Below, piece after piece: positions 1-64,000 of a stretch of DNA of 64,000 bases. The notes under the pieces were generated by a model that worked only from the letters and a program-made list of their open reading frames with translations, ran no database searches and was not told where the DNA came from. Within the stretch, counting starts at the first letter, position 1, and every line of letters starts with the position of its first letter. This DNA is from Leptodactylus fallax (Eukaryota; Chordata; Amphibia; Anura; Leptodactylidae). The translations under genes were made by a program, and so were the position numbers. The stretch lies in NCBI GenBank assembly GCA_947044405.1, contig CAMRHE010000012.1, positions 7,746,001 to 7,810,000 of the forward strand, given 5' to 3'.

Positions 1-2918
1 AAGCCTTGAACCGAAGCACTTGGATCCCTCTCTATGCCTAATGTTCAGGCCAGTAAATCTGATGGGTGAAACTTGGCCGTGTGAATACGGTGTAAGACCA
101 CATAAAACACCCTCTAGTCTGTTAAAGAAAACAAATTTACTCAGCTGCTTAATCCACCTGGTTTATGGTAACTCCTTCCTGCGCTGTGGACCTTTGAAAC
201 ACAAATGGCCTCTGGACACACTGATGACTGGATTTAGATTAGATTCATACCATGTCTTGCTAGGAACCCTCTAATAACTGTACATTCCCTTGAAATAGGT
301 ATTCCCATCTCAAGTATCCTATCTATACTGCTAGTTTATGTAAATTCAAGACTTTTCCTAAATAGATTGCTTCAAAAATGCTGCTTTGTTTGTCTGCTAT
401 GTGAGATTATTCCTCCCATTGTTTATACATCATTGTCAAGACACCCATCCTATATCTGATAACACAGGTCAGAGGGATGAGTCACTGCTCTCTGGTGGAG
501 CTGAGTTCTCTTGCAGATAATTGCAGGTCAGATAATTGCAGTTTGCTGATAAACGCTCTGTGTCTGTTATCTTTCCATGTACACACAAAGATAACATTGT
601 ACATTCTTTTCTCTGCATTATAAGTTTTTTTTTCTCTACAGGCCTGTGTAATGTAATATACATTTACTATGCTTATCAATTGATCTGCATTTACATTAGA
701 TAGTTAATAATCATAATAAATAATCTCTCATGGTAAAGCCAATGTCTATATCTAATAAGGTACTTTATAGTGTCCCGTTCAACAAATCTGCCTACCAGCT
801 TGCTGAATGACTACAGGAAGTGAGAAGAAGAGACAGCAGGCAAAGCTGATGAGAGAGGGAGATGGAAAACCCCTTTAAGTGGCAGATCTTCAGAAAATGT
901 GGTAAAAAATACTTTATGCTAAAACCTCTTGCATCTCTTAAAAAGGTATGGAGCCACTTTGTAATGCCAGATAGAGAAATTACTGACTATGATGCATACA
1001 TAAGAATGGCCAAATGGAGCTATAGAGTTGTAAGTTCATTCTTTGTACCCTTGACAGAAATTACTTTTTTTACATCCTAGGACCACTTCTTGATGGAAGA
1101 ATGTTAACAAGGGAAATAATGCCAAACACTTATTTATTCTAAATACAGTATTAGTATAATGTTTTATGACGCAACAAAACCACACCCCTTTTTCTAGACA
1201 CTTTTGGAAAAGTATTTTTTTTTTTGGCACAAAGCATTAACAAATGTGTTTAAATTGATTTGTGGCAGAAAGACAGTACAACTTGAACTAAGATTCTGGT
1301 GCAACAACAATAGTAAATGTGACCAAACGTGGAAATAATTGTAATAGATACTCTAGCAATTAAAATGCATACTTGATTTAACCAACAAAGTAAAAACAAC
1401 AGATGAGAATGTTACCGAGTGCCATGCAGCTTTATTAAGTAAACCACCAGCTGTACTGTACCTCACGTCAATAAAAAGAGTACTTAGAAGCTTAGAATAT
1501 ATGGTTGGGTTGTCCATGGAAAATGTAGAAAAACTGCAATTGGAAATATATTTCCCTTGATACTGGCAGAATTTGCTTTACCCTAAGGCTTTCTTGTAAT
1601 ATGATAAGTCTCTTCAAAGTTTAATTTGAACAAGCCATAATCCTCATATGAGAGGAGGAATATATTTTTTCCAAGACAAATAAAAGAAAGAGAACAACAT
1701 GTCTCAAGCTACCTCTTCAGATCATCAAGAAAAAGCAGAACTTAAAGAAGAAAACATAAAGTGAAGGTGTCTAACACATCCTGGACCATGATGAACATTA
1801 AGCGTTTGGCATAAAACTAAATGGGGGTATTTTCAGAGTGTCAGATGTTTTATTTTATGCCATAACCAGGGTCTATTTTACTTAAACTAGAAAATTCTTA
1901 TAAAATGATATCCAGATTTTAGAACTGATTACGGTATTGCATTAGTTCATCCCTGATGGCAGTCATAGGGTATTGCTTGGACATTGATTGAGCAATGTGA
2001 ATATGTTAATACTAGAGCACTGATCAAGCGTTGTATGGTGATGTTAGTTGTGTAATATATGGTGGGGTTTATTGTAAGCCCCACACCATATGATTTTCTT
2101 TAATGTTGCAATTTAAGGTCATTTTTGGGACAGTGCCAAAATCTTAAAAATGTATAGACTGCATTAAGATGGGAAATACTGTATTTGTGCATATTAATTA
2201 TTCATATTGCATGTATTGTTAGAATAGGTAATCTAGCATGGTATGTTCGGCATGGTGCAAAAGTACCTTTTTCAGTCAAGATGGAAACCTTCCCTGATCC
2301 ATGTTAAAAAGATGATGCAAGGTGCAAGTTTTAGAGATAAAACTGAATGTCTCCCCTTCACTACACTTGCAAAGATTAAGCCATGTTCAACTGTTTTTCT
2401 AATTTTTACAGGACACTGAACTCTGAGATCTTAGTAAAGTTAACCAAACCATATATGTCAAGATGTAACGCTCAATGAACTTCTTTATTATTAATTCTAA
2501 TTCTCCAAATCTTTCTCACAGTGAATTTAAAGATCACAGTGAACTTAAAGACATAAAACCACCCACTTAATGCAGTAAATGCATTGCAAAGCTAAGTTGC
2601 CTTGTGATTCATCTACTTAACTTTATGTTTCCAACTGAAAATTATTCTATTCCTTTACTATATTGTGCAATGTTTGCTAAATCTATTGAATTATGAAAGG
2701 AAATGCCTCCGGTAAAGTATTAGTGAGGGAAGTTGTATGAAAATTGTAAACCATCATTCCTGACAATGATATTGTTAACAAGTAGTCTGTGTTCATTGTG
2801 CCAGGACTATCGAAAATAAACCCTGGACACGTCATGATTTGTAGTTTTATTTGAGATAGCAATGGATATAAATACTTGACATGTGAAAGAAAAGGGTCAA
2901 TAGTGATGTCATTACTAA
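1..2918. other. AT-rich intergenic or intronic DNA, no gene seen
   Basis: Only short ORFs in all frames, none with a recognisable domain or codon-like bias. A fragment near 850-885 (ending in a TTTAA context) resembles the edge of a TTAA-type MITE but is too short to assign. No RNA gene seen. Confidence 0.6.
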
Positions 2919-3148
2919 GGCTAGGGCCAAATGGCAACTTTGGCCACGACTCCTGTCATGTGACCAAAAGATCGCTGTGCCATCCTGTGACTCCTTCATG
3001 TATGTTAGTAAATAGAGTCGTATTGCAACCAAGACCATTGCAAAAAAGTCAAACAATGTTTAACTTTTTTGCAACAAGAAGCAGCGGTCGCAGCACCCTC
3101 TGATTCCATTCACTAACATAAGTAAAAAGTCTCCATGTAGCCCTAGCC
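2919..3148. mobile_element. Short MITE with GGCTAGGGC termini and TAA target duplication
   Basis: The left end GGCTAGGGC (2919) is matched by the inverted right end GCCCTAGCC (3148). TAA lies directly outside both ends (2916-2918 and 3149-3151). A 3-bp TAA duplication and a 230-bp non-coding interior fit a PIF/Harbinger-type MITE. The 75-codon ORF across it is a chance ORF. Confidence 0.6.
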
Positions 3149-4177
3149 TAAAGGATTGCAATTTTATCTTTACCAAATGGGAATCAAAAGCACAATATTG
3201 TTAATAGGTTTGTCCCTGTATTAGATTATGCAATAAATACAGGTGCAAGCTTCGAAGCCAAGAGTTTAGCTCACTTTATAAACTGCAAATGCATATATAT
3301 ATATATAACAAAAACAAAAAACATTTATACTTATTTTTATTTAGATTCATAAACTGGCATAAAAACTGCAGTTTATATAAATTACAATGCATAGGGGACA
3401 AGGATGCATTGTATGTAAAGGCGCAATATTTCTCGCTTTGTATTATTCAGATTGGTCATGGTAAATCATTTTAAATAAAATGCTATATACATTGTACATA
3501 ATATACAATAAACAATATTTAATGCCTGTCAAAGTTTGGGATAAGACCACTCATGTATTTTTATCAAAAATGGAGCCAATGGTCATGCTACCCTTTTCTC
3601 CTTCGAATAAAGTGAAGAAGTGTGTGAACATAAGCAAAGGATATACACTATAGGTGCATGATGGGAGACTCATTTTAATGATTGAAATGAGATCTCCTCC
3701 TACACATATATGAAGTAAAACCTCTTTGAGATGATCACCCAAAATTGCATTAAGAAGTGGTCTTCTCCGTAGTGTTCTTCTCAAAGAAGATGATTAATAT
3801 GGAAAACTGAAAATCCATCACAGAAAATGTGGTCTGGGTAAGGGGCTGGTCTTCTCAAAGAGGTGGTCTATAGTTATAAAATGTATAAACTGGACAAAAT
3901 TCATTTTTTATCATAAATTGCATAATTGCATTAGAATATGGTTACAGATGTGACCATCTTGCCTGCACTTGTCCGGACACAGTATGGGTGCCATTTGATA
4001 TCTAGCTTTACAAAATAGCATGATTTTGTGATATTGTCACAAAGTAGTGGTGGATGATATTGTGAATTGAAGACTTTCCATAGTTTTGATAGCATGTAAT
4101 GATATTGTATTGAATTGCTTTCATAATGTAATCCTTAATCAAACCAAAGGTAAGAGAGGATCTGTATTTAAGTGAAG
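3149..4177. other. Unique AT-rich DNA, no gene seen
   Basis: Short AT tracts (for example a TA run near 3295-3306) and no coding signal. Nothing recognised. Confidence 0.5.

Positions 4178-4224
<47 letters not shown>
4178..4224. repeat. (ATCT)n microsatellite
   Basis: About 11 uninterrupted copies of a TCTA/ATCT tetranucleotide. It abuts the palindromic repeat at 4226. Confidence 0.95.
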
Positions 4225-4225
4225 C

Positions 4226-4402
4226 GTAATAATCAAAACAGGCAGCACTCCAAAATAGAGAAAAAGAACTGATGTGAAATTATTCCAATTATTACGTTTT
4301 GGTCCTAGGAGTGTTGGACCTTTCTCAAGCTTGAACGTAGCTCTTGGAATAAATTCACATCAGTTATTTTTCACTATTTTGCTGCCTATTTTTGATTATT
4401 AC
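4226..4402. repeat. Palindromic dispersed repeat with about 60-bp arms
   Basis: The left arm (4226-4287) and right arm (4345-4402) are imperfect inverted copies; both contain an AATAATCAAAA-type edge and GATGTGAA or its complement TTCACATC. The spacer itself starts TTACGTTTT and ends with AACGTA. This matches the general form of abundant frog palindromic repeats, an inference from memory of such repeats. Confidence 0.65.
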
Positions 4403-4481
4403 TGGAGGGATCAACTGCCAGACCCTATGAATTTGCACCCACATTTGAACTTTTACATGATGCTGTTCTAAATATTATGTG

Positions 4482-4567
<86 letters not shown>
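4482..4567. repeat. (ATCT)n microsatellite, interrupted once
   Basis: About 21 copies of the tetranucleotide with one CATC interruption near 4532. It lies about 80 bp beyond the palindromic repeat that the first (ATCT)n tract also flanks. Confidence 0.95.
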
Positions 4568-4568
<1 letters not shown>

Positions 4569-7500
4569 ATATAATATAAAAGGAAAATGAGCAGTATACT
4601 AGTTGAGGTAAAAAAAGGACTTTATTAGCCAACTGTGCACCATTTCAGTTCAGCAGAACCTTTATTACAGGTTACAGGTAAGTTTAAATTATCAATCAAA
4701 GAATTTCCTACTTGCTCAGTAATCTCTCTTGTCATAATCTCAAGGGTTTAGCTAGAATGGAGAGTCCCCAGAAATTCCATGATTTGTGGAACAATTCACA
4801 TTTATATTGATTACATGCTAACATGTATTAATACACATAGTTAGTACTTAACCTAACTAACCTTAAAAACCTTAGTCATCATAGGGATCTCTAGCGAATG
4901 CCACTTGTGGGGTTCCAGTATTTATGACCGCTAGAGTAGCATTGCAACCTGCACTATTCTTGTAAAAAAAAAAAAACCAGAAAACAAAAAAAGTAACCTT
5001 GTAGAAAGTGCATAACAGAAATGTGAACATTCTGTTAAAAATCGGTTTAAATCGATTTTGTTGATGTCCTTGTAACATTTATGACATACTGCTTATTAAT
5101 GTATTTCCAGTGGTTCTATAAAGGGAGGCTTTATGTCTCTTTTTATGACCATTAATTTGAAACAAGGACATGTTTTGTTCCTAAAGTATTTTCTTAAGCT
5201 AAGCAATCATATCAATAGTGATTTACAGTATTTACACAGGCAGTCTACTGCGATGGGCAATGCTGAAAAGTAATAAAAAGGATTCACTGAAGAAAACCAG
5301 CTTTCTGGCAGATTACAAATGTTCAAAAGCAAAGCAGCACATTAAAAAGCGATAAGAATATCTGGCATGCAATAAAGCACAGTTTATTTTGTACTAAGAC
5401 AGATAAAGGAGGGTTACTAGTAGTGTTTGATATTCACGTTTCTGGAGACTCCAGTGTTAGATTTTCTACAAAGCCAAAATAAAATGTGTTTTAAGGGTTA
5501 CAAGTAGAGGACACAAAGATGCTTACTGCTTTCTTCTCTGAGAACAGATTCACTCCTGGCAAACTTTATACCCATCTCAGTATATTAAACCACAAAGCGC
5601 ATAGTTCTGTCTAGCCTATGGCTTCTGTGTATCTGAGGTTCCCCACAATGAGATCCCCTCCTTATTTTCTTTTACTAGGATTCTTTAACTCACATCTATT
5701 ATCTCATATTTCCAGAATAATGGAATACATAGGAATGTTCTAACAATGGTTTCATTTTATCTGGAACTAAACCATGGCAAACAGCAAGTAAGAGATTTCA
5801 TATGTCTTTTGCATTTCAATGTTTTGTTTGACACATAATATGGCACAGAGTACATTAAAGAGGTGCTCTTGTGCCCATCATGTACAGTTATGACATGTTG
5901 CTAAGATGTTCTCTCACTTAATAATCTTTGTGTTTCTGACCTCTTGGACCTACATTGATCATCCTAAGAATAAGGAAGCCTCAAGATGATTCCGCACAAT
6001 TGTACTCCCTGAATCAGTCCCATTCAATTGAATAGAAACGTCTTGCAGTTTCCTTGTACTGCAGGTGGCCAAGACTGTGAGGAAAATGCAGTGCCAAATC
6101 AGGGCTATTTCCTCTTCATTCTTTGGAACAGTGGTGGTCCCAGAGGTCAGACCCCCACTGAACATAATATTATTGCATCACTTTATGAGATGGTAATACC
6201 CTTTTCATTACAGTCGTAAAAACATTGCTAATGTTTTTTATTATTGAAGTTGTCTTTAGACACACAAGAGTTTTACAATATGAATTTTTTCATGCTTTGT
6301 TTTACAGACAGTAGGGGCAAATTTTAGAAACATAGGTTTACATCTGATTTTTCAATATGATCTAGATATTCTAGTCATCTTGTCACAGACTTTAGAAAAA
6401 TGCTAAAGCAATTTTTTAGATATGTTCTTTTAGATCATGGGCATGTTTTAGATCTGCTCATGCCAAATAGTAATGCCAAACATATTATCAATTGACATCC
6501 AATTGCTTATATTTATTGAGCATCAGCCCTCTGGCAGGTGAATTTCACTTGAAACTTGGGGTTGAGTTTCCGTATGCTGAGTATGAGGGAAACATATACA
6601 TGAGGATTCGATTATATTATGTGCAATGTTGGACATGTTATTAGATCTATTAAACAAAAGAGTAGTTGGCAGAAGAAATGACCATTCATCACATGGGTGG
6701 CTTTAGAAATGTCTGTGGGCAGCTTTAAGCATAAAGTATTGGGTTTTAAATAGCTACTTCCAGTGTAATACCTAAACACTAGTGACATTAATAGAATCTC
6801 AATGTACCTGATCCATCCTGGGCACAGACTATATTTTCCCCTGCTCTATATTGTTTTAAGCCTTGCCTGTGGAGGTGTGAATGTTCAATATTAAAAATTA
6901 TTTGGTACAAAGCAAATACTTTATAATGATTTATAAAGCGTTTTTTCTTACTTCAAATTCTTATGCCATATCAAGAATCTATAGACATCTAGTGAATGAA
7001 GGTATGATAACCCAAGTTATTTGGTTGGCACACATAACCAAGTTATTGGATAAGTGAAGGAAAAAGCATTATTTGGATTTTATCATTGGGGATCATGCTG
7101 ATGGGTATTCTTGCTTATTAACCAGGGGTGAGTTGGCAGTATACCTCATTGGACACTTTCCTGATTGGTCAGCTGACAGGCTACTGATAATGGGCCACTT
7201 GTCCAAGTTCCCTACCATGTCCTTATTGCCCTGACTGACCATGGGTCTGCTGTAGCAAGTTACAATGGGACAGGAGCACTTAGACGCCACAGCACTGGGC
7301 AGGTCACAAATCAATGTGGGAGGTTCCAACTGACTTGACTGGTCACAGCTATCTCTACCTATCTGACACAGTGTTCACTCTACCTGCTTTCTTCCCATGT
7401 ACTGCATTGAAGATAGGACAGAGAAATGCAGGTAAGGAGTCATATGTATGGAAAGAAAGGAGGCAGGCAGCAATCCTTTATAAAATACAGGTCTACAAGG

Positions 7501-7980
7501 TGCAGCAGTCATATATGGAACTTACATAGTGCTGCATTTACCACCAATGTGGCTATGGCTACTTATAGTAGCCCTGCCTAATTGTGCTGGCTCTCCCTTC
7601 AAAAAGGGGCCATTTTTAGATAATTTTCAGGGCCATTTTAAGTTCCCAATCCACCTCTCTTACTCACACAAATACACCTGAGAAGAGTAGCTATCCAAAT
7701 TTTTTTTCATTGTCTTTAATAGCTTAAAAACACTAATCCCCTTTGTAGGAAACAAGCACTCAACCATGATGAACTGCTAGAGGACAGAGTAGCATTATTT
7801 TATTCCTCCCATTCTGATACATCCATTGCCCTGGTCACTGTGGGCATGACTGCTGGCAGAAGACAAAGAATCAGGTTATTATTGTTGTCCAAGGTAGCTT
7901 GTGTAACAAGACACCGTCACGTATTTCTTAATAAAAGACAGATCACCTTCAAGGTAATCCTTTCAGGGTATATAGACATA
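4568..7980. other. Unique AT-rich DNA, no gene seen
   Basis: No ORF above about 80 codons and no domain-like translation. A short poly(A) run lies at 4963-4975. No RNA gene or clear transposon end was found. Confidence 0.5.
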
Positions 7981-9110
7981 TATAATAATAATAATAATAA
8001 TAATAATGATACAGTTTATTATATCGCCAACATATTCTGCAGCATTTTACAAATCGGAGGGTTCATGTACATCCAAAACAAGACAGTGTAATAAATCAAT
8101 TCACACAATAGGAGTGAGGGCCGTGCTTCCAAGCGCTTACAATCTATGAGGTTGACACTAGAAGTAGCATATAAATAAAGCTGTTTAAGCCATCACCAGC
8201 CAGCGTCCTTTTATGAACGGATCCAAAGTTCCTGGGCATAGAAGGTTCCAGTCTGATAAGGCATCATGTCCTGTGACATAATGTGAGGGAATGTGAACTG
8301 AAGGAGGGTTAGTTTTAGGGAGAAGTGTTTAGACTAGGAAATGTGATAGGCCAGCCTGAAGAGATGTACCTTTAGGATGCACTGGAATCTGTAAAAGTTG
8401 GGAGTTAATCTGTTTGTCCAGAATACATCTCAGGAGAAATCTTGGAGATGGGAATGGGAGGTACTGCTAATAGAGAATGTTAGTCTTAGGCTATTGGCCA
8501 AATGGAGAGTATGTGTTGGATAATAGAAAGAGATGAGGAAGGAAATGTAGGAAGGTGCAAGCACCATGGGAAGCTATGCAGATGAGGGTAATCAGTTTAA
8601 ATTGTATCCTATAATGAATAGGTAGCCAGTGCGGTAACTGGCACAGACCAGAGGCATCAGTGTAGCATTTAGACTGATAGATGAGCCTGGCTGCCATATT
8701 GTAGAGGGGAGAGTTTAGTTAGCGGAAGATCTAGAGTGAATTAGGGCAACAATAAGTGTTTTTGATGTTTCCATGGTAAAGAAAGGGTGGATTCTGGAGA
8801 TGTTTTTGAGGTACAGGTGACATGAGCGTGTGACATGGATATTGGGGGTAAAATTGGGTGAAACCTACCTCCAAGGCAGCGGGCATGCTAACTCTGTGTT
8901 ATGGTGAACCAGAGAATGAAACGGAAATATCAGGGTTAGGTCAGCTAGTAGATGGTGGAAATAGCAGACTTTGAATGATTCAGTTTCATATAGAGGCAAG
9001 ACATGATATTACAGACAGCAGAGAGATAGTCACTGGTGTTCTGTAGTAATGCAGGGGTGATGTCATGAGAGGAGGTATATAGTTGTTAGTGGGTGTTGTT
9101 ACCATAATGA
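7981..9110 (-). mobile_element. L2-type LINE, 3' fragment (decayed)
   Basis: Read on the minus strand, the segment ends in an (ATT)n tail at 7981-8009, as L2/CR1-group LINEs do. Upstream of the tail, minus-strand translation around 8491-8697 gives the phrase QLPHWLPIHYRIQFK, the LHWLPV-type motif that follows the reverse-transcriptase domain in L2 elements. Just before it, a SRIHPFF-like phrase is readable in shifted frames. The frame is broken by many stops and indels, and the catalytic RT core is missing, so this is a 5'-truncated, dead copy. The 5' limit near 9110 is approximate. Confidence 0.6.
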
Positions 9111-10110
9111 TGATACTGATGCCCCATTCCAATTTATTCATATATTTTCAGGAAGAATAGCAGAACAGCAATTTTCCAACATTTTTAATTATGTAACGTA
9201 TCAGAAACTAGCACACTACTATTAAAGAAATGGGATTAGTAATTCAGTGATCACAGCAGCATGGTAGTCATTTCCAGCAAGCCAAGAAATTTAATTTCAA
9301 TTATATGTACAGTAATATTAAGTAAGATGTTGTTTGGAAAACCCCTTAATTGGACCTTACCAAGACTGAATATGGCACCTAAATGGAGCTCTTGGCTTCA
9401 TTTGTACTATGGACCATGGTTTGTAAAATCATTATTACTAAATTTATGTCAGCTAGTTAGCTAATAAAAGTTTTATAACTGATGTATACAAAATCTTTCT
9501 TATTTTTATTAAGTTTTATCTTGTTTTATTTCAATGTTCCATTTAAATTGACTTTACATATTTAGGCATCTTCAGTGAGGCATTCTATCTGAATTAAACT
9601 TAATGTTATAATATTCCACTAGATGGCAATAAAATATAATAACTTGCCTCAATGCCTTTGATTGCTTATCTGTAGTAAGAAATTCTAAATATTAAAATAT
9701 TACTGAATTTGTATGGATACATAAGCACGTTAGATAAAGCATTGTAAAAGTTACATTCCCTTGCATACTATACAGATATGTAGCATAGTAGTGGTGTCTA
9801 AATGTAAAATAATATTTCTAGTTATGGTTTTAGGATTTTAGTAACGCAAACTGTTCCACAAAGTTGAAGCATACATTGTATGCCTAAAATGTCATTGTAT
9901 GTTCAGGATTAAAGAGTCTAACAGACCATGCATGCTCTACTCTGAATTTTTTTTCCAACTCACACATTTATGGAATATCCATAGAATTATATGTGCTGAA
10001 CTTTATATGCACTGAGAACGTATGACCATATTTCTGTGGGGCTAGGTATCACCATTCTCCATATAGGTGCAGGTCCCAGGGGTGGGACTCATATCTATTA
10101 AATATTTATA
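9111..10110. other. Unique AT-rich DNA, no gene seen
   Basis: Only short ORFs. Nothing recognised. Confidence 0.5.
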
Positions 10111-10213
10111 CACACGTGGACAAAATTGTTGGTACCCCTTGTTTAATTAAAGAAAAACCCACAATGGTCACAGAAATAACTTGAATCTGACAAAAGTAAT
10201 AATATATAAAAAT
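10111..10213. mobile_element. Tc1 terminal fragment (CACACGTGGACAAAATTG family)
   Basis: It begins after TA with CACACGTGGACAAAATTG and matches the terminus of the Tc1 copy at 45974 for about 50 bp, then diverges. Only the terminal repeat and some subterminal DNA remain. Confidence 0.7.
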
Positions 10214-10289
10214 TCTATGTGTGTGTCCATGTGTGTATATTCTGTGAATATGTCACAAAGAGGTGTGAACATTCCCTTTTACTAATATA

Positions 10290-11012
10290 CAGTGGGGAAA
10301 AAAAAGTATTTAGTCAGCCAGCAATTGTGCAAGTTCTCCCACTTAAAAAGATGAGGCCGGCCTGTAATTGTCATCATAGGTAGACCTCAACTATCAGAGA
10401 CAAAATGAGAAAACAAATCCAGAAAATCACATTGTCTGATTTTTTAAGAATTTATTTGCAAATTATGGTGGAAAATAAGTATTTGGTCAATAACAAAAGT
10501 TCATCTCAATACTTTGTTATATATCCTTTGTTGGCAATGACAGAGGTCAAACGTTTTCTGTAAGTCTTCACAAGGTTGGCACACACTGTTGCTGGTATGT
10601 TGGCCCATTCCTCCATGCAGATCTCCTCTAGAGCAGTGATGTTTTGGGGCTGTCGCTGGGCAACAGGGACTTTCAACTCCCTCTAAAGGTTTTTTATGGG
10701 GTTGAGATCTGGAGACTGGCTAGGCCACTCCAGGACTTTGAAATGCTTCTTACGAAGCCTCTCCTTCGTTGCCCTGGCGGTGTGCTTGGGATCATTGTCA
10801 TGCTGAAAGACCCAGCCACGTTTCATCTTCAGTGCCCTTGCTGATGGAAGGAGGTTTGCACTCAAAATCTCTCGATACATGGCCCTATTCATTCTTTCAT
10901 TTACACGGATCAGTCGTCCTGGTCCCTTTGCAGAGAAACAGTCCCAAAGCATGATGTTGCCACCCCCATGCTTCACAGTAGGTATGGTGTTCTTTGGATG
11001 CAACTCAGCATT
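10290..11012 (-). pseudogene. Tc1 transposase fragment, C-terminal half, inactive
   Basis: The 3' terminal repeat CAGTGGGGAAAAAAAAGT starts directly after TA (10288-10289). Minus-strand translation gives the C-terminal half of a Tc1 DD34E transposase, including [16 protein letters not shown] and SPDLNP. The catalytic glutamate of the usual PIENLW motif reads as lysine (PIKNL), and the next codon is a stop, so this copy cannot encode an active enzyme. Homology to the related copy at 48992 ends abruptly at about 11012, so the N-terminal half and the other terminus are missing. It belongs to the same family as the copies at 29513 and 48992. Confidence 0.9.
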
Positions 11013-11368
11013 GGGCCTCAGTGATGTCATGATGCTTGTGTTAAAGCACATAAAGGACATTGACATGTCCTATGTGACTGATGAGGCTAGTCTCAGTGGT
11101 CCCCTGGGGTGCATGACATCACCCAGCAGGTCGGAAGAGGACAATGTCATGTCAAGTTAAACTTTGCTACATCTGTACGTATATGTGTATCAGTCTGCGA
11201 TGGAGGCAGTCATAGCAGAGTAAAGGCAGAACTTTACTCATGTTAAGGAAATAAACTTAATGGTCAAAGAAAGTTAATAGTTACATGTCTCAAGAGGCAA
11301 ACAGTATTCTTGTACAGTAGCAATTTGTATTTGGTTCATCTCTTAGATAGCAATGTCCTGGAGGTAGT
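11013..11368. other. Short unassigned stretch between Tc1 and LINE fragments
   Basis: No domain-like ORF. The first 150 bp contain GACATGTCC and GACATCA motifs typical of dispersed non-coding repeats, but no family could be named. Confidence 0.4.
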
Positions 11369-11997
11369 TATTATTATTATTATTTATTTCTATAGCACCA
11401 TGAACTTCATGGTGCCGTACATTTTTGAGTGGGTTTACCTACATAGTACAAGTACAACACCAACACAAAACTAACAAGATGACTAAGCCTGATACAAGTA
11501 GGAAACAGGACCTATCAATCTACCAGGAAACATAGGTGGAAACAATAAATGAGGGTAACAGTTGCTCATACATTGGCATAGTAGCAGCAGAGTTATTGTG
11601 TGCTATTCTAAAGAGGTGGGTCAACTTTGGTTTGAAAGTTGCGAATGTGGGTGACAGTCTCAGGAATCGTAGAAGTGAGTTCCGGAGTACAGGTGAAGCA
11701 CATGATAAAATCTCGGAGGCAGTTGTGTCAAGAGCAAATCTGAGCAAAGCAAAGAAAGAGGTCCTGTGAGGATTGGAGTTTATGTGTAGAGAGGTGGCAG
11801 GAGATTAGGTTAAAGCTGTATGGTGGGGACAGGTTGTGGACAGCTTTGTATTAATCATTATTAACATCTTGAATCAAATGAATTGGGCAATTGGTAGCCA
11901 GTGAAGGGATTGGCAGAGGGGGAGGCAACTAAATAGCAAGGGGAGAGGAGGATTAACCAGGCAGAGAGTTATGAATGATTTAGAGGGGAAAAAAAGA

Positions 11998-12064
<67 letters not shown>

Positions 12065-12800
12065 TCCAGGGTGAGGAAGGAGAGGATATGAGAGATGCTT
12101 TTGAGGTATAGGCAGAAAGAAGTAGTAACAGTTGGGATGTGTGGCTTGAAAGACAGGGCAGAATCAAAGGTTAACTCGAGGCATTGGACTTTTGAGACTG
12201 GCGAGAGAGTGGGCCCATCAACTGTGATTGATAGGTAAGGTACGGGGGCTAAGTAAGATGGGGGAAAGATGATGTATATTGTTTCATCCAGCTTGAGTTT
12301 TAGGAAGTGTGAGGACAAGAAGGAGGCTACAGCTGATAGACACTTTGGAACTCTGGATAACATAGTAGTAATGTCTGGGCCAGAGCGATAGTTGAGTGTC
12401 ATCAGCATAATCATGAAATTTTATGAGCTGTCCTAGGCCCAAAGTATAGAGGGATAAGAGTAGGAGTCCTAGGACTGAGCCTTGCGAAACACCAACAGAA
12501 AGAGGGCGGTGTGTGAGTGATAGACACTAAAACTGCAATTGGTATGAGATATGAGGAGGTCTAGGAGAAGGCCATGCCTGCTATACCATGGTCGAGAGAG
12601 TTTCTAGTAGGATGCAGTGGTCAACTTTGTCAAAGGCAGAGGTCAAGTCTAGAGGTAGAAGAACAAAGTAGTGTTGTTTAGCTTTGGCTGTAGGTAGATC
12701 ATTAGGGACTTTGGTTAGGGGGATTTCAGTGGAGTGATAGGATCTGAAGTCAAATTGTAACTAGTCAAATAGTAAAATGGACAAGAGGTAGGAGGACAGC
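11369..12800 (-). mobile_element. L2-type LINE with reverse-transcriptase remnant (5'-truncated)
   Basis: On the minus strand this reads as the 3' third of an L2-clade LINE. In order: a [13 protein letters not shown] block of the RT palm (about 12450-12495), the catalytic box YADDTQ (YADD at 12398-12409), a LKLDETIYI phrase, a LTFDSALSFKPHI phrase, the LHWLPI motif (about 11890), then VLRNSLLRFLR and KPKLTHLFR near the C-terminus. It ends in an (AAT)n tail at 11369-11388. A (TA)30 tract interrupts the frame and further frameshifts are present, so it is dead. The 5' end is truncated at about 12800. Confidence 0.8.
12002..12061. repeat. (TA)30 microsatellite inside the LINE
   Basis: A perfect TA run of about 60 bp sits between the RT C-terminal phrases and the LHWLPI motif of the LINE. 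It produces a meaningless Ile-Tyr repeat in translation. Confidence 0.95.
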
Positions 12801-13547
12801 TCAAGATGGATATGTTACACAAGGAGTTTTAAACCTTCCCCCTATTGATTGCCCCAAACAGGGTTCATTCAGATGGCAAAGGCCATTGCAGTGTGCACTG
12901 TCTGGTGTTGGTTCATCAGTTTAATTGCAGGGAGAGCTACTAGTTAGTAGCAGATGTGTCTCCCAGCAGTTTCTTCTGTCCAGGGTAGGGATCCAGGGCT
13001 GGTCTGTTTCTTCTCACCTTGTGTAAGGGAATTTTTATTTCTTCTCCCCATATCCATGGAGATTGTGTATTTTTCACATTCTGATCTTTGCTGTTCAGGA
13101 GAAGTAACGGTTAATTCTCCTATACATGATAGCTCCTCATCACTGCTCCATACCTTCCTTAAACTACAAGAAATATTGCTGCTTTTGAATGGAGATAAAT
13201 GGGTTGTGACGTAATTGGTCATGTGAAGGTTTTGTAAATATTTTATTGGTGGGTAATAGATAGAAATACACTTCCATTAGTCCCCATAACACCCGCCTCC
13301 TGAGGAAGCCAACATGTAACGCGCGTTAAGGCAGTAAACACTTTTCCCCCATTTACCCCACATTATCTTGAAATTGAGCATTTCAGGTGTGTTATAGCAA
13401 ATCTCCTGCCATAAAATGTTATATGTCTTAGCAATGTTATATGTCTTAGCATTAGCATAGTAGAAGACAGCAAATACTTGTATAGACATCAGTTTTATAT
13501 ATACAAACTCAGATTCTTATACATGTTAACAATTTTTGCTGTTTAAA
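12801..13547. other. Unassigned DNA, no gene seen
   Basis: No domain-like ORF. The segment around 13295-13330 (CTGAGGAAGCC followed by a CGCGCGTT motif) has the look of a widespread amphibian dispersed repeat, but no ends were found. Confidence 0.4.
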
Positions 13548-14982
13548 CAGTAAGGTCCATATATATTTGGACACGGACACAAATTTTGTTTTTTTTTACC
13601 TCTTTACTGGACATGGACATAAAGTCCAGACTTTCAGATTTCATTTGAGGGTATCCACATTAAAATTGATTAAAGGGTTTAGGAGTTTCAGTGCCTTAAC
13701 ATGTGCCACTCTGTTTTTAAAGGGACCAAAAGTAATTGGACAATTGATTCAAAGGCTGTTTCATGGGCAGGTGTGGGTAGTTCCTTTGTTATGTCATTCT
13801 CAATTAAGCAGATAAAAGGCCTGGAGTGGATTTGAGGTGTGGTGCCTGTATTTGGAAGATTTTGCTGTGAAGAAAACATGCGGTCAAAGGAGCTCTCCAT
13901 GCACGTGAAACAAGCCATCCTTAAGCTGCGAAAACAGAAAAAAACCATCCGAGAAATTGCTACAATATTAGGAGTGGCAAAATCTAGTTTGGTACATCCT
14001 GAGAAAGAAAGAAAGCACTGGTGAACTCAATGCAAAAAGACCTGGACGCCGATGGAAGACAACAGTGATGGATGTTCGCAGAATAACTTCAGTGGTGAAG
14101 AGAAACTCCTTCACAACAGCCAACCAAGTGAAAAACACTCTCCAGGATGTAGGCATATCAATATACAAATCTACCATAAAGAGAAGACTGCATGAAAGTA
14201 AATACAGAGGGTTCACTACACGGAGCAAGCCACTCATAAGTCTCAAGAATAAAAAGGCTAGATTGGACTTTGCTAAAAAAACATCTAAAAAAACCCAGCA
14301 CAGTTCTAGGAGAATATTCTTTGGACAGATGAAATCAAGATCAACCTCTACCAGAAGGATTCAAAGAAAAAAGTATGGCGAAGGTGTGGTACAACTCACT
14401 CCAGCCAAATGCAGCCAAACTGATTGGTCGGCATTTCATAATATAGATGGACAATGACCCAAAACATAAAGCCAAAGCAACCCAGGAGTTTATTAAAGCA
14501 AAGAAGTGGAATATTCTTGAATGGCCAAGTCAGTCACCTGATCTCAACCCAGTTGAGAATGCATTTCACTTGTTAAAGACTAAACTTCAGACAGAAAGGC
14601 CCCCAAACAAACCGCTGCAGTAAAGGCCTGGCAGAACATTAAAAAGGAGGAAATACAGCGTCTGGTGATGTCCATCAGTTCAAGACTTCAGGCAGTCAAT
14701 GCCAACAAAGGGTTTTCAACCAAGTATTAGAAAATAACATTTTATTTACAATTATTTAATTTGTCCAATTACTTTTGAGCCCCTGAAATGAAGGGATTGT
14801 ATGTAATAAATGCTTTAGTTCCTCACATTTTTATGCAATCATTTTGTTCAACCCATTGAATTAAAGCTGAAAGTCTGAGCTTCAACTGCATCTGAATTGT
14901 TTGGTTTAAAATTCATTGTGGTAATGTACAGAACCAAATTAGAAAAATGTTGTTTCTGTCCAAATATTTATGGACCTAACTG
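13548..14982 (+). pseudogene. Near full-length Tc1 element with dead transposase (CAGTAAGGTCCAT family)
   Basis: The termini are an imperfect inverted pair: CAGTAAGGTCCATATATATT at 13548 and a right end reading ATGGACCTAACTG to 14982, followed by TA. The plus-strand transposase starts near 13879 (MRSKELSMHVKQAILKLR), with a recognisable helix-turn-helix (TIREIATILGVAKSS). It then shifts frame several times (segments 13839-14024 and 14065-14457). The DNDPKH and PDLNP regions are still readable as fragments near 14450-14560. No open catalytic core remains. It is distinct in sequence from the other Tc1 families in the window. Confidence 0.88.
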
Positions 14983-15120
14983 TATTGGGTCTCATTTATC
15001 AGAAATGTCCAACATCAAAAAAAAAAATATTCCCGGCAAATACTAAATTGCTCTAAAAAAATTTAAGCACTTAGACTTTGTTAATTTTGAAAAATTATGC
15101 TCAGTGAGGCAGATTTACTA

Positions 15121-15150
15121 ATCCTCTCTAATATTTACAGTAGAGAGGAT
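15121..15150. repeat. Perfect hairpin, 10-bp stem and 10-bp loop
   Basis: ATCCTCTCTA and TAGAGAGGAT are exact inverted copies around a 10-base spacer. It sits directly next to the possible MITE that begins near 15152. Confidence 0.8.
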
Positions 15151-15151
15151 T

Positions 15152-15480
15152 AGGTCTTATTCACACGACAGTGACATTTTTGACAAATCTAACAGCCGTT
15201 TTGCATCTGTTTTGCCACTATTCCTTTTTTCCTTTTTTTGACGGCCAAGTGTCACTCGTTTTGTATCAGTTTTTAATTGTCACTGAAAAAAACAAATTAA
15301 TTGCATTTGTCTTTCTTTTTTAATCCAACCAACTGATATGTTTTTAACAAATCCATTAAAAACAGATCCATTGATTTCTACTGGGTCTGTCTGTCCATCA
15401 AAAAGGACAAAGATACAACATGTCAGTTTTCTTTTGACAAAAAACGGTCAGTCATAAAAACAAATATGTGAATAGACATA
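15152..15480. mobile_element. Probable palindromic MITE
   Basis: The left edge contains GTCTTATTCACACGAC and the right edge TATGTGAATAGACAT, an inverted pair (TCTTATTCACA against TGTGAATAGACA). The interior is AT-rich and non-coding. Termini are approximate. Confidence 0.45.
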
Positions 15481-15489
15481 ACAAAAAGA

Positions 15490-17770
15490 AAAAAAAGTTT
15501 TTACAACTCACCCTGATTTTGTTGATGTGATGAACCCCAAGATTTGAGCACATAATGATCAGGCAGTCTAAAGATGCTGTCAAATTTATCAAAGTTTCTC
15601 ATGCTGTAAAATTAATTATTTTATCTTGCAGTAAAATTCAATACTTACCCAGAGCCTGGTATTGTGAGTCTGAAATGCACCCTGTAGTACCACAGACATT
15701 TTCCTGGCTATCAAGAGAGTCAAAAAAAACATGATTGTTCATCACCTTCTGCAGTTAAAAGCTTGCTTTACTTCAAAATAATCCATACATTGTAATATCA
15801 CAACATTGTAATTCTTTAATCTTACTCTGGTTTTATTTCTGGTCAGTACTGTTTTTCAACTGTCCAACATTTAGTGGTTGCTGTATGAGAGAGCACTGGG
15901 GCTATCACATGTTGGCACGCTAGGCCTGTTATTGGTACATACATGGTGTGGCTGTTACATTAAGAAAAGGAAGAGAACGTAAACAACCCACAGCTACACA
16001 CAGGTAAACTAGTATGTACGTGGCCATGGACACATTTGAGTTTCACGTAATGTCAGGTTAACCACTAAGAGTCATTTTTAAACTACCTATAAACAGGAAG
16101 TTTTTCAGTGTACATGTTCCAGAGAGAAATTAAGCTTACCAGAGATTCAATTGAATCAATGGGACTGTGCACAGATTTGTCACTATAGCTCAGTGATTTC
16201 AAGATTTGCCAATCTCCTCATTTTTTTTTTTTATATCATCAGTCTTCTTCATCTACCATTATCGCCTGTGGACAACGTATAAAACGAATTGGTTGGCTAA
16301 TTGTACTGTAACAGAATCCAAGTGGTAGAATTAATCCACCGTGATTAGCCTAAACCTTGTGTCTGACTTACCAGCTACAATATCGTATACACGAAAATTC
16401 ATATCAAGGCTGAGATTATTACAGTGTATCATTAAGAAAAAATTGTACAGATTATTTTAGTGCATGCCACTTAATACATTATACTACCACAACTGTCAAA
16501 ATGCAAAGGTGAATGTATATTCAACAGTTTATGTAATTTAAGATAAACTAGGGCAACATTCTTTTACATCACATTTAGTGAATCATCTCCACCTGTACAG
16601 CATTGGGTATTTGCTAATATTCCCATTACACATGCTGTAAACCTCACAGCTGATAGAGAAAGTTATGTAATGGGATTTCAATATATACTAGAATTTTCTG
16701 TACTCTAAAATTAGGAATACCGATTCTTGGATACAGTACATGTATAAAAGTATATTATATATATATGTGTATAATTTGTATGCTATTTGCATATTATATG
16801 TATGTTTGTAATAACCCATATTGTTGTATAAAGTGTATCCAACGTCACTTGCTTCCATCACCAGTACATCATGGCAAGTTAAACCTTAAAGGGCATGTGT
16901 GACCAGAGAATGACATATCACCTACTTTTTAAAATAAATTTGTGTGCTAAATATATTCTTAAAGAATTTTAATATATTTTAAATTTTTTTTTGCTATTTA
17001 TATTTTTGCCAATTCTGATAAAGTTTTCTTTCCGGTGGTCACTTCATTTACATTACGGACAAGAAAGTATTAAAAAAGAAGATAACACCTCTATATATAT
17101 AACACCACTGACTCATCATTGCATTTACTACTTAGAGCTTATCTACTCCCCATGTCAATAACATAAATCTTATCACTAAATTCTGTTAATAGAGTTGAGC
17201 TCAGGCAAGATGCAGTATCCATAATTATGTATAGTGAATAGAATTAAAAAAAAATCTACAATAAAAAAAATTATATATTTTACTGTCTGGTTTTAGCAAA
17301 TAAACTTAAAAAATTGGCAAGAAATTTCTTTTAAAGCACCATGATGTATCATTATATCATGGACATGATTATAGATGCGCAAACCTCTTAAGATTTTTGT
17401 GTGGTATGACACAAAGATTCACCTGTCGTAATTCCCTTATTTGTGATTTCAATAAGTTCATTATGAACCGGAAGTGAAATTATAATACTCTAGAGTCTCT
17501 TCAGACCGCAGATTATATATAAGTAGGGGCCCAGGGGAGGTGTGGAAAAATAACAAACTGTTTAAAATACAAAAAAAAAAAAAAAAAACACTTTTAAATA
17601 AAAATTAAATTTAAAATGATAAAGTAATCTATAAAAATACATAAAATATTTTGTATTGCAGCGTCCTTCATGATTTATATTACTAATAAATTAAAATAAT
17701 ATATTATAAAACTAATGAATTATTTAACGCATTCAGTGAAGGCTATTAAAAAAGCTAAAAGCTATTATGT
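15490..17770. other. AT-rich DNA, no gene seen
   Basis: No domain-like ORF. A poly(A) run lies at 17571-17588 and TA-rich patches near 16750. A possible MITE edge (TTAAAGGGCATGTG near 16886) has no confirmed partner. Confidence 0.4.
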
Positions 17771-17779
17771 TTTTAGGTC

Positions 17780-18700
17780 ACATTGCCAAAAAAGTTCTAG
17801 AGGTACTAATTAAAATGTATATCTCATCCCGCAAAATATAGCATATAAGATCACATGGTGACAATGAAAAAAATGTCAATGCAAAAGAAGATGGCAATAC
17901 AAAACAAGTGATTTTTTTTATTTTTTTTTAAAGGGTATGTATTGAATAAAATTAGTCAAACTTTTAGGCTGAGGCTGCACGTTGCGGAAATGCAGCTTTT
18001 TTTGTTGCAGATTTTATGTTTTTTTGAGCCTAAACCAGGAGTGGATTGAGCAAAAAGTTGAAGTATAAGAGCTTCCTATATATTCCCCATTTCTTTTGTA
18101 GCCATTCTTGGCTTTGGCTGAAAAAAACGCATTCAAATCTACAACCAAAAAAGCTGTGTTTCCACAGCATGAGGCTTTAGCCTTAAAAAGCTATTTAAAT
18201 TAAGTATTGCTGTGTCTGTAACAAACTGTACTACAAATAATATTCTATTTTACGATTATGTTGCCTCCAAAAAAATTCAATAAAAAGTTATCAAAAAGTC
18301 ATATGTACCCCAAAATTGTACCAATGAATAGGACAGCTCAATTTAGTAAAGCGTTATGAGCTTTGAAAAGAAGTTGATGCAAAAACTTGATTTTGTCAAA
18401 AAATATTTATTGTAAAAAATTAGGACATAAAAACCTACATAAATTAGTAGTCACTATAATCATGCTGACCAGCAGAATAAATATAACATGCTGTAAATTG
18501 AATGGTGCAAAACTTAAAATGAAACTATGCCAGGATTGGCTCTGTATTTTCCATCCCACCTCAGAAAGAGCTAATAAAGCTCAGTCAATAACATATATTC
18601 ACCTCAAAATTTTGCCATCAACAATACAACCTGTTTTGCAAAAAACGAGTGCACAAAAAGCTGCATTGAATAAAAAAGATGTTATGGCCAGAAGTGTGTG
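17780..18700. mobile_element. TTAA-type non-autonomous element remnant hosting a nested MITE
   Basis: The segment shares phrases such as AAAAAGTCATATGTACCCC and the TAATCATGCTGACC-like block with 27990-28200, so the two are copies of one repeat family. The MITE at 17967-18182 is inserted inside it. Ends were not located. Assignment to a piggyBac-like family rests on similar repeats elsewhere in the window that have TTAA edges. Confidence 0.4.
17967..18182. mobile_element. Palindromic MITE, GGCTGAGG...TAGCC, TTA duplication (copy 1)
   Basis: The left arm starts GGCTGAGGCTGCACGTTG and the right arm ends CATGAGGCTTTAGCC; the arms are inverted copies along most of the 216 bp. TTA lies outside both ends (17964-17966 and 18183-18185). 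Related copies lie at 36814-37032 and, diverged, at 26655-26860. This fits a Harbinger-type palindromic MITE. Confidence 0.75.
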
Positions 18701-18731
18701 AAAATCCTTGTGGATTTTGTCCTTTTAGGTG

Positions 18732-20060
18732 TTACAAAGCCTCTGGCAGAACTAAACACCCTCTTCACCGTTACGCTTGAGGCCGAACAAGTTAAAACTC
18801 CCATGGAAAATTGGGCCAGATCCTTCCACTTCTCATATTCCAGATACTATACTGACTGATTTTATTCCTGACACTTGTAGCAGTGGCACTGGCAGAACAG
18901 GTAGAACGCTGGCTGAGTGAGGTTGACTGGGAGCAGGCAGAGGCTACCTGTGTGTGCGTGCAACTGACAGTTGTAGTAGTCTCCCTAAATGCTGTGGTAA
19001 TCTGCTTATACAGCCTGATAATATTGCAATTTTTCATCCCATTGGGCGCATGAAAGAATTTCCTCATTTCGGCTTTGTAGAACGAGTCTAAGAGCAGTGC
19101 CATCCAATACTTATCCCTCTGCTTGATGCTAATAATACACTTGTTGCTGTGTAAACAGCAGAGCATACAGCCTACCATGCTTGCCAGCATGTGCATGGAA
19201 CCAGGGGCCTGCCATGGTTTGTTTCCTTGGCCAGCGTGGTCAGTCGTCATCATCATCATCATCATCATCTTGAAAGAAATATGGGACATCCTCCTACCCT
19301 GGCTGTGCCTGTGACATATCAAATGCTACCTCTTCATCCAAAGGAAAGTCTTCCTCCACCTCCTCTTCCAGTCTAAGGGTCTCAGTTCCTCCACCATAAT
19401 GACCCTGACCCAAATCCTCATCCTCCTAATCCATCAAGCCAGGGTGATGGCATTGACTAAGAGGTGGAAAATGTTCCTCCTCGTCTGTCCCTTGTTGCAT
19501 AAGTGTAAATGTTTCCTGTAAGATATACAAATAAGGGATCACATCCCTGATGCTGCACTTGTCCCTACTTACAAATCTGGAGGCCCTTTCAAAGCTCTCG
19601 AGCATGTTTAAGGTGGAGTTCCACTGAGTTGAAATGTTACAGGAAGTGCAAAGGTAGACTGTTTTGTTGCTGTAAATTGAGCAGGGTGTTTTTTGCAACA
19701 TAAGAACAGCTGAAGAGCACTACTTTTAAGCCACTATGCAGGTTAATAATGCAGCAAACCACCAAATTCAGGCACTTGTGGGACAATGTGTCATTCGACC
19801 TAACTGTATGGTGGCAACAATATTGGTGCTGTTGTCGTTGACAATGTTGCCCAGTTGGAGTTGGCAAGGAGCCATACGGAGAGATACTTGTGTGGTATCC
19901 CAGAGGATGCAGGTGTTATAGTAGGACCTAATGGGGGTAATAGTCCCTCTGGTAGCTGATGCTATTGAAATGGTCACGGTAGCTGTAGTGGAGGTCCACA
20001 CTGTCACACTGGCACCTCTCATGGGCACACAGCAAGTCGATTTTCAAAAGTAAAATAGCA
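18732..20060 (-). pseudogene. hAT (ZBED-like) transposase pseudogene, C-terminal part
   Basis: Minus-strand fragments in shifting frames read as a hAT-superfamily transposase. From N to C: a WTSTTATVTIS phrase (the usual DLWTS region, about 19980), IVNDNSTNIVATIQLG (catalytic-Asp DN motif, about 19830-19870), CLNLVVCCIIN in a shifted frame (about 19745-19775), the WNSTLNMLE motif (about 19610-19640), DVIPYLYILQET (about 19510-19550), and YWMALLLDSFYKAEMRKFF (about 19050-19105). Frameshifts and stops separate these blocks. The rest of the protein continues at 20985, beyond an inserted LTR. The dimerisation tail is not recognisable. Confidence 0.75.
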
Positions 20061-20075
20061 AAAGACACAGTCCTT

Positions 20076-20984
20076 TGTTAACCAAAAGTTTCTTTACTGA
20101 GGAGCATTTCCATAAAGTGCAGCCATACCTTACAGCAATACAGTCTCTCATGTACAATACAGTGGGATGCATGTGAGGAGGATTCCTTTGCAAACTGACT
20201 GGTAGGAGCTGAGGCTGACACACAACTTTCCTCAGATTTTTGTAGTCTAGGATTTTGAGGAGACACAGTCCAGATTATAGCTACAGAAAAGGGATCTTCA
20301 CCGGTTGGCTCCTGGCGAGTGCCTAATTTGGGATAAATGTAGTTACTCACGGTTACTGGGCTGTGGTATCCGGTAGTCGGACGCGGACCTAAGAGACACG
20401 TGACTGGAAACCACAGAGCACTGGACTTGACCGGAGGCCTACTTTAAGGTCCAGGAATGCAGAAAGGCTCCTTTATAGCTGCTCCTTTCTGTCGGGATTC
20501 ATTCCTTCTTGGAGGCAATAGAAGTGTGCTTGATATCCCCTCTGTATGGACTGGTGAAATGTCCTAGGAGAATCTGTAGCTCACATGGGCCGTGAGACTC
20601 ACCATGCAGCTCCTGGTGTTGGCCTAGCAAGAGGTGAAGTTACCTCACACACTGCACACTCCAGAACATGGTTGAACTGGTTTCCTGTCCCCTGCTAAGA
20701 GGAAAACTGAGCTAAAGTCTCCACCCACAGCTTGCTAGAAGCTTCTCTGCAGAAGCTCGTTCTGTGCATGCAGTGATTGGGATCCTACCATCACATGCAC
20801 CTACATTCAGTGAACCATAGGTGTCAGCAAAGTAGCACATGGCAATGAACACAGTGTATGCACACATGAAATGCAGATTATACAACATAAATAGTGATAC
20901 CCAGTATTGGTACATTGTGAGAAACATTCTGCCATACGTCAACTACTCCTATCATGGCAGGAAGGAGTGTACTGGGACACTACA
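20076..20984 (-). mobile_element. Probable LTR inserted in the hAT pseudogene
   Basis: On the minus strand the segment begins TGTAGTGTCCCAG, a common LTR start, and could end at ...GGTTAACA. A TATA-box-like CTATAAAGG lies on the minus strand at 20470-20478. It separates two halves of a minus-strand hAT transposase. No clear target duplication was found, so the left boundary is uncertain. Confidence 0.45.
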
Positions 20985-22079
20985 CTTGTTGCAGGATACA
21001 GCAAAACAGTGTCTCCATTGTGTGGCTCCTCTGATCCAGGCTCATTAGTTATAAAACTGCCTGGCAGTTTTTCACCTTACACACATGAAACGAAGTGGAA
21101 GGTGGAGTGGAAGCAGCTCCTTGCCCTGTTAAAGACGTTGGAGGTAAAAGGTCCAGAGAGGAGGATCAAGATGAGTTGGATAGGCCCTGCATGGTGTTGG
21201 AACTGGGGCTGCACAAACTGTTTGTGCAGAGTACCTGGATTTGTTAACCCAGTGGGCCGTGAAAGCCATGTATTGTCTTTGTCCATAATTGCTGCTCCAC
21301 ATGCCGACTGAACCTTTCCCCAGAATGACATTACAAGGAAAGGCCGACATTCTTCAACCCATGGCGATATAAAGCAGGGATAGCTTTCCTAGAGAAATAA
21401 TGGTAGCCAGGTATACTCCATCAAGGATGAGAGCATGCCGAGAGTTGGTGAAACACAGTGGAATACATTAACTAGTATGGCAATGACTGCATCATGAGCA
21501 GCTTGGTCAGGTAGGAGTTAAGTTTCAGAAGTTTCAGGTGACTGGTCACACATTCCCTTATGGATGATTGATGCTGGCATGGAAGAGGATGAAGAGGAGT
21601 AGGAGAAACAGTTGGTGGTGATGATGATAATGATGATGTTGATAACAACAACCATGTACTAGATGTAGATGTGGCCTGCCCATAAAGAAGATCACAAGAA
21701 GGAGTAGAATATTCTTGCTCACTTCCCTTGCCAGTGCCACTACCACTGCCAAGTCTATTTTGCCAATTAAGATTGTGATGCCTTTTCATGTGAGTACATA
21801 AATATGTAATTCCTACATTTGTTCCTGCATGTGGCTGTTCCACCGTGGCTAAGTTTCTGATTACAGATCTTTCACTTTGTCATGGATTTATCATTTAGTA
21901 ATGTAGAAAAATATTCCCACAAGGAAGATGACAGAATGTAGTTGCTGAGGGAGGAGCAGCGTAAACAGCGGAAACACCAGGAGCAGTGGAAACATGCCTG
22001 CCACTACCACCACCAGTGCACCATCCCCACCCCACTAGCTTCCTCTAGATCTGTCCCGGGCAGATTTTTGGATGTTGAG
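20985..22079 (-). pseudogene. hAT (ZBED-like) transposase pseudogene, N-terminal part with BED finger remnant
   Basis: At 21765-21870 (minus) a BED zinc finger is readable in two frames: CNQKLSHGG in one and THMKRHH in another, the usual C...K.S.G...HLKRHH layout broken by a frameshift. Serine/glycine-rich linker sequence follows. The block at 21077-21350 does not match a motif I can name but lies where the region between the BED finger and the catalytic core should be. The segment ends at the solo LTR that begins at 22080. Confidence 0.6.
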
Positions 22080-22733
22080 TGTAACGTCTCTGCTTGTTCT
22101 GGTCTCTGCGCCACCCTCCGCTCACACGCTGCGGCGAAGGAGGCGGGTTCAGTTTGGTTCCTTGTGTAGGTTTCTTGTTGCTCAGTCTGAACATGGTCCT
22201 AGACAATGTAATGAATTTCCAGCCACACCCGTGTTCTGAGCATTTCTCTCTGGACAGCATATAGTTAATCTCAGCCTTGCCTGTGTGATTGACAGCCTGT
22301 CTACCAATCCAGTGTGGGGCTTGCCCAGACTTTCTATAAACAGGTTGTCAGCCCTCACATGGTCGCCGGTTATTACACTGTCTTTGCCTGCTCTCTTTGT
22401 TATATCTCTTGCTGCTTCTGTTACCTGATTCTCTGACCTTTGGCTTGCCTTGTGACTATTCTCTTGGATTTTGATTCTGTACTGCATTGCTCATCTGTTA
22501 CCGTACCCTTGGCTTCCTGACTTCCCTTTGTGTCCTTTGTTTTGTCTTTGTTCAGTGTTGTCACTTACTCAGTATAGGGCTCGTCTTCAGGTTGTCCTTT
22601 TACCGTTTAGGGTAACTAAGGCAATAGGAAGGGACAGTGTCTGGGGTGAGATTAGGGCTCACTTGTCTCTGTCCTTCCTCCCAGACCCCTGCAGTAGTGT
22701 CAGGGTATTTCTATGTTTGGCAAGACCCTAACA
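22080..22733. mobile_element. Solo LTR with TTGAG target duplication
   Basis: The element starts TGTAACGTCTCTGC and ends GACCCTAACA (TG...CA). TTGAG lies directly outside both ends (22075-22079 and 22734-22738), a perfect 5-bp duplication. The 654-bp interior has no ORF of note, as expected for an LTR left by recombination between two LTRs. Transcription orientation is not settled. Confidence 0.85.
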
Positions 22734-23047
22734 TTGAGTATGCACTTTGGCTGGAATCATTGCTATCACGACTGCCACTATCCTTTTTATCTGATGTCAC
22801 CTTGTCATCCTGACCAAGTTGCCAGGTCCTGTCCACAAAAGAATCATCATCATTAGCATGTCAGAGGAGCACACAGAGGAGGAGCACACAGATGCATGAG
22901 TCAAAATCACATCACTCTCGAATCCAATATCCTCCTATGACAGAAATTTTCAGTCTCAGGAACTACAACAATCATTTTTTTTACTGCACACTACTTAATT
23001 ATAATATTGATTGACAACAATTCTGAGATTGTGTGTATGTCTTTTTT
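22734..23047. other. Flank of the hAT nest, no gene seen
   Basis: It continues the host sequence interrupted by the solo LTR. It contains GAGGAGCACACAG repeats and no recognisable protein motif. It may be the 5' part of the hAT element. Confidence 0.4.
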
Positions 23048-23051
23048 TTAA

Positions 23052-23921
23052 CCACTTCCGGACCCATTGGGTTTTTATGTCCAGAAGGTGGTTGCCTTGA
23101 TCTGCTGAAATCGTGCAGCTGCTGAAACGGGTAGCCGACTGTAACTTCAGCCGGAGCTCCCAGAGAGAAGGCAGGGAAAGTTTATTACCTTCCCTGCCTT
23201 CCCGATCGCTGTGTAAACAGCTATGGGTGCCGCCATGATGCAGCTCTCCTGTGACCCGGCAGCTACGTGTTCCGCTGGGATCAGAGCCTGTTAGAGCTGC
23301 TGGGTCCTACAGGACCCAGATCAGCTATATAGTAACGTGCAGGAGGCTGTATTCCTCCTGCAACTGGGGCTAAATGTACCAGCCCCAGTTACAGGGGAAA
23401 TCAGCCCCCCCCACACAAAAAAAAACAGTGATTAGATGTCTCTAAGGGTCTACTATGACCTTATGGGGACACAAAGTAAAAAAATGAAGTAAATAAAATA
23501 ATTTAAAAAATAAATAACATAATATGTCAATAACACACCCTTATTAAATGTTATAGCCCCACCCCTGATGACACCATACAAAATAAAAATTACCATAACG
23601 GAGAGTTACAACTATTTTATAAAGTTTTTTAGTAGCACTTTGTGTTATTAAATAAAAAAAAATAAAAAGTGAAAAACAGACACGTTTTCCCTCCTCCTTT
23701 GTTTATATTTTCCCGGATATAAAAAAAAATAACACAATAATAAAACACATGCAAAAATAAAAACATCATAAAAATAAAGCCCTATGTGTCACCGAAAAAA
23801 GACACAGAAATTAGTTGAATAATGCAAATGATAAAAATGTTACAGCCCTCAAAACCGCACATATAAAAAACCTGAAAATGTGTCTGGTCTTGAACCAGAA
23901 ATTGGCCTGGTACTGAAGTGG
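23052..23921. mobile_element. TTAA-bounded MITE (piggyBac-like)
   Basis: The ends are CCACTTCCGGACC and, inverted, GGTACTGAAGTGG, directly flanked by TTAA at 23048-23051 and 23922-23925. TTAA target duplication with no transposase inside is the mark of a non-autonomous piggyBac-type element. Part of the interior (an ACTGGGGCTAAATGTACC block) recurs diverged at 26430. Confidence 0.75.
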
Positions 23922-24012
23922 TTAATAAAAAAGTATTTCAAGAAAATTAGCCACGAACTAAAAGCATTAAAAGCGCAGGCTGTAAGACTGTATATAGATC
24001 TATATCTATAGA

Positions 24013-24054
<42 letters not shown>

Positions 24055-24060
24055 ATATAT
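24013..24060. repeat. (CT)n and (TA)n microsatellite
   Basis: A CT-rich run followed by a short TATATA run. Confidence 0.9.
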
Positions 24061-26247
24061 GGGCAACAAAAAATGCAAAGTTTCTTATATTCACATATAC
24101 TATTCATTTTATTAGGGCATGTGCTGTGCAAACCTATATAGGCACTGTCTTTTAAACAAACTTTGCATATTTGAATAGTACAGGTGAATGTAAAGAATGG
24201 TCATAGGTCTTTTTATGAGTAAGAGAGAGACAGGTATAGAGTAAATTCTTTTCTACATACTGTGTGCAGTGAATGGCAGCTAGTCTTCACCCAGAGAGGA
24301 CTGTAGTTTCCAGATGCGATATGCATATGAGATAAATGCTAAAAGCTGTAAAATATAAGTAATATAATGACTAGAAACAGTGATACTCATCATGTACACA
24401 CACATAGCAGCTTATCCTGAAAAGTTATATGATTGATATGACAGGCATGCTTTAACAAAACCATCTAAGCCTGGTCTTCTTTCTGCCACAGGAGGCTTCT
24501 TCACTGCACTCGTGGGGTGTCTGTGAGACTTGTGTACCCACCATTCAGGTTCTACGTGGTAAAGTTCTTTATTGTCTATCTCTCCTTTCTATTGTCCCTT
24601 TTATACATAAATAAATAAATTAAATTAATTGAATTAAAAAATGAGGAGGAATGGGTTCTTTAGCACAACTTAATGTTTACATTGCAATTGTACATCTTGA
24701 AATCTAGCTTCTGCTTTATTATTTTACAATTGTATGTATACTGTGTACCTGGAAGTTAAAACTTTTCAATGAAAAGAAAAACAAAAATGTAGATGCTAAT
24801 ACGGACATCTATTTGTGTTTATTATTATTATTATTATTAACTTTCTACCGGCATTTCAATATCTATAACAGTAAAATGAGTCGGCCATGAAATTTATGCC
24901 ATCAAAAATAGCAAATCCTGATGAAAACGTCATGGGCCCCATGATGTGTCAATGGCATCCATCAGGTTTTCTTGGGTTTCTTTCCAAAATTGATCTATCA
25001 AGGCTCTGTTATGAACTGATGTGGCTCCAACAGGATATTACTCTCATATTATATAATATTGCACATTACTAGACCTAACCAGTTATTTCCTAGAGCATTC
25101 TTCGACGTCAGTCCTGTAAATCATTCCATTAAAGCACGTTTTTCAGAATTTTCTGTAAATTAAAACGCCTTCAGAGTCACTTGACACTTTTACATGTGAA
25201 ATAACAGTTAGCATTAGAAGGTTGAGTGGAAAAGACAACTGAACATAATTCTAACCATGAATCAGAATCCTTAAAACCATCAGCACTTTTATTGTATAGA
25301 TAAAATATATGGATTAGACTCATGAACCCTCTCTACTCCTTCTTCTCTATGAGAGACAGGCAACTAGTTTAACAGAACTTTCTCGGAGGAACGAGATATA
25401 TCCAAAACATACACATTTCCATCCAACTTCCTGTCTGTAGGTAATGCTGCAGTCATTTTGGATTAGCGATAAACAGTCATGAAATTGGAAACAGCTTCTT
25501 TTAGCCTTACACAAGAATCTGCAAAAACATGAATGCTTGTACCCAAAAAGTGTGATTCCAATTCAAACATTCTAAAATAATATACAGTGCATGCTTAACT
25601 GTGTGTTGGCCTATAAGACCATATTAAATGACATTTCCAGATGCCAGGAGAGCAAAGTGATTTAACATTAAAATGCCCAGAAACATTAAGAACATTTCAA
25701 TTAAAATCAACTTTAACCCAGTTTGCCTAAATGGCCAGATAGAAATGTATTTTGGTTGCAGCCGATGTTATAGCATTTTATAGAGTCATTTGCAAAAACA
25801 ATTTCAATGGGTTTTGATCAGCTAGTAGTTAGTGCACTGTGTGTGTGATATAGCATTTGCTATTTTGGCTTGGCCGTATAATATCCTTGTAAAATAAATA
25901 CAGAAGCATGTATTTGTCAGCACATGGTTATTGGTAACCTGACCATATGGAACATTTTGACTCAGGTTAGGAAGTGAAATGATTATGTTACACATCATAG
26001 GAAATGTAAATTGACTTGCAGAAATTACTAAGTACAGTTATATACTGTCTAACAGTAAATCAGATTTCTATGTGGTATAGCATCATTTGTTATTCACATG
26101 AAAGCATTCACATAATTAATATAATTATTTTGCCAGCTCACAACATTACAGTTAAGTCTCATGGTACCTCATTAGGAGAATTGTCATTCTAGATGTCAAG
26201 CCAGGTGTGTGACAGACATGTAGAAAAGATTATTAACATCTCTATTT
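24061..26247. other. AT-rich DNA, no gene seen
   Basis: No domain-like ORF. A short (TTA)n tract lies at 24819-24839. Nothing else recognised. Confidence 0.5.
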
Positions 26248-26600
26248 CATTAACTGCTTGGTGACCACCATTAACTATATATGTCTGGCTGTTTGGCAAT
26301 TAACTCTCCAAGGACGTACCTGTACATCTCTGGAAGTCGCCTTTATGCAGCTTCCTCCAGATGCAAAAATCATGTCATCGTTACTAGAGAACGCAGATCA
26401 GCTCTGCAGTATATACCTGGAAGCTACATTCCTCCTCTAACTGGAGCTAATGTATCAGTCTCAGTTACAGGGGAAATCAGCAAAAAAAAAAAAGTAATGG
26501 CCTTATGAGGATACAATGTGTAAAAAAAAAAAAAAAATTATGCAGACAAAAAACTCCAATAAAAAAGAGCTCCATTAACATGTCAATGTCAAGGTTCTAG
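26248..26600. mobile_element. Diverged fragment of the TTAA-type MITE family
   Basis: Phrases such as CAGTTACAGGGGAAATCAGC are shared with the element at 23052-23921 in the same order. Ends are lost. Confidence 0.5.
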
Positions 26601-26654
26601 CTCCATCCTTCAGAAACACAAAACTATATGCCACCTACATAAAAATCTCTTCAA

Positions 26655-26860
26655 TGAAGAGGGAAAACTTAATTGCAGAAATGCAACTTTTTGTTCCAAA
26701 TTTTGCTGCGTTTTTTTGTGCCAAAGTCAGGGCTGGCTTGAAAAGGAATGGGAAATATAAAGGAAGCACTCAGATGTTTCCCTTCTGTTAAATCCATTCC
26801 TGACTTTGGTTCAAAAACCCGCAGCAAAATCTGTACATGAAACATGAAAAATGCAGTACA
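26655..26860. mobile_element. Diverged copy of the GGCTGAGG palindromic MITE (copy 3)
   Basis: Left phrase TGCAGAAATGCAACTTTTTG and right phrase CAGCAAAATCTGTAC mirror each other, and both match copies 1 and 2 at 17967 and 36814. The outermost ends have decayed. Confidence 0.5.
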
Positions 26861-27517
26861 TGGGACAAGCCATGTACTCGACCATCACCTGTCATCAGAG
26901 GTGTAGCTAGCGGGGAGGTCAGGAGGGGCAACACAGGTTATCCTCACAGATCAACTGCATCAGCCTCTGCATGACACCGATACAGTTGAAATACATAGTA
27001 GAGAAGGAAGCCTCTAGCTTTCTTTTCTGCTAGTAAGTATATCGTAAGCCACAAGCCACTTCAGGTCTGTGGCCTACGAGCTGCACTAAGACCTCTGCGT
27101 CCTGGCACAGACGTCTTTGCGATGACGTCACTGTCCTGAGCCATCCGTGCCAGGACGCTAAAGTCCTGCTGAACTGTTGGCACTGGTACTGCATCTATTT
27201 CATATGATCAGTTTATTGGTGGGTTTACTTTGATCATAATTGCCACACTTGTTGAATAGACAAAAAGTATGCAGTCTAAACTCAGCTCTTTCCTCCTACA
27301 ATTCCTAGCTCATGAGCACTAGCACTATGGGGGAGAAGAAGGGGGCAGAAAATATGGCTGCTGACCTAGAAAAGAATACAGTGCTTTTATAATTTATTTT
27401 TCATGCTCTAATTATGGTATAAGAGAAAAGAAGAACAAGAAAAATAATAAGATGATGAGGTATCATATAGGAATTTATTTCTTATATCTTTGTATGGATT
27501 CTGGGTTTGGTGGTCTT
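26861..27517. other. Unassigned DNA, no gene seen
   Basis: It includes an AGGTGTAGCTAGCGGGG segment (26900) resembling the edge of a common hAT-like MITE. No ORF of note. Confidence 0.4.
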
Positions 27518-27521
27518 TTAA

Positions 27522-29510
27522 CCCTTTAATGACACACGCCCTGACTTCCTGAAGCACCAAGTGTCCCGGAGTGAGAGTAACTTACAGCTAACACCGCGCT
27601 TCATCATCCCTGGTCAGAGCTGAGCTCCAATCGGGAGGGTTTTAACCCCTGCGGTGATTTCAGGGGGTGACGATATGTATTTTGGGCAGCCCGGGGTTCA
27701 AGTCCCCTAGAGGGACATAAAAAGAATGTAAAAAAGTGTAAAAATAAATGTAGAAAGTGTTGAAAAAATAATAAATAAATAAAGCCCAAAAAATGCCACT
27801 TTCCTAGATAAAATGAGTTATGAAAAAAGAAAACTAAAAATTCATTAAAAAATTACATATTCGGTATCATCGCGCCTGTAAAAACTTGTACAATAAAGCA
27901 GAAACGTTATTTAACCTACATGAAGAATGTTGTGAAAAAGAATGGAAAAAAACAGAAGTAATGATTTTTTGCCATCTTGCCTCACAAAATATGGTATGAA
28001 AAATGATCAAAAAGTCATATCTACCACTAAACAAAAAAATAAAAATGTTACACCTCAGAAGATGGCGATGCAAAAACAATTGATTTATGACCCCAAAGGT
28101 TTTTGTTTGTTTGTTTTGCAAAATTAGTAACATATAAAAAAAAATTAGGTATCACTGTACAGTAATCATACCGACCCATAGAATAAAGGTAACATATTAC
28201 TTATGCTGTATGCTGCATGGCAAAAAATTTAAAAGGTAAATAGCAATGCCAATTGTTTTGTTTTGTTTTTTTATCCACCAAGAAAGATTTAATAAAATTT
28301 AGACAAAAAGTTAGACACCCCAAAATGGTGTAATTACCAAATACATATCATCCCACAAAAAACAAGCCCTCATATGGCTACATCACCAAATCATTAGGAC
28401 AAAACTGGCTTTGGCATAAAGGGAATTTATAAACTGTGTGAGCATATATCAGGGTACACCCCAGATTTAGAGATTATGAGGGAAAAGACACCAAAAGTGG
28501 CCCCCAGAGTGACCCCTCCAATCATAGGCGCTACTGGAAAAATAATAGAGAATTTGGTGTTCCCAATGTATTCCGCATAGCTTACATACTCACTTTTCAC
28601 CATCCACTGTGCATTCACGTCTGGAAAAACTAATGCTCAAAACGCCCCTTGATAAATTCTTTGAGGGGTATAGTTTTTAAAATGTGGTCACTCCCTAGGG
28701 GATTCCACTTTATTGGCACCTTAGGGGCTCTGCAAACTTGACATGACATCCAGATGACAAACATCTAAATCTGCGCTCCAAAAGCCACATAGCACCCCTT
28801 CACATCTGCGCCCTGCTGTGTGCATAAACTGCACAAAAAAACTATTTATGCTCACATGTATGACAATGTTGTACCCAGGATAGCATACTTAATGTCATAT
28901 GTGGGTATAAACTACTGTTTGGGCATAAAACTGGACACAGAAGGGAAAGAGCGCTATTTGGTTTTTGGAGCACAAATTTAGACGGTTTGGTGTTTGGACA
29001 CCATGCTACTTTTGCAGAGCCATGAAATTCCAGTAAAGTGGAATCCCCTAACACATAACCTCATTTTAGAAACTACACCCTTGAAGGAATTTATCCAGAT
29101 ATAAAGTGAATATTTGTAACCCCAAACTGTTCCATTAATATATTTTCGATGGTGAAAGGTGAACATGACACTTTTTCCAGAAATATGTCATTACAGTGCG
29201 CAATATGTTGTGCCAAGCTGGGAAATTATTTTCTGGAAACTACATTAATGCAACACTCAAGGGTTAAAATGCCTGCTATGGTCCTTGATAAATCCATTGA
29301 GGGGTGTAGTTTCCAAAATGGGGTCAAGTGTCTCTGGATTCCCCTTTACTGACAATTCAGGGGCTCTGAAAAAGTGGCATGATGTCCAAAACTGTGCTCC
29401 AAAAACCAAAATAGATCTCCTTTCCTTCTGTGTTTGGCTGTGTGCCCAAACAGCAGTTTATATACACATATGATGTTGTTAAGTATGTTATCCTGAGTAC
29501 AACAATGTCA
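27522..29510. mobile_element. TTAA-type non-autonomous element with units in alternating orientation
   Basis: It begins CCCTTTAATGACACACGCC directly after TTAA (27518-27521). A roughly 200-bp unit starting GATAAATTCTTTGAGGGG occurs at 28651 (forward), about 28880-29100 (inverted) and 29286 (forward). A Tc1 element is inserted at 29511. The right end was not found beyond the Tc1 element. Similar DNA at 17780-18700 and 48270-48796 belongs to the same family. Confidence 0.55.
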
Positions 29511-29512
29511 TA

Positions 29513-31069
29513 CAGTGGAGAAAAAAAAGTATTTAGTCAGCCACCAATTGTGCAAGTTCTCCCACTTAAAAAGATGAGAGAGGCCTGTAATTGACATCAT
29601 AGGTAGACCTCAACTATGAGAGACAAAATGAGAAAACATATCCAGAAAATCACATTATCTGATTTTTTAAGAATTTATTTGCAAATTATGGTGGAAAATA
29701 AGTATTTGGTCACCTACAAACAAGCAAGATTTCTGGCTCTCACAGACCTGTAACTTCTTCTTTAAGAGGTTCCTCTGCCCTCCTCTCATTACCTGTAGTA
29801 ATGGCACCTGTTTGACATTGTTATCAGTATAAAAGACACCTGTCCACAACCTCAAACTGTCACACTCCAAACTCCACTATGGTGAAGACCAAAGAGCTGT
29901 GGAAGGACACCAGAAACAAAATTGTAGACCTGCGCCAGGCTGGGAAGACTGAATCTGCAATAGGAAAGCAGCTTGGTGTGAAGAAATCAACTGTGGGAGC
30001 AATAATTAGAAAATGGAAGACATACAAGACCACTGATAATCTCCCTCGATCAGGGGCTCCACGCAAGATCTCACCCCATGGGGTCAAAATGATCACAAGA
30101 ACAGTGAGCAAAAATCCCAGAACCACACGGGTGGACCTAGTGAATGACCTGCAGAAAGCTGGGACTAACGTAACAAAAGCTACCGTCAGTAACACACTAC
30201 GCCACTAGGGACTCAGATCCTGCAGTGCCAGACGTGTCCCCCTGCTTAAGCCTGTACATATCCGGGCCCGCCTGAAGTTTGCTAGAGAGCATTTGGATGT
30301 TCCAGAAGAGTATTGGGAGAATGTCATATGGTCAGATGAAACCAAAGTAGAACTGTTTGGTAGAAACACAACTCGTCATGTTTGGAGGAGAGTGAATGTT
30401 GAGTTGCATCCAAAGAACACCATAACTACTGTGAAGCATGGGGGTGGCAACATCATGCTTTGGGACTGTTTCTCTGCAAAGGGACCAGGACGACTGATGC
30501 GTGAACATGAAAGAATGAATGGGGCCATGTATCGTGAGATTTTGAGTGCAAACCTCCTTCCATCAGCAAGGGCATTGAAGATGAAACGTGGCTGGGTTTT
30601 TCAGCATGACAATGATCTCAAGCACAACGCCAGGGCAACGAAGGAGTGGCTTCGTAAGAAGCATTTCAAGGTCCTGGAGTGGCCTAGCCAGTCTCCAGAT
30701 CTCAACCCCATAGAAAACCTTTGGAGGGAGTTGAAAGTCCGTGTTGCCCAGCGACAGCCCCAAAATATCACTTCTCTAGAGGAGATCTGCATGGAGGAAT
30801 GGGCCAACTTACCAGCAACAGTGTATGCCAACCTTGTGAAAACTTACAGAAAACATTTGACCTCTGTCATTGCCAACACAGGATATATATCAAAGTATTG
30901 AGATGAACTTTTGTTAATGATCAAATACTTATTTTCCACCATAATTTGCAAATAAATTCTTTAAAAATCAGACAATGTGATTTTCTATATATGTTTTCTC
31001 ATTTTGTCTCTCATAGTTGAGGTCTACCTATGATGTCAATTACAGACCTCTCTCATCTTTTTAAGTGGG
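29513..31069 (+). mobile_element. Tc1 element, 3' terminus missing
   Basis: The left terminus CAGTGGAGAAAAAAAAGT follows TA at 29511-29512. The right side matches the family up to the sequence TTTTTAAGTGGGA near 31069, then stops about 45 bp short of the expected terminus. The element therefore lacks one outer terminal repeat and cannot be mobilised. It sits inside a TTAA-type element. Confidence 0.9.
29879..30901 (+). pseudogene. Tc1 DD34E transposase with a single nonsense codon
   Basis: One frame of 341 codons covers the usual length of Tc1 transposases. It starts [19 protein letters not shown] and ends GYISKY before a stop. The N-terminal paired-like DNA-binding region has a helix-turn-helix ([18 protein letters not shown]). 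The catalytic residues are present: Asp in SDETK, Asp in HDNDLKH, and Glu in PIENLW, with 34 residues between the second Asp and the Glu. The only interruption is a TAG at 30206-30208, where relatives of the family have Gln (a C-to-T change). The HDNDPKH motif reads HDNDLKH here. Because of the stop it is scored as a pseudogene. Confidence 0.9.
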
Positions 31070-31403
31070 AACCTTTGGGGCCCCATCAGCGTCAAGGCCC
31101 TGGTAGCAACAGCTACCTCTTCACCCCCTATAGCTTTGCCCTTGGTCTTACATGTGTAGATGCTGTTTATGTACATGTTAGTGATCTCATACTGGATGTG
31201 GCTTTTGTTTTTAGAGGAGATCCAGGAGGTGAAGTGTTAGGACATATTGCATATCAGTACATATTACTGCCCACATTTGCTGAGTATCCTTGAAGGGGAC
31301 AGGAAGCGGAGGCACCTGTGTGTATCTGTGTCCCATATGTAACTTATTGTATCCTTAACTGTATATTGTAGCTTTGTCATTTGTATTTTACAAGTAAAGC
31401 ATT

Positions 31404-31672
31404 TTTATGGATATAGTGACTCAGTGGTTAGCACTGTTGGCTTGAAGCCCTGGAGTCCTTGGTTTCGAATCCAGGTAAAGACAACATCTGCAAGGAGTTT
31501 GTATGTTCTCCACGTGTTTACATAGGTTTCCTCCGGGTACTCTTGTCTCCTGCCACACTCCAAAGACATACTGATAGGAAATTTAGATTGTGAGCTCTAC
31601 TGGGCACATTGTCGATAATATCTGTAAAGCACTGTGAATATGTTCACTATATTGAATAAATAATATTATTTT
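31404..31672 (+). mobile_element. tRNA-derived SINE
   Basis: The 5' part resembles a tRNA with an A box (GTGACTCAGTGGTTAGCAC, about 31415) and a B box (GGTTTCGAATCC, one T more than consensus, about 31462), the internal RNA polymerase III promoter. A conserved-looking body (CTCCGGGTACTC, then CACACTCCAAAGACATACTG) and a 3' AATAAATAATATT tail follow. The order fits known vertebrate tRNA-SINEs. Confidence 0.75.
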
Positions 31673-31682
31673 TGGATAATTT

Positions 31683-32209
31683 ATACTTATACATACATGT
31701 CTATACCTAATTTTTTTTATATTATTATATTTTTTTAATGGATATTGGTTGCCTGGGATAAACACACATCTATCCTCAGATACGATGGAAATAATACAAG
31801 GGCAGACTAGATGGACCATGTTTTTTTTTCTGCTGTTTCCATGAGTTTTTTTGAACTTTTTGTTATATATTTCTTACTAATACTTTTTTCAAACTTTTTG
31901 CACTTTGCTCCTTATAAGAGAGTTGGAAGAAGTGTGGTGGTGCTTTACCCCCTCTTACAAAGGGCAAAACCACCCAGATGCTGTGATCACTATTAATCAT
32001 GGCATCTGAGGGGTTAATCTGCTGAAGTCAGAGAATTATCTGACATCTTCAGTTAGCCCCAGGTCCCGGGTGTATAATACAGCCACAACTCAGAAGCAAT
32101 GAAGCAGGCACAGTTCATGGACCTGCTACAGATTTGTGCCATATATTATGGCACTGAGTGTTATCTATGTGCTCATTGGAACACAATAGTACAGTGCAGA
32201 GTGGGAAGG
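31683..32209. mobile_element. Possible TTAA-type element remnant, right end at a GGGGTTAA
   Basis: GGGTTAATCTGCTGAAGTC and GTGGGAAGGGGTTAA have the form of TTAA-bounded amphibian repeats. The left end was not found. Confidence 0.3.
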
Positions 32210-32213
32210 GGTT

Positions 32214-34068
32214 AAAATGGGCAGATGTATACACTTACAGTAATTACTGGGCCTACTGATTATGTCCTCAAAGAAAATTAGCACCTATCTAGATAGATGA
32301 GAAATATGATACAAAATGATGATGTCTAGAGAGTTTTCATAACCACCAAGGTAAAACAAAGTAATATTTAAATCATCTGTGAAAGTACTGGTGGTCTCAT
32401 ATATATAGCCAATAAAGAATATAGGAGTCACAGTAAATACCTTAGTGGGCTAGCGAGATTAGGCTGTTTTCCAGATAGACCTTCTAAGGTGCCAAAGACA
32501 CAAAGTGCTAAATGGTCTTTTAAGAAATGAAAACTGTAATGAAATAAGTAAAGTAGTGTGATGTGTAAAATATAACCATACTTCTTGTCCTTTAAATACA
32601 TGTGCATACTTTTAGCAGACTGTATATTTCATTATAAGGATATATTATTATATAGTTTAGTACATTTTAGAGAATTACCACTTCTAGACATGGTGGTTTG
32701 AAATGTCTTCATCAAATGTAGCAATAGTAATGAAAATGCCAGCTTTATTTGAGTAATGCCAGTTTGTAACCATGTGTGGACTCTCAAAAGCAAAATCATC
32801 ATTAATACCCAAGAAGTGTTACTTTTGGAATGATTAGTTAGGTAAAAGCCAAAAAAAGAAACAAATGCAGGACTGTATTTATGGAGAAGGTTAAGTAGAC
32901 TGAAAGGAAATACTGTCCTGGTTTATGCCTTTATTCTTGAGTTGTTTTCTATGGAGTGCCCATGTGCATAGATTAGTATGGATTGAAACTACACTTTTAT
33001 TGTGTGCAGTCAGAGTAACATAGTGAATGTAATATTCCCTGGCACAAAGTGTCTGAAATGACTTAATGAAACATTGACTCATTTAAATTAGGCTACAAGT
33101 AGGTTTCGCCACAGTCAACATACATACATGCAAGTCACCTCACAATAATTGTAAATCCATGTGGCAATGAGGTGCTATTTGCTTGCATTGGCTGTAGTCG
33201 TTCCATGAAAAAAATACTACAGACGTTATTCTTATTTCTGTTTGGGGGGCCTAAAACAACTGCCAAGTGGTGTACTGCACTGAGCCTTTTTAATCTCTGC
33301 CAAGTATAGAGAAAATAACTTGCTTCCTTAATGGATGTTCAGAGTGAAATAGAGAATTTAAACTGGACACTGTCCTAAACATGGAAAGAAGTCTAGACTG
33401 GACTGATGCTGGTTCTGAGTGAGACTAATATTGAAAAGTGACCCTCTGTAAGGCGAACATTTTAATAGAAAAAAAAAACTATTTTGCTCATAAGAACTGC
33501 AGAGGACAAATAACATTTGGTAGCACTTAAGGAACAGGAGTTAAAGAAAAGTAATACGTCTTAAAATTGGTAACAGGTTATTCTAATGTATTTTGAATAT
33601 TCCATTAATTTGTTTTCTTTTTGTGATGCCGTTTTCTTAATTTAGTATATTGCAAATTATTGGCTGCAACCTGTTGATTTAAATACAAAAGGACTTTTCC
33701 ATTATTTTAAAGCAATATTTCATATAGAGGAATATAGAGGTGTTTTACTGCTTTTTAACAGAGTTGTATGGCAGTGCATGGGGTTCTGTGTTTGAGCTCT
33801 CAATATAAAAAACACATAATGTACTGTACACTAAACTGTAGTGTACACTGTACACTAAAACAGAGGTGCAGATAAACGTATACTGTCTTAGTATTAGACA
33901 GTGCAAATGTAGACTAGAAAGTCCTAAATTGAACCAGATTTTTCTAAGTGTATGAAAATCTAGCACACTGTCAACCAAATTCAACATAATGTAAGAGTGG
34001 ACATATCCACATGTAAAAGGATTTTATTCTTGAGATAACCCCATTAAGGTGTACTGTACTATAAGTAG
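32214..34068. other. AT-rich DNA, no gene seen
   Basis: Only short ORFs. A local direct/inverted GTACTGTACACT cluster lies at 33818-33858. Nothing else recognised. Confidence 0.5.
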
Positions 34069-34614
34069 GGATGAGCAAACCAATTCAGTTACAACCAGAT
34101 TTGGCCCAAATTTTTAAAAAATGTTTCAGGTTCAACCCATGAAACACTATTATACTCTTGGATCTTCTCATAATTCAGAGTATAATAAGTAGACACCTAG
34201 GTAAGGTGAATAAAAATAGCAAACTGTTACACTGAACTTGCCTCATCTCTTTTGATCATCCAACTGTCCCCAGTGTCCTCTTCAGGCCTCTTCTGGCCTC
34301 TTCTGGCCTCTGGCTGTTGTCATGCACCCCGGGGCTCCCACTGAGACCTGTGATTGGGCCTTAGCAGTCATGTGGGGTGCAACAGCATCCTGATGCTTTG
34401 ATAACGCTGCAAGGATGCCCAGGAGATCTGAGTCAAGGTGAGTATAACTTGTTTGCCATTTTTACTCACCTCCCCAAGGCTTTCCCCCTGGGAACCCCAG
34501 GGTATAATGATAGTACTTTTGGTTCGTGCTGAACAAGTTCAGTCTGAAATGAACCAGAGGGCCAAACCTCATGAATATTCATTGAAATGAATCTTGTGAG
34601 GTTAGTCCATCTCT
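34069..34614. mobile_element. Possible MITE with TAGGGATGAGC-like ends
   Basis: The left end TAGGGATGAGCAAAC and the inverted right end (TAGTCCATCTCTA) are similar. The interior has a tandem triplication of TCTTCTGGCCTC near 34282-34313. No coding content. Confidence 0.4.
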
Positions 34615-34622
34615 AACTTTAA

Positions 34623-35058
34623 AGGGATTGTCCAAGATAACCGTTTTTTTTTATATGAGGCCGGGGAAGGTAAAAAACCCCAAAACATACTCACTTGTCC
34701 TCAGTGTTAAGGCGTCCCCCGTCGCTGTCTGGTCCTGCTGCTCTGGTGTCTTGTTTTGGTGGAAGTCCTTGCTGAACATGACAGCTGAGGACAATCAGTG
34801 GTCTAAGTAGCCTAAGTAAAGGAACTGGGATGTCACTTGCATACGTCACTTGTGATGTCCCATGTTCTTTCCTTAGTCCACTGAGGCCACTAATTGGCAC
34901 ATGCAGTGGGGACTTCCACCAAAACAAGACACCGGAGCAGCAGGACTGGAGAGTGGCAGGAGACTCCAGAACACTGGGAACAAGTGAGTATGTGTTGTTT
35001 TTTTTTTACCTTCCTTGGCCTCATATAAAAAAAAAAACTGTTATCCTAGACAACTCCC
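34623..35058. mobile_element. Long palindromic MITE bounded by TTAA
   Basis: TTAA flanks both sides (34619-34622 and 35059-35062). The left arm runs GGGATTGTCCAAGATAAC, then ATATGAGGCC and CATACTCACTTG. The right arm carries these in inverted order: CAAGTGAGTATG, GGCCTCATAT, GTTATCCTAGACAACTCCC. The two arms account for most of the 436 bp. No transposase ORF. Confidence 0.7.
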
Positions 35059-35062
35059 TTAA

Positions 35063-36813
35063 CGTACTGTGTATTGGAAAATTCTCAAAATGATTCTATT
35101 TGATTCCAAAACACCATGCGATAGGCAAGTATGTGTCAGTATATGTTTCCACTCCATAGGGAAGTGTTGGGTATATAATTACATGCACACGTATGTCAGG
35201 AGTCTTTTCTAATATATGTATTAAAAGCAAAGCATGAACTAGATGTGAACTGTGCCTTTCTGAACTCACTCATTTTTTTTTTCCAATTCCATGTTTTCAA
35301 ATACAAATATCACCTTCATTGGTCAAGCATTTTAGTATATTGAGGTAGATAAACAAATGAAAATGTGACAGAATTCTACAAATTTGCTACACAGCTCCAA
35401 AATTTTGGTGCATTTTTTTGTCAGAAGCTAAATAAGTTGGATACAGTTATACAGGACAGGATGCAATTCACTGCCCAGTCACTCTGTAGCCTCACATAAA
35501 CACACATCTGATAGACATCTGGTGACAGTATTGCAAAATTATGAAAAACTGGTCATTTTGTGACACACATATCTGTACACTTCCAGCCATGAAGTAAGGT
35601 CTGGAAGGACACATCTGTATGTCTTGTTAGGGTATGTGGATATTAAAAAGGGGGAACCCTCCCTTTAAGCCACTCCCTGTCAGTTCACCAGCACAACTCT
35701 GTTGGAGTCTAATACCTTGAACTCATCTGACTAGTTCTTTAGCTTACCAAGTTGTGCTGCCCAGTAACCTGGAATATAAGACATGTACAGTATGATTAGC
35801 GCTGCACCTTACTAGGTTGTTTTGTGAGTTTTCTTATAAGCATGACATGAACAAATGATTTTATTTGACTACGAACTTCTAGCAAATCAATTCCTTTGAA
35901 TCGTGTATTCCATGGAAGGAAACTTTCAATTCTCTTGATGCATTGACCATTCCTTGTCTAATTTATGACATAATCATCCAGCTTATTCAATGATAAAACC
36001 ATGTTTTTCATTCTTGCCACTGGTGTTTCAGGTTTTTGTTTAACAGATGTGTGATAGATGGTCTGAGTATAAAAGTGTTGGTCCCTTGGGCAGTCAGTAC
36101 AGTCTTGGAACCTGCAGGTGCCATATCCATCTAATGTCTCTGAATTTGGTTCCAGTCATTTGCTTCTGCTATCAATCTGCTAACAATCACTGCATTTATT
36201 TCATGTAGAGGCACATCTGGAATAACTGTACACATGCAGAATTCTTTGTTGAAGGGTTGTTTTGAATGGAGTCTCACATGTTATTTTGTAATTAGAAATG
36301 CTGTATTTCTTTACCAATTTACACTTAATCACAGTATCTGAAAACGATGAAATCCTTAACCTGTCACATCCCTTCCAGCCACATATGTTTATGTATGTTT
36401 CCAGTTATGACATCCGCAACACATTTCCTCTTCATGCGCCAAGAGCTAAACCATTAGAGTAGCTTCACAACAAACATAAAATTGACACTTTTCACAATGG
36501 TATTCATTACATTAAAGTATTGACAGCACAAGTACAGAGATTTCACTCTCATTTTATGTCAATTAATTCAATTGATCAGCAGGGAAAAAAATAATTACGA
36601 TAGCTGAATGGTCAAGTTTTTGGTTAAATTATTTTTTAAAATGTAGTAAGGCGTATACTATGGGACCGATTTATTAACACCAACACTTGTGCATTGTTCT
36701 TAATCCCTTTGTGTGCTGGTGCAAAATACACCAGAATTATTTATAAATTCTGCCTCTCAATAATTCAAGCTAATCGGAGTTTGTCCTGTGTGCCAAAACT
36801 GAAACCTACTTCA
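35063..36813. other. AT-rich DNA, no gene seen
   Basis: No domain-like ORF. A segment at 35555-35630 (GTGACACACATATCTGTACA, then AGCCATGA and GGAAGGACA) recurs at about 57655-57705, so it is a dispersed repeat. The DNA just before 36813 and after 37033 forms an outer inverted pair around MITE copy 2. Confidence 0.45.
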
Positions 36814-37032
36814 GGCTGAGGCCCCACGTTGCAGAAACGCAGCTTTTTTTGTTTCAGATTTTGCTGCAGTTTTCTTTTAGCCAAAGCCAAGAATGGCTAC
36901 AAAAGGAATGAGAAATATATAGAAAGTATGTATATTTCTGCCATCTGCTCAATCCACTGCTGGCTTTGGCTCAAAAAAGCAGAAGAATTTGCAACAAAAA
37001 AAGTTGCGTTTTTGCAACGTAGGGCCTCAGCC
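36814..37032. mobile_element. Palindromic MITE, GGCTGAGG...CAGCC (copy 2)
   Basis: It starts GGCTGAGGCCCCACGTTGC and ends GCAACGTAGGGCCTCAGCC; the arms are inverted copies. TCA precedes and TTA follows, close to the TTA duplication of copy 1. The interior phrase on TTGGCT/AGCCAA matches copies 1 and 3. Confidence 0.75.
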
Positions 37033-37599
37033 TTAATCAGGGACTGGTGTAGGTTTCAGCTATAACTTGTGTCAGTTTTCTGGTATAAGTTATAAGAATT
37101 TGTTGGCAACTCCAGTCCAGCTTGCATTCATCCCTGCTCTACTCCAGTCACTCTTTTGAAAAGTGCCGAGTGGGGCGCAAAATTAACAAAAGTTGCAATT
37201 TTTTGAGCAAAAACCAGCATTTGTGAAAAAATTAAAGTTTTTTATGATTTGTATGTCAGAAAACTGACATACAATTCATGATAAAATGGCTACTGTATAT
37301 TTTTATTGAAAAAGTATTATTTTATAAAAACAGTAACTGAGAAGGGGAGGGGGAGGGCACAACTGGTAATCAAAATGGGTATAAAACACTAATTAAATAG
37401 CAGCCATGAGGACAAAAGTTCTACCTACAACTAATATAGTTAAACTGGCCATACATATATGATACATATATACTAATGTTGAAATCGAATGAAACTTTAT
37501 ATACATGAATGTAATGATAATATATGTAAGTGATTACAGTAATAGACTTAAAGGATAAGCTTACTGTGGAAAACTGTACAATTGAACTCAAAACCCTAA
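37033..37599. other. Unassigned AT-rich DNA
   Basis: Nothing recognised beyond the outer inverted pair (GAAACCTAC at 36801 and GTAGGTTTC at 37049) that brackets MITE copy 2. Confidence 0.4.
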
Positions 37600-38873
<1,274 letters not shown>

Positions 38874-38875
38874 TA

Positions 38876-39561
38876 TATAAATATAAATTGAACTACATAA
38901 AAACACATGTATTGAACTGTATTGATAAACACTTAACACTAAACCAAACAAAAAAATAAAAAAAATCCCTGCCCTGGCTCAGCCTTGGACCAATCCCTTA
39001 TTAACATCATGCTATTAATGTGATAATATCCAATCCAATCCATATTTTCCAAACAGTATATTACAGAAGAAAAGTATACATTTTAGACTTACACATGTAA
39101 CAAACATGGGCAGCACTTTAATATGACTTTTTAAAGAGGCTTTGCTGTATGATATCACTCAGTATCATGTTATCAGCTGCTACATCTCTAATTGTACAAT
39201 AAATAATTTTAGTTTTCAGTTTAAATGATGTGCATCTGTGCATACTGTCATTCAGTGGAAGCTAGTGTTGGGCGAATCGGCCTGCAACATTATATCCGAA
39301 TATTCCAAATTGCTCGGTTTTTACATGATTTGTGGTAAATTATTATACTCTGGGGTCTCTTCTTTACGTGACATCTCAGAAGAGTGCCAGATTTTGATTT
39401 TTTTTTTAACCTGAAGTAAATCTAAAGATTCCCATTGAATGAAGGAATGGTTTTGAAGACCATAAGGAATTAATACAGAAAAATACATAGGAAACGTAAA
39501 TATTTGTTGAAAGTGTAAAACCCCTCTACAATGGCTTTGAGAATAGATATGTACATGTAGG
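38876..39561. other. Unassigned AT-rich DNA
   Basis: No domain-like ORF. A GTGTTGGGCGAATC segment at 39264 resembles a widespread non-coding repeat; no ends found. Confidence 0.4.
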
Positions 39562-39603
39562 CAGTGGCGTAATGATCGCGGTTGCAGGGGGTGGGACCAC
39601 GAG

Positions 39604-39634
39604 GGTGGCTGACTAAATACTTTTTTCTCCACTG
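39604..39634 (-). mobile_element. Isolated Tc1 terminus (31 bp)
   Basis: GGTGGCTGACTAAATAC followed by TTTTTTCTCCACTG and then TA matches the outer terminal repeat of the CAGTGGGG Tc1 family (as at 50460-50492). The rest of that element is absent. Confidence 0.75.
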
Positions 39635-39637
39635 TAT

Positions 39638-39812
39638 TATACTGTATGGGGGCCACTGTGGAGCATATTATACTGTGTAGGGGCTACTGTAGAGCATATA
39701 ATATTGTGTGGGGGCCACTGAGGAGCATATAATACTGTGTGGGGGCCACCCTGGAGCATATTATACTGTGTGAGGGCCATTCTGATGCATATTATACCGT
39801 GTGGGGGCCCCT
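39638..39812. repeat. 31-bp minisatellite, 5 to 6 copies
   Basis: The phrase TGTGTGGGGGCCACTGTGG recurs with CCAC/CTAC/CCAT anchors at 39653, 39684, 39715, 39746, 39777 and 39808, an exact 31-bp period. Units differ by a few bases. Confidence 0.9.
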
Positions 39813-40207
39813 TCACTATTCACATCACACGCTATCTGTTTTATAGCAGACGTGCACTATTATTAAAGACTGTAATAACTTTGCATGGTGATTATAAAAC
39901 AGATACTATGCAGTGTGCAATGTAAATAGTGAAGAGGTCACAGCACTCACAAAACCACCACAGTATATTTAAAGAGTTGATCAGCAGGGACGTCTTTTAG
40001 ACTGTTAGGTCCCTGCAGATGAGCTGTTTTCCACAGCACGCAGCTCTCAAAAATATTTAAAAGTTGGGTGCTGCACTGCTCGCTCGCCATATTCTTGATA
40101 ACTGCAGTTGGGGGTACTAAAGCTATATCCTTGTAGCTGTAGGGAGGGGGTAGGGGGCCCTGGACAAAAGTTTGCACAGGGGCCCACAAGACTTTAGTTA
40201 CGCCATG

Positions 40208-42719
40208 CATGTCGAAGAACAATGTCAAATTAATCACAGTTTACTTTTGTTTCCAAGGCATTAGGAGAGCCAATACATTTCAAGGAAAATGTGGTAAGGT
40301 ATTTGCTCTTAGCATATGTTTTTCCAATAATCATTCAGTGTACCCCTACCAAGCAGTGACCATGTTTTAGAAGACATATGTTTCTTGCCATTGATTTCCT
40401 GAATCTGGCCAAAACAGAAAGCTCTCTTTTTTCTTTCCCAGAACTCTATACTTCTCAAGGTTGTAATGTACTTTGTGATCAAAAGGTCTCTGTAAAGATA
40501 GATCTGTGTAATTTCTTGTCTGCACTATGGAACATTTATCCTGATTATTTACAAGAACAACATTCCTCTACTTCTGTTCACTAGCAATGTTAGGGCCATC
40601 TGTATTTTAATTAAAATAATCTCTTTCTCATGTTCCTGCAACTCTATGGAAAACATCACTGCATGTATTCTCTATAATGTAATAACTGGAAACTTCTCCT
40701 CATATACGACATACAGTAGAGCAAAAGTCTGATTACCTTTTCATCTTTATCATCGATATTCTGCTTTTTGTCATTTTCAAGTCTGCTTCATGTAACTGGG
40801 GAACAATTGCTCAATGGGCTTCTGATTCAAAATTTCCATTTAATGATTAGAAATTATATAAGTAATTTAGAAATAATGTATTGTTTTTCTCAGTTTATTG
40901 TAGCAGCCAAGCTTACTTTTTCTCTCTAAAATTCATACTATGCTGGACTATTAATAATCATGCATATGAAATACAAAGCATGCAAATATTAGCACAAAAG
41001 ACATTTTTTCCTACTACAGTTTATTAGAATACATTGAAACACATTGTTTTTACTACATTGATAATTCACTATATCTGGTTTCTCTACTTCCACGTTGGCT
41101 ACTTAGTTTAAGTACAATAAATTATTAGGAATTTTCTTCGATGTCTTTGCTTCTCAAATCCACATAACCTGTTTTCTGGAGAAGGATTAGATAGGTTTAA
41201 GAGATAAAATAGTCTTTAAGGCCAGTTTCAATTTTAGACACAAGGCCCCTGTTATGGATTTCTTCACTGTAATAGATTGTCAGTTTTTGTTATACAATAT
41301 TATAAAAGTCCTGATTCTGAATAACAGACTTTGGCTTGTCTCACACTAGAATTTGGGCACATTTTCTGTATATCTAATGGGACAATAGTCTAACCATTTT
41401 CCAAAAAAGTATTTTGCCATACAGAACATTTGGCTGCTTTACATTGGTGTACCCTTGCTTTAGCTGCAACTAAGCCTTTAATACAGAAAAAGTCTACTGT
41501 GTGGTTAATGGTAGTCAGTAGCAGATGTATGAGACTAAATAGGTATAGAGTTACATATATCCAGGTATATGTTCAGAAGACTGCTTTCAACCATTCCTCT
41601 AAATGTGCTGTAATCCACAGATGTGGATATAGACTAAGTGTACAATCTACAATTTCCTTGTACATGTAGTCTGCTTTGTATGAATATTTTTGCTAGACAT
41701 ATGTTAATGGAGAAATTTCAAAAAGTTACTATAATAATTGCCAAATAAAATATTCTCCTCATTGCTTTCCAGTGTGCTTTCTCTGAAAAGTCTTGGGTAA
41801 GTAGTACATGCTTACAGTATCTCTAGTAGTAAAGAGATTAAATTTATTAGTATTCATAAATCTAAAATTAAAAAGACAACGTAAGTTAACAATGCAAGTA
41901 AATAATTAATAATTAAATTCAATTTTATTTAAAAAATTTATAACGGTATTGTTCAGAAATTCAAAACTATTTGGCAGTAGAATGTGTGATTAAAAAACCC
42001 TATTCTACTCACCTGTGAATTGCCCACTGATTCGAATTAGTTCCTGTGTTACATTGGAAGGCTTTGTTTGCATGGCAGCAACAATGATGTGCTATACTGG
42101 TACATTGCTGCTGCAGCTAATCACTGTCTGCAGTCTTTGCATTTTATAGTGTATACTGTAAGCATTTTCATGTCATTATTTTTGTGTATTGATATGTGTG
42201 TGTATGTGTGTGTTGTGTACTAGTGTTTGCATGAATATATTTTATTACTTTATTTTAGAATTGTCTGTTTTTGAATTGTTTTTGCACTTTTCTAGCTTTA
42301 TGATGGTTCCTGAAAATTTAACCAGTCATTCATGTGCTGCTGTATAAACAAGGGTAGCTTCCGTTCAGGGTTTTCTAGAAGGTGGGAGGAATTAGGTGCT
42401 ATTTGGCAACTCCAGCCTTTAGCCAGTATTTGGGTCTGTTATAGTCAGGTAGTTAGCTGTTGTGGAGTGCACACATGTGTAAGAGAGCACCTTCAGCTCT
42501 CTAGGTTTAGTTAGTGGTAGTTACGCCATAGCAGGCAGTCCATCACCATCAGACCACCTAGCCAGGGCCGACTCTAGCTTACCTGCTCAAAACGTTTCCC
42601 CTTCCCCACTGGAATGTTCCATCCACTAGGAAACATGTCCTGCTTGATCTTTCTGCGGATTCTGCTGCAGAACCCGAGCACAAGCAACTTCCCTTCATAT
42701 TCTGTTATGTGAATGGACC
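40208..42719. other. AT-rich DNA, no gene seen
   Basis: Only short ORFs. A (TG)-rich patch lies at 42194-42214. Nothing recognised. Confidence 0.5.
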
Positions 42720-42889
42720 CTAATAACACCCCCCCCACACGCAGGTAATAGCCCCCCCATAAGTAATACTATTAGCTCTAGTGGGGTGCTGTTACTGTAA
42801 TAGTACCATAATAGCGCCCCCCCACATAAGTAATGTTATTAGCTGTGGGGGGGGGGCACTATTACGGTGATAGTGCCCTAATAGTGCCC

Positions 42890-43175
42890 CCACATAGGTA
42901 ATAATTCCCTTTCCCCCACATAATGTTACTATAATTATATTATACTTACAAATTATTAATGCGGTGCCCAGTACCTGTTCAGACACACAGGATGTATGCA
43001 TATTCTATTCTGCTCCAAGAACTTTCTCTATTGTGCAGCCTTGAACCAGGAGCAGAAAAGAATATGCATATATCCTGTGTACCTAAATAGGTTCTGGGTT
43101 CTGCATAAGTGATTTGTAAGTATAATATAATTATAGTAACATTATGTGGGGTGAGAGAAACTATTACCTGTGGAG
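42890..43175. repeat. Large inverted repeat with about 125-bp arms
   Basis: The left arm (42890-43017) and right arm (about 43050-43175) are inverted copies around a roughly 32-bp centre. A core on either side, including ACATAATGTTACTATAATTA and its continuation TATTATACTTACAAAT, is matched without gaps. Direct copies of a GCATAAGTGAT...TATAATATAATTAT block at 43105 and 43180 extend the repeat. The C/G-run segment at 42720-42890 belongs to the same repeat region. Confidence 0.7.
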
Positions 43176-43215
43176 GAGGGCATAAGTGATCTATAAGTAT
43201 AATATAATTATACAT

Positions 43216-45973
43216 AAGAGAACAGGTGGGAGGGCACTGGGGGAAATCTACAATTCGCAGCTTGGGGACAGAGAGTGGTGCAGCTTGGCATTCACTGTCT
43301 TTACCCAACCCACTTGTAGGTGTCTTCCCCATTATGAACTCTGTCATCTGCCGCCTGAGGCAAGATGCTCATCTTGCCTCATGGCAGATGCGACCCTGCT
43401 CATAGCTTGCACACAAAAAACTACTTATGTAATGGAACATCTCCACTCCTATATCAATGAGAAAACCTTGTATCCATATTTGAAACTAACCCTGAATTTC
43501 CCTGATAGTGGCTGAAACAGAAAAAGTCCTAAGGGTTGCCCCCGATTAACCACAAAGGAAAGGGGCAAGAGGAGGAGAGTGTGAAGAGCATATGCCACTT
43601 CCATTTGTGGTTTTAGAATACCCAAAAATGTGCATACTAGTTTCTGTAAGTGAACTGTGTCTCCATGTTACATGTGACTGGAAGAACCTTGCAAGTAAAT
43701 AGTGCCACAAGCATCATCTGTTTAACTGCCACTGTGTCTCATGTGTCTCATTTGTAACTCAACCATCAAAACACAAGCATGAATTGCATTGTTGTCCAAC
43801 CCCCACAACCAACACCTAGGGCACATGCCCTTCTTGACCCAGCAGCTATGTCATTGGACTATTAAACCCATCAAAATTACAACTTATGACTGAAATGGGC
43901 CATACTTAAAGATACAAGGTACTGTAAGAAAAATCAAACAAAAAAAACACAGGTTCACAGCAGGATACAGAGGGGTCCCAAATTTAATATTATATTATGG
44001 TAGCTGCATAACTGCAGAATACTGATAAAAATCCACAGACTATCTAGCCACTAGTAGCAAAGAAAATGGTTTATAGTGGCAATATACCAAGTGCCAGACT
44101 GTCTTCTAAAACAAACCCTGGAAGGGTGAAATAACCTTTATAAGCAAAGTAAATTATATAGTTTATACTGTACTTCACTTTGTGCTTGGATTTGTGGTCA
44201 AGAATAGATTAAGTAGACCTCAAACACAGGGCTGCTCCCCAAAAATATGCCCCCCTTCTCCAACCTCTGCCTAGCCACATTGTGTTTGTAATCTTTCTTT
44301 GCTAGCAATAACAACTGGTGTTACCATTTCAGAAGTCAGAAAGAATGAACCCTGCACAATGACAAAGTCCACTCATCCCTGATAGTATCTGACTGTGTAG
44401 AAGCATATTCTATTGTAAAGAAAATGGTAATATCCAGTTGTCAATAAGGCTTGGTCTATATGGAGATTTTGTGAAATACAAGATTTCCTATACCGTTTCC
44501 TGGTGACTGCAGGTCAATGCCAAGACATCTTTAGCCCCCAGTTTCTTCAGCTATTCCCAATCCACTGTCCAAAATGGACAGTAAATTCAGATCCCAGGCC
44601 AGATTCCTAACCAGATTCTAAATTATATAGTAATATTAATTCAAACTACAGAACACTAAATTAATTCAAAGCCTTGACCAGAATCAGAATTCATAATAAA
44701 GACAAAATCCAAAACAGTGCCCCTTAAAAAATACAGACCCCTGACAGTCCTCCTCTTTAAATACAAAACCCCCAACATAGACCCCTATATAAGGGCTCAG
44801 ACCCCTAAATAAATTCATGTCTATAATAATACCACTTAAAGGGATTGTGCAGGATTAGAAAACATGGCTGATTTCTTTTTATCAGGAAGTGACATCATGT
44901 CCATTGGTCATATGGCTAGGCTGCAGATCAGTCCTGTTTATTTTAATAGGACTGAACTGTATCATTGGACACATGGACAATGACTGGGTTTAAACACATT
45001 TCACCTTAGAAAAGTCTGCAAATATGGCAGATTACATAAATCAGTCTTCCAGTCAAAGGGATTTCTTCCGGCACAACTTTAGCTATTGTATTATTATATG
45101 AGAAATTACAGATAATTCAGTTGGAGTAGAGCTGGAGAATAAATGTTAATGATTCTTATTTTCTTTGAATATACAAAACAGAATCAAGTCTTGAACTTGA
45201 GAAGACAGAGAGCATTTAAGTGTAATCCAGAGTAAGTACACAGATGTCATCATTTCACATGTCCTATTATGTCATTATGTTTTCAATGTCACTTTACAAT
45301 AAAACAAATAAAAATAGCATCAGACAAAAATCAGTTTTCCAAAGCAAAGCGTGACTGAGGATGTATGTTTAACCATGTTAGAAGTAATGCGTGGATGATT
45401 TATGGTGTATTAAAAGAATTACCGCTTGGTAAGAACAAGCAAAGCGAATATATAATTTACACATATACAAACACACGGCATGTTTCTGAAAACACCTCCA
45501 CATGTGTGTATCATACATTTTTTTAAGATTTACAGTCAAGTTCAAAGTAACATAATGCTGTTATGGCAGCTTAAATACCTGAGGGTGATAAATGACAAAT
45601 ATGCACACAGCATTGCTAGCATGCAACACATATATTAAACTGATCAATAAGTTTCTGCTCACAAAATGGAGGTCCTTTTGGCCCCATTTGGCCATTATAC
45701 ATCAGAATTTCAGTTTTGTAGCAGACTGTACTATTTCATAGGGTCATCTAGTAAAATGTGTATACAGTATGATACACACAGTATCTTCTTTAACATGGGA
45801 GCCTATCATGATGAATGCCACTAAGTAGCATCCATTAAACGTATGTGTCCATAGGTTTCCATTGGTAAGTAGCCCAGATGTAAATCTTGGATGCATGCTG
45901 CAGAATATTTAGTCAATAGACATTTAATTATTTTTTCCACTGAAGTTAAACCCTATGCTCATCAGGACATATA
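43216..45973. other. Mostly unique DNA, no gene seen
   Basis: No domain-like ORF. At 44836 the phrase TTAAAGGGATTGTGCAGG resembles the terminus of the TTAA palindromic MITE at 34623, so a truncated copy may start here. Confidence 0.45.
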
Positions 45974-48167
<2,194 letters not shown>

Positions 48168-48169
48168 TA

Positions 48170-48265
48170 TATCTATATATATATATATATATATATAAAA
48201 CTATATCTATATATATAGATATATAGATATATATATCTATATATAGATATATAGATATATATATA
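48170..48265. repeat. TA-rich satellite (ATCTATATA units)
   Basis: Alternating TA runs and ATAGATATA/TATCTATAT units, self-complementary, directly adjacent to the Tc1 right terminus. Confidence 0.9.
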
Positions 48266-48269
48266 AAAA

Positions 48270-48796
48270 TTCAAATCCAGTGAACGCCATAGTGGGAAAA
48301 AAATTCAAAATGGTTGAATGGCTAGTTTTTTTGCCAATTTGCCTCCTAAAAATGCAATAAAAAGTAATCACAACATCATACATTCCCCAAAATAATATCT
48401 ATAAAAATGACATATTGTTATAGGTGAGAATATGGCAACTTGAATAAATTATTATTTTTTTTCAAAATTTAGAATATTTAAAAAGGTATTAAAACATGAA
48501 AAAACTATATACTTCTGGTATTACTGTGATTGTACTGACATGGAAAAGAAACATGTCATTTACTGCACAGCGAAAGCAATGAAACAATGAAAATGCGTAA
48601 GAAAATGATTTTTTTCTTCCAGCTTCCCATTATATTGTATAGAATATTAAAAGGTACCATTTTGAAGTACAATTTGTCTCACAAATATCAAACCCTCATA
48701 TGACTATGTAAACGAAAAATTTTAAAAGCTTTGGCTTCTGGAAAACTAAGTAAAAAATGAAAACACAAAATGAAAAATGGCTGCATCCTGTTAGGG
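48270..48796. mobile_element. TTAA-type non-autonomous element remnant, right end at 48796
   Basis: Phrases on AAAAAGTAATCACAACATCA and CAAACCCTCATATGACTATG are shared with the copies near 18000 and 28000. The right end CTGTTAGGG is followed by TTAA (48797-48800). The left end is lost at the satellite. Confidence 0.5.
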
Positions 48797-48991
48797 TTAA
48801 AGGGAGTCTTGCACCAGATTTTACCTTTCCTGTGCTTCAGCGATATATCTGTTTGTTGAAATATATTTTTTATTTTTTAATCAAATGAGCTAATTGATGC
48901 ACCAGGTATACCAGGAGGCTCTAGCCTGCCCCTGGGACACCATTTAGCTCATTTACATTAAAATAAAAAAATGTATTTAATCAAACATATA

Positions 48992-50492
48992 CAGTGGGGA
49001 AAAAAAAGTATTTAGTCGGCCACCAATTGTGCAAGTTCTCCCACTTAAAAAGATGAGAGAGGCCTGCAATTGACATCATAGGTAGACCTCAACTATGAGA
49101 GACAAAATGAGAAAACAAATCCAAAAAATCACATTGTCTGATTTTTTAAGAATTTATTTGCAAATTATGGTGGAAAATAAGTATTTGGTCAAAAACAAAA
49201 GTTCATCTCAATACTTTGTTATATATCCTTTGTTGGCAATGACAGAGGTCAAACGTTTTCTGTAAGTCTTCACAAGGTTGGCACACACTGTTGCTGGTAT
49301 GTTGGCCCATTCCTCCATGCAGATCTCCTCTAGAACAGTGATGTTTTGGGGTTGAGATCTGGAGACTGGCTAGGCCACTCCAGGACCTTGAAATGCTTTT
49401 TACGAAGCCACTCCTTCGTTGCCCTGGTGGTGTGCTTGGGATCATTGTCATGCTGAAAGACCCAGTCACGTTTCATCTTCAATGCCCTTGCTGATGGAAG
49501 GAGGTTTGCACTCAAAATCTCACGATACATGACCCCATTCATTCTTTCATGTACACGGATCAGTCGTCCTGGTCCCTTTGCAGAGAAAGAGCCCCAAAGC
49601 ATGATCTTGCCACCCCCATGCTTCACAGTAGGTATGGTGTTCTTTGGCTGCAACTCAGCATTCACTCTCCTCCAAACACAACGAGTTGTGTTTCTACCAA
49701 ACAGTTCTACTTTGGTTTCATCTGACCATATGACATTCTCCCAATACTCTTCTGGAACATCCAAATGCTCTCTAGCAAACTTCAGACGGGCCAGGATATG
49801 TACTGGCTTAAGCAGGGGGACACGTCTGGCACTGCAGGAATTGAGTCCCTGGCGGCGTAGTGTGTTACTGATGGTAGCCTTTGCTACATTAGTCCCAGCT
49901 TTCTGCAGGTCATTCACTTGGTCCCCTTGTGTGGTTCTGGGATTTTTGCTCACCGTTCTTGTGATCATTTTGACCCCACGGGGTGAGATCTTGCGTGGAG
50001 CCCCTGATCAAGGGAGATTATCAGTGGTCTTGTATGTCTTCCATTTTTTAATTATTGCTCCCACAGTTGATTTCTTCACACCAAGCTGCTTGCCTATTGC
50101 AGATTCAGTCTTCCCAGCCTGGTGCAGGTCTACAATTTTGTTTCTGGTGTCCTTCCACAGCTCTTTGGTCTTCACCATAGTGGAGTTTGGAGTGTGACTG
50201 TTTGAGGTTGTGGACAGGTGTCTTTTATACTGATAACATTGTCAAACAGGTGCCATTACTACAGGTAATGAGTGGAGGACAGAGGAGCCTCTTAAAGAAG
50301 AAGTTACAGGTCTGTGAGAGCCAGAAATCTTGCTTGTTTGTAGGTGACCAAATACTTATTTTCCACCATAATTTGCATTTTGTCTCTCATAGTTGAGGTC
50401 TACCTATGATGTGAATTACAGACCTCTATCAACTTTTTAAGTGGGAGAACTTGCACAATTGGTGACTGACTAAATACTTTTTTTCCCCACTG
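48992..50492 (-). mobile_element. Tc1 element with both termini (CAGTGGGG family)
   Basis: CAGTGGGGAAAAAAAAGTA at 48992 and its inverted partner ending CCCCACTG at 50492 are each flanked by TA. At 1501 bp it is the only copy of this family here with both outer ends. Confidence 0.93.
49203..50178 (-). pseudogene. Tc1 transposase with one nonsense codon and a 52-bp deletion
   Basis: The start is at 50176-50178 ([14 protein letters not shown]). Codon 57 is TGA (50008-50010) where a relative has CGA (Arg). From 49968 the frame is open through [13 protein letters not shown] and HDNDPKH to PDLNP. A deletion of 52 bp relative to the copy at 10290 lies at about 49350, between two GGGG runs. It removes the coding sequence around the catalytic Glu and shifts the frame; the remaining C-terminus is readable at 49203-49340 in another frame. 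The DD34E triad is therefore incomplete. Confidence 0.9.
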
Positions 50493-50823
50493 TATATCGC
50501 TGAAGCACAGGAAAGGTATGTTTGAAAAGCTTATGCAAGTTCAAGAGTTAATAACTGAAGCCATTACCACATTATTTGGACTTATTATTTTTGACATATG
50601 GCCCACTTTTTGGATCAGAATGCAGCTCAGTATTTCATCTTCTGTGCCCATCCGACTTCTGTACAGAACTGTCAATTTTGTCCTGAATTTCTATCCCCAA
50701 GCCCTTTCCTCTGTCTGTACCTACCTGTATCTGCAACAGCCTATGTAAGCTAAATGTGGCTATCTGCGACTTGTAGAGCTTTGATCAAGAACACAGCTAA
50801 TAAAATACAATGTTCAAATACAT

Positions 50824-51248
50824 TGCGACAACTTGGGGGAATTAATCTCAAATGGCGGCAAACTCCTGGTCCCGACAGCGGTGGTTCGTGGTACTGGGCG
50901 CCGGAGAGATAGCGTTCAGACGGTCCAAGTGTAAAATAAACGGGCTTACGTGCAACATAACAAAACAACAAAAAACCTAGGCCACAGTTAGGGCACTAAC
51001 TGACTCCTTGAGTCCCTAACTAGCCTCTGGGGCAATAAGAAGCTTGACTTAATCTCATTAAGGCCTCGCTGGACCCCAGCCCTCTGGGGACAGACCGACT
51101 CTCTGTCCTCGGCTGGTCCACCATTTCCTGCTTCCTGCAGGATACCCCAGCCTTCTGGAGTTACGCACCCCACCCAAAGGTGTGGCTGAGAGCCTTTTCT
51201 GGCCTGGGCCTGGGTCGCTCAATAGCGCCCTCTGGTTACATACTCACA
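50824..51248 (-). repeat. 3' LTR (minus orientation), poly(A) signal deleted
   Basis: 425 bp, colinear with the 5' LTR except for a 10-bp deletion at about 50945 between two GCTT repeats. The deletion removes the AATAAA present in the other LTR. TG...CA ends are kept. Confidence 0.9.
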
Positions 51249-51250
51249 TA

Positions 51251-51261
51251 CCCTCCCCCTC
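51251..51261 (-). other. Polypurine tract
   Basis: GAGGGGGAGGG on the minus strand, two bases before the 3' LTR; the expected plus-strand primer site of an LTR element. Confidence 0.75.
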
Positions 51262-51283
51262 AGCTCACTACTCATGGGATGAG

Positions 51284-53903
51284 CTACAATGGGACAAGAC
51301 ATCCTATGACGAAGTCCCTCTTCAACCATGTGTGCCTGTCCAGTGGTCCCAATCTCCAGAAGTCCCAATCTGGCGGTCTCTTCTTCCAAATTCCGGTTAC
51401 TCGACATTTCTGGTTTCTCATTAGTTTATCTGCTACGTCAAGATCCTGGCCATTCTGTGCAAAGGCAAGTTTTACTTCATCACCTTCACAATTCACCATA
51501 CAGGGGATCACATCATTTTCATCACATTTCTCACCATAGTCTTCAGCCATCCCATTGCATATCTTTGATTCCTTTAGTGAATAACCGTAAGAATCTTCAT
51601 CTTCTCCTATCATGAATCCACAGGAGCTCAGAGAGCAAATAACAAGTACTTCATGCACATCAATGTCTTTAGAGTATAACTGTTTCACGGGTACTTTTTC
51701 CGTAACCTTTATCTCAAAGCAAACTTTGCCATCACCATCAAGGCTTAGAAGTTTAGGAGACATAGGCTGCTTGCTCTCCTCTTTGTTTGAGATACACAAG
51801 CTCTGTACTGCAATATATTCTCCTTCTGCACGAGGGCCATACAGTACACCCTCACAGAATAGATCACGCTGAACTACATTTTCTGGTACGTCTTTAACAA
51901 CTGCCACATCATATATTGGAATGGTTTCTGTATAATGCTTCCACACCTGTACGGCAGCAGGAGAACCACTTCCATACTCTAGTCTTACCTCCTCTTTCTC
52001 ATACATATAACTTCCTGGAGGCATGTTGCGGTACTGTGATAGATTGCAAGAATTTTCATGCCAACCCCTTTCTGACAGTACAGGTGCTGGAGATATCGTC
52101 ATCTCAACATTCTCCAAGTTATTATCATTCTCTGTGCTAACACCGGAGGACTGGGATACCAAGTTTTCAACATCACAGTTTTTACTGTCAGTACCCAGAT
52201 GCCTTTTGGTTACAGGTTCTGGCTGCCTTAATGTCTCTGCTTTCTCTGCCTCTATGCTAGCAGCTTTCTCCAATTCTAATGCCTTCTGTAGTGCACAAAT
52301 CTCTGATTCCAGCTCCAGAACTTTCTTCATCGCCGCATTTCTCTGAGCAGCCTCTGTCTCAGTTTTTACTAGTGCACCTTGCAGCTCTGATTCTTTAGAG
52401 GTTAACAGGCTCTGCAGCCAGTCTTTCTCAGCTTCTAGTGCTGCCAGCTTTGAAGATAGGGCAGATGCCAACTGTTCAGTATTGGATAAAGACTGCTGCA
52501 ATCGATCGAATTCTTCTCTTTTAGATTCCACTTCGGTTTTTAACTGTTCAATCTGAAAAGTGCGCTCTTCCAACTTTATTTCTGACACATTTTTCTCATC
52601 TTCCATTTGTTTTAGTTTTGTACTAAGGTCAAGCTTCTGACAAGTTTCTTCTTGCAAAAGTTCCTGAGTGTCCTGAAGCTGAGATTCTAGTGTAGAAAAA
52701 TCTTTGGAAAGTTTGATAAACTTGCTGTCTGCTTGAGAAAGAAGCCTTGTGACATTATTCAATTCCACCTGCAGTCCATTTGCCTTCTCTAGTAGTTCTG
52801 CTTGAAACCTGTCCCCTTCTGTGACTTTTAGTTGCAGCACTTGAAGTTGAGTCTCTACTTTTTTGTGACTCTCCTGTAAGGTTTGCACTTTCTGAGCATG
52901 AACAGACGACATCTCCATCAATTCTTTGTCTTTATTTTTCACCAAAAAAGACAATTTCTCTTTATCTTCACAAGATCCTGACAGCGCCCTCTCCAGGCTA
53001 CATATTCTAGCTTTGAGTTCCCTTTCTCTTTGTTCCAGAACTCCAGCTCTGCTCCGCCATTCGTTGATTTCACTATTTAGGCAAACCTGCTTTAGTGCAT
53101 GCAAGTTTTGCTCTGACTGCAATGTCTGCACCACAGATTCTAAATTGCTCTCTTGGTCAGACACCTCCTTCCGCAGCTCTGCAATTTCATTTTCTTTGTC
53201 AGTTAATGCAGCAGAAAGTTTTTCACACTTCCTGACTTGGTTATCCAGACATTCTGACTGACACTGCAAAAATTCACTTCTCTCACGTTTAGCAGTTTCA
53301 AGGTCATCTCTTAATTTTTCAATGACACTTTCTTTGACAATGGAGTCTTGGCCATGCTGCTCCTTTAAATCCTGCAATTGCTTCTCAAGCACTTGCTTTT
53401 TTTCCACACTCTGTAGGACTTTATTAGGTAGAGCGCATTTCATTTCTGCAAACTCTTTCTTAGTGACACAGTCCATTCCAGGCAAACTCAGTACCACATT
53501 TTCACAATGACTAGGATATAAACTCTTTATAGTCTCAAGTTCTTTCTTTAAGGTTCTCTTTTTCTGATACCTCAAGTTGCCATCTCCAATCAGATATTTC
53601 ATCTTCATACATGAACCTGATGGTTTTAATCTCATCTTGAAGCTGCTGCACCATAATATTTTCATCTTTGGCGCTTTCATGCACTCGAGTATGAGACATA
53701 CAGTCAACAGGGACATATTCATTCATAGAACAGAGGTGCTTTAGAAAAACTGAGTCACTCTCATGCAACCCTTTATCTTTACTTGCATTCCACATGCTCT
53801 GTTCCGGGTTTTGTGTCTCTCTGCATTCAGACTTCTGCACTAATAAACCTGTGCATAACTTCTCTGCTTTTTTACAAGCTGAAATTCTCTTTTTCTTGCC
53901 CAT
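51284..53903 (-). CDS. Chimeric coiled-coil + hnRNP U-type SPRY protein of the LTR element (one frameshift)
   Basis: The likely start is ATG at 53901-53903 ([15 protein letters not shown]) with a strong context (A at -3, G at +4). This frame runs to 53535. A one-base insertion near 53540 (in an AAAGAAAG stretch) moves the reading into the frame that stays open to the stop at 51284; the two parts together give about 870 codons without introns. From N to C: a Lys-rich start, a long heptad-rich coiled coil of about 440 residues, a myosin II rod-like stretch inside it (52589-52864), a Ser/Asn/Glu-rich linker, then an hnRNP U-like SPRY segment (51431-51730) and a 48-residue tail unlike hnRNP U. 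The stop lies only about 22 bp before the polypurine tract. No gag, zinc-knuckle or enzyme motif is seen. Function is unknown; it may act as a scaffold or gag substitute, or be a passenger. Confidence 0.85.
51431..51730 (-). other. Segment similar to the SPRY domain of hnRNP U
   Basis: About 100 residues from [20 protein letters not shown] to NGQDLDVA. The phrases [21 protein letters not shown] and ENDVI, in this order and spacing, are those of the hnRNP U SPRY domain, about two thirds identical by eye. The start of the domain and the part after NGQDL are missing, as are the SAP, NTPase and RGG regions of the cellular protein. Several structural residues differ (for example the GWS motif reads CSL), so the fold may be impaired. 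Confidence 0.85.
52589..52864 (-). other. Segment similar to non-muscle myosin II heavy-chain rod
   Basis: About 92 residues from [14 protein letters not shown] to [10 protein letters not shown]. The phrases [32 protein letters not shown] and [16 protein letters not shown] match the MYH9-type rod closely, about 70 to 80 percent identical by eye against my memory of the family. The match is colinear and ungapped, far beyond generic coiled-coil similarity. Flanking residues do not match myosin. Confidence 0.8.
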
Positions 53904-54378
53904 GTTTTAATAACAAGATTACACAATATTCCACAGCAACCTTGGGTTCAACTGGCAGCAACTTTTTTTGCTATCTTCTGCAGTCACATGTATTCAAACA
54001 GTTAACTTATGTGGCACTACAACAACCAGCATTTTCTTCTGTCTTCCACAGAAAACATCAACATGGCACCATAGCCTTTCACATAGACTGTTTGCAGTAT
54101 CCAGCTTCTAAACACATTGCTTACTTTCTTGCCATCAGCAAACACTTCACAGACTTCTGTGCCACAGTATACACAAAGTCCATTCCCTGGATTCCTCTTC
54201 CAGAGTTTTACTTTCACCAGTTTTTACACACACTTTGCTATGTTGCAATTCACTCACCCCTTCCTGGGTTTCTCAGTTGAAATCACAGATTTCTTCCAGC
54301 TGTAGGCCACAATGCACACTTAGCAGTACTGCAGTCACCAACCACTTATCTTCCAGGACTTGCGTGGATCTCTTTACG
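53904..54378 (-). other. 5' leader of the LTR element
   Basis: About 475 bp between the primer-binding site and the first ATG of the chimeric frame. No gag-like ORF; only short ORFs. It may contain the packaging signal of the parent element, which cannot be seen directly. Confidence 0.5.
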
Positions 54379-54396
54379 CCCGAATCCGTAGCACCA
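54379..54396 (-). other. Candidate tRNA primer-binding site
   Basis: On the minus strand TGGTGCTACGGATTCGGG starts two bases after the 5' LTR. TGG pairs with the CCA end of a tRNA. I could not match the rest to a specific tRNA from memory. Confidence 0.6.
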
Positions 54397-54398
54397 TA

Positions 54399-54833
54399 TG
54401 CAACAACTTGGGGGAATTAATCTCAAATGGCAGCAGACTCCTGGTCCCGACAGTGGTGGTTGGCGGTTCTGGGCGCCGGAGAGATAGCGTTCAGACGGTC
54501 CAAGTGTAAAATAAACGGGCTTTATTCAGCTTACGTGCAACATAACAAAACAACAAAAAACCTAGGCCACAGTTAGGGCACTAACTGACTCCTTGAGTCC
54601 CTAACTAGCCACTGGGGCAATAAGAAGCTTGACTTAGTCTCTGTAAATCCTCTCTGGACCCCAGCCCTCTGGGGACAGACCGACTCTCTGTCATTGGCTG
54701 GTCCACCATTTCCTGCTTCCTGCAGGATACTCCAGCCTTCTGGAGTTACGCGCCCCACCCGAAAGTGTGGCTGAGAGCCTTTTCTGGCCTGGGCCTGAGT
54801 CACTCAATAGCGCCCTCTGGTTACATACTCACA
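54399..54833 (-). repeat. 5' LTR (minus orientation)
   Basis: 435 bp, TG...CA on the minus strand. It carries an AATAAA poly(A) signal on the minus strand (TTTATT at 54521-54526). No obvious TATA box was seen. Confidence 0.9.
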
Positions 54834-54837
54834 ACAT

Positions 54838-55480
54838 GTATACAGAATACAGTGCACTGCCAATGTGTAATGTTTCTCTCCAGCAAAGTATTCTTGTTGT
54901 TCTAAGAAGAGGGACAAGGCAGTAATAATGTAGTTAAATAAGAAAACAAAAACCTTGTTAAAATAGTAGCAAAGTTTAGCATGGCACTGATAACACACTG
55001 CAGCTTGTTGTCTTGCCACAAAACACTACAAAAACATTCACTAAAATAATTGAAATCCATTGAAAAGGTAAGGTGCCACAATGTAGTTTACAGATTAAGG
55101 GCCTGTTCACACATTGGACTTGAAGAGGAATTTAAAGCAGTCTTTCAACCCTGTGATCTCCGCCATGGCTTTTACTAACTGATTAGGCTCAGAGGAATAG
55201 GGCTAATCAGCGAAGTGTCTCTTACCGCGGGTTCTGCTTCTCAATCAGTTGCAGAATCCACCTCAAGACCCGGCAGGATGCTTATTTTTTTCAGGGCACT
55301 GTTTCAGTCTCTGCCTCCAATTGAATACAAAATGTAAAGCCAACCTTTATTACATCTCTATATAAAATTAATACAGTGCAGAGTGCAGAGTGGTACTGGA
55401 GAACAGACAGGTGAAAAACAGAACAAAGAAAGTAAAAAATACTACATTATGACTATGATATTTGCTGTAGGTTTTTCTGA
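54838..55480. other. Unassigned DNA, no gene seen
   Basis: No domain-like ORF. It resembles unique AT-rich DNA with no transposon ends recognised. Confidence 0.4.
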
Positions 55481-55489
55481 AATGCATTG

Positions 55490-56215
55490 TTATGTCACTT
55501 TCATTAAAGCGAAACAAAATTCTCTGGCAACTTTTAATTTTCTGGCAGTATTTGTTTCATAAATACATTTTGTAATATACTTTATTAACAAATTTTGAAT
55601 CCTTTCTGTCACATCCTGCATGATTTCACTCTTTCCCTTGTTTCTGTATTGAGAGCTCTTCCTGCCTCTCACTGAATGTTACTGTGCATGTGAGTACGGG
55701 CTGTATAATATGTAGCGAAAATGAGGGTGGGGAAGGGTCACTTCAAACAGTTTTATCTTGGACATTATAAAACGTACAAATTTTCTTTTGGTTTCATGTG
55801 AAAGAGGAAATTCTCTTATTATAGTGCTATCTAAATTATTTCCAGAGATATTACTGGCTGAAAACACAGATTGGGATTTTTATATATATTATACAGCTGC
55901 ATATAAATATTCTAATTCTAATTTCAGCCAGTTTGTACATTTTATAATGTCTGAGATATAACAGTTTGATGTGACCCTCCCCCACACTCATTTTCACTAC
56001 ATGTTAAATAGCTCCATACTTCCATACACAGTAACATTCAGCGAGAGGTAGGAACAGCTCTTAATACAGAAACAAGGGAAGAGTGCAAAAATGCAGGATT
56101 TCACAGAAAGGGTCCAAAATGTGTTAATAAAACATATCACAAATTGTATTACTGACACAAATACTGCCAGAAAATGAAAAGTTGTCTGAAAGTTTAGGTA
56201 CTCTTTAAATAGTTA
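55490..56215. repeat. Palindromic element of about 725 bp
   Basis: The left arm (about 55495-55800) and right arm (about 55915-56205) are imperfect inverted copies. Paired phrases include CTGGCAGTATTTG with CAAATACTGCCAG, CTTTCCCTTGTTTCTGTATT with AATACAGAAACAAGGGAAGA, and TGAATGTTACTGTG with a CACAGTAACATTCA copy. It carries no transposase ORF and fits a long fold-back MITE; the ends and target duplication are not certain. Confidence 0.7.
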
Positions 56216-59200
56216 TTAGATCCTGCCTGTTTGCATTGTATGGGCCAAAAAAGTTGAAGAGCTAAAGGAATCAATTGTTTAACAGTTTCTTAAAACAATC
56301 CAGTGTTAGGCTTTGTGTCTAAAACACGCTCTAAATGTATTTTGATACTTATATGTAACTAGTAAATTCAGCAATACATACATGTATGGTTTGCCGCATA
56401 CATACTGTATGGTTTCTAATAGTAGTTATTTAGCACCTATTCTGACCACTAATTAATTCTGCTGGATGACTGTATTTTCACCTTGTCAACTACTAATGTT
56501 AGAATTCTATTGAGTTCAAGTTTGGCAAGCGACAAATCACATTTTTGGATCGGCACCTTCCTGAACTAAGAGAAACCACTGACTGATGTACTTGAAGTTT
56601 ATCTGTGTGTTGATTGAGATGATACTATGGTTCACCTTAATGTTTATAATATTTTTAAGAAGTGAACCTCTAATCAGATTACATAATCCTCTTCTTGTAA
56701 TTTTTACAAAGGGTTTTTACTAATCACATCTTTTTGTTCCATAAAATACAACACTTATGAAGAATGCTATGCCATTTTTCATGCTTAGACACTGTTAACA
56801 TTGCAAAGTGTAATTAATTTAAGGTGATAAATCTTTCCATTAACATTATACACGTCTCCACTATTAAGTTTCCTTCCATATATAACTTTGTCTGTTTAAA
56901 AGGATTCATCAAAAGAAATCTTGTCCACATTCAATGACTGCATACACTTACATGACATTATAAAGATTTATATAACCTTTTATTCTTATGACTCCACCAT
57001 TTACATTACAGAAAAGAAAAAAAAAAGAATATGTGTGGTTTCTACATAGCCCTGTTCATCCATGAAAAAAACCATATGTGTCGAGCTATTGTTTATTCCA
57101 TGGTAGTCATTTCATTCCAGTAAAGAGATATTCACAGAAGTAGGTGCTCGAGATCAACTCCAGAAACTTCTGCCCATGTAATGACTTTCTACTCCTTCCA
57201 CAGATCTAGAGCAAGTTCCTGCAGTTGACATGGCTACCTGTCTACAAATATACTTCATGCATATTGCTTTCCTGGATTAATAGGACTCTGAATGAAACCT
57301 TTTCTTCATCATTTTATTGTTCTACACAAGGCCCCCATACACGTAGCAAAAATGTCAGCCAAATCAGACAATTTCCAAAGGGATGACCAACAGTCTTATA
57401 CATATAGCATCATTCCAAATTTCCCCCTGTACTCCATATTTTTGCTGTTAGCATAACAGCAATACAGATGTTCTAGCCTTAACATAGTTTGAATTCAGAC
57501 AAGGACACCAAATTCTCATGAAATCAAATCCAAGTCAAATCAAACAATATTGTGTCATCCTAACAAAACTCATGATAATCCATAATTAACTGAGCAAAAA
57601 ATGTGTAGTCTCATACAGATATATACAGGATATCAAAGAATTGTCCTGAAATTCTGTGACACACATCTGTACAAGTCCAGCCATGAGGAAAAGTAGGGAA
57701 GGACATATCTGCACTTCCCTAGCCTTCATAGATACACCCCTAGCTTCACTCCACAGCGGCCTGCAGTTGAGTGTCCCAGGCATTGTTGGGGGTGGGGGCA
57801 CAGTCTGCCTCCAATAAGCTGGCATACATTATTGGATGGTGTAACCTCTTAGCAACTTTGTGCGGCTAATTTTTGAGGATGCTCCACAGGGTCAACGTAT
57901 ATACCAGGCTTACCACATCCAATATATATAAATATCAGATACTTGTGTGATACCTGTGTGAGAATGTATGATGATAACATGCTGTTATAATATATTCTGT
58001 TATCATATATGTTTCTTCTTATACATCTGGCTATTCTGATGCCATGTATTCTTAAACTTGGATCTGCATGAACTATTTTATTCTATATAACAGTGGAGTT
58101 CTATATGTATAGTCCATGCATTGTTTATTGTAGTCTTCACTTGGAGTTATCATACTGATCCTTATTTTTTTTTGTACAGAAAGTGATGAAAATTATGTTT
58201 CTATGACTGGGCAATGTTCCATTACTGATGACTAATGTCAGCCTTCTTATTGACTCCTAACTGAGAAAGGTCTAGTGGTACCAAAATGTCCAATACTAAT
58301 TCAGTCACTATAATAACACTATTTAATGCATATCAGCTACTAACTGCCTAGAGGCACTTTATCACCTACATCATATTTATTTTCTAGTTTGTGCTAAATT
58401 TCACTCACAACATACAATTGTATTTGTTTTGGTACCCATATACTAGCTCAAGGTAGGGACATACCAATATCTGTTATAACTTGGCAGCTTATGAGGTGTT
58501 TGTACCATACAGGTAGCCCTGTCACTGATACAAACCATGGGATATCTCATTTTAGCAGAGGTGTAACTCATGGGCTTACCATGTGCCATCTATAATACTG
58601 GTGTCTTCTAATGTTCTATAGGCTGAGACTATGTGGCCCAGTAGTATCTACTACCTCTGCCCCTCTATAGCTATACCCATGCACTTTAGGTTAAACTCAT
58701 CCTCTATAAACATGTGTGTACAGCGCTACATACATTTTTCTCTCCAAAATTATTGGAAAATAAAGGAAAAGCAAACTGGACTAAAGTTCCATCGTATAAA
58801 ATATAAGAAAAGGAAGCCTTCACAAAGACTCTAATTTAATATTTACCTAATGCATGCTTCGGACATCTGATTTAACTTTTAGTCTGTATTTAATATGGAT
58901 TTTATCTGCTACAACGCACATGATTTTACATGCTTATGTGCTTTATTACTATAACTATTTAAACCAAAGAAAACATATTTTATTCCTTTGTTATTTAATA
59001 GTGACAAAATATGAATTCCATTAATCATATTATGCATATGCTCAGGTATAAATTAAGGTATTGGTTTTGAGTTGCTAAAATATTTAGATAAAAACTGGCA
59101 AACATAATAAATGACTGCTAAAACATTAAAGAAACATTACTTTGTAGTCATGTAACCCATTCCATAAAAGCATAATAATAAGCTAAACAAAGAGTATGTT

Positions 59201-59994
59201 CTGTCCTCATTGATTATTTAGCTGTGTGATTTATAGGATGCTTATTATTGTGAGTATGATTGACTTAAAACAATTGGTCTATAATGAAATCTATTGCCGT
59301 TTAAGAGTTTACAGATTACATCAGAGTGTTTCACAATGGGATCAAATAACAGATCATTTCAGATATTTTCTCTGTAGTTAATATAAAACAGATCTTAAGT
59401 GGTAGGATTCACACAAATATACGGTACACATTCACATATAAATAAATAAATAAATAATAAATAAACACACCATATTTGATTGATCTTTAAAAAAATAGTA
59501 TCCATTCAATTTGGCTAACCTGGGGAGGCCGAATCACGTGGCAGATTTGTTGCAGTACAGTGTAAGTGAATAATATTTTACATATCTTCTTTTAACAGTT
59601 GGTATACACTGTGTAATACATAGGAGATCCCCTCTATGACATATGTCCCAATAGGCCCAGATAGGGAACTCAGTTAACCACACCATGTAAGAAAACAATT
59701 ACACTTTTTAACTACCTAAATCTTGAGTGTTAATATATAATATTTCTGGAAAGATATTGCAGCTGAAGAGGTCAAGAGGACAAAGGGCTCTTTGTTGACT
59801 CCATTTAAGGCTGCATTGTACACCATTAATGTCATTGTATTGTAAATACAAGGGGAGTCAGATCTACTGCAAGGATAAATATAGAATGGTTTACAAAACC
59901 AATAAAATAAAAACATATACATAACGTGCAGTCCCCAGGTAAATAATTTAAAAAAATGTCCAGATAGCACTGACCAATTAATAACTAATAGAGC
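56216..59994. other. Long unique AT-rich stretch, no gene seen
   Basis: Only short ORFs. A (TAAA)n tract lies at 59438-59466. The segment at about 57655-57705 repeats one near 35560. A CTGAGAAAGGTCTAGTGG phrase at 58261 resembles a dispersed amphibian repeat. No exon-like conservation could be judged by eye. Confidence 0.45.
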
Positions 59995-60075
59995 AGGGGT
60001 AGGCAACCTTCGGCACTCCAGCTGTTGTAAAATTACAACTCCCAGTATGCATACTTGCTCTGCTGTTCTTGGAAT
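59995..60075. mobile_element. hAT-type MITE end fragment
   Basis: CAGGGGTAGGCAACCTTCGG, then CTCCAGCTGTTG and ACAACTCCCAGTATGC are phrases of a widespread vertebrate hAT MITE. Only one end is present. Confidence 0.5.
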
Positions 60076-60258
60076 TCCCATGAAAGTGAATGAAGCATAT
60101 TGGGAAGGTTGTACTACCTCAGTAATAGAGAATATTACAAAAACAGTATATAATGAATATATAAAGAGACAGAGAATACAATTAAGATAGAAGTTCCTGT
60201 TTGCTGCCACACATCCCCTTAGGAGTGAAGAATGCCCAAGACCATTGGTAGGAAAGTA

Positions 60259-61896
60259 CAGTACAGACCAAAAGTTTGGAAACACCTTCTCATTCCAAGA
60301 TTTTTCTGTATTTTCATGACTATAAAAATTGTAGATTCACACTGAAGGCATCAAAACTATGAATTAACACATGTGGAATTATATACTGAACAAAAAAGTG
60401 TGAAACAACTGAAAATATGTCTTATATTCTAGGTTTTTCAAAGTAGCCACCTTTTGCTTTGATTACTGCTTTGCACACTCTTGGCATTCTCTTGATGAGC
60501 TTCAAGAGGTAATCACCTGAAATGGTCTTCTAACAGTCTTGAAGGAGTTCCCAGAAAGGAATAGCACTTGTTGGCCCTTTTGCCTTCACTCTGCGGTCCA
60601 GCTCACCCCAAACCATCTCGATTGGGTTCAGGTCTGGTGACTGTGGAGGCCAGGTCATCTGGCGTAGCACCCCATCACTCTCCTTCTTGGTCAAATAGCC
60701 CTTACACAGTCTGGAGGTGTGTTTGGGGTCATTGTCCTGTTGAAAAATAAATGATGGTCCAACTAAACGCAAACCGGATGGAATAGCATGCCGCTGCAAG
60801 ATGCTGTGGTAACCATGCTGGTTCAGTATTTCTTCAATTTTTGAATAAATCCCCAACAGTGTCACCAGCAAAGCACCCCCACACCATCACACCTCCTCCT
60901 CCTCCTCCATGCTTCACGGTGGGAACCAGGCATGTAGAGTCCATTCGTTCACCTTTTCTGCGTTGCACAAAGACACAGTGGTTGGAACCAAAGATCTTAA
61001 ATTTGGACTCATCAGATCAAAGCACAGATTTCCACAGGTCTAATGTCCATTCCTTGTGTTCTTTAGCCCAAACAAGTCTCTTCTGCTTGTTGCCTGTCCT
61101 TAGCAGTGGTTTCCTAGCAGCTATTTTACCATGAAGGCCTGCTACACACAGTCTCCTCTTAACAGTTGTTGTAGAGATGTGTCTGCTGCTAGAACTCTGT
61201 GTGGCATTGACCTGGTCTCTAATCTGAGCTGCTGTTAACCTGCGATTTCTGAGGCTGGTGACTCGGATGAACTTATCCTCCGCAGCAGAGGTGACTCTTG
61301 GTCTTCCTTTCCTGGGGCGGTCCTCATGTGAGCCAGTTTCTTTGTAGCGCTTGATGGTTTTGGCCACTGCACTTGGGGACACTTTCAAAGTTTTCCCAAT
61401 TTTTCGGACTGACTGACCTTCATTTCTTAAAGTAATGATGGCCACTCGTTTTTCTTTACTTAGCTGCTTTTTTTCTTGCCATAATACAAATTATAACACT
61501 CCATTCAGTAGGACTATCAGCTGTGTATCCACCTGACTTCTGAACAACAAAACTGATGGTCCCAACCCCATTTATAAGGCAAGAAATCCCACTTATTAAA
61601 CCTGACAGGGCACACCTGTGAAGTGAAAACCATTTCAGGTGACTACCTCTTTAAGCTCATCAAGAGAATGCCAAGAGTGTGCAAAGCAGTAATCAAAGCA
61701 AAAGGTGGCTGCTTTGAAGAACCTAGAATATAAGACATATTTTCAGTTGTTTCACACTTTTTTGTTAAATATCTAATTCCACATGTGTTAATTCATAGTT
61801 TTGATGCCTTCAGTGTGAATCTACAATTTTTATAGTCATGAAAATACAGAAAACTCTTGGAATTAGAAGGTGTGTCCAAACATTTGGTCTGTACTG
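60259..61896 (-). pseudogene. Near full-length Tc1 element with dead transposase (CAGTACAGACCAAA family)
   Basis: The termini CAGTACAGACCAAAAGTTTG and an inverted right end reading TTGGTCTGTACTG are each flanked by TA (60257-60258, 61897-61898). The minus-strand transposase starts at 61480-61482. An extra A in a run at 61466-61473 shifts the frame; it is then open from 61445 (MAIITLRNEGQSVRKIGKTL, helix-turn-helix) to a TGA at 61017-61019, where the family has the Trp before SDES. Downstream, the Gly-rich [16 protein letters not shown] and PDLNPIEMVW blocks are readable, with a second one-base insertion in a T run near 60840. Three lesions in all. It is a different family from the other Tc1 copies. 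Confidence 0.9.
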
Positions 61897-61898
61897 TA

Positions 61899-64000
61899 TA
61901 TTAATTTTCCAAATTAGGCCCACATTTTAAATCCAAGAAAACCCTTTTTTATACTGGATTACTGACTTGCATGGAGAGGGGACTGGGTGTCTCAGTTTAA
62001 AAAGAAAATAAACTGTTCATGATTATTGTATAAGTAAAAGCTAAATATTAATTTTCATCTGAAATATTCAAATGTTAAGAGGGTAAGGTACATATATTGA
62101 ATCACAGGAAATTCAGAATAGTACAAAATAGATAGACTGAAGTCTTTTTACTTTGTGAAGTGGGGGGAGAAAACATTATAATTTGATGTGATGGCTTAAA
62201 ATGATGGATTTGTTTTTGTGTGGATATAGATGGTTTACTTTGAAGCATTTATAGGTAATTGCCCAATCCTTGTATGCATTTTTGATCAGACGGAATATTC
62301 ATTACAATGTGTAGATGTCTGTTTGTACTTATAATAAACACAAAATTAGCACTATTTACTAAAGAAAAGTAATACCAGAAACATTAAATGGTACAGACAT
62401 TCTACATGTGGTAACAATAGTTCCCATGTCAAGAAAGTAAAGCAAACTTGGCATTGCATGAAATATATATCATGTGATGCAAAACAACATAACATGAATA
62501 ATAAAAGCATTTAAATGGTATAATTTATATTAAGAATATGCTGAAGGTTTTAGACAGCACCCCACCATTGTCTCCTGAATGGAACAGGTGATGAACCTAT
62601 AATGACTTGTGATACAATACTATAAAAGGAAATGATTGACTCTTATAATGTTTATTACACTGAATAGTTTTTTTTGTCTTGTAATACTCGACAAAAGGCA
62701 TAACTTGTACAGAAGCTCCTGGGCCACAGTCATGGAAATAGCTATTGAGGGGGGGGGGGGGGGGCAGAGGTGGAAGCTGCTACCAGTCCCTGGACCCTGA
62801 GGGGGTCATTACAGATTTTGCATTGGGGCCCAGGAGCATCAACTTCCGCCTCTGGCCACAGTATAAAATCTGTAATACCTTATGGATGTGTTTATATTGC
62901 TCTCAGGCTCCAGGCCCTGGCTGTAAATGCTGCCTTTGCACCCTCTAATCTATACCCAAAGGCAAAAGAGTCTTAGTAAACACAAAAAATAGTTTCTTAA
63001 ATTGATTTTCCAGGATATGTTTCCTCCAGTGAATGGAATGCTTGGGCTGGAAGTGCAGAGACACAGGTGACCGCTAGAGCCAACCACTGGCCTCAGCCAT
63101 CACATTTACCTGTGACATAACTACTGATAGGTCACTGGTACCCAACATGTGACTACAGAGGTCAGGGATTGACCACAGTAGTCACTGAAAGCTTTGGATT
63201 TCTGGTCTGGCCAGAACTCATGTCAGAAAGAATGAGGGCAAGTGGGTTTCGCTTTTTTTTTTTCCTCCCACCCCATGTTCCTCCTGGAATTACCACATGT
63301 CATGTAATAAATGTTTAATCATCGCTGGATGTATTTATGGAACACAAGTATCCAGCATACAAGTGCTCATTAAGCCTACTGTAATAAGCACCACATATGT
63401 CAGCAATAAATACAATTTAGAGTCTCACCATGATTTAAAAAATTATAGGTCAAACATATCAGCTTGCCTTTTATCTGCATTTTAGGTCTGCTACATTAGG
63501 GCATATTTTTGATCTGTTCTACAGTTAGACTAGAGTAGCTACAGCGTAACTAAACACTTATTTATTTTTTTAATAAATCCATAGTTCTGGTGAAGATAAA
63601 AAGTTTTATGTCACTGGCAGTGTTCCCTGTCATACCAGTAAGGACTTGAGATCGTAGGTTTGCCTAGAGTTGGAATGCCAAGTGGTGTCCCTGGATCTGC
63701 TTTACCTCCTGATGATTCGGAATGTTGTGTTTGGACCGTGGGATTTATTAAAAGTTTGCTTTATAACTCTCCATTCTCCCATCCTGTGTTTTATCTGTCC
63801 CTCAGCTATATACTCCATCACAGTAATATTTTAAAAAATACCTGCAATACCAATTGTGTACATAGAGATATATAACAATAGTGATGAATAGTAAACATTT
63901 GTGCAATTCCAGAATGATATATGTTACAAAAGTGTATTAATTTATAAAATACAACTGAACATTAATTTAAAAAATGTATAAAAAAAATATGATATATGCA
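61899..64000. other. AT-rich DNA, no gene seen
   Basis: A G-run of 16 to 17 bases lies at 62749-62764, next to GC-rich DNA (62700-62870) that resembles a decayed non-coding repeat. No domain-like ORF to the window end. Confidence 0.5.

What the first reader, a model, noticed from the sequence alone, without database searches (positions are those of the whole stretch)
50824..54833. Non-autonomous LTR retrotransposon whose only gene is a fusion of cellular-like sequences
The sequence shows matched LTRs, ACAT target duplication, a TGG primer-site candidate and a polypurine tract, all consistent with minus-strand transcription. The interior lacks every retroelement enzyme but holds an almost intact, intron-less frame of about 870 codons in the same strand. 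Retroelements that transduce host genes are known (for example in plants and in acute retroviruses), but I know of no described vertebrate LTR family with this coiled-coil plus SPRY cargo. That it is undescribed is inference.
Basis: partly seen in the sequence, partly recalled or inferred. Interest (0 to 1): 0.92.

Follow-up and report, generated by a model that had tools for sequence, protein, structure and literature searches.

The report
Frog jumping element with patchwork gene
A frog genome holds a jumping element, with about 1,800 matches to the start of its only gene, and that gene is a patchwork of pieces of at least four of the frog's own genes, likely stitched together when the element was copied from RNA to DNA and likely kept readable because its protein helps the element spread.

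Summary
The finding is real, and larger than described. Window 50824-54833 is one copy of a non-autonomous LTR element (LTRs 95.0% alike, ACAT duplication). The start of its frame occurs 1,831 times in this genome, control 0. Six of six copies that I picked from the first 100 places printed have LTR at both ends and this cargo. The frame joins pieces of MYH9, HIP1R, bucky ball (Buc/Velo1) and HNRNPU behind a coiled coil of unknown origin. Two copies join ten HNRNPU exons without introns. Copies differ by whole modules; the Buc module has microhomology at both edges. Length changes of 30 bp or more that are shared between loci are nearly always in frame (7 of 8 and 7 of 7 by two references; 11 of 11 in the merged hand tally), private ones often not (6 of 17, 4 of 13). 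Shared missense variants are depleted in the first 1.3 kb. So the protein is likely selected during spread; its job is inferred. Against: the Buc piece and shared 1-5 bp indels show no such constraint; no helper was found. Closest precedent: maize Bs1.

The parts
50820..50823 (.). target-site duplication ACAT (left)
   Evidence: sequence
50824..51248 (-). 3' LTR
51249..51263 (-). polypurine tract
   Evidence: read from the sequence
51284..51421 (-). C-terminal tail and stop of the window frame; no named relative
51422..51733 (-). hnRNP U piece, about 103 residues of the SPRY region
   Evidence: 80% identical to Eleutherodactylus hnRNP U 275-377
51734..52228 (-). bucky ball (Buc/Velo1) piece, residues 124-288 of the L. 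fuscus protein
   Evidence: 82% identical
52232..52387 (-). second myosin-II tail piece (MYH9 1082-1133-like; MYH11 nearly as good)
52388..52588 (-). HIP1R coiled-coil piece
   Evidence: edges
52589..52876 (-). first MYH9 tail piece (left edge approximate)
52877..53903 (-). N-terminal coiled coil of unknown origin; the frame slips between 53535 and 53722
53904..54398 (-). untranslated leader with TGG primer-site candidate at 54394-54396
54399..54833 (-). 5' LTR
54834..54837 (.). target-site duplication ACAT (right)
   Evidence: sequence

Best explanation
This is a multi-copy LTR retroelement with no recognised enzyme genes of its own, whose only reading frame is a mosaic of pieces of frog MYH9, HIP1R, bucky ball and HNRNPU, likely built by repeated reverse-transcriptase template switching onto host mRNAs and likely kept in frame because its protein acts in cis for the element. 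Shown: paired LTRs and 4-bp duplications, copy number, the four donor genes, intron-free HNRNPU, Buc pieces in one clade, module differences between copies, microhomology at both Buc edges, in-frame bias of shared large length changes. Inferred: an unidentified helper supplies Gag, protease, reverse transcriptase and integrase; element RNA is packaged with host mRNAs, at least once in the female germ line since bucky ball is known as an oocyte gene; jumps at short shared stretches add host pieces and delete others; mostly products that keep one frame spread. Most likely the coiled-coil protein self-assembles and binds the RNA it was translated from, as a stand-in Gag or as a scaffold that brings that RNA into the helper's particles.
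For: LTR pairs 95.0-97.6% alike and 4-bp duplications in 4 of 4 copies with both LTRs aligned. 1,831 ORF-start matches, control 0; 6 of 6 copies from that list LTR-to-LTR with cargo; flanks of 27 loci unrelated. MYH9 at 278.5 bits, HIP1R, Buc 82% and hnRNP U 80% identical. L056 and L057 join ten host HNRNPU exons without introns. 13 Buc pieces one clade, 94/88, 91% of bootstrap trees. Buc edges share TGATGGTG and AAG.CAG.CAGA among class I copies, host gene and class II copies. Shared changes of 30 bp or more in frame 7 of 8 and 7 of 7 against private 6 of 17 and 4 of 13 (p 0.030 and 0.005). Missense pN/pS 0.81, 0.59, 0.42 for variants in 1, 2-3, 4+ of 30 copies, p 0.028; stops 27, 3, 0. hnRNP U part 1.20 to 0.35, p 0.024.
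Against: Shared indels of 1-5 bp are in frame only 3 of 23 (reference L018, leader included) and 1 of 7 (reference L048). The Buc piece shows no purifying selection among copies (1.02 to 1.53, p 0.41) and the whole 3' part no significant change (p 0.21); dN/dS to the host exon is 0.45-1.5 over 29 copies. By region the N-terminal coil alone is not significant (p 0.16). No helper with these LTRs, no primer tRNA and no donor of the N-terminal coil were found. The presence or absence of HIP1R and of the first MYH9 piece could be gain or loss. No expression or function data.
Confidence: 0.68

Rival explanations
1. The cargo is a passenger: the frame stays open only because early stops would expose the element RNA to decay, or because the captures are recent, and the protein does nothing.
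For: Buc piece without constraint; dN/dS to host 0.45-1.5; shared 1-5 bp indels not in frame; captures recent, dS 0.03-0.11.
Against: Missense variants depleted among those in 4+ copies even with stops left out (0.81 to 0.42, p 0.028) and in the hnRNP U part (p 0.024). Frame kept across many large module changes.
Confidence: 0.24
2. The Buc piece targets the element's RNA or protein to germ plasm, and this is what the cargo is for.
For: Buc/Velo1 organises germ plasm (PMC6219760, PMC5080839, passages); the piece is present in the copies scored.
Against: The first 121 Xvelo residues are required for efficient germ-plasm localisation and 122-779 localises only very weakly (PMC3827131, section read); the captured piece starts at about 122-124. 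No constraint on it. L055-L057 lack it.
Confidence: 0.06
3. One rearranged locus or an assembly artefact, or a host gene spread by ordinary duplication.
For: Any single joint could arise by DNA rearrangement.
Against: 1,831 matches, unrelated flanks at 27 loci, LTRs with 4-bp duplications, introns removed.
Confidence: 0.01

Closest known systems
Bs1 retroelement of maize (PMC13317346, passages seen; primary papers not read)
   Same: LTR element with segments of three host genes forming one chimeric frame.
   Different: Plant; other donor genes (proton ATPase, xylan endohydrolase, beta-1,3-glucanase). Here a vertebrate, four named donors plus unidentified modules, about 1,800 ORF-start matches, and copies with different module sets.
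Acute transforming retroviruses with captured cellular genes (recalled, no call)
   Same: Host mRNA sequence captured into an LTR genome that needs a helper.
   Different: Those are infectious viruses with oncogenes, often fused to Gag; this is an old-and-young germline family with no recognised viral gene and cytoskeletal, germ-plasm and RNA-binding donors.
LTR elements with additional or captured ORFs, e.g. bdelloid rotifers and rice/sorghum (PMC5408684, PMC7264820, PMC3726574; listing and abstract starts only)
   Same: LTR elements that carry extra or captured genes.
   Different: In the rotifer and plant additional-ORF abstracts the extra frame stands beside gag-pol; here the mosaic is the only frame.
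Buc/Velo1, hnRNP U, HIP1R, MYH9 proteins
   Same: Donors of the pieces.
   Different: Only parts are present, in one fused frame and a new order.

Membership tests
LTR retroelement | paired LTRs with TG..CA ends | tested here: met
LTR retroelement | short target-site duplication | tested here: met
   4 bp in 4 of 4 copies examined for it: window, L013/L040, L014/L041, L019/L042
LTR retroelement | dispersed copies at unrelated places | tested here: met
LTR retroelement | primer site complementary to a tRNA | tested here: inconclusive
   TGG two bases after the LTR; two variants among copies; no tRNA identified
LTR retroelement, autonomous | gag, protease, reverse transcriptase, integrase | tested here: not met
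   no such Pfam domain in the window frames or in frames from L054, L057, L060, L061; other loci were not profiled
Bs1-like element with several transduced host genes | pieces of several host genes in one frame between LTRs | tested here: met
Bs1-like element with several transduced host genes | pieces derive from spliced RNA | tested here: met
   HNRNPU: ten exons joined in L056 and L057; not tested for HIP1R and MYH9; Buc lies in one exon
Acute transforming retrovirus | captured oncogene in an infectious defective virus | not testable with these tools
   no infectivity data; donors are not classic oncogenes (recalled)
Processed pseudogene | single-gene cDNA with poly(A) and no LTRs | tested here: not met
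   LTRs and several genes
Buc/Velo1 germ-plasm organiser | N-terminal localising region, first 121 residues of Xvelo | tested here: not met
   captured piece begins at about residue 122-124; PMC3827131 section

The most novel reading that the evidence does not exclude
A vertebrate retroelement that works as a gene-assembly line: it repeatedly adds pieces of oocyte mRNAs to one selected frame and trims them, and has replaced its own Gag with a coiled-coil RNA scaffold built from host genes.
Probability: 0.35. Interest if true: 0.95.

Novelty: new variant of a known kind. Interest (0 to 1): 0.87.

Why it matters
Capture of several host genes into one retroelement frame is documented for maize Bs1 (PMC13317346, passages). 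The library searches that bear on this (listings and abstract starts only) showed me no animal case of several host genes in one LTR-element frame, which is no proof that none is printed. Here many copies with different module sets lie in one genome beside the donor genes, so the gains, losses and joints of a new gene, and selection on it, can be measured directly. It also makes testable why an element without enzymes should need a protein.

Tried and rejected
Germ-plasm targeting by the Buc piece was my first reading; demoted after PMC3827131 and the lack of constraint. Introns as the cause of length differences between copies: rejected, since the extra stretches read on in the coding frame as MYH9 and HIP1R. 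N-terminal coil as Gag or a known host protein: no convincing hit in Pfam, in PDB sequences, or among proteins of 447-1421 aa; longer donors were not searched. A further module of up to about 150 residues before the Buc remnant in L060, L063, L064 and L065: no hit. Primer tRNA: not identified. Helper: the leader search, a protease family search and an LTR-edge pattern did not complete; the top of the LTR query is filled by cargo copies. HIP1R host exons: not completed. Rfam: no match in the window. One search counted four copies twice over short overlaps (35 rows, 31 copies); one search repeats it with one row per copy and stops left out, with nearly the same result.
Full report
OBSERVATION. 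Window 50824-54833 is a complete LTR element on the minus strand. The LTRs (435 and 425 bp) are 95.0% alike over 421 aligned bases (K2P 0.052), run TG..CA, and are flanked by ACAT. A purine tract and a TGG site lie where expected; no tRNA was identified. The interior has two overlapping open frames of 122 and 812 codons with one slip between them. Pfam finds Myosin_tail_1, HIP1 clathrin-binding and SPRY in them, and no retroelement domain.

THE FAMILY. Its own bucky ball gene is 92.8% identical in protein to that of Leptodactylus fuscus over 629 residues, so the host is a Leptodactylus or near it. The LTR query scored 40 of 5,734 candidates and the cargo query 40 of 2,997. Four listings give 144 distinct places on 102 contigs (the host genes and some weaker places were left out of that tally, and not every place was examined). 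The 29-base start of the frame, with up to 2 mismatches, occurs 916 + 915 times, 0 in the control. Flanks of the 27 loci that could be tested share no match. Three further copies have LTR pairs 97.6, 96.8 and 96.8% alike and 4-bp duplications. From the first 100 places that one search printed I fetched six: 6 of 6 have LTR matches at both ends and cargo between them; 4 of 6 (L060, L063, L064, L065) also hold stretches that my queries do not explain, up to 1.2 kb in L065. Pfam finds no retroelement domain in the frames given to it from L054, L057, L060 and L061. The helper was not found.

THE CARGO. From N to C terminus the window frame holds a coiled coil of unknown origin, a MYH9 tail piece, a HIP1R coil piece, a second myosin-II tail piece that precedes the first in MYH9 order (32.8 bits to MYH9 1082-1133, MYH11 31.0), Buc 124-288, part of the hnRNP U SPRY, and a short tail. 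Other copies hold longer pieces: MYH9 1309-1522 at 278.5 bits, a long run of HIP1R with small gaps, and in L055-L057 a long hnRNP U piece; in L057 it shows a SPRY match to the end of the profile and the start of the AAA domain. In L056 and L057 that piece aligns to ten exons of the host gene on contig C200 with the introns gone; at one place the gap also takes out coding sequence, the same gap that many copies share. Its 5' edge lies within a base of a splice acceptor, its 3' edge inside an exon. The Buc piece lies inside one host exon.

ORIGIN. A tree of Buc pieces from 13 copies (16 tried; three did not pass the stop and length filter), the host gene and 13 other frogs puts the copies in one clade (94/88; 91% of bootstrap trees) inside a group with the host and L. 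fuscus (99/94). Within it L. fuscus joins the copies before the host does (96/71, very short branch), so the tree does not say whether the capture is younger than the split from L. fuscus. dS between copies and the host exon is 0.03-0.11 over 29 copies, two of them a tandem pair. A passage of PMC12638755 puts L. fuscus and L. pentadactylus about 27 million years apart; I used no rate of my own.

HOW THE MOSAIC CHANGED. Class I (L055-L057): coil, second myosin piece, long hnRNP U, no HIP1R, no Buc. Class II (L044-L048, L051, L053, L054): with HIP1R and Buc, without the first MYH9 piece; L049, L050 and L052 lack that stretch through larger gaps. Class III (window, L010-L038 as far as held): with the first MYH9 piece and with shorter HIP1R and hnRNP U. 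Five of the six copies keep only the second half of the Buc piece, four of them behind an unknown module. At the 3' edge of Buc, class I, the host gene and class II share TGATGGTG where the sequence changes over; at the 5' edge they share AAG.CAG.CAGA. HIP1R lies between two GAGGAA, the first MYH9 piece between two similar stretches. Two jumps of reverse transcriptase between RNAs would leave this. Deletion between short repeats would leave the same for HIP1R and MYH9, so their direction is open. At Buc, class I has 28 other bases in its place; gain of Buc is the simpler reading, not the only one. The host gene shows that the shorter hnRNP U forms are losses.

SELECTION. Against reference L018, shared length changes of 30 bp or more are in frame 7 of 8 times and private ones 6 of 17; against L048, 7 of 7 and 4 of 13 (Fisher p 0.030 and 0.005). 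The one exception reads 377 against L018, which has its own 1-bp loss there, and 378 against most other references. Merged by hand over references the shared events are 51, 54, 378, 399, 798, 324/657, 36/366, 330, 96/429, 159 and 162 bp, 11 of 11 in frame; private ones about 10 of 21, or 8 of 21 if two that differ by reference are moved (the 1,764-bp change of the tandem pair L049/L050 is left out). The shared and private sets use the loci held, not the genome, so some private ones may be shared elsewhere. Shared 1-5 bp indels are in frame 3 of 23 (L018, leader included) and 1 of 7 (L048) times; several lie in the leader or at module edges, but they do not support the claim. In the first 1.3 kb of the frame in 30 copies, missense pN/pS is 0.81 for singletons, 0.59 for variants in 2-3 copies and 0.42 in 4 or more (p 0.028); neither sub-part is significant alone. 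Stops number 27, 3 and 0. Over the 3' part in 31 copies, hnRNP U goes from 1.20 to 0.35 (p 0.024), Buc from 1.02 to 1.53 (p 0.41), the whole from 0.92 to 0.68 (p 0.21). I read this as selection on the frame and on parts of the protein, not on the Buc piece.

MECHANISM. Shown: retroelement anatomy, capture of host RNA for HNRNPU, modular change, frame bias. Inferred: a helper supplies enzymes; captures happen when element RNA and host mRNA are copied together; products that keep one frame spread best. The simplest reason for a non-autonomous element to need its frame is a protein that acts on the RNA it came from. A long coiled coil that self-assembles, as stand-in Gag or RNA scaffold, is my best guess (about one in three). 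Targeting to germ plasm through Buc is unlikely, because the first 121 residues that Xvelo needs are absent (PMC3827131, section 11 read).

KNOWN OR NEW. Maize Bs1 is the closest case (three host genes in one hybrid frame; PMC13317346, passages). The library searches listed no animal counterpart that I recognised; I saw listings and abstract starts only.

Noticed in passing
46878-47894 (+), 49330-50007 (-), 30209-30901 (+): Long frames that look like Tc1/mariner transposases, the first 338 codons long (recognised from memory; frames).
   Followed up: no
55712-55780 and 55932-56000: Inverted repeat with 69-nt arms, 87% complementary, 151 nt apart.
   Followed up: no
L049 and L050 (G000:C137, about 3987782 and 3990575): Two copies 2.8 kb apart with an LTR between them, a tandem array as left by recombination between LTRs.
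   Followed up: partly
leader just after the 5' LTR in L010-L038: Two variants of the primer-site region, TGGTGCTACGGATTCGGG and TGGTGGAGGATGCGGG, which may point to two primer tRNAs.
   Followed up: partly
L060, L063, L064, L065: A further module of up to about 150 residues between the second myosin piece and the Buc remnant, without a match in Pfam or PDB sequences.
   Followed up: partly
L021, after the MYH9 piece: Cargo interrupted by what looks like a non-LTR retrotransposon with an endonuclease frame (recognised from memory).
   Followed up: no
L010: Two LTRs in opposite orientation about 20 bases apart.
   Followed up: no
G000:C59:7329554-7330174 and G000:C19:3875214-3875822: Places matched by the Buc query whose open frame is listed as 1,217 and 1,002 residues long.
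   Followed up: no
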